DNA of 64,000 nt from positions 744,001 to 808,000 of the forward strand of contig JAECYW010000003.1 in assembly GCA_023014335.1 (NCBI GenBank), written 5' to 3'. The position numbers were made by a program, and so were the translations under genes. Positions 1-64,000 of the stretch are shown in pieces. Positions within the stretch are counted from its first letter, which is position 1, and the number at the start of each line of letters is the position of its first letter. The notes below the pieces were generated by a model. It was not told where the DNA came from. It was given only the letters and a program-made list of their open reading frames with translations, and made no database searches. The DNA is from Galerina marginata. Taxonomy: Eukaryota > Basidiomycota > Agaricomycetes > Agaricales > Galerinaceae.

Positions 1-158
1 GTTTATCAGTGATATCAGTGCTCCGGCTGCGGGGCCAGTGCCTTCTAAATATAATCAGTCTAGATCCATGAGAAGTTCGGCCATTCCGTTGTAAATGGAT
101 ACTAATTAACTTATTTACCTTTTTCTTCCGTGTACCCCACCCCTTTTCTTTTTCTCAA

Positions 159-1614
159 ATGCCTACGGTTATGAACTCGACTTTACCTCCAATCCCTGCT
201 CACATAGCTGCGCTGTGAGTTTACACTTCTTGAACACTCCATCCTTGGGGTTACTAACGCCGTGTACGCAGGACTGGGCCGCGCGTAAGTCTCAAGGATA
301 TAGTTGGGGCATTTCACCGACGTATAGATGCGCAGGTTTTGGGATATCTATTTCACTGGGGGTTATTCGGTGTACTCTGTGTTCAAGTATGTGAGTACTA
401 TATCCGTTCTGCGACCTTCTGTGGGTTATTCCAGTAGCTCACTTTTATATGAAGACCTATTCCATATCGCGTTTCCGAAAGACCCCCTTCGTAACAAAAT
501 CTTCGTTTATTCCGTCTTCATTCTTGAGATAGTGCAAACCATGATCCTAACGGAGATTGCGTTTCATGTCTTTGGAGATGGCTATGGGGACCTTGTGGTG
601 TTCGATAGAGTCGGCCTCGCGTGGTTTAGTATCCCCTTTATCAGCGGACTAGGTATAATTCCTTTTAACAACATCACTGCAAGCTAATTCGAACGCGACT
701 ATTTTTCAGTCGCTTTCATTGCACAAGGATTTTATGCTTTCCGCATCAGCATTCTAGCGGAGTCGTATGGGGTAGCCGCGCTGATCTTATCTGCAAGTCG
801 TTTATTCCTTAACTTGTTCTAATTATTGACGGTTCAACTGGTTGTCCAGCTCGCGACCATCCAATTTGGTGGGGCCATTGCAACGGCAGCTGTTCTGAAG
901 CATGCTATACTGCTCAGCCGGCTACTTGGACGAGATTATTCTATATCCGCTGGGGTAAGCCTTAACCATTTTGGCAACCCAGTCACATTTAATTAGTTCT
1001 ATCCCTAGATATGGAACGGCGGAAGCGCTTTGTGTGATATCATTATCGCTGTTTGCATGACTTACTACGTAAGAGATTGCTACTTTTACTGCACCGTGCT
1101 GCTGTTTGATGAGATATTAGTTATCCCGCCGTGGCTCTGGAGGTATGCAAACCACGAGTGTCCGGCTTCAAAGGGTGATAAGACTGGTAATTGAAACGGG
1201 TACCATTACAGGTTCGTGAATTCACCCTTTTGACGCTTGAGCGATATGTATCTATCCTTCATTTTTCTAGCATTCGTAGCCGCTTTGAATGTGATACTAG
1301 CGACTCTACCTGGCCAACCGTCGTACTACCTCGTGACTTCAGAAACCCTTGCAAAGTTCTATTCGAACTCCATGATGGTCGTGCTGAACAGCCGGATTCG
1401 CCTCAAGGCTGAGTCCGCTGCTTCGGCCAATGGCCTTGATAGTACTTCCGCGGTCAATCGAGTGCGTCATGGCGAAGTCGTGACTGGCAGGCGACGCGAT
1501 GGTGAAGCTTATGAGTTGGGCGGGGGTATCATGGTCGTTCGAGAGGAAGTCGTCTTCCCAATAACAGAAAGCAAGGACGGATTTGATGGTGGTAATAAAG
1601 CATGTCTGGTTTGA
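159..1614 (+). CDS. DUF6534-family integral membrane protein
   Basis: A multi-exon gene for a seven-helix-type membrane protein of the Agaricomycete DUF6534 family; function unknown. The start at 159 opens a short first exon (residues MPTVMNSTLPPIP) ending at a GTGAGT donor at 215. Family hallmarks appear in order: FPKDPLRNKIFVYSVFILE after the first helices, then IQFGGAIAT, IWNGGSALCDIIIAVCMTYY (exon starting near 1012), RVIRLVIETGTIT (exon ending near 1211) and FYSNSMMVVLNSR near the C-terminus. About seven introns are needed. One, starting at 793, appears to use a GC donor (GCAAGT) and end at an AG at about 852, which joins ALILS to LATIQFGG. The C-terminal tail of about 65 residues is hydrophilic and cytoplasmic-looking. 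The family assignment is confident; the exact borders of the small exons (272-284 and the one before 1160) are less so. Confidence 0.8.
793..852 (+). other. putative GC-AG intron in the DUF6534 gene
   Basis: The frame hits a stop within 50 bases after ALILS. The sequence at the needed donor is GCAAGT, the consensus of the minor GC-AG intron class. A CTAAT branch-point-like motif and an AG at about 852 follow. Splicing here restores the family pattern LILSLATIQFGG. Confidence 0.55.
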
Positions 1615-1712
1615 TCACCGACTCTTTAACATAATTTATTAGAACCGTTATAAGTTCCATACAAAAATCCAGTCAGCTTCAACGCAAGACGATTTTTAAT
1701 ATATAAATTTAT

Positions 1713-3968
1713 TTATTGATGGGGCTGTTCCTTCGTCGCATCGCCTAGGAGTCTCTTGAAATCCTCCAGTCCGTCTCCACCACCCTTTCGAGCCCGGCTG
1801 AGCTTATCTCTGACAACTTCAGCATTTTTTCTTTTCCGGTCACCCTCCGTTCCCTTCATCCTTCGAAGTATGTCTCTTGCCTCCACTGCTACGGATTCGC
1901 AATCACCAACGGGTGCAGTCCCAGTGCGGTGTAGGGGTTTCATCCCTTCTGTCCCCGTCCGAACTTGAATTAACTGAAACGCAACGTCAAGGGACAACGA
2001 AATGTGGGCCGCGTTTCCAGGTTGGTCGAACATGAGTGGCCAAGCGATCCTAAGGCGAATTTTTTAACATTTTTCACCAAGTTAATCATACCAGCGTTCA
2101 TTGTAGTAGATTACCCACATTGGTACGCCTTGCGATAATGCTTCTGAAACACTGTTATGTCCACAGTGAGTTAAAAACCAACCTGTAACCTAGAAAAAAA
2201 GTGTATTAGATGCATTCATAACTGTATATTAAAATCTGACGGGATGGCCGAGAATCATCTGTTGGGGACACCATTTTGAAAGCATCGCGATTTCAGAAGC
2301 CGACACCTTTTTAATTATCTCAGCAGGTAGATCGGCGTGAGGTGACGCGATCGCGAATATCTTCGTATATAAACTAGTGAGCCAAGAAAGTTTTAGACGA
2401 AGTCGGATAAGGCACTTACAAATGGGATTTGGTGTTCTAGGAGAATTTCGACATACAATCTGATGTAGTCGCTGTCGGGCCACCATAAGCTTCCAAATGA
2501 CAACTAGGTTGATTGGCGTTGATATCAGTACAATACGGTCTAGGTCAAGGTCAAACCCGAAGGACCTACGTAAAGCAGTGAATTTTCGCCGTGGGAGGCG
2601 AGAATTTTATCCATGAACGCCCGAACTGGCGCGCCATCACTGGCATTCTCTGGCACTTCATTATTGGGTGCTATCGAGCCGTTCTTCGAGGACTCAGAAT
2701 TTGTATCCGGCCAAGGAAAAACGGGACCAATCGTATATAATTTCTGACTGCCTGATTCTTCGAGCCAGCGTCGAGTCGCGTCGATCGCATGGGGTTCGTA
2801 GGCAGCGGAAGTGTTATATACAAATGCATCACATTCTTTCATAAATCTATCCGAATTCAGCATCAAATCTTGGAGCAAAAAGTCAGGGCATGCGCTGGAC
2901 TTACTCTTTTCCGGTCTTAAAGACATCATAGAAACTGATTGGTAGGTCCTTGTGGCGCTAAAAAATTATTCTGATGAGTAAGTGGAATTATTAATTAGTG
3001 GCGTCTCACGCACATCGTCGGGGTATGGGTACCATTCATAATCATAAAAGTCGGGAAGGCCAGGCAAAGCAACTACTTCACCCCGCTTCATGTTTGTCAT
3101 CTAGATGCCCGGATCAGCGCCAATATTAATATGGAAAGAAACGTTCAACCTCCTTAGTGACTTCCTCCACATTCCGTCCGGTAGCATCTGCGACATCACG
3201 GGCTTTGGATGCAACATCTCCCATGCCGCCGTATTTTTCAGGGCCCCAAACGCGCAATGGGAGGTATGAGCCCGAGGACCACCAGTTCCACACGGGGACA
3301 TTTTTTCCCGTTATTTCGCGGACGGATTGTAGAATCGGAAAGTTGTTGTACTTGTCGCGAGTTTTAAGTCAATAAACAGCCTTCAAGAGCTCGAGAAAGA
3401 GAAAAACGCACATCTGTAATTAAAGCTGTTGGTCGAATCGTCTGGGGTATATGATCGCCCGTCGACATGGACCGAATGATTTCACAGAGCACGAGTTTAC
3501 GATAATATTCGGGGAAGGCCTTGAAGGCGACCGACATCAGGTCGGGTATGTCAAATCCTTGCCCGCCGATGTTAACTAACCTGTGAAAGGAAGTTCGAGC
3601 TGAATGATGGAAGCAGAGACGGACAAAAATAAGTCTACTTACCGTAGCCGGCTACGCATTTCCTCTCTTTCTTCATCGTCGTTCGATCGGTTATACCTAT
3701 CGCACTCGGCTGCTATTCTTTTGTCCCAACCCCCCTGGATCATGAACGTCACAACGATATCGGGAGATTCTTGGACGGCTCTGCAAGCGAGACCACAAAG
3801 TGGGCGTAAAGCACCTGTTAATAGTTATCAGCGTATCGTATCAGCGCATCAGTGAAACATCGAGATGTGTGATGGACTGTTTATAAACGTACCCCATGCT
3901 GATATCGTTAATATAACTAGATGCCCCTTCAGATCTTGTTCAGAATTAGAATCGCTTTCAAGAGGCAT
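1713..3968 (-). CDS. UDP-glycosyltransferase (GT1 family)
   Basis: Family-1 glycosyltransferase of the type common in Agaricomycetes; it would transfer a sugar from a UDP-sugar to a small hydrophobic acceptor. The start at 3968 gives GHLVILTISAWGALRPLC, the usual N-terminal strand and glycine-rich turn. Further exons give IREITGK-like acceptor-domain text (QSVREITGKNVPVWNWW near 3300) and VRGEVV-like KRGEVVALPGLPDFYDY near 3080. The sugar-nucleotide-binding half is complete: LSFGSLWWP (about 2490), SKWCPQQMILGHP (2240-2280), GWFLTHCGHNSVSEALSQG (2110-2180) and IAWPLMFDQPGNAAH (2000-2050). At least eight introns can be spliced with frame kept, including one with a GTGGGT donor inside the GVPMIAWP motif. 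No disabling mutation is seen. The acceptor substrate cannot be told from sequence. Confidence 0.85.
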
Positions 3969-4967
3969 TTGTGCACCGTCGATTAAACTTTCAGCGTGGG
4001 TCAGCTAAGGTTAGGAAGAAGATTGTCGAGGGCTGCCAGGTCTTCATGACCGACATGAGAAACCAACTGGATGACAGGCTGCATGTCACACGTCAGTGTT
4101 CGTAGGCCCCACCAGTGTTGTTATTCGTAAAATCAGTATGCGACAGAACCCAGGCTGTTCATTTATCCAGCTAGTACCGGGAACGAGAGTCAAGATAGCC
4201 CTTATGGCAGCAGACTCCGAAAACGAGCGTGAGCAAGACAATAATTTAAAGGAAACCCTGCAAAAGAGTAGACCACAGTTTTAATCAGGCTGGAGGAAAT
4301 GCAGATAGAAACAGCCACACAGCGAGGAAGCGGCGTTGTAGTTCTATACAGAGAATAATGTATAGCTCAAGCCGACGAGCTTCGAGTGGTCGGTATGAAG
4401 TTTGCATGAAGGACCGGCGCCGACGTCCGCTATTAGGGTTGGTAGATGTTTGTATCAGAAGCTGCACGCAAACAAAGGTTCGTTTTCCGATTTCTCCCGC
4501 CAACAATGTTCTCCTCAACGACGCCGACGACGACGACGACGAGGTCCATAAAGGGCTCTTTGTTATACAACATGTCGTCAACGACTACATACAACCTGAC
4601 CTGATATCTATCAAGGTTCTATCAACTACACATACTACTCGGGCTCAACCTAGCTGAACCCGCTAATTCTCGTCACGTAAAGTACGGTGGACGCTGTTGG
4701 GAGGGATGGTGGTAATTAAGGAAGTTAAAGAAGCGTTCTGCTCATCGCGAGTAGGGTATAAGTACGTCTTTCTCGACTCCGAACCTTCTTGGAGCTCATA
4801 GCTCATAGTCCTATTACACAGGCTCTGTCCCGATGATCCCTGATGGATGGATGGAACTGTCCCAACGGCAATGGATAGATAACGACGACGACGGCTGTGC
4901 GTCTCGTGTAAGAGGATGGGGGTGTGGATGGGGATGATGGAGGACCAGTCTAGGGCGCTTCTGTCGT
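3969..4967. other. intergenic, no supported gene
   Basis: About 1 kb between the glycosyltransferase start and the DUF6699 stop. It holds a short GAC trinucleotide run at about 4518-4542. Several small open frames on both strands overlap one another and show no family resemblance, so none is called. Confidence 0.6.
4518..4542. repeat. GAC trinucleotide microsatellite
   Basis: An interrupted run of about eight GAC/CGA triplets in non-coding sequence. Confidence 0.85.
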
Positions 4968-5801
4968 TCAGCTGATCGGACGCGTATGGAGCACCCACAC
5001 GTCCGACTCCTTTCGACTGGGTGTAAGTCCCGCCCAGCGAGTTAGGAAGTTCAGATTAGCTCTAACATTCGAACTAGCTTCGTCGTCCCCCATCACCGGG
5101 CCCATCGCCTGCGTCGCCAACCTGGCATACGCCGACATCTGGCGCTCCATGGAGCTACGATCAACCCCGAGGCGCTCCATCATAAGCTGCGTCGCGTTCT
5201 GCCGTGCCCCGACGTACACCGCGCGCAGCACGTCCCCGACAGTGATAACCCCGCTCCTCCCAGGGTGCACCGTGATAAGCTGCCTAAACGGCTCCAGCCT
5301 TATATGTAGCACCCCGCCTCCCCTCGCAGGATCCGTCGCCGGCACCGTCGTCCAGTGATACCCGCCCATGAACTGGCGCCCTACCGCAGTCGGCTCCGCG
5401 CGTTCCGGGTGCTTGTCGACGAGCCAGTCGAGGGCGCAGTCCTGGTTGGGGCTGGGGCTGGGGCTGAACGCGAGGATGGGGTGGATTTTGAATAAAGGCG
5501 GGAGGGGCACGCGCGCGTAGGGGGAGAGCTCGTAGATGAGCGGCGGGGGCCCGACGGACCACTGGGGCTCGTTCAGCCCGTAGGCGGTGGTTTGGGTCCG
5601 GAAGGGGTATGGGACGCGATGTGACTCACCGCTGCCATGGCTGTTCCGGTGCGCATGGGCATGAGCGTGGTGGTGGGTGGTGGTGGTGGTGGTGTCGATG
5701 CGCGTGAGAGGGTTGTTGTGGTTGCCTTTGGACACCCGAGGGCTGTATGCCTGCTCGTCGGGCCTGAAGTAGGCGTTGTCGCTGTTGATGATTCCGGGCA
5801 T
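4968..5801 (-). CDS. DUF6699-domain protein
   Basis: A 277-residue protein read without introns. Residues 1-75 are low complexity (a Thr run followed by an alternating His-Ala stretch at about 38-52). From about residue 88 the DUF6699 pattern follows: LPPLFKIHPILAF, then a SPSPSP repeat, a core with LHIRLEPFRQLITVHPGRSG, and VTVGDVL-like ITVGDVLRAVY. This family is abundant in Agaricomycetes and has no established function. The low-complexity part reflects GGT/GGGGCT-type repeats in the DNA at 5449-5470 and 5669-5695, so repeat length may vary between strains. The start at 5801 is the first ATG in the frame. A second overlapping frame starting at 5839 is a shadow. Confidence 0.75.
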   Translation of the reverse strand: MPGIINSDNAYFRPDEQAYSPRVSKGNHNNPLTRIDTTTTTTHHHAHAHAHRNSHGSGESHRVPYPFRTQTTAYGLNEPQWSVGPPPLIYELSPYARVPLPPLFKIHPILAFSPSPSPNQDCALDWLVDKHPERAEPTAVGRQFMGGYHWTTVPATDPARGGGVLHIRLEPFRQLITVHPGRSGVITVGDVLRAVYVGARQNATQLMMERLGVDRSSMERQMSAYARLATQAMGPVMGDDEASSNVRANLNFLTRWAGLTPSRKESDVWVLHTRPIS

Positions 5802-7649
5802 TGTGTTTGCAGGGGTCTGTTTAGTACCGATGGAATCAATTAGACGCCACAGATTTCGTTATTCCCCAGCCGGACTTACGGGTTTTCGTTAGCGTTAGGT
5901 GGTGATGATATGCTCGCGATGCACGATGTGCACGGCGTGCACGACGATATGAGTTGAGGGTGTGGTGCAGTGGTATGCAAAAGATAAGATGTAAAAACGG
6001 TACCGCAGCGTGCAGCAGGCTTTTAATGAGCGAGCATCCCCCGCTTCCGTGCCCATGCCCAAGGCTGGGGACCTAACAGTCACATACAGACTGCGTGTCA
6101 TCCTCGTCCTCGGAACCGCATCACCCTGCGAAAATCCTGGGGGAACGAGGCAGGACACGATTATCAGGAGATCTGATTGGAGGTCACGAGCACTGATGCG
6201 CAGGGACGTGCTACACTGGCAGGACAGTTAAAGGACAGGTTAAAGCCGTCGGTAAGGACTCGGAGGGGCTTTCTCCTCGGGTGGGAGGGATGACTCTGGA
6301 TGACCCCCTGCGCCCTATGATGGCCGTAAGATAAATTAAGCTCATGGGCTTTGCGGGTTTCTCTTGAGTAGGGGCTTTGGCAGCAGATACTAATAGACCA
6401 TGGAGCTTCACGCGCAGGACCGAGGCTTCTTTGCGAGAGGAAGACGGTTATCAATGTCAGTACCAGTACAAAAATACGATGATACGTGCACACGAGCGGG
6501 GAATGGGGATATGTAAGTGTTCGGACCCTGACGTGTTTCCGTACTGTGTCCGACATCCGTTGCAATTGACGGATCACAGGGATAAAGTACTGACGGTGGA
6601 GACGATTACGCCGAACCGAGGATCGCCGCCTGCGGTTTTTGTTCGTGATGACAATTGTTCGTGTATCAAGTTCCGGATGTTGCATAAGCGATTAGACGCT
6701 GATGATGATGATGTTGAGATGATTCAGACAAGGTTACGGTTCTTATTAAGAGGGTTGAGTAAGAAAGAGTGAGGGAAGGAAGGAAGGGTGTCCAATGGGA
6801 TAAACCTGAGCGTGAAAACTTCACCGTGTACTGTACTCGTATCCGTCAGCTTTGCGCCGAGGATGTCAGCCCATCTCAGTTGGACCCAGTAGATGTAAAA
6901 TAATACTCGCTCCACGGACCACCAAGCATATGCATGTGGAGTTCTCGCAAAGCGCGACGAGGTCTCCGTCCGCTTGGGCCCCTTACGGAATGCGTAGGCG
7001 GTTAAGCGCTCGCACTAGTACTAGTATTCGGCCGAGGTCAGTGACGTCCCCGAGATGGAGCGCTTGTCAATGAGAGCTGCGGGTGGAAGCTCTTTTGTGC
7101 CTCATTGACATGAGAACGAAACTCGGATCAGAAGAGTCAGGAGTGGTCAAAAGCTCGGAGGACCGAAGATATACCGGTGGGAGAGAGGGAGGGTTACTTG
7201 GGAAATGGTAAAGTTTCATCGCTGGGTGCTGGAAGTCGGCAGGACGTGGTCCGTTGCAGGGAACGAGCTGCTGTGTAGCCCTCAGGGACCTTCTGACCTG
7301 TCAGGCTGCGACTCGGGGTACATTGGGCGCCAATTCGTTCCCGAGTGGCCCGCCCTCGAAAGCGCTTATAATTACCAGAAGTCACAGAAAACAATTGAGT
7401 TGGCAATCCGCTTGGTTCATTCGCTCATTCGTAGATATTATGTTGTTATATCCAAAGTAATATTCCGCCGATTTATTTTGCACCGATTGTATGGTTTCAA
7501 AAAGGAATCAAACGGTAAATAAGGACCATGTCCACTGCTCAAGAAACGGGATCAAACAGTGCGAAAGGATGTTAATTTTGAAAGGAGAAGTTCTTTGATA
7601 CAAGGTAGTTGTTACATTGATTTGTTTATTGTAAAGGTCCCTCCAAAAT
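5802..7649. other. intergenic, no supported gene
   Basis: About 1.85 kb. It holds overlapping open frames on both strands at 6164-6772 (up to 173 codons) with no recognisable family, no hydrophobic pattern and no clear splice structure. From about 7530 it overlaps the 3' flank of the duplicated reductase unit. Confidence 0.5.
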
Positions 7650-9172
7650 TTACTTCGCATCACTCTTAGCGGCAGGACGGACAGGTTGAGCCATGGGACG
7701 TGGATCAGTATGCGCTGCCAAGTTAATAAAGCGGCTTGTCGTGGATCCATCTCCCTATTAGTATTAAAAGGACAGATAAATGTGATGATCAGCGATACAA
7801 CGCACGGACTGTCGAAAATCCAGAAAACTCACGATCATCCAATTGGGGAAACCGGGGTCGAAGTCACTGACGCTTTCCAGGTACTTGATGTGTTCGTCAG
7901 TCAGGATGATCTCGAGAGCCTCGACGTTGGCGAGAAGTTGTTCGATCTTCCTGCCTCCGATGATTGGGAAGACGTAGGTGGCTTTCTGCATCAAGTAGGC
8001 GATTGCCACTAAAGAGCGAGGAAATGCCCTAAGTCAGACTCGTGAGGAGAAGCTGGGAGTTCTGCAAACTAACCGGAAGTAATATGCTTGGCGCCAACTT
8101 CGCCAGCGACCTTCTCGAGCGCCTTGCAGACTTTCTTCTCTTTCTCGTTACGCTCCCAGTCGGGTAGGAACATGGTCCTTCCATTTTCTCCCGTTTTGCG
8201 ACGTTTTTCTTCCTCCTCGTCGGTCCTGATCTTTCCGCCAGCAAGTACACTCCAAGGAGCGAGCGCCATTCCTGATAAAACAGAAATAATCGGAGGTTAT
8301 ATCAACGCCGAGAAAGAACGGTGAGGGAAGTACCTTCGGATCTGGCCATGGGGATAATGTCTCTTTCGAAGGAACGGTCCATGACATTCCACGCGCCTTG
8401 GTAGATAACGAATGGAGTGAGACCGTGGTCGCGAGCATACTGGTTCGCTTTGGAGACCACCCAAGCGGGGGTGTCAGAGACGCCCTGCGTGGTGATTAGT
8501 ACCAGATGAGAAACAGGGGCGAGTCCTTACAAGATAGAGCACTTTGCCCTGAAGAACGAGAGTGTGCAACGCCTTCATTACCTCCTCGACACTGGTATCC
8601 CAATCCCACCAGTGAAGGTACAATAGGTCGATATAAGTGGTACGGAGCTTCTTCAGAGACGCGTCGACGGAAATGTGCAGAGACTTTGCGCTATTTCCGA
8701 TATAGAAAATCTGCTGCGCGACATCTGGGTTACGAGCTTTGTAATTGGTGCTGTACTGGCGGATAGCTTCAGGATCGGAATCGTTCTGTGAGGTAAAGGT
8801 AACTGACGAACCTTTGTCGCGATGAACAGCTGATCGCGTATTCCCCGATTCTCCGCCCATTCGCCAATGAATTGTTCTGACGATTCATCCTGGCTATAGA
8901 ATCCCTAAGTCCCGGGAAATCAAAAGCGTAACCAACACTACTCACTAGTTATTAGCCGTGTCGATAAAATTCCCCCCATTATCGTAGTAGGCATCGAGGA
9001 GCTTGAAGCTCGACTCTTTGTCCATGCTTCCCATGCCCATCGCCGTCCATTTATCGCCGATGCTCATCGCTCCGAGCTGGAGAGGTGATACATGGACACC
9101 AGCATGTGGCGACAGGACACGATAGCGTCCGAGGTTGGTCTTCGGTGGAGGTGGGGGTGCCCAGAAAGACAT
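7650..9172 (-). CDS. aldo/keto reductase, aryl-alcohol dehydrogenase-like (copy 1)
   Basis: NADPH-dependent aldo/keto reductase of the fungal aryl-alcohol dehydrogenase/norsolorinic acid reductase-like group, expected to act on aromatic or other aldehydes in the cytosol. The start at 9172 gives [20 protein letters not shown]. The catalytic Asp and Tyr lie in DTANNYQDES, which is split by an intron after 8946. Next come [24 protein letters not shown] (catalytic Lys/His region), [30 protein letters not shown] and the NADP-binding segment [21 protein letters not shown]. The last exon ends in [16 protein letters not shown]. All introns splice in frame, so the gene looks intact. A TATAAAT motif lies 72 bases upstream of the start. 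A second copy follows upstream at 10477-12005. Confidence 0.88.
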
Positions 9173-10369
9173 TTAGTATTGAATGTATGCTGGTTGAAGC
9201 GATTTCAGAGAGGGAATGAATGAACTGTGAGTAAACCCAACCAATTTATAGGGCTTCCAGGACGCCTGAGAGTCCGCGATGCGCGGTTGCATTTGGAAGG
9301 AAGGTCGAGACCCAAGACTTATCGATCGCTTCTTGTCGTGGGCCAACCAGGTTGACCAAAACGATTTGACCTAATCCGGCCTCACGAAGATGAGAAGAAG
9401 TCCACTATTCCAGCACGGAATCGGGTAGTTGAGGTAGCCGGTGAGTTTTCCTGGCGAAGCCGTTGCCGAATGCCTTGCGTGGCCTGCAGTGCCGGCACCG
9501 CGTTAAGAAAAATAACGGCACTCATGGAACTTCTCTGCTAGATTATCAAGCCAGGTGGTTATTATTTGTGGATATCAGTAACGTCTGCAGTCGGCATCGG
9601 CTCAGTCACTGCCAACGTCGCCTGCCAAAAGTCAAGAATTAGTTAAAATCTCTCGAGCTGCTCTCGGGGTAAAATTGGACATGACGTTTGTAGCAATTAA
9701 AAGCGCACCTGATCACATTTGAATCGCTCATTAGTCGCCGACGAGCAACCCGCTAAACTCGTTACCTTGCTAGCAGAAAAACGAAAAGGTGTAGACAAAG
9801 AGCGAAGAGTGGACAAAGAGCGATGGCGACATGGGATGCTGGAGGTCGCTTATTCAATCCCATCACCGGAGCAACCGGCTTCTTATGTAGAGGCAGGAGG
9901 CCCAGGCACGACTGATGGTAACTCGTGCTATCTAATCTAATCGAAAGCTCGGTCCAGCTCTTACTATCAGAGAACCTTTGCAAGTAAAAGAAGGTATAAA
10001 GCAGCCTCACTACCTCACCGACACTGAGTAATGCTAGTGACTTGCACTGGCAGGATGAATATTTCTGGATCGGAATACATAGTTGTCAAATAGTTGTACA
10101 TAGAAAACATAGCAAACAGAGGCTGCCAAACCTTTGTCGCGACAAATCTTTCAGCCAGACGAGAGCGAAGTTGAAAGATGAAGGTGAGCAATACGACGCA
10201 GCATTCTACTTGAGTTGATCTCTGTGCTTACCAAAGATTTCGCAGTTTTGTCCTGATGTGGAGTTTTAAGCCATACAACACATCAAATTTGTATTCATAG
10301 GGATTCGAATATCGTCGAATACGACATGCACGTTAGGAATTCAACTGAAAATCGAGGCCGAGTCTGCTA
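9173..10369. other. intergenic between the two reductase copies
   Basis: The first half (to about 9710) is the duplicated promoter side of copy 1. The rest, to about 10369, holds no supported gene, and the open frames near 9720-10010 lie on both strands without family resemblance. Confidence 0.55.
9244..9250 (-). promoter_or_regulatory. TATA box of reductase copy 1
   Basis: TATAAAT on the minus strand, 72 bases upstream of the start codon. The same motif lies at nearly the same distance (12075-12081) before copy 2, so it was kept after duplication. Confidence 0.55.
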
Positions 10370-10476
10370 CTCAAGAAACGAGAGAAAACAGTGCGACAGG
10401 TTGTTATATTTTAGGCGGGAAGTTTTCAATACACGTAGTTGCTTCACTGATATGACCGATGTAGAATTCCCCTAAT

Positions 10477-12005
10477 TTACTTTGTATCACCCTTGGCGGC
10501 GGGACGGACAGGTTGGGCCATGGGACGTGAATCAGTATGTGCCGTCAGGCTGAGGAGGGGGCTAGTTGTAGACCCATCTCCCTATTATATGGAAAGATAA
10601 ACGTGATGGTCAGCGATCCAAAGCAGGGATGTTAGAAATTCATAAGACTTACGATCATCCAATTGGGGAAGCCGGCGTCGTAGGCACTGACGCTTTCCAA
10701 ATACTTGATCTGTTCATCAGTCAGAACGATCTCAAGAGCCTCGATATTCGCGAGAAGGTGCTCGATCTTCCTGCCTCCGATGATTGGGAAGACATAGGTA
10801 GCTTTTTGCATCACGTATGCAATTGCCACTAAAGGAACAAGAAAAAGAATACGCCGGAGTCAGTCACATGAGGATCATCCAAGAAATTGGTGACTTGAGG
10901 AAAACTAACCGGAAGCGATGTGTTTGGCGCCGACTTCGCCAGCAACTTTCTCGAGGGCCTTACAGACGGCTTTCTCTTTTTCATTACGCTCCCACTGAGG
11001 AGTGAAGACAGTGCGTCCATTCTCTCCCGTTTGACGGCGCTTTTCTTCCTCTTCATCGGTCCTGATCTTACCGCCAGCGAGTACATTCCATGGGGCAAGA
11101 GCCATGCCTAACAATCGGACGTTAATCTACGCTGAGAAAGAATGAGAACGAAATACCTTCGGATCTGGCCATGGGGATAATATCTCTTTCGAAAGAACGC
11201 TCCAGGACATTCCATGCGCCTTGGTAGATAACGAAGGGAGTCAAAGCGTGATCGCGGGCGTACTGGTTCGCTTTGGAAACCACCCAAGCGGGTGTATCGG
11301 AGATGCCCTGTATAGCGTACTAGTTAGTACGAGATGGAAAATGAAACGATTCAGACCCACGAGATAAAGTACCTTGCCCTGTAGAACGAGCGTGTGGAGT
11401 GCTTTCATTACCTCCTCGACGCTAGTGTCCCAATCCCACCAGTGGAGATATAATAGGTCGATGTAAGTAGTACGGAGCTTCTTGAGCGACGCTTCGACTG
11501 AGATGTGCAGAGATTTTGCGTTGTTTCCGGCGTACAATATCTGCTGCTCGGCCTTCGGGATACGAGATTTGAAGTTGTTGGTGTACTGCGCGCGGACCAC
11601 TTCAGAATCAGAATCGTCGTATGAGCCATGGTGCCTGACGAACCTTTGTCGCGATGAACAGCTGGTCGCGTATTCCCCTTGTCTCCGCCCATTCGCCAAT
11701 GAACATTTCGGAAGATTCATCCTGGCTAAAAAGTCGTAAATCAGAGACACGGAGGAGACGAGAGCCGATACTACTCACTAGTTATTGGCCGTGTCGATAA
11801 AATTTCCCCCGTTGTCGTAGTAGGCATCGAGGAGTTTGAAGCTCGACTCTTTGTCCATGCTTCCCATACCCATCGGCGTCCACTTATCGCCGATGCTCAT
11901 CGCTCCGAGCTGCAGTGGCGACACATGAACACCAGCATGCGGTGACAAGACGCGATAGCGTCCGAGGTTGGTCTTCGGTGGAGGTGGGGGCGTCCAGAAA
12001 GACAT
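10477..12005 (-). CDS. aldo/keto reductase, aryl-alcohol dehydrogenase-like (copy 2)
   Basis: A close paralogue of the gene at 7650-9172 with the same exon plan. The start at 12005 gives [25 protein letters not shown] before the first intron, [45 protein letters not shown] and [21 protein letters not shown] are all kept. The stop at 10477 ends a tail closely matching copy 1. Differences are scattered substitutions. I see no frameshift or lost catalytic residue, so both copies are probably functional. Substrate is unknown. Differences near the active-site exon ([13 protein letters not shown] in copy 1, [11 protein letters not shown] in copy 2) could mark altered specificity. Confidence 0.87.
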
Positions 12006-12074
12006 TTGGTATGTAGCGTGCTGGTTGAGATAAAGTCAGAGAGGGCTTGAATGAACTATAAGGAATACCGACCA

Positions 12075-12081
12075 ATTTATA
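12075..12081 (-). promoter_or_regulatory. TATA box of reductase copy 2
   Basis: TATAAAT on the minus strand, about 70 bases upstream of the start at 12005, matching copy 1. Confidence 0.55.
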
Positions 12082-12520
12082 GGGATTTCGGGGACCGATC
12101 TCGCTTCTTCAGGCGTCGAGGTTAACTAAACAATTTCGGGCGGCCGCGAACTACTCCTATGCGTGGTTTGGACCCTGTAGTTTCTGTGACCTAATATGAC
12201 TCACGAAAGTGCCTATCATTCGAGCAGATCGAGAGCAGAAGTAGATAGCGCCGTTCGATACTGGATAGCCGGTGACCTCTTTCTGGCCAAGCCGTGCCGA
12301 ACGCCTTGCGTGGCCTGCAGTGCCGACACAATGGCGGGAGAAATGACCGCACTCAAGTAAGTATCTCCACGAGATTACCAAGCCAGGGCGTTGGAACTTG
12401 TGGATATTGGTGACGTTTGCAGTCGGCATCGGCTCAGTCAACGTGGCCTACCGGGTCAATGGTTCATTGGAGTCTCTCGAAAACGTGTGTATAGAGCAAT
12501 TAAAGGCGCACCTGATCGCA

Positions 12521-14022
12521 AGTGGTAATACGAACCGGCATCGCGGTGCCCCTCTGGGTAGCACACCACTGCAACTCTGTTCCCGCTCGCCATGACGCCT
12601 GAACTTAGAGGGATGGTGGGCCTTCTGCCTTTTGGTCGAGCACTTCAGTGATACTGTGCCCGGATTCACAAGCTTGGAAGCAACTTCTATGTCATTCCAA
12701 AGTTTTTCACCGTCTTACGAAATGGTGGGTTGACTATTAAGTGAGGAGTGGGAGGTTGTTTAAAAAAATGAACGAAGTAAAAAAAGGGACTTACGTTAAC
12801 TGCATAGTGGGCCTGGGGTCACTCCTTTCAATCCAGGATCACAAACACAACGAATAGTCTTGAGCTGATATGTTCCAGAGCTGAGCCGTTAGATGCACGA
12901 CGGACATTCGCTTGAATGACGAGCAAAAGTCCAGCAAAAGTCAGCCAATAAACGGGATTGACACTGACGACAGCCTTTGTTTGGCTGGACCGTTAAATAT
13001 TTATTCTGCCGATCGCATCCGAGATTATGTAGATAACAAGTTACAAGTGGTGAGGTTCGCGAATTCCCTATTGTGTTGCGTTCGCTCGGGCCGTTGGCAC
13101 CTTTTTCCTTTGGCTGCCGCCGACTCGGAACGTTGTCGAGCTGTCTGATGCATCCAAAGACTGGTTTCCAGTGAAAATCGCCCTGAGGATGGCTGCATCG
13201 TTATGCGTCTTGCAAAATGTAATACGAATTGCGCAAATTATCCGCTGTAACCGAAGCACTTCCTCCACATTGCTTCCACGCGACGGGTTGACAACCAAGG
13301 TGATGTCAACGATGGCGGTGCAGCTGGAGTTATTTATAGAGCAAGCGTTGATCGTCACCTCGATACTCCGTCATGTCGACTGGCTCGAAGGATAGGGCGC
13401 CCTGACCCCTTGGCGGTTACGCTCGTTATGTAGGTAAGTAGTTCTTTCGAGTAACTTCGCTTTTTAACGGTGCCAGCCCATTAACAAGCAGGTCAGACGG
13501 TTCATTCTCACTATAATCTCCCGCCTTGTGAGGGTTCACAGTACTGACACTAAGATAGGCAAGGTTTATGGCAGCGAGCGCTCAACTGTCCGTATGTCGA
13601 CAGGGCCGGCTTGTCATTGTCTACACCATTATAATTCAAACATGGGACCCACAACCTCGGATGGTCGTAACTGATGAAGCTCGTCGACAATCCCGACCTT
13701 GTTCCAAAATGGGTTAACTGGCAAGTAAGCGTGGTAACATCAGTGGATCACTCTCACATGGCTTCTAACGCGACCCGGCATCTACTTCTTGAGGACCTAT
13801 AAGATGAAGCATCCATACGCCTCCAAACCCCACTTCTCTCCACCTTCTTCTTCTTCTTCTCTCCAGGAGAGTAGTGCTCCCTAATCCCTTCTTCGTTCGA
13901 CCGATTTTATTCGATCCTTTTTTCATCCCCTTTTTTAATCGAAGGCGCGAGCGTCGACGATCTTACCTTTTTCACGAAAACCACTTTTAAAAGACTTCAC
14001 CTGTCTTTCTCTATTTTTCAAT
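12521..14022. other. intergenic, no supported gene before the lactonase promoter
   Basis: Short overlapping open frames at 12900-13400 on both strands have no recognisable features. The last 250 bases form the promoter of the downstream secreted protein. Confidence 0.55.
13797..13870 (+). promoter_or_regulatory. promoter elements of the lactonase-like gene
   Basis: A CTATAAG motif near 13798 is followed by a strongly pyrimidine-rich tract with repeated TTC at 13836-13864, about 160-200 bases upstream of the start at 14023. CT-rich leaders of this kind are typical of strongly expressed fungal genes. Confidence 0.45.
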
Positions 14023-15689
14023 ATGCTCGTTTCAATCTCATATCTCCTGGCCGCAATTGCCTTCGCCTCTTCCGTTTCCGCCGCTCCAGTTCTCCAGTCC
14101 CAGTCGAATCCTGGCATCGCGGGCGCCGCATATTGTGAGGAGCTCCCATTTTTGGTAACCCGTTCTGGAACTTATTCTATGCAGTCATCACGAACGACCC
14201 TAGTGGAAACAGGATTGTGTCGATGAACATTGGGACCGATGGGAAGCTGGTCAGTCGTTGTTTGGAATTTCTACTTCCAGAGCTTACCTGTCTGAATTTT
14301 ACCAGAGCGCCGTCCAGTCGATCAACGCTGGTGGAAGAGGAGCCCACGGTATCACCTCTCCCAATGGACCTGACCCCTTGTTCGCTCAAGGCGCTGTCAA
14401 GACCAGCGCCGCGGCCAAGATGCTTGTCACCGTCAACGTGAATATTCCAGCTTTCTGAACCACGTCCATGACACTCACCTCCATTTACAGCCTGGATCGA
14501 ACACAGTTTCCATGTTCGCCATCAACCCCAACCAACCTTCGCACTTGAAGATGGTTGGCAGCCCCGTCTCGTCAGAGGGCGAGTTCCCTATGTCGGTTGC
14601 ATTCAACGCGAAAGGGACGATGGTTTGCGTTCTCAACGGTGGTCAGGTCAACGGCGTGAAGTGCATACCTGAACTCTCTTACCAGAGTTGAAAATTGACT
14701 TCTTCACAGCTGCTATACTCCGGATGCGAAGTTGGGCTTGATCGCAAAGCCTAACACTCTTCGTTCTCTCGGGCTCAACCAGACCACTCCAGCCACCGGT
14801 CCCGCTGGAACGACAAGTCACATCGTGTTCAGCGAGGATGGCTCCAAGCTCGTCGCTTCAGTGAAGGGTGTTCCTCCTACTCCAGGTAGGATCATCGTTA
14901 TCACAATTCTCATTCATTGTATATTAACGCCATTATTCTAGGATTCCTCGCAGCATGGGACGTCGCCGCCGACGGTTCACTATCCGCTCAACCCGTGAAG
15001 TCTACACCCGCATCTGGTGGTCTCCTCCCCTTCTCGATGACCGTTATCCCAGGGAAGAACGCCATCCTCGCCACCGACGCTGGTATTGGTTTCGATATCT
15101 TCAACTTCGGTGGAAGTGGAAAGGGCGCGAAGAGCAGCTCGAGCGCTTCGTCTACCGTTGTCCCCATTTCCGGCCAAAAGGCTACTTGCTGGTCCAGCTT
15201 TAGCCCGAAATCTGGAAACTTCTACCTCACTGATATCGGCACTTCGACTATTACTGAGGTGAACGTCGACGCCAACTTGAAGGGCACAATCGTCAAGGTT
15301 AGTTTATGCCTGTCTGTCTTAGAATTATTCTGATCCTCTTCCGCAGCAATACCCCCAGGCTGCGAACTCCGCTACCATCGACAACGACATCGCCACCATT
15401 GGCGCTAACAGGTCAGACCGTCTTCAGCACTATATTTTTGAGCTTGTAGCTTATTTCTGGGTAGCTTCATGTACGTGCTGTCTCCCAACGCAACCACCGT
15501 CAACGTCCTGTCAGTAAACACACCCGGAAAGGCGGCGTCCGTGCAGAACTTCAACTTCGCTTCTGCGGCCAAGTCTGCCGGCATAACAATCGGTGAGCCT
15601 GTTCCTCTCACTGATACCCAGTTCGCTTCTGACATATTCTGCCAGACAAAAATAATTTGCAAGGAATGACGACTTTCATCAGAGCTTAG
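14023..15689 (+). CDS. secreted lactonase-like beta-propeller (3-carboxymuconate cyclase-like)
   Basis: The start at 14023 opens a clear signal peptide (MLVSISYLLAAIAFASSVSA, cut before APVLQ). The mature protein resembles the seven-bladed propeller family annotated as lactonase or 3-carboxy-cis,cis-muconate lactonizing enzyme-like, often secreted in fungi. Blade-like repeats include FITNDPSGNRIVSMNIG, MFAINPNQPSHL, SVAFNAKGTMVCVLNGG, HIVFSEDGSKLVASVKG, AAWDVAADGSL, FNFGGSGKGAKSSSSAS and FMYVLSPNATTVNVLSVNTPG. Seven or so introns splice in frame; the last joins ITI to DKNNLQGMTTFIRA and the stop at 15687-15689. Length is near 400 residues, usual for the family. Enzymatic activity is not certain, because many secreted members are uncharacterised. 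Confidence 0.82.
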
Positions 15690-16295
15690 AAGCTTCACGC
15701 CCTGCCCATGTTTCTGTGATTAGACTGTCTCCCTTGTAGCATTATTTATTTATTCGCCGTGTAGCCCGATTGTAGCCTGTAGCAATATAGAGGATTTGAT
15801 ATTCTCGTAAGTACAGTGGAATGGAAGAAAATAAATGGGCGACAGTTGTTCAGGGGACGTCTGGCGGACCACTAATCTAAATTTAGCGACCTCCCTTCTT
15901 GTGCACTCTGGCTACCGTACGATTGTACATTTATACATCAGTTCACTGCGACTATTTACTCGTCATTGCCACAAACCTTCGCTCGGCATCCTGACAGAAC
16001 CGAAATTTACTACTTAGGTTGGCCATTAATTTCCGCCCGTCGTCAATACGGAGTGCGGTGAGCTTGCGTTGGAGGGTCTATTGCCTTCGATTGTCAGCAA
16101 ATCTTCTGTCTATATTCCAGTTTTCATTAGAGCTGACTTAGCCTTATGTTGCCCGAAATATGTCCAAAGCGGGTGGTTATTCGACGTCTATTCTATTAAC
16201 CTGAACGGTGGTGCATAAAATACTTTTCTAAACACATAATTTAAGGTGGACGTATTCTAGGAATGGGCCTCTGTTTATAGCAAGGCTAAGCAAGC
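15690..16295. other. intergenic, no supported gene
   Basis: About 600 bases between the lactonase-like gene and the first DUF6533 gene, convergent. No coding signal recognised. Confidence 0.6.
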
Positions 16296-18006
16296 CTAGG
16301 AAGTCCACGCATCTCTTGAGAACTGATGTTGATATGTGGAAATAGTACGAGGATCCAAAGTCGTGAATTCGGGCCCTTCACTATGATTAATAACAACCTC
16401 CCTGCTGATACTTCTAATGTTGAGGAGCATTCGGTTTGCAAGGACACATGGAAACGCCATTGCAAACCCCACAGGAATTTCCAAAAATCCGATCTGTGAT
16501 TATTTCAGCTCAGAACATCGGGGGCGAAGAAATATAATAGCTGACCGGACCCAATAACCAAAAGACCAGACAGGTAAAATATGTCGCGCCAATCCTAAGT
16601 ATAAAAGTTAGCTGACAGTAACTTGGACATGGTAGACGACGCACGCTAGAAAATAGAGAATTGAATCTCTGAGGAGTATCTCCACTAGACGTCTGCCATT
16701 TTGGTACAGCGTCAGTGAACCGATAGACTTGAACATCTGAAGCCCTCGTATCAGCGCCAAGGAACACAAAAACGACTCAAAGCAAAGTGTCGGGATCCAA
16801 AATCTGTAGAAATGTGGTATCAAGGACTTTGGGACGCATTGCTTCCCACCAGGAACTGAAACGGCCTGTGCTAATTATGCAGTGCGTTAAATATCTCTGA
16901 GTAGTGCTCTAAATGTATGTTCACCTGTGAACGTGGACAACTCCCTGCCCATAATCCATGTCGAAGTTATCAGTGAAGCTATGGAACACCCGAGCATGAG
17001 CGCTAAGATTCTTTTATTTTGAAGGTAAATCGCGTATATCCGGATCTGTAAGATTCCTGGCCAAAGCGTTAGGGCCTGCGGAACTCGTAAAAAATACAGG
17101 AACTAGCCTTGCGTCATTGTGGTTACAAGCAAAGCGGTTAAGCCTTGCCACTGGAAAAAAATGTGACCTTCTCGAAGGGGTTAACTTCCTTGTTGTAAAA
17201 TCACAAAAGGAAGTCCTTACAGCTTGTAAAACAATAGAATGACTATGTTAGAGTGATAGTAGGCGGATAGGAATAGCAGGTGGAAGGACATACAACTGGA
17301 TAATGACTTAAAATGCGGTGATTTCAACGAAGTGTGATTCCTTACCGAGTCGTTGTAAGTTCGGACGAACAACACTGGATGTGGATTCAGGGACTGTCAA
17401 TATATTATCGAGACCGCGACTCACCATAACTATTGAATCTGGGTAAAATTCACTGAGTTTGGCCATCAGGTTTAACCGGAGGAGATAACTCACATCATGG
17501 CCGCCAAAATGTAGTACCGGTTCTGACGCATTATTGATGGGTTGGAGATCAGCTGTGACCGAGACAAAACCAAATCTCACCATCAAGAAGAGGACCTTGC
17601 TCAACGACCAAGTACCCATCTAATCGATGACCAGTCAACCTCGCTGGTCAAACTCGACAAATTTCGCAGATCGTACCCATATAAAATTCACCTGGCGATG
17701 CTTGCATCAGCTTCTGGGAAATATAAGGATAGAAACGAGAAAGAAAATAGCTTTGCCTCAACGTACCTCGACATCCAATGTTATAACTAGAGTAGCCAAC
17801 TGGAATTAGAAAAATCACTCGTTAAGAAACCTTGTTACGCACGATGGTCAAAGGCAATAATACACCCTGCTGCCACTGCCACTCCTTATATCAGTCACAG
17901 CTGAGTATAACACCAGAGAATGTGGCTCACGATGGGAGTACTGGGTTATTTTGGCGTCCTGGTCGAATTCAAGCAAGGAATCCGGAACAAAGGCGAAGTC
18001 CGACAT
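16296..18006 (-). CDS. DUF6533-family membrane protein (copy A)
   Basis: Agaricomycete DUF6533 family, a multi-helix integral membrane protein of unknown function. The start at 18006 gives MSDFAFVPDSLLEF and ends exon 1 at ITQYSH. Exon 2 is VAVAAGCIIAFDH, and exon 3 is the signature LATLVITLDVEV. Later exons give WSLSKVLFLMV, RYYILAAM, ILQIRIYAIYLQNKRILALML, HFYRFWIPTLCFESFLCS with LALIRGLQMF, RRLVEILLRDSILYFLA, IGATYFTCLVFWLLGPV and finally EIPVGFAMAFPCVLANRMLLNIR, with a tail rich in Ser/Thr. Every intron found keeps frame. It is closest to copy E at 38833-40495, sharing the tail EFTTLDPRTI versus EFTTLDPSTI. First of three tandem minus-strand copies. Confidence 0.8.
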
Positions 18007-18418
18007 GAGTGAGGTTGTGATTCAGATTCGAAAGTATTAACCTTTTAATAAAGCTTTGGAGCCTGGCCGTAAGGAATCTCTCCGATCAGATTCAGATAGC
18101 GCATCGGGGACTAGATTGAGGCGTCATTTTTAATGTCAAATTGATCATAGCAACGAGATTCTCGATATCAGTGGAGCAATGCACCTCAACTCACTTGTTA
18201 ACACGTATCGTTTGCGAAATATTGGTAGTAGATAAAAATAGGGCTCAATGCTTGAAGTACTCTAGCAGGATTCTTGGCGAGCCGACATGGGACCTAGCTT
18301 AATTCCGTTGGAATCGGAAGGACAATGAAATAAATCACCGCCACCCCAAGTTTCAACCCGATGTAACCAATCATTATTGTAATAAAGCTGTGCTTACAAT
18401 TTAAATGATAATACAATA

Positions 18419-20062
18419 TCAAGAGGCAGGTAACGACCCTATGTCCGGAAACATGGCCGTTTTCGCATGGGCGCGCCTAATATTCAAAACCATCCTGTTG
18501 GCGAGAATGGAAGGGAATGCTACCGAAAATCCTAGAGGCAATTCCCAAAACGCGGGCTGTAAACCAAGAACTGAGCCCAGAGACCGGAAGAGGGGTGAAA
18601 AAATGCTAACCGCCGCTAAAGCCAAGAATATTATACATATAAAGTAGGTAGCACCAACGCTAAGGATAAGAGTAAACCAAAAGCCGGACGACCGAATTTG
18701 GAGCACTCACGTAAGAAAGTAAAGAACGGAATCTCTTAAGAGCACACCAATGAGCTGTTGCCGATTTTGGTAGAAGGAAAAGCCAGCGAATTTCAACATT
18801 TGCAATCCACGAAAAAGGGCCAGGAAGCACAAAAGCGACTCAAAGCAGAGCGTTGGGATCCAGAATGTGTAAAAATGGGGTGACCAGGTGGTAGCCACGC
18901 AAAACAAACCCTCAGAAACCGGAATCGCGGACGCTGTGTTCTCAGTCAGGTGGTTACAAGTTTAGATTATCGTATTAACCTACCAGTGAATGAAGAGAGC
19001 GCCCTGCCCAGAACCCAAGCGGAAGTAGCCGACGACGCAGTGAAACATACTAACATGAGTGCCAAAACTTTCTTATCCAAAAGGTGAATAGCGTAAATGC
19101 GAAGCTGCAAGGTTCCTATGATAGGGTGTACTCCTGCATAAGCTTATGCGTCGAAGATCAAGACAAATCTGACCTTGCGCCATCATGCCCACCAGGAACC
19201 CTGTCCATCCTTGCCATCGTAGAAATTGGTGACCTACTCCAAATAACTAAGTTGGACTCAGAGCAAGAGATAAAGACTTACAGCTGGTCGAAAACGTAAG
19301 TCAGACCACGTCAGCATTGAGGAAAGGTGGGTAAGCTGCTGGTTGACGTACAACTGGTGGTGGCATCAAGAATGTCAGAATCTGAGTTTACCTCGAATAA
19401 TATAATTCCCTACCGAATCGGTGAGAGTTGGAACAAAGAATGCTAGGTGTGGAACTTGGTAATAATCTTTAATATCCGCATCGTTACTCACCATAATTAT
19501 CGAAGCTCAAGGAAAGTGCGATGAGATTCAGGCTCAAAGTCCAGCAGAAGGGGAATAGGACTCACATCATGGCCGCGAGCACGTAGTACCGAGTCTATAG
19601 TAATCAATGGTCGACAGTCCCTGAAGTTCGGCAGGCGGTATAAAACTCACTGTTAGGAAGAGTGCCTTGGTTATCGACCATGCACTCGACTAGAATTCAT
19701 TCAGTCAATGGCTCTGAACAGCGACCGCAATTTTGTAGTTCCATTCGCTCACCCATACCAATGTTACCTGGATCTGACATCAGCACTGGAAAGATTTGCA
19801 AACTTTAAACTTGCCTCCTCGTCGAGCGTGATTACTACATATTCAAAGTGGGGCTTTCAACCTCGTTCCAACCAATCACTCGGAAATTGACGTACGGTGA
19901 TCAAATATAATGATGCTTCCAGTCGCCACTGGAAAGGTATACGTATCAGTGCCGTTGCTTTTTCTCGACGAAAGTGGAAGACTTGCATTGGGCGTACCGT
20001 GTGATCTGCGTGTCATGATAAAATACAACCACAGATTTCGGAAGAGATGCAACTTTCGACAT
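18419..20062 (-). CDS. DUF6533-family membrane protein (copy B)
   Basis: Same exon plan as copy A. The start at 20062 gives MSKVASLPKSVVVFYHD ending in QITRYAQ. Exon 2 is VATGSIIIFDH and exon 3 VITLDEE. Further exons give SSAWSITKALFLT, RYYVLAAM, HFYTFWIPTLCFESLLCF, QLIGVLLRDSVLYFLT, VGATYFICIIFLALAAV and FWELPLGFSVAFPSILANRMVLNIR, with the stop at 18419. Two introns appear to start with GC rather than GT (at 19986 and 19814), both as GCAAGT. It is closest to copy D at 36493-38090 (ANRMVLNIRRAHAK versus ANRMVLNIRKANAR). Apparently intact. Confidence 0.78.
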
Positions 20063-20638
20063 GAGACTCTGCGATGGGGGTCCATGGGAATGAGTTTCAC
20101 TGTTACTTTATACATAGGCTCGAGTCTTGGAACAGTGGCGCATCATTAATATTGATCAACGTTCGTTTGATAGTGCTTGAATGAAACCTCTCTCGAGTTT
20201 CGGAAGCTCACAGCATGCGGAAATGACACGACATTTCCCCAGGTAATCCTGATCGACGGTGGAGCAGGCAATTCATTGGAAGTGCGGATTGAGCCAGTGA
20301 GCAGACCTCGCAGAATACCGTTATGGATAATAGATAAGGATTGGTGCACGGTGCCTTGCCCTATGGTGAACATGGAGGAAAAGATGGTGCTGGCACTTTG
20401 CACAGCCCCTGATGGGACTCCACCTCCCGTCGCCGATTGATAATATTATGACAGCCGCATTGCCAGACCGTCGTGGCACAGAATGACGAGTAAAATTCAT
20501 TAGATTCATTCGGTTTAAGTAATCTACGACATTATTATTAAGGCTTGCAAACGTAGAGTACTGATTACTACTTTGAAGGAAACTGAGAATTAAAAAATGC
20601 CCACTAACCACTACCTTCCACACGTATCATGGAAACAA

Positions 20639-22327
20639 TCAAGGAAGATGGGTTAGTTCGTCCAAAACTATGCGGTGACTTGGACGATCCGAGAACTGAA
20701 AACCATAACGCTCGAATTCTTCTTCCTCTTGATTAAATCCACGAATGTTAAGAACTAATCGATTGGCTATAACGCTCGGCCAAGCAATGGAATAAGCAAC
20801 TGGAACTGTGATTAGACTCTTCTACATTTGTTTGATAGACTGTTAGAATCATTTCAATGGATATTCAAGCATATTTACCGGTGCCAATACCCAAACCATC
20901 ATGAAGGTGAAATAGATGACGCCAATTCTGTATCTGGAAGTGAGTTGTACTGTGGTTGGAAGTGAGAGGATATAGAAACCCAATAAAATATGTGATAGAA
21001 TCTCGAACAAGTATGGCAATGAGTTGCTGGCCGTTGCATAGAAGGGACCTGGAGCCGGTATCATTAACCATCTTCAATCCACGAATCAGGGCCAGCATGA
21101 AGAGCAAGAACTCGAAGGCCAGAATTGGGATCCAGAATGCATACACGAGGGCGTCATCAATTCCCAAAGTAAAAAGAACGCAAAATGTTCCGTTGGGGAA
21201 GCTAAGAGCTTTAACTAAATTTCAGTCACTACCGGCGTTCCCACTTTCAAGAGTCATCGTCTACACACCTTGAAATTTTGATAGTAGTCCTTTCATAATC
21301 CAAACGGAATTGGCAACTGATCCGATGAAGAAAGTCAACATGAGCGCAAGAATCCTTTTGTTGAGGAAATAAAGGGCGTAGATTTTTACTTGCAGGATCC
21401 CTAGGCATGTTATCAGAATGAACCTAAACTTTGAGTTGACCTGTAAAACCTGCAGCCAGTACGCTAACGATGACACAAGTCCATCCCTGCCATCGAAGAA
21501 GGGCAAAGCCTTGTTTAACATTAGCCAGCGGTAAACGCGATTAAATTACTACGGCTTACAACTATGGAATGACGAAGGGTGTAAGCTCAACTATCTTGCC
21601 AAGGAAAAATCCTGAAAAACGTACAACTGTGTGCAGAGACGAAAAGGTATAAATATTGAATCACTGAACGAGAATTTCACTTGCCGAATTTGTGGGAACC
21701 GCGAAGAACATGCCTAAGAGTGAGTTTAGAACCGCGCTACGTAGGTATGAGAATGGGAAATACCCCAGGTGTCGAGTCTCGAACCCGAGTCAGCAGGGAA
21801 TACAACTCAAAATCAAATCGACGACCTACATTGCGGATGCCAAGACATAATAACGGCTCTGCGGTAAGGAGAACACATTCGTGACTGTTGAATTATCATG
21901 CTCTGCTACTCACGATTACGAATAAGACTTGTGGAAGCGACCATTTACGTGTCTGAGTTAAGAATTTGAATCAGTAATGAACTAGATGGCCTTGAATTAA
22001 AGACTGTACCCAGATTGATTTCACCTGCATTCGCAGAGATTTACGGTGAATACAGATCCAGAAAAAAAGCTGTCGGAGGTGACTTGCCTCATTGTCAAAT
22101 GTTAAGACTGCAAATGTGACCTCTCAGTAGACGAGTACGTATTCAGCAGAAATGACACCTAACGTACGATGATCATAGAGGATCACACAAGCCGAAGCCA
22201 CTAAAAACGAAATCAGCATTCAAAATGACACCCTATGGAGAGGTTACGCACACTCTGAGTATCTCGTTATTTGGCCAGCCCGGTACATGTCGAGGCCTGC
22301 CTGGGAATACATTAGTGAGTCAGACAT
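20639..22327 (-). CDS. DUF6533-family membrane protein (copy C)
   Basis: Third tandem copy, more diverged. The start at 22327 gives MSDSLMYSQAGLDMYRAGQITRYSE in pieces over exon 1. Exon 2 is VASACVILYDH and exon 3 VLTFDNE, followed by an intron with a GCAAGT donor at 22087; the next exon starts VKSIWVQS. Later exons are ILQVKIYALYFLNKRILALML, FWIPILAFEFLLFMLALIRG, QQLIAILVRDSITYFI, YRIGVIYFTFMMVWVLAPV and VPVAYSIAWPSVIANRLVLN. The tail is acidic (NQEEEEFERYG) and ends at the stop 20639-20641. No mirror partner is seen on the plus-strand side. Confidence 0.75.
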
Positions 22328-23372
22328 GGTCTAGGAGTGAAGCCTCAGCTCGTAGTTGAAATAAGTACCCACAGAAAAATGAGATCCAGAGCTGTTGCCT
22401 CGCTTGGAAGTTTTCTATCATGATTGCATATCGTTCTTTATCATCCTCCGAACGTGGTTTCTATGTGGTTGCGATGGTGGCCAAGATGAGGGAGCAACAT
22501 TAAACGGTAGATGGAGTAAGTTGAAAATCCAGGTGATCGTCTCCGGACGATCAGCAAGCAGAAGCCGACAAATCGGGATATAAACTGAACCGTGATGATT
22601 CCATGACCAAAGATTTAGCCGCGGTAGCGTAGTCTAAGTGTGGCAGGAGAAAAAGAGTTAGGCAACTAACCAATAGTCATGCGAAAGAAGTTGTCCGGAG
22701 CATGAGGACAGCGCGATGAGGTTCAAGACGAAGCTAAGCCTGAATCATACTGGCAGAACCTAAAGATGATGTTCGAACATCGACAAAGTCAACAATTGTT
22801 TCATATCCGGAGATGTAATCAGTGATCGGAATACTGGAGAACGCAGAGGTGCGTAGGTGGCCCGACCTGTGTGCATTTCCAGATGAACAAAGACCCAAAT
22901 CCAGTAAGGCGCTACCGGCAACCCAAAGGCCGAGGATCATCAAATCATAACCAAGAATAAGGCCGGAGCTACGAGTCTCTTGATGCCAGCGGGATAGATT
23001 TCAGGCAAACATTCCACCGACGAGGAGATGGATAGTTGGAGTATTTAAACTCCGAAATCAGGAGCAAAGATAGGCACGTGACGTCAACGCGTCGATTTTT
23101 TGATCGCGTAACCACTGACCGGACTGGGCTGCCAAGCTCTTCCATCCCGACTCTGACTCTCAGACGGGGTAAATATTTATAGTATCTCCCCTCAGGTCAA
23201 GTACTTTCCCGGCGGTACCACAATTAATGGCTTATATATATGCTTTTATATATATGCTTTAAATATACCTGAACTATCGTCAACGAGCAAAAAATACGCA
23301 AGCCACATTGTAATGGCCTGTAATTTATTAAAAAAAAACCGACTGGCAGCGTGCAGGTAAGTACTAAGTTGA
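22328..23372. other. intergenic, no supported gene
   Basis: About 1 kb upstream of copy C. A minus-strand open frame at 22734-22943 (starting MMILGLWVAGSALLDLG) is mildly hydrophobic but lacks a family match or splice context. Near 23230-23265 is a short AT-rich direct repeat (TATATATATGCTTT twice). Confidence 0.5.
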
Positions 23373-23807
23373 CTAGATAGGGCAAGTCGGTGGATGTGGG
23401 TTTGCAGGGGCTTGAGACGGGCATCCAGCGATGGTTGCACCTGCACCAGTTGCAGGATTCTGCGAAAATGACTGATGAGTACAACCCTCGAAAGCCAATA
23501 TACGCTCTCTACTCACATAGATGCATTGCAGATTTGTTCCATACCTTGAATTACCATTAGTTTGACTCTAAGAAATGTTGCATATTCATACGCACTGGCA
23601 AAATATGTTGAACGGCCCCACCTGCTGGGCCTCAAGCGGCAACCCGTGAGGACCTTTCAGCGGACAACAGAAAAGCTGCCCAATAGAAACATCAGCGCAT
23701 TGATAACACGCAGCATCGGATTGACTTACCCCTGGCGGAGGAACGACAACCTGTGATAATGCAAAGGTAGCGAAGAACGGGAGGACAGTCAAGGTCTTGA
23801 GAAACAT
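23373..23807 (-). CDS. small secreted cysteine-rich protein
   Basis: The start at 23807 opens a signal peptide (MFLKTLTVLPFFATFALS, cut near SQ-VVVPPPG). The following text has CYQCADVSIGQLFCCPLKG, then FNIFC. A 51-base intron (GTGCGT donor, branch-like AACTAAT, acceptor TTCAAG) joins this to QYGTNLQCIY. A second intron (GTGAGT, ending TTTCGCAG) joins to NPATGAGATIAGCPSQAP, and the protein ends NPHPPTCPI. The result is about 108 residues with about nine cysteines. An alternative reading removes a 54-base in-frame intron (GTAAGT to GGGCAG) carrying two of the cysteines. Pattern and size suit a small secreted (effector-like) protein, not a hydrophobin, as the CC doublet spacing is wrong. Function unknown. 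Confidence 0.62.
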
Positions 23808-24522
23808 TTTCGATTCGTGGTGGAGAATCAGCGACCTCGCTCCCTCCCTTTATACAACGGTCCAGGGGGAGCATACCCTGTGACTGGGAAGTGCGGTTGA
23901 TATAAATCTCCGCGAAAATAGGAAGATAACCCCAGCCTCGTGTTTTGACACGGATCAGTACGAGTCTCGCTTCAAGAGCCACGCACGGGATCCAATGTGG
24001 CCGCCGCCGTGTGTAATTGCCAGACCTGCATCCACATTCTCGTCTAATGTCAGATTCCTGTCAAACGGCTCCATCGAGGCTTAATGTCGAAGGAAGACAC
24101 CTGCACCCCGCTGAAAGGTTCAGAATAGTATTGGTATAAGTACTGTGCTTAAAAATGTGCTGGTATACAAGGCATTTAAATCCTCTAACCTTGCCTGCAT
24201 GAGTAATAGAGACCGATTTTAAGCGCTCGTCAGGATGATCAAATTTATCTTCATTGATACGAAATTCCTAAAATTGTTCAATGCAAGTCCAGGAGCCCGA
24301 GGAAAGCAAGAAGTTATGAGGACTGGGGTACCCACGATAAACCAGCTAATGCATAATGCATTCAAGACAGAACTTGGACAACATGACCCCGGAATGCATA
24401 ATCATATTTGGGCATAAGAACATATTTGACCATAAAAACATAGGCTCGGAGGAGGCGACCCCGGAGAAAGCGGTGGTAAGAAAAGTAAAAACAGTCCTTG
24501 CGAAAGTGAGGCCCGTGGCAAG
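23808..24522. other. promoter of the secreted protein and intergenic DNA
   Basis: A minus-strand TATAAAG at 23848-23854 lies about 41 bases upstream of the 23807 start. The rest shows no supported gene. Confidence 0.5.
23848..23854 (-). promoter_or_regulatory. TATA box of the small secreted protein gene
   Basis: TATAAAG on the minus strand, close to the start codon. This implies a very short 5' leader if functional. Confidence 0.5.
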
Positions 24523-25419
24523 TCAACAGCTGCTCCCCTGCACATTCCGCTCGATGGTAAAGCCATCGTCGACGGCCGGGACTTTCTCCTCGTTCTCGCA
24601 TATAGGCGTAAAGTACCAAATGGCGGAGTGGTTACGCGCGCCCATACACGCCTCCACTGTACTCTCATCCAGATCGGCTATCTGGTCGGGGAGGAACATG
24701 GGTGGTTGGTGATCCACGCCAGAGAACGAGCGAGGGCGTCTACGCCGCTCCGCAACATTCTCGACAGCGCGTGAGCTGGAGGTGAGCCCAGCGGTTATTG
24801 ATGTTTGCTTCGCCCTCAGACTGAAGCGCGATGTAGCGCTTTTAAAGCTACGGACGGATACAGCGGATCGCGAGGCGGTAGGTTGCGCAGAAACGGCGCT
24901 GCTGACCGCCCAAGTGGATGATCCGGCTTCACCACTTTTCGTAGCATTCACCAGGACTCCAGCATCGGGGGGGCTAAAGACCCGGGATATGCTGTTTTTG
25001 AGCGCCTTAAGGCGCGTTTGCTTCTCCACAAGATTGTTCTCCAGCCACTTATCTTCGCCTACTAGCGGAGGTGGCACACGGCGAATGGCACGCAGCGCCT
25101 GGAAAGTCCCCCGGCTACCATTTGAATGCGTTGAAGGGGTTGTGCGTGACGCATCCTGAAATCGAGGTCGGTGGCTGGCTTTAATACCGGACTCAGTCGG
25201 ATGGACATCTGGAATCGTAATGTTGGTTTGCCCAGAGTTCCGATTCCCCCGATACAGAGCATCGTTGGATGCTATGGAATCCCATGAGGTGCGAGAGGTG
25301 GTAGAAGTAGACGATCGGGAGAGTTTGCGACTTGATGTTGGGTCTTCGGGCCGAGCGAGGTCGTCGAACGATGGTAAACATCCCCGGTCTGATTCGGTGA
25401 GGTCGGTGTGTTCTACCAT
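24523..25419 (-). CDS. Ser/Thr-rich, largely disordered fungal protein of unknown function
   Basis: A 298-residue open frame without introns, the longest in its neighbourhood. I do not recognise the family. The first 90 residues are rich in Ser, Thr and Asp (RSSTSTTSRTSWDSIAS). A more ordered segment around residues 105-150 reads ALRAIRRVPPPLVGEDKW and LKALKNSISRVFSPPD. Then come Ser/Arg-rich stretches (SVRSFKSATSRFSLRAK) and a C-terminal part, MFLPDQIADLDESTVEACMG, HSAIWYFTPICENEEKVP. The Trp/aromatic C-terminal block and basic Ser/Thr motifs suggest a phosphorylated cytoplasmic or nuclear protein, but this is inference. The opposite strand is open for 151 codons, which I treat as a shadow. 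Confidence 0.65.
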   Translation of the reverse strand: MVEHTDLTESDRGCLPSFDDLARPEDPTSSRKLSRSSTSTTSRTSWDSIASNDALYRGNRNSGQTNITIPDVHPTESGIKASHRPRFQDASRTTPSTHSNGSRGTFQALRAIRRVPPPLVGEDKWLENNLVEKQTRLKALKNSISRVFSPPDAGVLVNATKSGEAGSSTWAVSSAVSAQPTASRSAVSVRSFKSATSRFSLRAKQTSITAGLTSSSRAVENVAERRRRPRSFSGVDHQPPMFLPDQIADLDESTVEACMGARNHSAIWYFTPICENEEKVPAVDDGFTIERNVQGSSC

Positions 25420-28400
25420 TTGGCGCGGTCCGGCTTCCCTCGAGGTACAGAGATTAATGACAAGTGCTAGAACGCTGAGTGGTATTTCGGGTGGAAAGGG
25501 TACCGGTAGTGGTTGGGATAGACGTTCAGGCCATTTATATGGTCCCAGAGCGTCACTATTTGCGCATGTAGTGACTTTTGTGGCCCAAGTACAATGCCCA
25601 GTTCTGTTGATCCTATATATGGGCCGTTCGAGTAAGGCCGTGTGCCACCTTGCTAGGTATTCCCCATCTGTATGACTGTCTTCAAATGGTTATTCAGAAG
25701 ATTAAAAGGACGACGCGTTGGTGGGAGTTGAATTGCATATCCCAAGTGACAAGTCAACCATCTTTAGTCACCAAGAACATGGTCATGTAAATACGTTGCA
25801 TGTACGTAGATCAAACAAAATGCCACTGAGCTTAGGGGATGCAGTTATAGAACAGTACAAGCAAGTTGCTTCATGGTTCTGCAGGCGCATCCGTATTATT
25901 TACAGTCTTAGATAGCCAGTGTTCGTTTCACTGGCACGAACGTGAAGTGATGCGAGATTAATTTCTTAGAATTCAACCCTTCGCCGAAATAATGCACTGG
26001 ACTTGGTCTTGAAGGCCGATGCTTTGCACGGCAAAACTCGTCCCTAGTCGGTTCAGGTTTTTTGATCTCTGTATAGTACTGTGAACTGTGATATTCATTA
26101 ATTTAATATCTGGCAGGCCTTCTAATTCACTGGGTGGTTCTATGTTTTTTTACAGACATTTTCACCAAGCATAGTGAGTATTTTTCGAGCAAGTTTTGAG
26201 ATTAGATTTTATTATTCAAGAACAGGGAAATTGATTCCAAGGCTAATTTTTGTTAAATGCTGTTTCTGCGCGTGTTGGTGATGAGTGCTCCTGTCTGCTG
26301 CTCGAGCACCAGATTTTACCAACTTCGCGTGATAGGCGCCGTACGCATACCGCTTATTTCACATTCCGTGCCGGACACAGCCACTATTTCCGTCACGAAG
26401 GTTGTCTTACCGGAGGCGTTTTTGAAAACGCCCCTACTAAGCCAACGAGTCAACGACCATTTTTATTCACTCCCCCCATGTGTCGCAGCGTCACCCTTGA
26501 TTGTTTGTTGGTATATCTCATTGCTTACCCCATCTGATATTTACCTCCACCCGAACTTTGTGTCATTCTAATGGTATCTAATCTCTTGTCTCCCCGTCGT
26601 ACCTTCTCCAAATCCCACCGTAAGTATTTCATTTTACAGAATCAAGACAGCTGTTTCAGCCATAGAAAAATCCCCACTTATTGTTAAGTTCATTATTTCC
26701 TCATTTACTCTTGCTTATCTCCTGTTTATAACTCATATTTGTGACAATGCACATAGGTGCTTGTGGCTGTACGCTTCGGGCACGCAGATTGCTTATTTAA
26801 TAACAATTCAACGCTGTTGCCTCTGCCACCACCCCCAACTGGGTTGTGCCACTCGTCGCCAACCTCCGGTTGGCTCCTCGTGGCCTGTTGCGACGAGAAA
26901 GAGTCGGGAATGTAAGCTGAAAGAACAACGCATGTTACCTCGTTCTATTATTGACCTGGACCGGCCACAAAATTGGCTGATTGTAATGCTTAAGTTTCCG
27001 ACAAACGCCAATTCTATTTTTGGTTTCGCCGTGCTTCTCGGCTCCAAACGGTCACACTTCAAAGTTCAACATTCGCGTCCTTTCTGCTTTCCTTCATTTC
27101 CTTTCCTCCGAGTTGACTCCTTTGCGCTCTTGGTATGTTATATTATTTTTATTACATTGCTTTCTTATGACTTACTTTCTAGGAATGTTAGTTTGTCGTC
27201 ACCGCTCCTTCACTGGCGTGGCAAAGTCTACCGCGGCTCTCCACCTGCGTTGTCCTGCCTCATATTTCCCTCCTCAACTTCTACGCTCCGCTGTCTTTTT
27301 CCTAGCAGTCTTTTACGAAGATATCGTTATGCAAGTTATGGGCTCTACCCGTGGCGTCCTGTCCCGCGTCCCCCTTCTCAATTGACACCTCCGCCGTCCT
27401 CATCTATCCTGCGGCTTCTTGGCCGCAACATTGTCGCGCACATCATGGCCTCCACCCGCGGTGTCGTGTCTCGCGTTTTCCCTCAAGCTTTTTAACGACG
27501 ATATTGTTGTGCTCCTCATGCGCACTTTCAGCGGCAGCCCCGCCGTCATCGATATTTGCACATCTGATTACGCCAGCGAGGACCCCCCTAGCTCCCTGCT
27601 ATGTCAACCGGTGTCTACAGGAGAGCCGCAAGTGGAATGAGAGCTGGGTACTCTTATATGGCAGGAGTCCTACTGAGTACGTCTTCTGTGTATAAATCCC
27701 TCAATCCTGCCTCCTCACGAACTTACAGGTTACTCTAACTGCACGACCCATGTGCATTTTTGTCCGTATCGGCCCCACACCGTTCATTGTTCATGAACCC
27801 CAAGCTCATGCCGCCACCTCCAACCTCCTCGGTGTGTACTGACTTTCCTCATCATGTGAAGTTATCAGAACATTTTCTCAGCAATCTCTCTCATTCGACC
27901 TGTGTTCTTTGTCAACGGGCCCAGTGAGCTGTCCCGGTGCTCATAAACCCCACCATCCTCGACATTCCCTCGCTTCATACCTGATCATTTCTACTCGTCC
28001 ACCGGCAGGTACATAGAACACCATTTTGCCAGTTCTCTTCGTTAGAATCCCGCCCATCGTTGTGCTCCCAAGATGCCGACCATTTCCGGTAGATGGATCG
28101 TGGTGCTATAGGTTGCCACCAACGCCGACGCCGACATTCAACTCTTCCATGAGCCATACCCACATGACGACGATCTCGGTAGTGTTGCCACATCTTCTGT
28201 GATTTCGTATCTACACTCTTTAGTTGTGCGCTGTGTGGCTTTCAGTGGCCGTTTCTCTTGTCATAAGAGTATGTTTCTTTTGTATCTGTTACAGCTACCA
28301 TAGTCAAACAATAGTACACTTTTTCTGTAGTCATAGATGATATTTAAATACATTATAATCAGTGTAATCCACTATGGACTGTTGAAGAGAATCGTAGGAA

Positions 28401-28497
28401 AAGCAAAATTAAGAACATGTAAGCGACTTTATGTCAAATGAGCGACAAACATAAGCAACATTAGGCAATGATACTGTGATCGTCAGCGACATTACAA
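25420..28497. other. gene-poor, pyrimidine-rich stretch
   Basis: About 3.1 kb up to the transposon boundary. From about 26240 to 28290 the plus strand is markedly C/T-rich, which opens long but low-complexity frames (one of 244 codons at 26761-27495) with no recognisable domain. Degenerate tandem repeats lie at about 27236-27560. No gene is called. Confidence 0.55.
27236..27560. repeat. degenerate tandem repeat, about 105-110 bp period
   Basis: Three diverged copies start near 27236, 27339 and 27449 with GGCTCT/GGCCTC followed by CCACCYGYGGTGTC-like text and a CCCTCCTCAA/CCCTTCTCAA block. An ACGAAGATATCGTT/ACGACGATATTGTT pair (about 27316 and 27495) and CCGCCGTC pairs support the register. 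Confidence 0.4.
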
Positions 28498-28506
28498 GAA
28501 AGGACC
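28498..28506 (+). repeat. 9-bp target-site duplication, left
   Basis: GAAAGGACC immediately before the left terminal inverted repeat, identical to 34563-34571. Confidence 0.85.
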
Positions 28507-28649
28507 TAGTCTCGTCCCCATCCGTTCTGGTGAATATAAAAGGAAATCCTACCGTGGGATGGTAACTGTGATGGACGGTGAATCACCAGAACGTCTGGTG
28601 CATTCGAACCGTAACACCCCCCATGGTCACATCCCGTGATTAATGTAAC
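28507..28649. repeat. left terminal inverted repeat
   Basis: Matches the reverse complement of 34419-34562 with scattered changes. A block of about 30 bases around 28606-28638 (ACCGTAACACCCCCCATGG and onward) is identical. It contains a near-palindrome CCAGAACGTCTGG at 28586-28598, and GTTCTGGTGA (28523) facing TCACCAGAAC (28583), which could form a hairpin. Confidence 0.85.
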
Positions 28650-29111
28650 ACCCTCCCGCGCCCCCACTACGGGATAACAGGCGCGCGGAAACTGCACAGC
28701 TAGCATATCATAGCTTGTGGCACCGTAGATAGATAGTTTAGTGTGTCTTTAAGTCCCAAAAATTGTTCATTAGTACAAAAAATGATTCTATAATATTAAT
28801 ATCAATTCTTTGAAATTTCTTTGTGCATTTATCATCAGTGCAGTATGAAAAATACCCTCTGGCTTTGCAAGTGTTCAGTATTTAGATGCTTAGACACTAA
28901 CAGAGGTTTAAAACTGCAATTCTAGCTCGTGAAATTCATCTACATGCAAGGGAATCATGCTGTTGCACGAAGGAATGAAGCCTGTGTTTAATTGGAATTG
29001 ATTTGGAGCCACGGCGGCTATGATCGATCGGTCTCCAGGTCCTCGAAATTTCATTCAGAGAGGGAGAGATGAGGGCAAAGGAATATCGACTCGCATCCAC
29101 TGCCCAATACC
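28650..29111. other. 5' region of the DUF6589 gene
   Basis: About 460 bases between the left inverted repeat and the DUF6589 start. AT-rich, no open frame of note; presumed promoter and leader. Confidence 0.5.
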
Positions 29112-31730
29112 ATGGCCGACACTGAAGAAGCCTTAGAAAATTTATTCAACAACCGAGACGTCGAAGGGAATGAATCTGAAGCACCGGACACCTCATCTGA
29201 CGAAGAATTTGATCCGCTGTCCGAGCCAGAGGATGAAGAGGAGGCTCAAAAATCGGACTATCAGTCCGTCCTATGCGAAAAAACCAAAGAGACCTTGAAA
29301 TTTCTAGACTCAATTGGCTTTAGTCCAATTGGCTTGCTAAACGGACTGAGTTGGGGCGACTCCCAGTGCACCCAAGATCCAACTGTTCGAGCCGCACGAA
29401 CGTCGTTCCTTCAAGACGAGCTCCTATCAGTCATTCTCAGACGTTGGCACTCACCTCCGCGTTCATCCTTCTCGAATAAATCACGACCTAAAGGCGGTCG
29501 GAATATCACCCAAAAATTTGCTGTTGAAACTTTTCGAGACATCGTTATTGGTGAAATGAAACAACTCGCAAAGAAGATGCACCTTGATCCTCCAGATGAC
29601 ATTAAACGCGAGAACCTGGTGGACATTGGTTTCGACAATCTAGAGTCCGACATGAAGGAAGCCGCACCAACCCTTTGGGAATTCCTTGTCACTGTGATTT
29701 CGTACAGGAAGAGGGGAAAATCCGAGAAGGACTTCTCCAAGGTGAGCAGAACAATTCCTATAGTAATTTCACCCTTTGAATTATCGGTCAGATTGCTGCA
29801 TCACAAATCGCTGTCATGTCCTACACACAATCTCGCAACAACTGCCGGTTTCAGAAACTTCTGGCATTGTATTTCTACTTCAAAGGTGTATCAGCAAAAG
29901 GTTTCGACACTTTGCATGCGCTCGGACTCACCATGAGCCATAAATGGACAGCGGATTCGGTCGAGAGAATATCTGCCGCATCACTAGAAGAAGTCATAGC
30001 AATGATGAAGATTTACCCATGGCTCATTTCATACGATAATGTCAACATACCCTTCCGAGTCTTCTCTCAAAGACTAGATAACCAGGGCGAGTTTGGAAAC
30101 GGGACAGCAGGGACAGTGTATATCAAGCCAAATGCGAAATTATTACCAGAAGGCCTAAACGAAGACCTCAAAAGAATGCGGAATGAAGGAATCAAGAATC
30201 CACTTACCGAGCTCGAAATCATGGACATCGGCGACGCTGCCTTCGTCCATATTGCCCAATTCCAAGAGTATGAAATCCTCCGCTTTCTTTTGGACAGTCC
30301 AGACTTTGACCTTCGAACATACACCGGGAAGGGGAGTTTAGAACTGGAACCACCATCGCCAATCCATCAGCTGGCTTCGGGTCCCGAAAACACAACCTTA
30401 CAATACCTACTTGGAACTGTCAATATTGCAGAAGCCAGTTACGAGGGAAACAGCAACTTAATTGAGGAATGGTTTAAGCAACTTGGTTGGGGGAATGCTG
30501 GAGCAAAGATGAAGGTGGCGATGACTCAGATCGTATCTTGGATTGGAGACCAACTTACCGTCGACCGACTCCGAGGATTATTCAAGTACCGCGCGGAGGA
30601 CAGCAACTCGTACGAACGTCTTGATTTCTCAGTCTTCCACTTTGGCTGGTTCCACCTTCTAATGGCCTTTGCTGTCTCTCTTCACAAGCAATACGAGGGT
30701 ACATCGCAAACTCGAGGCCTGAAACAAGCCTTTCAATTGCTCGAGAAGAAAGGCTTAGCAAAAGCACAAACCAAAGGAGTCTTTCACCATGATCTCGATG
30801 AGGCTCTCCACCATGTTGCCGAGGCTCACATTCGCGAGGATTGGAAGGAAATTGCCAAAGTGGAGAATTTGGCAGACCTAAGGAGCAAAACCCCTGCGGA
30901 GCTTCGTACACTTGCAAAGAAGATTTTCGAGGAACGTGCTACCAGCCAAGCAATTGACAAGATAAAGGCGAAACCTGTTGAACAGCAAGATGAAGAGCTA
31001 TGTCAGATCATAATGTGGAACAGAGACATACTACAATACATCATCCTGCGAAAAGCTATCCACAATGGCGATGTTGGTTTAATGGAAGACATGCTCGTAC
31101 CACTTCTCTATCGCTTCCTTGGTGGTGGAAATGGGAAATATGCAGTCGAAATTCTGGAGTTGTTGCAAGGATTGCATCGCGAGTATCCGCCTGAGCTCAG
31201 GTGCGTCAATGCATTTATAAAACAAGTACATGCACTCACCCACCGAAAGAGATTTTGTACGCGAACATTGCTGGCTTGTTAATACAACCGGCAAGGAAGG
31301 TGGCTTCTGCGAAATTGATAAGGCACAGGAGCACAATATCAAGGATATCAAAGTGTCTTACCGGTCACAGGGACCCAATATCAAATGGGAGTATCTCAAG
31401 AAATTGCATCCTGCAATCCCGGTAATCCGCGCAGTTGCAAATCATGTTGAAAAAGAATTCGGAACTCTGACACGGGGAAAAAAGCACAAGATCCCACGGA
31501 AAGAAGGTGACATTGTCAAGCTACAGATATCGTACAGCACACCAAGGCTTCACAAGTACACCCTAGGTCGGACGGTGAAAAGAAAAGAAAAGATCGTCGA
31601 TGTTCCTACCAAAGGGGCTGTTAAGTTGCAGGGGGGGAAGGTCCTTGAGCGGTGGAACAACTTGAGGGCATTTCCGAGAGCGACGGAAGAGAGTTGGGAT
31701 GAATTCCTGATGGACCTTGACCAGCTTTGA
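29112..31730 (+). CDS. DUF6589-domain protein, candidate transposase
   Basis: Three exons (29112-29741, 29792-31200, 31250-31730) give 839 residues. The N-terminus is very acidic (residues 1-60, DEEFDPLSEPEDEEEAQ). Residues about 210-800 match the DUF6589 family common in basidiomycete genomes, which has no established activity. Two acidic motifs resemble metal-binding sites: WLISYDNVNIPFR (Asp at about 292) and IGDQLTVDRLRGL (Asp at about 463). A later conserved-looking stretch is FGWFHLLMAFAVSLH. The C-terminus is basic (REGDIVKLQ-like KEGDIVKLQ, RTVKRKEKIVDV). Because it lies inside a TIR element with a 9-bp direct repeat, I infer that it is the transposase with an RNase H-like fold; this is not shown by sequence alone. 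Its last 110 bases overlap the RecQ coding end on the other strand. Confidence 0.85.
31621..31730. other. 110-bp antisense coding overlap
   Basis: The DUF6589 reading frame stops at 31730, while the RecQ frame on the other strand stops at 31621. The overlap depends on the last RecQ intron (donor after LDFQ near 31972, acceptor near 31912), which is well formed and keeps frame. Confidence 0.7.
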
Positions 31731-34326
31731 TTAGCGGTCGTGGTCGTGGTCGGGGTCGGGGTGGCATTGGTGGTGGTGGTAAGTTTTCAGTCTGGGAAGT
31801 AGGAATCATGGAAGGTTCGGCAGGTTTGGCGGTCTGAGTGGCAGAAAGCATTCGCCGTTTGTATGGTCTTTTTGCAGGCAGTGTTGTGGGAGTTGATGAA
31901 CGGCCAACCTATTTATCATTCAGTTAATAAGTTAATAGGCTATATGAAATGGTGATACTATTTGCCTCACCTGAAAGTCGAGAAGCATTCCGAAAGGACT
32001 GGAGAGTGCTGCATTGGCTGGCGTAGAGATGGAGAAAGGCTGACGTGAGTGGATAGCTAACGGTGTTTGGGGGGGTACATCCTTGAAATTGACTGTGAGG
32101 CAGCCAGCTAGTGGCCGACGTGCAGTCGACGAAGGTTGAGGTTTAGGTGCCTGGAGTTGTTTCTCCAGTTCCTGCTTCCTTTTCTCTGCCTCTCGTTCCT
32201 GCATCTCTTGATCTTTTTTCTCTTGATTACGTTGGCGGGTAGCTTCCTTTCGTGCATCGGCTTTGGCCTGTTTGTTGGTTTGTTTCTGTTCGTCAATATT
32301 CTTCAGCAATCGTAAAATTTCTTGACCATGACGCGGCGCATAGATCCATCCTGTATGCTCTGCAATATCTTCTGGTGTCTGGATGACGCGACTGGATGCT
32401 AGTTTGGTGAGGACGGTGTCGGACATGAATCCCTGGACAGTGAAAGGGCTATGACCGTACGACCTGTATTTCGTGTTGTGCCGCCAAGCTTCGAGGGACG
32501 AGCGAGCCTGTTCAAGGTGCTCACCCCGTCGTGGTCCCGGTTTACCTCCGCCACGTTTTCGCTTGCCTCGTGAATCGGGAGACTTTGACGGTGTTGATGG
32601 TGCACTCTCCGCATGTTGGCCAACCTGTGCTGGAGGTGTTTGCGGTCGAACTGAGCTGGGGCCAGTGCCCTCACAGTTATCGCAACATACATGGGTAGGT
32701 GCTGATGCATAAATGAGCGTACAATTATACAGTGAATAATAAAGCATACATTTGCGGTTGGGCGGGTTCTCAAAGTACTCATCGAGAACGTCACGACGAC
32801 AACCCTTAGCTTCTATCCACCTTCGGAGATGCTCATCGACTTTCTTTTTCCACGTATGAGTCTCTGTGTCAACCCGTCCTTCAACCTCTCCTTCATCAGC
32901 CTCTTCATCATCACCATCGCCCTCCTCCTCCTCCTCCTCGCTTTCATCTGCTCGCATATCCGGCGGCTTCTTACGACCAATTTTCTGTCTTTCAAACATT
33001 GACTGCTCGACGAGCAAGATTGCTCGGGCGTTAACGCCGGCAGACCGCCCAGCTCGCCCAGCTCGTTGAACCCAAACGCAAAGCGAAGATGGCACGCCGA
33101 ACTGTATGACTTGCTTGACATCTGGTATGTCGGCACCCTGATCAAATAATAAGATAAATGGGTTCAAAAAATAAGACACTTTTAAACTTACCATACCCGC
33201 CGCTTCTGTGGCAATAAGTATCTTGACCTCTCCCTTGCGAAAGCGCCGCATAAGGCTCCGTTTAGATCTCCGGCTTCGATGGGCATGAAGATAGTCCACA
33301 AATTTATGGAGGTGGGGTGGCAACCATGACCGTACTTCGCGTGCCAAGAGCTGGCTGGTGACAACATTATTCACGAAGATGATAGATTTGTGGAGGTCGT
33401 CGGCATTGGTTGGAGTGGCGGTTGGGGATAGAAAGGGCTTGACTGCTTCGAAGTCAGTGCTGGACTTCATTGTGTGAACGTTGAATGCAACATTTGGGCG
33501 ATCGTTGCCCAAGTTCAAGAAAAAACTCTCATCCGCATCGATTCCCAGTTGTGCTCGGGCGTCCTTGAGAGCACTGGGCGTGAACGTGGCTGAGGTGGCG
33601 AGAATGGGAATGTGAGGTGGGAAGAACGAGCGAAGCTTCCCAAGCTCGCTATAGGCGGTCCGGAAATCGCCACCCCACTGTCCGATACAATGGGCCTCGT
33701 CGATGACCACCGCGCAAATGTCTTGGAATTGGGTCGTCGTAAGCTTGGAGCGGAATTCACGATGCTTCAAACACATCTCGGGTGATGTCAGGAGACCTTG
33801 AAAACGTCCCTCGTCCAAGGCCTGCAGACAAAATAAGTATTCGCAACGAAACAAGTAAATAGTAACAAAACTGCATACCTTAGCTAAGTCCTTATTCCAG
33901 GTATCCCCGTTGATAGCAGCAGCTGTTAAACCCATCTTTACAAATCTCTCTGCCTAGAAGAAATGAGAATCAATACAGAGTTAGGATAAGAACACATACC
34001 TGATCTTCTTGAAGCACCTTGAGGGGAGAGATGATTATAATCTTCTTTTTTGCATCCAAAGTGAGCGGCATCATGAAGGGCATAGTCTTGCCTGATCCAG
34101 TACCAGCGATAACGACACTATCAAGGCCGAGTAGGATAGCTTCCGTGACGTCCAACTGCCAGGAGTAAGGTTCACTGTGCATCCGTGCCCGAAACTCCGA
34201 TGTCAAACGCGCTCGGACTTCTGTTGAATCATAGCCAGAGGTTTTAACAGCTTGAAGGCGAGCACGTTGAAGGTTTAGATACGATCTTGTGGTCCGTTGA
34301 TCGTGACGAGATGACGCGGCAGGCAT
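31621..34326 (-). CDS. RecQ-family DNA helicase of the transposon
   Basis: ATP-dependent 3'-5' DNA helicase. The start at 34326 (MPAASSRHDQ) is preferred over an upstream ATG at 34413, which falls close to the inverted repeat. Motifs in order: YSWQLDVTEAIL (Q-motif-like), GTGSGKT (Walker A), IIIISPLKVLQEDQ, LLTSPEMCLKH, VIDEAHCIGQWGGDFR (DEAH), ILATSATF, SIIFVNN, ILIATEAAGM-GADIPDV, VIQFGVPSS and QRAGRAGR. Then comes a RecQ zinc-binding module (GCRRDVLDEYF and CCDNCEG). About 810 residues from six exons. The C-terminal third is a Lys/Glu/Gln coiled-coil-like stretch (EQKQTNKQAKADARKEATRQ) and a Pro/Arg tail (PPPPMPPRPRPRPRP). The last exon joins LDFQ to VGRSSTPTTLPAKRP and runs to 31621, under the DUF6589 3' end. 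Confidence 0.88.
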
Positions 34327-34418
34327 GGTGTTAAATAAAAAAGACGGCGGTAAGTACAGAGAGCGGAATAAACTAAACACTAAACAGGAAGTAGCCCGCG
34401 ACGCGCTGGCCACGTGTC

Positions 34419-34562
34419 GTTACTTTGACCACGGGATGTGACCATGGGGGGTGTTACGGTTCAACTGCACCAGACGTTCTGGGGACGGAGAGCCCCATCA
34501 TTTTAATGATTCTCACGGGGCGATTTCCTTATTTATCACCAGAATGGAGGGGAACGAGACTA
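34419..34562. repeat. right terminal inverted repeat
   Basis: Reverse-complement partner of 28507-28649, ending CGAGACTA. It lies about 93 bases upstream of the RecQ start and so probably includes its promoter. It keeps the CCAGACGTTCTGG near-palindrome and the facing ATTCTGGTGAT. Confidence 0.85.
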
Positions 34563-34571
34563 GAAAGGACC
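34563..34571 (+). repeat. 9-bp target-site duplication, right
   Basis: GAAAGGACC immediately after the right inverted repeat, same orientation as 28498-28506. Confidence 0.85.
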
Positions 34572-36492
34572 CTGAAATTCGAATAATCCCCTGATTTTTG
34601 CCTTAGAAAGGTAACAAGACCCTGAATCCATTACTATCTTAGGGCACTTAATTTCCACGCTACCAATCCTCGTATTAAAGAACGACATCCCCTAAAGGGG
34701 ACTCGTAACAGTCTTCCTATAAATATTGGAACCCGTAGAAGTTGGTCAAAGTATTTGAAACCAGCAACCCAGAATACCATAAGAGATGAACTGGCGTCAG
34801 TGCTCGAGTATATTAAGCTGCCCACTTTTCTTGATCCTGGTTGTCCCACGGGGACGCGACGCGCCCGCCACGAACATGTGATCGTGAACGTGTTGCTTAG
34901 AATAGAATTTCATGATGATGCATTGTCACGGTGGTTCTTACTCTGAACGTTGAACTTTCATCATATCTTCACTCCTGATGGAGTTGTAGATGATCATAGC
35001 TGGTGTCTACGCGCTCGACCAGAGACCAGGTACGTGATGATCACTTAAGTATGCCCCACAAACGATGTTGAACTTTTCTGGACTTTTCTGGCTTCGTTTG
35101 CCCAGTCAGATGGCTACGAGCTTATTTGTTGCCATCCTTTCCTTTGGGCGCTTAACACAGCGAGGCCGATTCCTGTTCGATTGGTGTCAAGGCAAGGAAA
35201 GGTACTGGCCAAGATCAACGCACTGGTGCCTCAAGCCTCGTACTTCAACGCGTCATTTGCGACACGATTGGCAGAGGGACAATGGACTACATTGATGGTA
35301 CTATTCTTACGAAAAGTATCGTGGAAGATGCCTGGTTTGATCATCTGAAGGTTGATAACTGGGAACGTTGGTTTGTCATTCCGCCCATTACACTTATTTC
35401 CTTGCAATCTGACTTTTCAAATTCGTGCTCTAGTCTCCAACCTGCCTCGACTCCTCTCGTTCACGGGCATATTTTCCTCCTGAAGTCCTCCCTCTCCGTC
35501 CAGGTAATGGCTCTTTCTATTCCTCGTTTCCATTACTCCGGAACCTCACGAGTGTTTTCCAGGAAAGTCTTCGCCGTCCAAGGCCAGTACAGCACCCTTT
35601 GCAGCACCTGACACCCTTTCTTATCAGGTACCCTATAGTGGAACGACTCGATCTGGACCTATCGTTCGCATGACTGGTGCCTGACATAGACTGGTTTCGT
35701 CATATATTTGTACGGCTGTGCGTATACCCAACAAGCCGAAATTCGCCGTCGTCCCTTACCCACTTTGATTCCATCCATCGGGCATTAAAATGTTTCGGAG
35801 AGATGGTGGTTGGTATCTCTATGGTCGAAAACGTTCCGTTATTGTTTCCACCCGAGTGTCACGATTCACTGTTGTTCTATGCAATTCGTTGCGCATAGCT
35901 CTTTAAATCGCTCAACCTTCCACGACGTCGCTTCTGGTGGTGATTCGCTGCCCCATTGACGGCAATCTATCTATCTCTCGCCTAGTCCGTTTTTTTGTTC
36001 TTCTGGCACCATCCTAACCATCGTTCTTTGCTAGTCGCCTTTCCGGCCAAAGGGCCACCGTACTCCACAGAAGTGCTGTACGTTGTTTACCCAGCCTTGT
36101 AGCGACGTCGCCACGAAGAACTCGCATCGCTTTTTGAGCAACAGCTTTTATCAAGACAGATGTCATAGACCTAAACTCTTAATTAAATCGTTTGCAGATC
36201 CAATCCGCACTACCGTCGAATTGGCAGAAGGGCAATGAAGGCTGTGTTACTTATTCTATCGCGTTGGAGATATGGTGGAGAAGCTATCTCGCACAGCACC
36301 TGGCGCCGGATAAGCATTTAACCTTGAACAACACGGTATGTTTCATTGTTCCATGCTCCGATCCATCATGGTTAAGTTATATATAGCGGCTCACTCAAGC
36401 TTTCGATGCCAATAGACCGGGAGGTTTCAGGGCGGCTGTTATATTCTCAACCAGTAATAAACAACACGAACCGCCGTCCCTATTCGCAATTC
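34572..36492. other. intergenic, no supported gene
   Basis: About 1.9 kb between the transposon and DUF6533 copy D. It contains pyrimidine-rich segments (35390-35640 and 35920-36020) and small unrelated open frames. Nothing is recognised. Confidence 0.55.
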
Positions 36493-38090
36493 ATGTCGGA
36501 CTTAGCGTCTTCGAACTTCCTACTCAGCTTTTATCATGCAACCCAGATAACACGGTTCTGTCAACGTGAGTCGCTCACTTTCATTAGCCCTCGGTCGTTC
36601 CTAATTTCTTGTTATACTTTGGCAGTGGCCGCGGGAAGTATTATTATTTTTGATCATAGTGCGCGACATTTTCCTTGCTGTCCGATTATATCCTAAAGCT
36701 GGCCTTCAAATGCTAGTGATAACATTCGATGACGAGGTGGGTAGTTAGCCGTGATCTTTATGCACTCCAGAGTTGTTGAAGGGCTTGGACAGATCAGCTT
36801 GGTTTGGGTAAGCTTTCGTGCTAAACTCGTTCTCTTGTTCACCGAATTAAGGCTACCCTGCGTTAGATGAGCTCGTGGTCCTTAGGGAAAGCTATTTTTC
36901 TGATAGTAAGTTATTTCATGAGACCTCCGTCCTTTAAACTTGACTATCCGTCAGAGTCGCTATTACATGCTGGGAGCGATGTTGTAAGTGGCTAATGTTC
37001 GGCGGATACAAAGCCTAACCATTTCCAGGTTCAATCATTATAGTGAGTCTAGTTTCGTGTACCTGAATGCTTTTAACACCACTTCAGCATTTTTCAATCC
37101 GGCGCTCACTGATTCGGTATGAAATTGATTATATTTTCACTGAACATACGGCGCTTAAACGCAGTTCATGAATAGTTGTACGTGTATATGCCTTTACTCA
37201 TAGACTTATGTCACCCTGTTCCTCTTTCCGTAGTTGTGAGTGTCCCTCCTGGATTCTTACTTCGACTGATCAATTCCGGTAAAGGCCACCGCTTCATTCA
37301 GTGGCAGGGATGGACAGGTATACTCGTCTGTATGATGTCGCAAAGTAAGGTTTTTCCTTCTATGACGATAACTAACACTCATCCTTGGTACAGCCATCTT
37401 GCAGATGCGTATTTACGCGATTTACCTACTGAGTAGAAGGATTTTAGCGCTGATGCTGTTATGCTTCTTGGCTTCATCTGCTACTTCCGCTTGGGTCCTC
37501 GGGCGGACATTGTCGTCCTTCACTGGTGCACAGAATTTGCCTTTCGCTTTTGAAGTGGAAATCTAACCCAGGATGTAGCCTTCGCCTTGCCAGTTCCAGG
37601 AGGTAAATTCTGCACACTTGGGGTCCTGACGCCCCATTTCTTTACATTTTGGATCCCGATGCTTTCCTTTGAGTGCATCCTCTGCTCTCTGGCTCTCGTT
37701 AGAGGACTCCGGATATTTAAATCTACTGGTTCATTCTCGGTTTACGAAAATGGGTTCCAGCTTTTGGAAATACTATTACGAGACTCTGTTCTCTATTTTA
37801 TTGCGTGAGCTCTCTGACTCTTCCAGGTTCTGCTGTTGACTAACCCCTACTCATAGAATTGGGGCCACATACTTCACTTGTATGATGTTCTGGGTTTTGG
37901 CTCCGGTTAGCTTTTTTCCCATTTCCGAAATCGTGTCTGTTATACTTAACATGCCCATTTTTAGCCTGCATTCTGGCAGATCCCAGTGGGATTCTCCGGC
38001 GTCTTCCCATCGGTGCTGGCAAATAGAATGGTTCTGAATATTAGGAAGGCTAATGCACGAGACTTAGTATTGGAAGACACTCGGGTTTGA
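36493..38090 (+). CDS. DUF6533-family membrane protein (copy D)
   Basis: Mirror-side copy. The start at 36493 gives MSDLASSNFLLSFYHA and QITRFCQ. Exon 2 is VAAGSIIIFDH and exon 3 MITFDDE with a GTGGGT donor. Further exons are SRYYMLGAM, WQGWTGILVCMMSQ, ILQMRIYAIYLLSRRILALML, HFFTFWIPMLSFECILCS, QLLEILLRDSVLYFIA, IGATYFTCMMFWVLAPV and PAFWQIPVGFSGVFPSVLAN. It ends DLVLEDTRV with the stop at 38088-38090. Apparently intact. Closest to copy B on the minus-strand arm. Unlike copy B it uses GT at the matching intron-1 and intron-3 donors. Confidence 0.78.
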
Positions 38091-38832
38091 AATTGGCTAT
38101 TTATGCGTACTTACCGTGAATGACGAGACTGACGATGTATGTACGTAGATAGGCTGGAAGCGGTGACCTGATCGTCATGCCCAGCAAGTTCTTCACGTGG
38201 AAAATCATATCCTAATGATTTGAATCTAGAGACCAGTACTTAATGACGCTCTGCCGAACTATTTATGTCGTTCGCCCTTCTCGGCGGAAGGGCTATAAGT
38301 AAGGAAGCTAGAAATCTTTTGTTGAAGAGCTTAGGGAAGTCGACTAGATGTGGTCGTTTTCGAGCTCAGCATTTTCTGCTAGAACTTGGCAGTAGCTTTG
38401 TCCCAATGCCAATGTAGAAACCTTGTCCAGAGGAGGTCGCAGCGGAGAGTTGCGAAGGATTTATCTACTGGCTATCGCGGCTAGCATGCATTGCCCATCC
38501 GACGGGCTCGGTTGGATTCCCCTCAACCTTATCCGGGTTCATCGGTGGGTTCCATTTTTCTCTTCTGAGATCGCGTCACACAATCTTACACAAAATAGGA
38601 ACCAGGAATAGAAATACTCATGAACTCCGAGACGACGACTAGCGAATTGCGGCAAGGAACGGGCAAGTCCTTAAATAGAACAGTACTTGGAAAAGCCAGG
38701 GAGGTATCATGAAAATCCGGTGCATATCAATGACATCTCAGTGCAACTCCCGAGCGCCACCGAGTCGGTCCAAGTGTTTCAATGCCCAAAGTATAAAGCA
38801 AGCTGTTCCCATCCCTTCCGCTCGTAAAACTC
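38091..38832. other. intergenic between DUF6533 copies D and E
   Basis: About 740 bases. No supported gene. Confidence 0.6.
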
Positions 38833-40495
38833 ATGTCGGACCTCTCCTCTCTTCTGAACGCTCAACTGGAACTATTTCGCGATATTCAGATAACCCGATA
38901 CTCTCAGTGTGAGCGATTTTATTCTCGTAGATGCCCTTCTATGGAGATCTTTATAGCTGAGCACAACGTCGTAGTGGCAGCAGGAAGTATCATCGTTTTT
39001 GATCACCGTGAGCAGAAATTCTCTGCATTGCCAGATATCATCTTAACTGCGCAAACTAGTGCTAACGTTTGACGACGAGGTAAGCCAAAGAGTCATCCAC
39101 AGTACTCCGTTTCAGGTGTGCAAGGCCTAATTTTAATCCAAAAAAGGTGAATTTAATATGGGCCGGGCCATGGTCATTGGCGAAGGCCCTTTTCCTAACG
39201 GTTAGCATGATTATATTCTCTGTTCTGGCAAAATTCACTCTGCCAATCATTTTCCAGAGTCGGTACTATGTCTTGGCAGCCATGATGTAAGCCGGTCCAA
39301 GCGGAATTTAAGCGCCCAGCTGATTGGCGTCATCTAGATTCAATAACTATGGCAAGTATTGTTAACTGCATTACTCAGCTATATTAAGTTCACAAGCAGC
39401 ATTTTTCTCCCCGGCCATCACGGATTCAGTCAGTTCATTATTAAAATATCACTGAAACTGCACGCTGATACTCCCACATCAGTTGTACGTCCATGCTAGC
39501 AGCAGGGTAGTGGCATTGGCATTAATTCTGCTTGCGACCCATCACAATTACTTCTAAGCTGTTTGAAACCTTCCTGTCCTCTCAGTGGTAATCTAATCTT
39601 TTGGCCAGGTCATAATTTCCTCCAATGGCAGGGGTGGACTGCTTTGTTAGTCAGTACCATGGCGCAAGGTTGGATCTTCGGCTACCTAATACAGCTCTTA
39701 CGGGGAACTGATTCATGAAACAGGAATCTTGCAAATCCGAATCTACGCCATTTACCTGCTAAGTAAGAAAGTTTTAGCACTCATTCTTCCATGTTTCATC
39801 ATTTCGTCGGCAATTTCTGCATGGGTGATGGGTAGAGAACTAGCTTCCTTCAGAGGTACTTATGACACAAAGATCCAATTCACAGTGGGTATTTGACGTT
39901 TGACGCGGAACACAGCATTGGCAATACCTGTACCTGGCGGGCGATTTTGCATGCCCCAACTTTTGGTACCGCAGTTCTACCTATATTGGATTCCGATCCT
40001 GTGTTTTGAGTGCCTTTTGTGTTCCTTAACACTTCTCAGAGGGTTTTATGTCTTCAAATCCTTAGGTTCACGCTCGTTTTACCAAAATGGACGACAATTG
40101 ATGGATGTTCTTCTACGAGACTCCTCTACTTCCTAGCGTGCGCCACGTGGTTTACACCTGATTGCGGCATCGACTAATTCGCATTATTGTTAGGATTGCC
40201 GCCACGTACTTTACCTGTATGATGTTTTGGGTGTTGGCCCCCGTTAGTTCGCCGATTCTTATTTACCAACTTACAAAGCTAATATCCCTATTCATAGCCC
40301 CGTTTTTTGGAAGTTCCCTTAGGATTTTCAATCACGTTCCCATGTGTCCTTGCGAATCGACTTGTTCTTAACATTCGAGGCGTTCGGCGGGTAGCCGTGC
40401 ATCAAGAGACAGAATTCACAACTCTAGATCCCAGCACTATTCCATCCTATAATCACCATTTTTCGAGAGATACTCGCTCTTATCTTTCTGATTAA
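38833..40495 (+). pseudogene. DUF6533-family membrane protein (copy E), probable frameshift
   Basis: The start at 38833 gives MSDLSSLLNAQLELFRDIQ and ITRYSQ. Exon 2 is VAAGSIIVFDH and exon 3 LLTFDDE. Then come RYYVLAAM, ILQIRIYAIYLLSKKVLALIL and FYLYWIPILCFECLLCS. At the conserved RDSVLYFLA position the sequence reads GACTCCTCTACTTCC, four bases shorter than copies A and D, so the frame runs into TAG at 40134-40136. Downstream of that point the remaining exons (RIAATYFTCMMFWVLAPV, VPLGFSITFPCVLANRLVLN, tail to SYLSD, stop at 40495) are intact in the other frame. No GT donor that would bypass the lesion is obvious. It is probably a young pseudogene, unless the gap is a sequencing error. Closest to copy A. 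Confidence 0.65.
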
Positions 40496-40977
40496 AGTCC
40501 CTTCTTTCATATTTTTCACCTACTCGTATTTACCCATTCACGTATTAGCCCGTCGTATACGCCAAAATCGTTCTCTTGAATTAATAACTCGCAGTTGCTA
40601 ATATTCCCTTTCTGATACATTGGATTTCTTGTAATTACTAGTAATCGTAGTCGGTGTGTCAAAGAATATGTCTTAGTACATCTCACTTCCATTTGCCTAT
40701 ACAGAAGACCTTGGTCTATTTTGCCCAGTGTTTGAGGCTTGGGTGACTTCGTTTCTACATTGACCGTCAATCTAGTTTTTGGTTCTATTGAGGGACCATG
40801 CATTCAAACAACCTATGTATGTTAAAGACTTGAAGTTGGGTGTTCTGTACCAATTGTGTCTACACATTATTTCACGACAAATCAAGCCATGGCCTCAAGA
40901 AACGTATCTGAATCGATATCAGTCATCCTCCTGTGACGGTTCGAAATTCGATATTCATCTCGTGCCGTCGAAGGTCG
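40496..40977. other. intergenic, convergent genes
   Basis: About 480 bases between copy E and the MFS transporter stop. Nothing supported. Confidence 0.6.
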
Positions 40978-43342
40978 TTACAACGACGCTTTCCCCCGTG
41001 ACTCGTATGGAAGTGCGAGGGCAATCATGCCAGCCAGCAAGAAAATAGAGCCAGCAATGAATATCGGTACCGATGTTGTGAGGTCGGCGTAAAGGGCAAT
41101 TATAGGGGCCTGGTGAAGAAGCGAATAAATAGAGTAATTTGGTATTGTATCTGTAAAGGAAAGAAGGAAAGCCAACTCACCATTACACCAAAAATTCTGT
41201 TAGCAGTAGCGGTTATCGCGTTTCCAGTCCCGCGATCTTTGGTAGGGAAAAGCTCAGGCGTTATGGCATAGAGAACGCCATACATGACATTGCTGGTGAA
41301 GCTGTAAGCGCAGTTCCATCCAAGCAAGGCGTCAGAAGTACGAGCGGTGGTTGAGGCGAGGATGAAGATCCCCGTCAATACTTGGTGAGATGAATTCGAA
41401 ACGTCATAAGCATTAAGGGTGACTGAGGTGATTCGAATGCTCACGAGTAGAGATAGATAATGTTCCTCGTCGTCCGAGAATCGGCATTTCGACCATATAT
41501 CCGGCCAGAAGTGCGCCTGGAACGCCTATGACACTCAGGATAACTTGCTAATTTCAAGTTCAGGCCGTCAGTCTCGTACTGGCGGACGAAATTTTGCCTA
41601 TAAGAGGACTTACATTTCTATATGTGATGTACACGGATCCATCACCGAAATCGGCGCCACGGGTCGCAAGGCTGGTAGTCAAACCCTCAGTTTGTGCATT
41701 AGAAGTGAGAGCTACTAGTTTGCTTACTAGAAAGTGACAAAGGCATTATACCTGAAAGAGTGGGTTGAATATTTCATCGACTTGTGAACTGAAAGGCTAA
41801 AAACTTACAAAGGAAAAGCGAGGCCAATAAGAGCTGCAAATAATTTCGGAAGGCGTCAACAAGAAACGGTATGGAATAATGCGATTATCAACTTACCCCA
41901 CAGGACGATAAGCAAGCTGGTTGAATAGGCAAGCTTCCTCGTCGCGAACAGTGGCTTCACGTGGTTGGCGTCGAACACCGACAGCTTCCTCTGAATTACT
42001 TCCTTCGCGTTAGTTCCACTTTCATTAGTGTCTCTTTTTTCATCCTTCCCGTTTCCTCGGTCACCTGAGCTGCCGCCGACATATTCTCCCAAACGCGACA
42101 GGTCCTCTGCAGATAATGTTGAGGTGACGCCATTATGGGCCGCAACCCTTTGGACCACCTCCACAGCATCCTCGTCACGTCCTTTCCCCATCAGATACTT
42201 CGGACTTTCGTACAAGGTGAATACGAAAAAGCGGATGGCCCAAAGGACGAGCATGAGGCCGCCCATGGCGAATAGGAAATAGCGCCAGCCTTGATTCGAC
42301 GATCGGGGGCAGGCCGTGTTCGTCTTTGTGGTTTGACAAGTGAAATTGCCAATGAGAGGCCAAGCGATCTGACACGCTTAAGTTAGAAAACGAGCGAAAA
42401 AAAAATAAAACAAGGGTGAAAACGTACCAAACTTGCAAATAGCTGCCCGAAAGCCCACCAGATCGAAAGAACGGTCAGCAGATATTGGTGTGTTGCTGGG
42501 ACGAACTCTGGGTAATATTTTAATTTTAAATCATTGCAGAATAACGCAAAGCAAAAGCGAACCAAGAAAGATAGCTGAGTCAACGGGAAGATTGCCTCCG
42601 ACCCCGATTGACCATGCACCGGCTAGAGAGCTGAGGGCAATAAAGTTTGGGGAGCCGCCTGCAGCCAGGGCGAAAACCCCAGTGATGAGAAGAGTGAGGT
42701 TGAACGAAATTCTGAGAAACGAAGACATTCATGCTTAGGATGCATTCAGGACGTAGATCCTTGAATTTGACTCACTTGCGCCCCCAAATATCAGCTCCAA
42801 CACCCCAGAAGGCGGCTCCGACAAGAAGACCGACGTTCTGTCCTAGTTTGACGAACGGCCCGTTGAAGTGAAATTCGGCGACTACGGCTGGGAGGATTAA
42901 GCCTGTGACGATCTGAAGGGATGAGAGAGGTGCAGTCAGCTCGGTCGGCAGGTCAATGAAAACAATTTGCCGTGATACTTACTGGCCAGAGGTTATCGCT
43001 GGATGCGGTAATAGCGTATTGGGTAGGTTGGGTTGAAAATTTTCAGGTATTTGCACTCAGAATCCTTTAAACGAAAATCTTACGCGAAATAACCAAAGCC
43101 CGTCACGACAAATAAACCCCTAAGTATATGCTATTTTGAGTCATGTTATTCCAAACGTTGTATAATAACACTTACCACTGGTATCGACCCATCCCAATCT
43201 CCTGCAGAGCATCGTTCAGTACCTGGGCTTTATGGTGGTAGACGGTGTCTCCAGTGTCTATTTCCAACGTGCGGTCTTGGACAGAGAGTTTGTCAGAGCC
43301 TTTTTCGATTTCAATCTCTGGTTGGTCTTTCCCGTCGTTCAT
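40978..43342 (-). CDS. MFS transporter, SV2/SVOP-like
   Basis: Twelve-helix major facilitator of the SV2/SVOP-like group, a plasma-membrane carrier for an unknown small solute. The start at 43342 gives a hydrophilic N-terminus, then KAQVLNDALQEIGMGRYQW, typical of the group. Small exons give LFVVTGFGYFA and DNLWPIVTGLILPAV. Then come LGQNVGLLVGAAFWGVGADI, WGRK, SFNLTLLITGVFALAAGGSP, WSIGVGGNLPVDSAIFLEFV, WWAFGQLFASL, FTLYESPKYLMGKGRDEDAV (before a large cytoplasmic loop), PELFPTKDRGTGNAI and a last exon APIIALYADL to GKASL. At least nine introns. All pieces are in frame where checked. The neighbours do not reveal the substrate. Confidence 0.83.
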
Positions 43343-44955
43343 GCTGAATTTGTAGTTATAACCGAAACTTTGGCTAGCGAAATGATCCTTTCATACACTC
43401 CAGTTGGAACGCTGAGGAGGGAGAAGGAGGGAAACGATCAGATATCATCCAGGCTTAAAAGGCGAGCGATGTTCATACCTTGTGCGTCTCAAGCTACTCG
43501 TGGTATCTGACAATTGTGGTTCGCGATGGCGTCAGCCAGGTAGAAGCACTAGAGAAGAAGCTTTCGAGCCGAAAGCGAAAAGATAACGTCTAACAGGTGC
43601 TATTAATAGCCTTCAGAATAACCTCCCGTCTAAGATGGTAGATTGAAGGACGGCGCCTGGATATGAGATGTAACAGGGAGCTCATTGAAGAAAAGGGTCA
43701 AGAGTACCATGTAGTGTCGTTGCATTTCCTCGACCGGGGGGCCACCTCCTCGCCGAGCTTTAGGGAGTGGCTGGGAGTGGGAAGCTTCTGACTCGGCCGG
43801 TGGATCAAATCCCGATGTTAAGTCGGCTAAATCGTTCGTTGTGAAGGAGGGCTGTTGACGGGGTTGTTTTTCGCATGTTGACCACAGAACGCATCGGAAT
43901 CCAATTTGAACGTTGAGTCATAGAACGACCTTTGACAGGAAAGAACATCTGCCAGGAAGCGGTCCTAATTTCCATATTCTGTGGCAGCTATCTGAGCTGT
44001 GCAACAGATTTTACCGCGAATTTCAAGCTCATCGCGCGGATCGACCACAAGTCGGTCCAGCTGCTCTCCTAGTACCAGACCCTGCAAAAACTCCAGCACT
44101 TTCATAACAGAATAAACTTGGGCAAGGGTGCTGAAAACGCGAAACTTACCAGTACCAATGCTAGCGTTACGCCAAGTAGTAAGTAGGTGGAGCTCCTTAA
44201 GAAACATTCGCACTACTAATTACCGCAACAATGCAGCTCGTGAAGCGCGTCAATAGTGCCAGTCGAATGGTTGACTGACAAGAGAAAAAGCGGAGGTTGT
44301 GGTGGTTTTTGAAGAGAACAAAACGCGGACCGGAAGAAAGCCGGTTCCGAATAATTTAAAAAATTGTTGAGTTTCCGCGATCTCAACAAGCGGCTTTGAT
44401 GCTGAGATCATCAGCAACCGACAGCAAGGCCAACGTGAGCCGTCTTTTAACTCGGCAAGCAGAATGCCAAAACCGCCTTGCGACCTAACCTTGGGATACT
44501 ATTTCAAGTCGAAACATAATTTCCGAGCCCTTTCCGCCATTGCTTGGCTTTTTCGAGGTGCTGGGTCGTTCACCTGCACGCAACCTGCACGCCCTTGCTT
44601 TATTTCACGCATAACGCCGGTTTCAAATGATATCAATAATCATTGGACCTGGGGCGTTTTCTGCCCTGCAGGCGGGTTCCCAGGTGGCGTCTTGATGATG
44701 CAATTCGCTCCTGCGATGGCAGGCTTTCGTATGCCAAGATTCAAGACCTTGTCATAATTGCTTATACCTACACAAACCGCAGACCACAGCTTAGACTAGA
44801 TATTTCCCTTGGGAAATACAAAGCTCTGTACTGGTCGAAGTACAGGCTATTATGTCCAAAAAATTAATGCCCTTCTCCCATTCATCTTGGACCTGTCACC
44901 TCTGACGACCTGTAACAGTCGTTCTACATACGTATTATGGACTATTTCAAAAGCT
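43343..44955. other. intergenic, no supported gene
   Basis: About 1.6 kb. A minus-strand spliced frame near 43965-44210 (MFLKELHLLTTWRNASIG joined to VLEFLQGLVLGEQLDRL) would encode about 67 residues, but lacks family support, so it is not called. Confidence 0.5.
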
Positions 44956-46395
44956 TTAACAAGGGAAAAAGTTACGAATTGTGCACATCAAATCGGAAAT
45001 CGTCGTGCGCACTGTTCCAGGCTCAGTTGGAGCCTCTTCGATCAAGCTCCGTGTTTCACCACTACCACCGGGACCACTAACGTCAGACAGACGAGGAATA
45101 AATTCCCAGTGGGCTTCGAACGCTTTTTCATCGTCTTTGAGGATAATCTGGCCGAAAAATGTATTAGCATCACTGAAAATCAAATCGATGCGAAATGGAG
45201 GGTCACATTGGGACAATATCTGCGGTTGTCTGCCCAGAATTTTGAATCGTTAGGCAACTTTACTCTAAAGAAATTGGCCAGTCTTAGTGTATTCACAATG
45301 ACGAAGGCTATGTGATCTCTTACTTCCACCATAGGCTATCCGCACGCTTAATACCCCACTTGTAGTCACCTTCTTGCCACTCGAGGGCTCGCTCGCCTCT
45401 GCTATCCAATTCCTGGAAGATAGGGAAGTTAAGAGCTATAATGGGAATAATCGATTGGAACCCACCCCAGAGTCACCGATGCAATGGTTGGAGCCGGACT
45501 TCAATGTGAAACGCCCAGATTGATCTACAGTAACGTTGAGCATCTGTACTCATGAGTCAGTGTCGGTTGGCTGGAGTGCATTGCTGAGGAAGCGTTTACT
45601 CACAGCTTCTGCAGGAGGTTCTTTGCCGAATTTCTTTAAAGTCACCAAGGCGCCCTCGCTGGTACGAGCCTTTGGGATAATGTAGTAGCCTGTCTTACGG
45701 TTCTTTACAAAGTAATCGCCTGGGGGAAGAGGCAAAAGACTAATGTTTATGAACTCCCAACGGAGTTCGGAGGTGGTGGCTTCTTCCGAAGGAACTATCT
45801 GTGGTGGTGACGGATAAAATTCAGTGTATAAGAGCAAAGGACGAAATTGTCTTACACGAAGGCCATCGGTAGAGTTGTGAGCCCAGAATTTTGGGACGTC
45901 ACGAATTTTAATGCTGGACCCACATCGTTGAAATTCAGCTAAGCAGGCTTATAAAATGGCATATGTTAGCTTACGTCCATAAACCAGTGCTCGCATTCCG
46001 GATATCCCATATGAAGTCGCCGTCGCTTTTTTGCCACTCTGGATAAGTGACGCCGCCCTTTGGATCCGTTTTCTGACAATAATGCATCATGTACAGACAC
46101 GAATAGGTTCCGATCGATTAAGACGCACCTTAGATTCCACGATGTAGGTACCTTCTTTGGACTTCAACGCATAGAAACCGTTCTCATCCAGAACGACACC
46201 GATTTTCTAGACGTTGCAGAGGATATCAGAGACCGGCATTTATCAACCAAAGACTCCACGTACAATTTCATCTAGAATCTCACCATCGCTTTCCTTCATG
46301 ACGACCCTGTTGTCCCGGTTTTTTTCGTCGCGCTGACGAACATAGGCGGCAGTCGACCGATTTTTAATCAAGTAGATCCCTGGGCTGAGTGACAT
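44956..46395 (-). CDS. two-domain beta-trefoil-like protein (fusion of two units)
   Basis: The start at 46395 gives MSLSPGIYLIKNRSTAAYV. Domain 1 follows through KIGVVLDENGFYALKSKEG, EWQKSDGDFIWDIRNASTGL and IKIRDVPKFWAHN to LRWEFINI. The same exon then starts a second unit, LPPGDYFVKNRKTGYYIIPK, which repeats the pattern: MLNVTVDQSGRFTLKSGSN, EWQEGDYKWGIKRADSLWW, VKLPNDSKFWADN and AHWEFIPRLSDV. A tail of about 40 residues ends at 44956. About 300 residues. Each unit matches the single-domain gene at 49889-50561. Size and the G-x-Y-x-I-x-N start with a W-x-F end suggest a small fungal beta-trefoil such as a protease inhibitor or lectin, but this is a guess. Confidence 0.6.
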
Positions 46396-46493
46396 TGTAA
46401 ATCGTGAAATCGTGTCGAGGTTAGGATGAGTGATGTTGTGAATACTGAGCCCATATAGCCCAATCATTGTGACACCTGTCAGACTATACACTA

Positions 46494-46911
46494 TTATTGG
46501 GAGAGTGGAGTGTAAGTCAAGGTGACATTACAATACCCAATGAAATCTCCGATCTCGTACGGCCCTTTGCTTGAAATGTAGATCTGTACCTGCTGAATCC
46601 TTCGAATGGGCCGTTGAATAGGGTAAATGGTTCCTGATCCAATCTCTGAAGGTGTAACATTCAATGCTGATGGTTTGCATTTGTAGGAAGTCACTCACAC
46701 ATTCTAGCTGTTCCCGAGCAACCTTTTCCAATTGGCCGCAAGAATTCCGTACTGCGACGTGGAAAACTGATTTGACTTGTAAGACTGAGTCGGAGCCTTC
46801 TCCGAGACTATCCAGGACAAGTTTGGACAGAGAGCCGAGAGCGAACCAGCGACGGTGATACAGTCGATAATGCTTCGCATTTACTGGATCATACGTTCTG
46901 GGGTGTGACAT
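46494..46911 (-). CDS. hypothetical small protein, 5' end uncertain
   Basis: An ATG at 46911 opens SHPRTYDPVNAKHY and RWFALGSLSKLVLDSLGEGS, then SVFHVAVRNSCGQLEKVARE. A phase-0 intron (GTGAGT donor after EQLEC, acceptor near 46585) joins VQIYISSKGPYEIGDFIG and a stop at 46494. I do not recognise the family. A different minus-strand frame is open upstream from about 47100 (LWINFIRNLIIGPC, GHHIYDDAGAQLLERQN) and could be an earlier exon. If so the gene would overlap the 5' end of the F-box gene. The model is weak. Confidence 0.33.
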
Positions 46912-47081
46912 TCGGACCACAAGTTTTGTCGCTCAAGTAACTGAGCTCCAGCGTCATCATAAATATGATGACCCTTTTTGAGTGCGACACCGACACGGCG
47001 CGATACGGTCAAACGACACGGGCCGATAATCAGATTACGTATGAAATTGATCCAAAGATCGATTGACTTTTCAGGTCTTCC

Positions 47082-48389
47082 ATGATGCCACCGACTCCTC
47101 TGAAATCTTCTTCAGCGATCTTCAGGCTCAATTCTGACATCCTTCGGCGCATTTTTGCCTTCAACGCCAAGGAATACACCTGCCTGACTCGACTCGAAAC
47201 CTTACGTCGCGCTTCGCATGTTTGTTCAAGCTGGAGGGATCTTATCCTTGAATCCCCCACTCTTTGGAGCCACGCCTACGACATTGGTTCTTTAAACTGC
47301 CACGAAGAATGGCAGCGGGAAGTCTTTGAGCGAACGGGTAATTGTACCCTTCGGGTAAAAGTAAACAAGGGTACCATCGTTAAAATGGACAAGTTCATCC
47401 AGTCAGTGCTGAACGAACATTGGCACCGGATCCAATACCTTGACATCGAGTTCAGCTATTGGTGTAGCCCTACGGTATCATGGATTCCACTTCTCGAACG
47501 CTCAGCTCCCCTTTTACAGACATTCAGAGTGACTTTCCATCGCAGATTCCCTTCTGCACTATCCTCCCTATTATTCGCCAACAGTGCGCCGTCCCTGCGA
47601 AACTTCGCTGGGATCAACGTCAAATGGGACCCAAAAACAGTTTCTTGGGCGGCAAATATACACCAAATTAACATCACCTCCTTTGTTTCCATTGTCGAGC
47701 TACTACATTCTTTGTTGCTTACGCCGCTTCCCAACCTCGAGCACTTGGAACTCGCGGAAGTGTTTGATGACGAAACCGTCCCGAAGACAAGTGTAAGACA
47801 TATCGATAATGTCCATATGGTGAATTTCCCTCGTCTCGGACGAATCAAGATTAGTCTGCGAGAAGAATTCGAAACGATCCTATCGCTCCTGGGTAGCATA
47901 ACCCCACTGGCGGGCTGTACTTTCAAGTTCTTATACACACCCATTACTGACGTATCTGTCGTCCATGACCAAGTCCAAACCGTTTTTTCCAAATATCTCT
48001 CAAACATCGGAGGACCAGAATCAGTGAATCTGGCCTGCCTTTCACTGAATAGCTTTAAATTCAGGTTTTCGCTCCATCGCTGCACTGAAGAACCTATATT
48101 CCAAATTGGAGTCGATTCCGGCTGGCGCTCCATCGAAAATTCGCTTTCACCTTTCCTTCCCTTCCTCACCACCACCAGATTGGACACGGTCGAGAAACTC
48201 GAATTCTTTTTATCGCTTCCTGATTCTGAGCTCCTCAATGCGTCAATCGAACAGTTCGTAACCAACGCGTCGTCTGTCGAGGAGCTCGTCACAAACGCAT
48301 CAACTCTTGACTGGCTTCGTCGTGTCGAGGCCAGGACGGGAAGGAAGGTGTTTCCAGGTCTTAAAAATACACACTTTCGGGAAAGTTAG
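47082..48389 (+). CDS. F-box protein with leucine-rich-repeat-like C-terminus
   Basis: A single-exon gene of 435 residues. The F-box is at about residues 12-62: IFRLNSDILRRIFAF, then ASHVCSSWRDLILESPTLWS, the usual Agaricomycete F-box ending. The rest has irregular Leu-rich repeats (LPNLEHLELAEV, FPRLGRIKIS, VNLACLSLNSFKF), which suggests an F-box/LRR substrate adaptor of an SCF ubiquitin ligase. Such genes are numerous and variable in mushroom-forming fungi. The substrate is unknown. The last 40 residues repeat a VTNASSVEELVTNAST segment. Confidence 0.82.
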   Translation: MMPPTPLKSSSAIFRLNSDILRRIFAFNAKEYTCLTRLETLRRASHVCSSWRDLILESPTLWSHAYDIGSLNCHEEWQREVFERTGNCTLRVKVNKGTIVKMDKFIQSVLNEHWHRIQYLDIEFSYWCSPTVSWIPLLERSAPLLQTFRVTFHRRFPSALSSLLFANSAPSLRNFAGINVKWDPKTVSWAANIHQINITSFVSIVELLHSLLLTPLPNLEHLELAEVFDDETVPKTSVRHIDNVHMVNFPRLGRIKISLREEFETILSLLGSITPLAGCTFKFLYTPITDVSVVHDQVQTVFSKYLSNIGGPESVNLACLSLNSFKFRFSLHRCTEEPIFQIGVDSGWRSIENSLSPFLPFLTTTRLDTVEKLEFFLSLPDSELLNASIEQFVTNASSVEELVTNASTLDWLRRVEARTGRKVFPGLKNTHFRES

Positions 48390-48908
48390 TGCGTAACTGA
48401 AGCTCAATGAGGCAGGGAATGCACTCGATCGGGGAGATCGTGCAGTTAAAGTGCGGATAGCTTACACAGTAGTGAGCACAATGCCGAACGAACCTCAACA
48501 GCCCAGCCTTACATTTAACCTACCGAAGGATACTTCAGATATGGCCTTGGTCTTGGTCGGTGCTGAGTAAAACCTCAGCTCCTTCAGGGGCTAACAATTG
48601 GGGAATGAGATAGGAAATCCTGAACCGCTGCAATAGAATCGAAAGCGAAGAACCAAGTGCAGAAAAAGGAGCAGGTCTGCGCTATTCCGGGCCGGAAGAA
48701 GCCTGCCTCAGGTAATGACTCTGCCGTCGACTGGTAAGTAAAGTACAGCTGCGTATGACATATCGCTGTGAGAAAGCTGCGGGTGAGGTTATGACTCACT
48801 CAGCCAATTATTTAAATATTCTTGTTCGTCTCGTTCTTCTCTATCTCAGTCTACAGCAGCGCGTTGATCCCCCTCTTTTATTATTTGGAAACAATCTCTC
48901 CAGAAACC
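48390..48908. other. intergenic, no supported gene
   Basis: About 520 bases between the F-box and FHA genes. Only short open frames. Confidence 0.6.
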
Positions 48909-49474
48909 ATGCAACTCCTCACTACAGCCTCTACCAACAACACCTTCTCCCCGGCCCTTTATCTCTACCCCGTAAATGGTGCCTGGGCCCCAAAATGTAT
49001 CACCGAACAACACACCAGGATTGGCAGACATGCCAATGCTGAAACAGTGCCTTCCGAGCAAAATGGCTTCTTTGACTCGAAAGTCTTGAGTCGCCGACAT
49101 GCGAAGGTGTGGCAGGAGGAGGGCAAGGTGAGTAGAGTTACATTCAGTTCACGTATCTCGCCTATTTTGACACGGCTATCTACTGTAATAGATTTTCATC
49201 AAGGATACCGAGAGCTCGAATGGTACGTTTATCAACGGCCAGAGACTCTCTGGTGAAGGCATCGAATCAGAGCCTTTTGAGCTCAAAAATGAGGATATTA
49301 TTGTACGTCCTTTGCTTTCTGATGAAGTCTCGCGAGCTTACTATTATCTTTCGATAGGAATTCGGTATCGACATTCTCGGGGAAGATAAGAAAACTATTA
49401 TCCACCGTAAAATTTCCGCCCGTGTGGTTATCCTCGCTGGCGAAAAGGAGGACCTATTCGTCTCTCGTCTTTAG
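48909..49474 (+). CDS. short FHA-domain protein (possibly a truncated copy)
   Basis: Three exons (48909-49127, 49192-49302, 49358-49474) give 148 residues. The forkhead-associated domain is complete: [32 protein letters not shown] (the SRRH core), [20 protein letters not shown] and EFGIDILGE. It binds phosphothreonine peptides. The closest pattern is the FHA domain of Far10/Vps64/SLMAP-type proteins, which normally continue for several hundred residues with coiled coil and a membrane tail. Here the frame stops soon after [17 protein letters not shown]. It is therefore a stand-alone FHA protein or a truncated duplicate. The start at 48909 was chosen because [21 protein letters not shown] reads straight into the domain. 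Confidence 0.72.
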
Positions 49475-49888
49475 GTCTCGGAATAATGTCCTGAAGCGGA
49501 TATCGAGGGCCTCTTGGATTATGTACAAATTGGTTAGGTTTTACTTGTGCTCTCATGACTCTCTAAGTCCTTGCCTCATTCCGAATGTGTCCCTGCAGTC
49601 TCTCAGTAGCTTATTTAAAGGAACTTATAAAAATCTATGAATACTTCAACTGTTCTAAGTTACCCAGTGATTAATAGGCTGCGCGTTCGAAGAACCGCGC
49701 TTTCGACGAAGAGGCGTAGAGACACACTTATGCGAATGCGCGGTGTTCTTCAGAGAAACGGACATGATATGAAGCAACAAGCTACGATTTGACAACTCGA
49801 ACAATGTATGCATATTTTCTGGGGATATACAACTAAAACAACCTTTCTCCACTATGTAACATCCAGAAGACCGTTTGCTGGGTGCCTC
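49475..49888. other. intergenic, no coding remnant found
   Basis: About 410 bases. I looked for a continuation of the FHA gene's coiled coil and saw none. Confidence 0.5.
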
Positions 49889-50561
49889 TCAGCCGGAGCT
49901 GACGAACTCCCAGCGGGTCTCAGAAGCGTCTCCATTTTCGACCAGGATGACCTGAAAGATGGTAGTCAATAAACTGAATCCCATCAGAATGAGGGAGAAT
50001 TAAATCGCACGTTACGACCAATAGTAAAGTTGTCAGCGGCGAACTTCGGGTCATTGACCAGTTTGATGCTAACAAATCGTAAAGCCCAGTTCAAACTCCA
50101 CAAACATTCAAGGCTAAGATAAATGCCTACTTCCACAAACCGGTGCTGGCAGCTTTGATGGACCACTGGTAGTCGCCTTCCTGCCATTCGAGGTAGCGTT
50201 TACCGTTCTTGTCGGTTTTCTGGGGATTGTCAGATTCAGTTTGCTCGGTCGATAATAGGACATAGCGCTGCACTTACTCCAGAGTCAGCAACGCTCAAGT
50301 TGGAGTCCGACTCGATGGTGTACACCCCAGTTCGATCAACCGAGACGGTCAATTTCTAAACGGAGGGAAAATATCAGCCGCGACAGCTTAAATTATCCGA
50401 ATTTTTTTTCGAAGTGGGAGCGTACTTACAGCCTCCTTGGGAACTTGGTCACCGATTTTGATGGTGGTAACGAGATCGCCAGAGCTGGTCTTGTTGTTGG
50501 GCACAATGTAGAACCCGGTTTTGCGGTTCCTGATGAGGTAGATTCCTGGGGCGAGAGACAT
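49889..50561 (-). CDS. single-domain beta-trefoil-like protein
   Basis: The start at 50561 gives MSLAPGIYLIRNRKTGFYIV. Exons then give KLTVSVDRTGVYTIESDSN, KTDKNGKRYLEWQEGDYQWS, IKLVNDPKFAADNFTIGRN and VILVENGDASETRWEFVSSG, with the stop at 49889. About 140 residues, no signal peptide. The exon plan is the same as each half of the fusion gene at 44956-46395. Small cytosolic beta-trefoil proteins of mushrooms include protease inhibitors and defence lectins. I cannot match it to a named one (mycocypin or I66 inhibitor sequences recalled only in outline), so the fold is inferred. Confidence 0.65.
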
Positions 50562-50607
50562 GGTGCTCGAGTGAGTGATGATCGTGAAAGTTAGAAAATG
50601 TGAGAGT

Positions 50608-50614
50608 ACTTATA
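50608..50614 (-). promoter_or_regulatory. TATA box of the single-domain beta-trefoil-like gene
   Basis: TATAAGT on the minus strand, 47 bases before the start codon at 50561. Confidence 0.4.
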
Positions 50615-52138
50615 GTAATCTCGTCCTATTGGGTCGCTCTTAAGCTCTCAGTTAACTAGGGTATCAGCAAGTCCATGTATGAGTCCATAAATTTGTCCCG
50701 TCAAAGGGGGCAGGAGGAACGAGACAAATGCATTCATTCTCTAAGATTCCATTCGGCATATGGGACACAATGATTGCTCGAATGACGGCCTGACGACCGA
50801 AAGAACCAAAAATCCAGCAGAGAAGCGGCCTAGCCGAAGAATCCCAACCGCGTTTCCCAAGAATGGCCATGGGAGCATTCCAAGCGAGAGCATCAGGTCA
50901 ACATTTTCAAAATGAAGTGCATAGCAATGGGCCGCGTTACTGAATGTTTGCCAAGTTGCCTAACATGGAAATCGTTTAGAGCCACGGTCCGTATACAATT
51001 CAAGACCCAGAGATCTATATCTCGATTATGAGTGGCCAGTTTACACCAGAATTTGCCTTCGTTCGTTATGGCTCGAATGCAAGACCTATAATTAAAACAC
51101 AGATCTAGTAATAAACCTCAGAACTGGGGTGAGTCGGTGACCTACCTACCTCGATGACGAAATAAGTCGCTATTATCAGGTGGCGTAGATTAATATCAAC
51201 GATGGAAGAGAAGTCAAGTATTGGTATATTTCATGAGGGTGGCATTGGTGAACAATTCCACCCAGAGCCGTCGGACGCGCGGCTTGCAGATGGCGTTGAG
51301 CTCAGAACTTTCTAAAGTTTCCTTCTGAAGTAGCAGCACAAGCATTCAATATATGTATAAGGAATGGCCAGGCAAAATAAGGGACGAGGTATTAGGGAAA
51401 TTACATACGAGGCTATGTACGTTCAGGCTAGAAAAGCTTGATAAAAATACCACACAGGGCTGTAAAAATTTGGACTGGGGTAAGATTTGGTTCACAAAGA
51501 AGGAACAAAACACTTGCGGCGTGGTTTGGTCCTCGAAGCCAAGGGTTTCCCTCACACCGAACTATCCAGAGCCTGACACGAAACGAAGGTCGTGACATGG
51601 GTTCTACTCGAGTATCCGCGACCGGCGCAGAAATTGTGCCTGTACTGTACAAGCAAAATAGAGTCCAAGATAACGGACGGAAGAGGCAAAGAAGAGACGG
51701 GCCAACAATCAAACTCAAGGCAAACAACAGCCGCTTCAGAATCGAAAGAAACTAGAGCGTCCTGTCTTCTTAGGTGGATGGTGCTGAGCAAAAAAAGGCA
51801 CAGCCGCCTGGTACCAGTTAATCGTTCTTACAGGCCATGTAGGGCTTCGGAGAGTGGAATCCACGGCCTTACCCAACTTTGGAGTGCTGGTGGCTAGAAG
51901 TCGGAGAAAACTACGACTTGTGAACAGCTTAAACGAATCTAAATCAAAAAGGCAGCGGCCATTTCAGCACTCATACCAATAGCAACGTAAAGTATCGAAC
52001 CTTAACAGTCTCGTTCAAACTGACTACGCCTGAAGCACCTAGCAGTTAGCTACTAGGCAACTCGGACTGCTGCAGGCAGATTGGAGCTGGGGTTGAACAT
52101 CAACGTTCGCAGGGCTGGTGGCAAACGTGTGGGCTGAT

Positions 52139-52200
52139 GAGTGTGGATATAGTGCTAGAGTCAACGTTGAGGGCTGAGTGTGGATATGCTATAGTCAACG
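52139..52200. repeat. imperfect two-copy tandem repeat
   Basis: GAGTGTGGATAT followed by GCTAGAGTCAACG recurs 37 bases later as GAGTGTGGATATGCTATAGTCAACG. Confidence 0.6.
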
Positions 52201-52526
52201 AGTAAAGAAAGCGCATGGCCATGGGGGGGCTGCATGGGAGGAAAGAAATTTTGCGACAGCCTGGAACTTGGATTCCAAACACTGCCACACAACGCGTCGC
52301 GTGAAGCTTTAAGGAGTTGCATCGTCCAATTGGAACCTTGACTCAAGTGGTGGCTATGTCACACGGTAGCGTTGGTACGCTTCATCTTTGTTCCTTGTTT
52401 GTTCATTTTAGCATCGGCATATGGCTAAGTGGCTCTCTTCTCTGCATCCTGGTCTGTTTAACGTCTTTAATGAAGGTACCGTGCTTTAAATGTAGTCTCT
52501 TTGGGTTGAAATCTCATTTGTAGAAC

Positions 52527-55500
52527 CTACAGACCAAAGTGTACATAGGGAACCCAAGCCAGTAAGGACGATTCGATATCTGTCTCTGACTTCATGAGTC
52601 TCTGCCTCAACTGTAGTGTAGCATAATGAAGTGCTTGAGAAGCCTTCTCACCACTCAACGTCTTTTTATCCTCAGTTAATTTCATATAGAAATCTTCCGC
52701 AATTTCGGGCCCATACTTGTCTTGGATGGACCACATCGTAGCCACTACGCCTCGATAACCCGCCGCCAGCATTCCTGCAGCCAGATGCACGGCTTCCTCG
52801 GACAGTTTTTCGTCGCCAGTACTCGTTTGGCAGGCAGACAAAAATGCAAGATCAGAGGATAGCCTTTTCTGGATGATCGTCGAGAGCTCGAGGTGCCCAT
52901 CTTGAAGTGCGAATCCACTTTTCAACGGATCAGAAGTATTTTGGCTTGCATGGCAGGCGAAATGGATCGAACTGTGGGTTTCCATGTTTTTTATGACCTC
53001 GTCTACCGTGGCTGCGGCGCCTTCCAAGCAGAGAACTGGGAAATCGCAATCTTTTATCAGGCGCTGGATTGCTTGGACCTCGTTTTTCGTTTTCGGAATT
53101 GGGGCAAGGCCTGGCGTATTCGGTTGACTGACCATAAATAATCCCTCTTTTTGTTGAGAAGGCTTAGTGTCATGCGGCACCCTGTCAACGAGAGCGCGAA
53201 CGGTCGGCGTATACGAAAAAATCGCAAATTCCGAGAGAGTAGACGATAGTGTCGTTTTAGGACCGCCGTATATCCCAGCCGCGTGTATTGGAAGGAACGC
53301 CAATGGGCCAGTCGCACACCACCAGATGCGCAATAGGTCTAATGGTGGCTCCTTCATAGGTTAAAGATAATTCAATCAATCTGTAAGAGTCAAATGAATC
53401 AACGCTTCACTTACCGAGTATCCCAGCGCGTCGAGGATCGGTTTTACAACCTGCACCCACAACTGGGCAAGAATGGCCCTGATTCCACTCTTCTGCTCGA
53501 GACGCATTCCTCTCGTACTGGGTCTGGCTCCGCGCACTCGCACCCCAGACGCACGGAGGTGTGCCTGTAAGTCGGTTCTGAGCATTTCCGCCTTTCCGTA
53601 GGAGAAATCTGGGAGGCGAATGGCAATAGGTTTATCCTTCCCGGCTACAAGTCCCAGCGCGTCACAACGCTGTCGATGAATGTTAATGAGAACCACTATT
53701 CCCGACTTGGGAAGGCGGTGCATCATGGTGGAACAAGTTGGCGGGCGGAGGAAATCCTGGAAATTCGGGATTTTTCGAACTTTTGCGAGTAACCTTTCCC
53801 ATTCCTGTGCGAGTTTGATGTGGGTGCTAACTTGGTCCTGCAGCTTCATTTTCTGAGCGAGGCCAGTCCCGGGGGCTGGTCGACCTGTGTCTAACCGTGA
53901 CCCCGCAAATTCGAGAGCATTCGATACCTTCAGAAGCACATCAGCCAGAGGTGGATCGTAGGCTCGAAGGGCGTCGAACGGAGTTCGGAGATTGTTGAGT
54001 TGGTTCCACACGAGACAGCGACCTTCTTCAAGCAATTCCACTGCCGCACTTAATTCGCCGAGTTCAAATGCGGCGGCGGCGGCGGAGCTGGAAAGGTCAG
54101 AAATATCAGGAAGATTTGTGTGGCGTTTCTGAATGGTCTGGTCTAAGCCGACAACCAAGGACATGAGGTTAATCGCCGTAGAGTAAGCTGTAAGAACCTG
54201 TGAGGGGTCAATTTTATGGGCAGTTTCAGCCCATCTCCTTGCTGCGATGAGTTTTATCGACGGTATTCCGGTGGGATAAATTGCGGCCAGACGATGGTGG
54301 TTGGCAGCTGCAAGACCATCTTTGCCGTCGTGTGTGTATTCGAACCGCGACCCGTACGAGAGTCCAAGATTCCCTAGTATAATTGGCAGGCGAGAATGCC
54401 CTTGAAGGCTGAGGTCCAACGCCTTTTGTTGAGATGATATAGCTGTCGCAATATCCGTAAGATCTTCTGTGTGGCCAAACCGAGCTTGATAGGCGACGCC
54501 GATATTACTGAGCCTGACGGGCATTATGTCGTCGTCCTTTGGAGTGAGATCAATGGCTTTCTGATGAGAGGTTATTGCCTCGTTGATTTCTGTCAAATCT
54601 CCGGTAAGATTGAAGTGAGTTTGATATGAGTTGGCAAGATTAGCGAGCCGGTCAGGCAGGCTAGCGTCACCATCGGGGGTGAGTTGAGTGGATTTTTGGA
54701 AGTGTAAGATCGCTGCAGAGATGTCCAGAGCGTCGCCTGAGTGCTCAAATCGGGCTTGATACGATATTCCAACGTTATTGAGAAACGATGGCAGTGATGC
54801 ATGTCCCGTTGGGGTTCGATCGACTGCTTGCTGCTGGTATGCTATTGCTTCAGAAACATCGGCCACATCGCCTGTGCGTTCAAAGCGTGCACGATATGAA
54901 GCTCCAAGGTTACTTAGACGTTGCGGTAGAGCGATATCGCTGTCTGGGGTGAGAAGAACGGCATTTTGGAGATATGATATCGCCTCAGAAATATCCTTGA
55001 GGTCCTTTGTGTGGTTGAATCGATTGTCATACGCGCTTCCGAGGCCAGCTAACCTGCGAGGAAGTTCTGCATTGCCGCTCGGAGTGAGCTCGACGGCTTT
55101 CTGATGTGATGCAATTGCTTCAGAAATATCTGCAAATATACCGGTGCGTTCAAATCGCACTTCATATAATGATCCAAGGTTGCTGAGCCGACGCGGTCTT
55201 TCGACGTGGCCAATCGGGGTGAGGTTAATAGCCTCCTGTTGAAAGGAAACTGCTTTAGCAAGGTCAGTCATATCTCCTATGCGGTGAAATCTAGCGTGAT
55301 GTGAGCCGGAAAGGTTGCTCAACATGGTCGGTTTTTCAGTATGTCCCTCTGGAGTGAGATCGACTGCTTTTTGTTGCGACATTATGGCTTCAGAAATATC
55401 CGCGAGGTCACCCGTGCGTCCGAATCGAGCACTCTGCGACGATCCAACGTTACTCAACCAACGAGGAAGATCCAGGCGGCCTTCCGGTGTAAGACGAATT

Positions 55501-57420
55501 GCCTCCTTCTGGGATGAAATTGCTTTGGAGATATCATCCAAGGCTCCAGTACGATTGAATAGCTCTCGATAGGAAACGCCAAGGTTGTTAAGCATCGAAG
55601 GGATATTAGAACTGTTCTGGGGAGTGAGGTCAATTGCCTTCTGCTGGAACGATATCGCCTCCAAAATGTCGGAAAGATCTGCCGTATGCTCAAATCGCGC
55701 CTGAAAGGAAATTCCAAGATTATTGAGCCTGATCGACATGGCTTCATGATCTTGTGGAGTGAGCTGAATAGCTTTCTTTTGCGCTGCTATCGCATCGGAA
55801 ATATCAGCCAGATCACCGGTCTGACTAAAATGAGCTTGGTAAATGTTTCCTAGGGTGCTCAGCCGAGCAGGCATATCAACGTCTGCCTCCTCTGTAAGAT
55901 CTATGCACTCTTTTGCGTATGAAAGTGCTTTAGACGCGTCAGACAAATCTCCGGTGCGGTCGAATCGAGCTTCGTAGGAGGCAGTGAGGGTACTGAGAAT
56001 GGTAGGCCTAACCGGGTCTTCCAACGATACGAGATCGAGAGCCTTCTGCTGAGAAGATATCGCCTCAACGATATCGTTCAAGTCTCCTGTGAGGTTGAAT
56101 CGAGCACGATAGTACACCCCGAGGTTACTGAGCCTTTTAACCAACCCCGGGTGTTCGTCCGAAGTAAGACTGACAGCTCTTTGTTGCGATGATATAGCAT
56201 CAAAAATATCGGTAGCATGTCCCGTTTCGTTAAAGCGAATTTGATAGTAATTTGCCAAGGTGTGTAGCCTCGCAGGCAGGACAGGATTGTCATCTGCCGT
56301 GCCGTCGACGGAGAGTTGGAATTTCGAGGTCGCAGTTTCGAGATCAGACAACTCTCCTACCAAAGTAAAGCGCTCTCCATATGCGCCTGCGGAATTGTAT
56401 TGAAAATCGGCCGCCGTCGGGTCATCAGCTGGCATGAGCTGAATAGCCAGGTCGTAGGCGCGAATGCTCGCATCTAAGTCACTTTCAGCCCTCGTTTGGC
56501 GGAAGCGTTCGAAGAACTGGTCGCCGCAGAGGTTTAGAAGCTGTGCTTTCATATTGTCCTCAGTATCGTCGGGTAGCTCGAGAGCGATGGCCATTATGCC
56601 TTCGGGGTTATCAGGCAGCTGAGCTGCAATTCCCGAAGAAAAGGCTGTCAGTCATCAAATGAACATGATCGATAAAGTTCATACCGTCATCTTCGTTCTC
56701 CTGATCTCCTTCTTCGCTTGCAATTTCTTCTCTCGCAATTTCTTCTTCCAACATATGGGTAGAAATTTTGCAACTCAATTCCAACGAGAAAGACTTTGAA
56801 CCTCCTTCAAACTCCCGTACGATTGCTAGTAATGCAAAACATTGATAATTTAGAATGGAAATGACGGAAGTCGTTAATGATGATGCAAATGCTCACATCG
56901 TTGTCCTTCGACGTTATTTAAGGCGTCCTTGAGTTCAGCTTCGGCTATACGAATCTGCTGAGACTTTCCATTTTCACCCCATTTCGCAACGAATGTGAGA
57001 CCCCCAGTACTAGCGAATACCAAGTTAGGGTAAAAGTAATAAATCGCAGTAAGCGCGACTTACACGTCAATCATGCCATCATGTCTCCATTGATTCGAAG
57101 ATACTTTGTGAAACTCTAGAGAATCCGCTGTATCGCTCTCTGAATTCAGAAGTTTGACGTCCAGGCTGGACGGGATTGGGGCCTTATGATCCACGGAACT
57201 GAGTTCAATCACGATATCTGAGTGACGCGATCAGAACGGAATTTTCTTCATGAATGGCATACTAACCTTCAAGATAGATCTTTCCAGGAATATCAGTGGT
57301 GTCTGGTTCCGAGCTCTCCAAGACCGGTGAACTGCTATATAGCTCAATCAGCCGAATGCTTAGCCGAAAGTCGAAGTAGAAAGGAGCAAACATTGGGATT
57401 ATGGGGTCAGGATCGGCCAT
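52527..57420 (-). CDS. TPR-CHAT protein (caspase-like protease domain with long TPR array)
   Basis: Start 57420 (MADPDPIIPMFAPFYFDF). Small exons encode about 190 N-terminal residues, perhaps a C2-like strand domain (LSIRLIELYSSSPVLESSE, GLTFVAKWGENGKSQQIRI) and an acidic linker. The large exon 53376-56594 carries about 17 repeats of some 50 residues of the form DLxDIxEAIxxQQKAIxLTP, ending NNLGVSYRARF or similar (tetratricopeptide type). An intron after ALGYS leads to the CHAT domain: EPPLDLLRIWWCATGPLAFL, IHFACHA with the catalytic His, FLSACQT with the catalytic Cys, and ATMWSIQDKYGPEIAEDFY. Total about 1,500 residues. Bacterial TPR-CHAT proteins are sensor-triggered proteases. The fungal ones are expanded and mostly unstudied, and a role in signalling or cell death is inference. 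Confidence 0.85.
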
Positions 57421-58579
57421 ACCGTCTAAGTTTCTTTCCTTGAGGTTTATCGGGCGGGCGAACGACGATGAAGCGAAATGAGGGACTCCAGGTGAAATCC
57501 AATCGATTAGATTGAGGTCCGTTGTGGGGTTATTATTGTCCGATCACGTCGCATTCTATGTCACAACTTTCTTGGGCCTTGTTTTGATTCACGGCGTTTA
57601 ATAGGTCAATAAATGTATAATTATAGGAGACTAACGTACTGGTACAAGTACATTACTTCAAGTTCATACTTTGAGGACGGGGTCAGAGTCCTGCATCGGA
57701 CTTCGGCCAGATAAGCAACGGTCGAGGGTGAAATTCGGGTTCAAGGCTAAACAAGAGTCCAGGACGGGGGATCGCGAGGTCGAGGATGTAAAAGAATATT
57801 CATGCGGGCAAATTGAAGTCGTCTTAGGTGCTAAATAAAGGCAGCTCGGTAAAACATCGTCGTTTCCGAAAAGTGGAATACATACCATTCTCGAAGCCCG
57901 AATAATCGGTGAAACCCCTGGCATGAAAAGAGGCGGTGAATGTGGAAACCAGAGATGATGACTGGGGCTACTCATCCTACCTGCGGCGAGTACTATCCCA
58001 GGATGCAATGGAAAAGTCTGCTAAAGGGGTTTAATAGAAACTTTGAGGATTGAAAAGAGACAACAAAATACCTAACGCGTTATGTGTATTTGACAGGGAA
58101 TCACACTACCATGCCCCCAGTCAGAGCAAGCCCGGTCTGATGCTTATTTCACATACCATTCAGCACCAAAGACTTAACAGCAAAGCCGTCTAAACGAAAG
58201 ATTAGTGCGACGGAATAAGAAGTTCAGACGAGTTACCAACTTTGACGGAAGAGAGAAGAGTGGACGAACCAGCAATTTCCAAGCGCTATCACCCCATGTC
58301 CCAGAGGGAAGTCGATCAAACCAGGGAGAACAAATATACGCCGTGGCCTAAGCGTGTCTGCAAAGGGCTTAAGGTGAGCAATAAAAGTAGGCAAAGAAAT
58401 AACGGAAATACATACCGACGTTTAAATATCTCTTCAGCCCAAGGCACATGAACAACCCACGACACTGGTGACACCGCTTTGCGAGCTTAGCGCGGCCTGC
58501 TGTGGCGTAGAGAAGTGGCGGGATGAGAATCGCATAGCTACTTGAAGGAGCGAAGCCAGCAGATGGCGCAAGTGCTGCA
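57421..58579. other. intergenic, no supported gene
   Basis: About 1.2 kb between the TPR-CHAT start and the tandem elements. Short open frames only. Confidence 0.6.
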
Positions 58580-58587
58580 GAAAAGTG
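58580..58587 (+). repeat. 8-bp direct repeat flanking the tandem elements, left
   Basis: GAAAAGTG just before element 1, identical to 62338-62345 just after element 2. A shortened form, GAAAAG, lies between the two elements at 60460-60465. Confidence 0.8.
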
Positions 58588-59334
58588 GGCGGTCTAACTA
58601 TAGGTGTGGCCTCCACGAAAAGAATTAATTAATTAATTAATTGATCGCAGAGAGAGAAAAGGGGACGGAGAAATTAATATACTCCCTCCCAATTCGATGT
58701 AGTCTCTTGAAAATTTTACATTTTGAACCTCGTAGATAGCGAGTTGGAATAGAGCAAAAAGATAGAAAATTTCCGGCGCCTGCGGCGCAATATCCGGGTG
58801 CCAAAAGGCCCCGCGGAAAACTCATCTACGCGCGCTTGTGCTAAACAGCCGCGCTGGTGAGATAAAATTTTAGCATAGAATACTATTCCCTTACCATATC
58901 TCTTAGAATACGCTTGTTTAAATATTTAATCACTGACACAGTCCAGGATCAGTGGGTTCCAAGCCTCAAAATGGTAGGAAACAGTGTTTTGCACCGATTT
59001 TTAGACAGAATTTTGTGTTATTCATAAATTTGAATCGGCCAATATGCTTCTCTATTTATTAGTTCCAATTGACTTGATTTTTGTGGAAGGAAGTGGCATA
59101 TTCATACTCAAATGGTCAATTTACTAACCAGATCCACCAGTGAAGCTATTGAAAGAATTCATTTACTAAGTTACATTAAATGTACGTGGTTTAAAAGTTA
59201 TTTAGACTTATATTTAAATAGTCAGAGAGCATATCTGAATTTTTTCAGCTTGATTCCAGATATGTGGAAGGCGGCAGAGCCTCGTCGAGGCGCTCTCTCT
59301 GCCAAATTTCGGCTTCCTAAAGAAGTAAGTCGTG

Positions 59335-60381
59335 TTAGCTAATGCGGTAGATTAGATTAGATTAGATTTATACCGCGTGGACCCACAGCGGGATCTGCGG
59401 GGAAAGGGAGATAATACATGAAAGAGAAAAAAGATATAGACTACAAGGCGTGACTCTGTGACCCATCTGCACCAGTACTACACTCAAAGCCATCCACGTC
59501 CGAGTTAGTTTCCGAGTCAACTTCAAGATATATTGTCTTCTATGGGGGAAAGTGTATCAGCACGAGGCTGTCGCTTACCTGACCAGATGAGATATATAGT
59601 GTGAACCAAAAAAGCAGTGTGAGGAACAAGGTCCCAATGGAAGATAAATCTTTTGAGGCATTGCTGAGCATCATCATCTGAAAATGGGTACTCAGGGTAA
59701 TAGTCAAGGTCAGAGTGATGAAGATGCTCCCAAAACTGTTGGCGAGGTAAGAGTGTCTGTGGATTGGAACTGCACTGAAGAATAGCATGTTCGGGGGTTT
59801 CAATGTGGCAATGACACATACGGCAAAGCCGCTGGTCATCTGGTACACCTCGGAGGGATATGGAGTAAAAAAGAGATTCCCCTAAGAGGAGTTTTGTCAA
59901 ACTTCTTCTGTGAGCAGGCACTGTTACTTGAACCAAGTAATGTCGCAGTTTAGATGATATGCGTTTATAAGACCCATCTGGTAAGGGTTCAGAGCGATCG
60001 TGAAGGAGGTATAAGCGACGGTTCTCCTTAATTTGCTGATGAAGGGATGTCCACACGTGTTTCTTGAGGGCAAGAGATAGCGCTCTAATGTTCTCGGAAT
60101 TTAAGTGAGGCAATGAAGGCAGAGCAAGAGTATGATTAGAAGTAGTTTGAAGGGCACAATCAAGGTCGGACAGCCATGATATTTTTCTTTTGAGGCGAAG
60201 AAGGTGCGCTTCTTTTATGGCAGCAGAAGCATAAGAAGAGGAAGGTAGATGAATAAGGTAAGTCAAAAAACGCAAGGCCAAAAGCACACGGCGAGGGAGG
60301 ATAGGGAGTATTCCCGTTTCAGTAAATAAAGGGGGAATAAATGAATTTTGATTAACGTGAAGCATGGAACGAAGAAAATGT
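59335..60381 (-). mobile_element. 5'-truncated LINE fragment nested in TIR element copy 1
   Basis: Bounded by a 9-bp direct repeat TAAGTCGTG at 59326-59334 and 60382-60390, as expected for target-primed insertion. Its 3' side, read on the minus strand, ends near a run of TCTAA repeats (about 59350-59370), as many LINE tails do. The enclosed reading frame is the C-terminal part of a LINE polyprotein. Confidence 0.65.
59523..60365 (-). pseudogene. LINE reverse-transcriptase C-terminal remnant (zf-RVT region), copy 1
   Basis: An open frame of 280 residues matching the end of fungal non-LTR reverse transcriptases, downstream of the polymerase domain. It has the Leu-rich linker LRFLTYLIHLPSSSYASAAI, KLLLGESLFYSISLRG and the zinc-binding motif RLCRMCHCHIETPEHAILQC (C-x2-C, H, C). 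The polymerase and endonuclease parts are missing, so it cannot retrotranspose by itself. The frame is still open, which implies a young insertion. An identical copy is at 61401-62243. Confidence 0.72.
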
Positions 60382-60459
60382 TAAGTCGTGCGAACAAATG
60401 TAGTAAGTATTTCAAACTCAGATAGGTTTTTGGCAGGCCACACCTATAGTTAGACCGCC

Positions 60460-60465
60460 GAAAAG
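60460..60465 (+). repeat. 6-bp junction between the tandem TIR elements
   Basis: GAAAAG, the first six bases of the flanking 8-bp repeat; the TG is missing here. Confidence 0.8.
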
Positions 60466-61212
60466 GGCGGTCTAACTATAGGTGTGGCCTCCACGAAAAG
60501 AATTAATTAATTAATTAATTGATCGCAGAGAGAGAAAAGGGGACGGAGAAATTAATATACTCCCTCCCAATTCGATGTAGTCTCTTGAAAATTTTACATT
60601 TTGAACCTCGTAGATAGCGAGTTGGAATAGAGCAAAAAGATAGAAAATTTCCGGCGCCTGCGGCGCAATATCCGGGTGCCAAAAGGCCCCGCGGAAAACT
60701 CATCTACGCGCGCTTGTGCTAAACAGCCGCGCTGGTGAGATAAAATTTTAGCATAGAATACTATTCCCTTACCATATCTCTTAGAATACGCTTGTTTAAA
60801 TATTTAATCACTGACACAGTCCAGGATCAGTGGGTTCCAAGCCTCAAAATGGTAGGAAACAGTGTTTTGCACCGATTTTTAGACAGAATTTTGTGTTATT
60901 CATAAATTTGAATCGGCCAATATGCTTCTCTATTTATTAGTTCCAATTGACTTGATTTTTGTGGAAGGAAGTGGCATATTCATACTCAAATGGTCAATTT
61001 ACTAACCAGATCCACCAGTGAAGCTATTGAAAGAATTCATTTACTAAGTTACATTAAATGTACGTGGTTTAAAAGTTATTTAGACTTATATTTAAATAGT
61101 CAGAGAGCATATCTGAATTTTTTCAGCTTGATTCCAGATATGTGGAAGGCGGCAGAGCCTCGTCGAGGCGCTCTCTCTGCCAAATTTCGGCTTCCTAAAG
61201 AAGTAAGTCGTG

Positions 61213-62259
61213 TTAGCTAATGCGGTAGATTAGATTAGATTAGATTTATACCGCGTGGACCCACAGCGGGATCTGCGGGGAAAGGGAGATAATACATGAA
61301 AGAGAAAAAAGATATAGACTACAAGGCGTGACTCTGTGACCCATCTGCACCAGTACTACACTCAAAGCCATCCACGTCCGAGTTAGTTTCCGAGTCAACT
61401 TCAAGATATATTGTCTTCTATGGGGGAAAGTGTATCAGCACGAGGCTGTCGCTTACCTGACCAGATGAGATATATAGTGTGAACCAAAAAAGCAGTGTGA
61501 GGAACAAGGTCCCAATGGAAGATAAATCTTTTGAGGCATTGCTGAGCATCATCATCTGAAAATGGGTACTCAGGGTAATAGTCAAGGTCAGAGTGATGAA
61601 GATGCTCCCAAAACTGTTGGCGAGGTAAGAGTGTCTGTGGATTGGAACTGCACTGAAGAATAGCATGTTCGGGGGTTTCAATGTGGCAATGACACATACG
61701 GCAAAGCCGCTGGTCATCTGGTACACCTCGGAGGGATATGGAGTAAAAAAGAGATTCCCCTAAGAGGAGTTTTGTCAAACTTCTTCTGTGAGCAGGCACT
61801 GTTACTTGAACCAAGTAATGTCGCAGTTTAGATGATATGCGTTTATAAGACCCATCTGGTAAGGGTTCAGAGCGATCGTGAAGGAGGTATAAGCGACGGT
61901 TCTCCTTAATTTGCTGATGAAGGGATGTCCACACGTGTTTCTTGAGGGCAAGAGATAGCGCTCTAATGTTCTCGGAATTTAAGTGAGGCAATGAAGGCAG
62001 AGCAAGAGTATGATTAGAAGTAGTTTGAAGGGCACAATCAAGGTCGGACAGCCATGATATTTTTCTTTTGAGGCGAAGAAGGTGCGCTTCTTTTATGGCA
62101 GCAGAAGCATAAGAAGAGGAAGGTAGATGAATAAGGTAAGTCAAAAAACGCAAGGCCAAAAGCACACGGCGAGGGAGGATAGGGAGTATTCCCGTTTCAG
62201 TAAATAAAGGGGGAATAAATGAATTTTGATTAACGTGAAGCATGGAACGAAGAAAATGT
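61213..62259 (-). mobile_element. 5'-truncated LINE fragment nested in TIR element copy 2
   Basis: Same insertion as at 59335-60381, with the same flanking TAAGTCGTG repeats. The LINE therefore entered before the outer element was duplicated. Confidence 0.65.
61401..62243 (-). pseudogene. LINE reverse-transcriptase C-terminal remnant (zf-RVT region), copy 2
   Basis: Residue-for-residue identical to the frame at 59523-60365, including the CRMCHCH zinc-binding motif. Polymerase and endonuclease domains are absent. Confidence 0.72.
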
Positions 62260-62337
62260 TAAGTCGTGCGAACAAATGTAGTAAGTATTTCAAACTCAGA
62301 TAGGTTTTTGGCAGGCCACACCTATAGTTAGACCGCC

Positions 62338-62345
62338 GAAAAGTG
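62338..62345 (+). repeat. 8-bp direct repeat flanking the tandem elements, right
   Basis: GAAAAGTG, matching 58580-58587. Confidence 0.8.
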
Positions 62346-64000
62346 ATGAGGGTCGACGAAACGGAGCCAATGACAAACAGTTGCATACCCCGGCAATTCC
62401 AGATTGCCGACCCGAAAAGTCGACTTCCAGAATCGTCCACAGTGGCTCCACACATCAAGAAAGCCTCACCTCCACCCCTCAACGACTTCCAGCCGCAGAG
62501 CATGTTCCGTGACGTTTCCAATCTTCAAAGCCTCACGGCGCTCACAAGCAAGCAGGGCGAAACACGACCCTCCTACGTTCGAAGGAGCGAGCTCGTTGTA
62601 TGTTTTCGCTACTCTTCCTTTGTTCTCTACTTCAAACACTCGATTTGACAGGGAATTGCATTCTGGCTCGCTGCATCTGTCTCCAAACCAGCAATTCGAA
62701 TCGGCAGAGTCTAGAACACGATGATACTGCGTTAGAAGCAAGCACCTCCGCGAGTCTATCCGCGAATACGACCTGTTGATTTAGATGGGCAAACGCGAGA
62801 AGGTTGGACATATCGTCGTGGGAGGTGCGTTTTTTTCTTGTTCCATCTTCCGTTCCCCTCTGTGTACCACTGATAATTTCCCTATCAGGAAGACCTCCGA
62901 CTGTCTGCGCCTTCTTAGGCAGTGCCTAGACCTTCTCCTCGTGCTTGAAAGCCGCCGCTTTCTCACCACAGGGAGAACGAGGAGAGTCCGACGCCCGCCC
63001 ACCGACGGCCTCTGGCTCAGCAGAATGTGGTAACGTGGCGAGGTAGGTCCAATTTGGCTTTTTCTTGTAATGTATGCACCCAACTTACTTAGTTAGGTCG
63101 CGACAGGCTCATATATGCTCCTCGAAGCGGACAGTCGTCATCCTCAGTTGCCTTTCCAGCGAAATCTGGTGTATCGCTAGTCAGGGCATCGGGTACGCCC
63201 TGGCCCTTTTGCATCTATCTTTTCTTTATCTGATCTCATCTACCTCTTATAGTAACTTGGCGTTCACAGCAGTTACGGCTCGCGCTGACTACTGTAAGTT
63301 TAACACCGAGGGATTTTCGTGCGTCCTGTCCTTATTTTCCAGTATCCCTTTTCATGAAATTCATCAACGTCTTTTGCCTCAAGAAACTGAACATCATCAT
63401 TGTCAGTTCTTAGCACGTACATGCCAGTAAGCCCGACGTCGCGTCGGCATTGCCTATTGTATGCCCAGCTGGATCCGTTCTTGATCCAGAAAGTGGAGCG
63501 GGCGTTGAGGTGATGTCGATCTGATGGGAGCCAGCGGTATGTCGATAGTATGTGTTCCTTTTCTCTTTCCCCCTTTTTCGCTCTGTCACTGACCGTTTAT
63601 CCGCACTCTTCTTGACTGCCGACGTTCAGCTGCAATCATGCAATCACAAGCATGCCGTTGGGGTTTGAAGCTCAGGTAATCGTCTAATGCTCATCGGAGT
63701 TGTCGTACGTCCATTTCTTTTTCTTGTCGTCGTTCCGGTTTCTGAAAGGTTTCCCAGCTCAGTACAGATTATCTAAGTTTCAGTCGACGGTTTCGCATGC
63801 CTTTCGAATAACGCCTTGCGTTTTCCATTGTATGTTCTTTGTTCGCGCTTGTCTACTCATCTCTTAAGCTCACGACATTTTGGCTTGCCTCTCAAGTCAT
63901 TTTGGTAGATGCCCTGGAGACTCGCTCGGAGTTCTTCAACCCCACCGGAGGGATCGCCAATATTTGACTACCCCGTCGATAATTCGGTCATTCTGAGTAC
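62346..64000. other. distal segment, no supported gene
   Basis: About 1.65 kb to the window end. The plus strand is pyrimidine-rich with several intron-like GT..AG spans (for example 62828-62888). An ATG at 62785 opens MGKREKVGHIVVGG, which could begin a gene continuing past the window, but no domain can be read. Confidence 0.45.

What the first reader, a model, noticed from the sequence alone, without database searches (positions are those of the whole stretch)
28498..34571. Complete TIR transposon pairing DUF6589 with a RecQ helicase, with 9-bp target-site duplication
Seen directly: inverted repeats of about 143 bp start exactly where a perfect 9-bp direct repeat (GAAAGGACC) ends on both sides, and two intact spliced genes fill the interior. 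Established: TIRs plus a fixed-length direct repeat mark cut-and-paste DNA transposons, and DUF6589 is a widespread basidiomycete domain without an assigned activity. Inference: DUF6589 is the transposase of a transposon lineage that also carries its own RecQ helicase. I know of no named superfamily with this pair.
Basis: partly seen in the sequence, partly recalled or inferred. Interest (0 to 1): 0.92.

Follow-up and report, generated by a model that had tools for sequence, protein, structure and literature searches.

The report
Fungal Academ-type transposon with RecQ helicase
A fungal genome carries a complete jumping gene that encodes a probable DNA-cutting enzyme and a DNA-unwinding enzyme; this kind of element appears to be known already, but the cutting enzyme belongs to a protein family that databases still list as having no known function.

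Summary
A 6,056-bp element (28507-34562) has 143/144-bp terminal inverted repeats, a perfect 9-bp target-site duplication (GAAAGGACC), and convergent DUF6589 and RecQ-type helicase genes with open, GT-AG-spliced models. It sits in a dispersed repeat; two other copies of that repeat, aligned, hold the target once and uninterrupted. The same genome holds related DUF6589+RecQ elements, among them three identical 5,629-bp copies at different places, and short non-autonomous copies. In public fungal records the two genes are neighbours in at least two species. AlphaFold gives a DUF6589 homologue a confident model; its best structural matches are P-element, Hermes, ISCth4 and RAG1, and a D-D-E triad is nearly invariant. 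DUF6589 is very probably a DDE transposase. Apparently new: naming DUF6589 as the catalytic protein, and that its Pfam model starts after the first catalytic Asp. No Academ transposase sequence could be compared.

The parts
28498..28506 (.). target-site duplication, left copy (GAAAGGACC)
   Evidence: present once at two aligned paralogous empty sites
28507..28649 (+). left terminal inverted repeat, 143 bp, begins TAGTCTCG
29112..29741 (+). DUF6589 (probable transposase) gene, exon 1, 210 codons
   Evidence: splice model
29792..31200 (+). DUF6589 gene, exon 2; holds Asp292 and Asp463 of the proposed D-D-E triad
31250..31730 (+). DUF6589 gene, exon 3 and stop; holds Glu707 of the proposed triad
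31621..34326 (-). RecQ-type helicase gene: exons 34326-34000, 33953-33879, 33821-33192, 33137-32750, 32701-31971, 31908-31621 (stop included); 812 aa; in these models its 3' end overlaps the DUF6589 3' end by 110 bp on the other strand
34419..34562 (-). right terminal inverted repeat, 144 bp
34563..34571 (.). target-site duplication, right copy (GAAAGGACC)

Best explanation
The element is a complete, probably autonomous DNA transposon of the Academ superfamily, AcademH-like lineage. The DUF6589 protein is its DDE transposase (RNase H-like fold with a long helical insertion before the catalytic Glu): it binds the ends, cuts the element out and inserts it at staggered cuts 9 (sometimes 8) bp apart, which host repair fills to give the duplication. 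The RecQ-type helicase is a regular partner that most likely opens or remodels DNA at the ends or at gapped, branched products, the step for which AcademX elements carry a nuclease instead. Shown here: boundaries, duplication, empty site, repeated mobility of the lineage, gene pairing, co-divergence, a predicted fold and a conserved triad. Inferred: catalysis, end binding, the helicase's step, and membership in Academ at the protein level.
Confidence: 0.85

Rival explanations
1. A separate, still unnamed superfamily: a P/hAT-like DDE transposon that took up RecQ independently of Academ.
For: Structural matches are led by P element and Hermes. The named DUF6589 homologues listed are, by names I recognise, Agaricomycetes (120 of 198 and 120 of 200 hits listed, among 8,000 scored candidates each). 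Direct comparison with Academ is missing.
Against: Published descriptions of Academ/AcademH (RecQ or helicase, fungi, 9-10 bp) match closely; two unrelated fungal superfamilies would have to share the same partner and nearly the same duplication length.
Confidence: 0.12
2. A KolobokH element (fungal Kolobok with RecQ).
For: KolobokH encodes RecQ and is reported only from fungi; one Kolobok of a red alga has RecQ on the complementary strand, as here (PMC9587614, passage).
Against: Kolobok duplicates TTAA (recalled); here the duplications are 8-9 bp and without TTAA. KolobokH has RecQ downstream of the transposase domain; here it is a convergent gene.
Confidence: 0.02
3. Two host genes lying between chance repeats, or a long-dead relic.
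For: The two inverted repeats of this copy are only 79% identical (115 of 145).
Against: Empty sites, identical relatives at three places, open frames, low chance of the end structure.
Confidence: 0.01

Closest known systems
AcademH lineage of the Academ superfamily (Kojima 2020, Mob DNA 11:15; not held, known here only through citing papers)
   Same: DNA transposon found in fungi, helicase, 9-bp duplication in the window
   Different: two of seven full copies have 8-bp duplications; transposase sequences could not be compared
AcademX
   Same: same superfamily in print
   Different: nuclease instead of helicase and 3-4-bp duplications (PMC10045372, passage); that the nuclease is XPG-type is recalled
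KolobokH
   Same: DDD/E transposon with RecQ, fungi (PMC9587614, passage)
   Different: TTAA target (recalled); RecQ downstream of the transposase domain
P element and hAT (Hermes) transposases
   Same: best structural matches of the model; RNase H fold with helical insertion and 8-bp duplications (recalled)
   Different: no sequence match of the DUF6589 profile to them and no Pfam match to a known transposase domain; extra RecQ gene

Membership tests
AcademH (Academ superfamily) | encodes a helicase (RecQ / superfamily II type) | tested here: met
   DEAD and Helicase_C above cut-off, RecQ_Zn_bind at 17 bits below its cut-off of 25; best solved relatives WRN and RecQ
AcademH (Academ superfamily) | 9- or 10-bp target-site duplication | tested here: met
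   9 bp in the window with empty sites; across the lineage 9 bp in 5 of 7 full copies and 8 bp in 2
AcademH (Academ superfamily) | terminal inverted repeats | tested here: met
AcademH (Academ superfamily) | transposase homologous to Academ transposases | not testable with these tools
   no Academ sequence or profile at hand; source paper not held
DDE (RNase H fold) transposases | RNase H-like core with D in strand 1, D after strand 4, E on a late helix | tested here: met
   predicted model only: D302 in the first DSSP strand, D473 directly after the fourth, E717 in helix 712-726 of P0001; conservation; fold matches
KolobokH | TTAA target duplication (recalled) | tested here: not met
hAT | sequence-level hAT domains | tested here: not met
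   window protein: PF20231 and one sub-cut-off unrelated match; four homologues: PF20231 and one sub-cut-off unrelated match up to E 5; fold resemblance is not a membership test
P element | THAP domain and sequence-level P transposase domains | tested here: not met
   no such Pfam match

The most novel reading that the evidence does not exclude
DUF6589 elements are a separate superfamily: an Agaricomycete-wide DDE lineage, structurally near P and hAT, that has kept its own RecQ helicase as a transposition partner and is unrelated to Academ at the transposase level.
Probability: 0.12. Interest if true: 0.65.

Novelty: new member of a known kind. Interest (0 to 1): 0.38.

Why it matters
It gives a likely function to a family of 'unknown function' that is common in mushrooms and easily counted as host genes, together with RecQ partners that public records name 'bloom syndrome' or 'DNA 3'-5' helicase'. 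The Pfam match begins at residue 355 of P0001 while the first catalytic Asp is residue 302, which may be why the DDE nature was missed. Three identical copies in one genome offer a candidate active system for testing what a transposon-borne RecQ does.

Tried and rejected
Kolobok, hAT, P element, Helitron and chance were considered and set aside (rivals and membership table; Helitron because it makes no inverted repeats or duplication, recalled). A viral-contig scan with exon 2 found no relative. Joined flanks of L018 and L024 gave no empty site: empty sites were found for 1 of 3 insertions searched. Contig sharing: 42 of 107 DUF6589 hits share species and contig length with a helicase hit (tables typed by hand; 13 of 120 DUF6589 rows and 1 of 120 helicase rows without a usable organism or contig were dropped). 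My permutation control for it was badly built and gave a mean of 45, above the observed count, so the count alone shows nothing; I rely on consecutive gene numbers and co-divergence. Some listed hits are not paired, for instance Candolleomyces eurysporus H1R20_g739 and g734 on contigs of different length and Rhodofomes EVJ58_g5445 and g8451. For one search, 38 of the 42 were used; four were left out because two DUF6589 proteins shared one helicase. The distant-profile search listed 120 of 200 hits, all with PF20231 and none with an XPG domain.

End search: one search examined the window and 19 of the 20 fetched loci (not L036, seen only by the stricter scan); 7 of these 20 gave a pair of ends and a duplication that I accept. 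Palindromic 8- and 10-bp 'duplications' inside inverted repeats (L017 to L019, L021 to L023) and a weak pair in L025 were rejected. In L020 the end repeats are eroded: the local alignment covers only an inner stretch, 42 of 45 columns. Viral-protein fold search: best match a Pandoravirus hAT-type protein, E 0.01. Structures of a second subfamily and of the helicase were not predicted. One search used a reading frame off by one for DUF6589; and 24 are the corrected ones.

Full report
Observation. The window holds a complete transposon at 28507-34562 flanked by GAAAGGACC. Its inverted repeats align over 145 columns with 115 identities. It is the only pair in the window of exact 9-bp repeats outside an inverted match of at least 13 of 16; 100 random sequences with the same dinucleotide frequencies gave 2 such pairs in all.

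Genes. Exons 29112-29741, 29792-31200 and 31250-31730 give 839 aa with PF20231/DUF6589 at E 9e-122. On the other strand six exons from 34326 to 31621 give 812 aa with DEAD and Helicase_C and a RecQ zinc-binding match below its cut-off; the best solved relatives are WRN and RecQ. In these models, which rest on no transcripts, the genes converge and overlap by 110 bp.

Empty site. The element sits inside a dispersed repeat. The two flanks joined with one copy of the 9-mer match 20 places elsewhere in the genome; 17 run through the junction. I aligned two, C4:467158 (95%) and C43:1376540 (89%): both hold GAAAGGACC once without a gap at the junction. These are paralogous, not orthologous, empty sites. 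For two other insertions no empty site was found.

Relatives in the same genome. PF20231 gives 45 matches, a lower bound. I fetched 20 loci. Seven copies, the window's included, gave both ends and a duplication: window GAAAGGACC, L018 CATCCCAGC, L019 CAAACATGG, L024 GGTCCACTC and L023 CCATCCAAT with 9 bp; L017 ACAGGCAC and L020 CGAGTGAG with 8 bp. Six have TAGTCTCG ends; L023 has CAGGCTCC. L017, L018 and L019 are 5,629 bp each with no difference, perfect 239-bp inverted repeats and different flanks, which points to recent movement. A 160-bp copy (L013, CGGCTGAAG on both sides) and a 999-bp copy (L010, duplication with one mismatch) are non-autonomous. With the window's helicase, tblastn finds a helicase in 12 of the 20 loci, in each case convergent with DUF6589; in 8 of 20 it finds none. 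Identities to the window proteins range from about 20 to 63%.

Relatives elsewhere. The homologue lists (120 of 198, 120 of 4,091 and 120 of 200 hits shown) hold unnamed metagenome proteins and named ones whose organisms I recognise as Agaricomycetes (not looked up). Consecutive gene numbers put the pair side by side in Agrocybe chaxingu and Rhodofomes roseus; other listed hits are not paired. In 38 same-contig pairs protein distances correlate at 0.907, above all 5,000 permutations. Host kinship contributes: swaps of partners within species keep r between 0.845 and 0.907, mean 0.869, but the true pairing ranks first of 288. So the pair appears to travel and evolve together.

What is known. 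PMC3627910 (passage) lists 'RecQ Helicase in Academ' among transposon-encoded accessory proteins. PMC6416283 (passage) says that most fungal Academ copies hold recognisable domains, for instance DEAD/DEAH helicase and recQ_fam, and so are often annotated as host genes. PMC10045372 (passage) says AcademH makes 9- or 10-bp and AcademX 3- or 4-bp duplications and relates this to helicase and nuclease. PMC10799480 (passage) says AcademH is found at low copy number in Basidiomycota, Ascomycota and Mucoromycota. PMC8290104 (passage) reports widespread putative non-autonomous Academ insertions in the mushroom Marasmius oreades. PMC9587614 (passage) describes KolobokH with RecQ. The AcademH paper is not held. 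Searches for DUF6589, and for PF20231, IPR046496 (a number from memory) and 'DUF6589 domain-containing', found only one optics paper, so I found no printed link between DUF6589 and Academ in the held library; Repbase and the AcademH supplement could not be searched.

Mechanism. Most likely the DUF6589 transposase recognises the ends, excises the element and joins it to target DNA with a 9-bp (sometimes 8-bp) stagger. The helicase is a regular partner; its step (opening ends, clearing branched products, or restoring the donor gap) is inference. That AcademX carries a nuclease where AcademH carries a helicase suggests a shared step on branched DNA.

Verdict. A real, complete element of a recently mobile lineage; the transposase reading of DUF6589 is well supported; the claim of an unnamed superfamily is most likely wrong, since Academ/AcademH describes it. 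Protein-level proof of membership is the missing piece.

Noticed in passing
L022 and L023 (C43:2278500-2298499): Two neighbouring DUF6589+RecQ elements of another subfamily, 11.6 kb apart, with equal PF20231 scores; L023 has perfect 236-bp inverted repeats beginning CAGGCTCC and duplication CCATCCAAT.
   Followed up: partly
window 28400-28506 and 34572-34710: The element is inserted in a dispersed repeat of about 240 bp; 17 other matches span the insertion point. What this repeat is was not worked out.
   Followed up: partly
L037 and L038 (C27:110079, C17:801423): About 86-bp foldback copies of the ends, the same in both places with the same near flanks, so one is probably a segmental duplicate of the other.
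   Followed up: no
window 52530-56651, - strand: A long TPR-repeat frame next to a CHAT-domain frame.
   Followed up: no
window 4971-5858, - strand: A frame with DUF6699 (PF20415, E 7e-08), another family without assigned function.
   Followed up: no
P0121-P0240: Several of the transposon-type helicases are named 'bloom syndrome' or 'DNA 3'-5' helicase' in public records, which could inflate counts of host RecQ genes.
   Followed up: no
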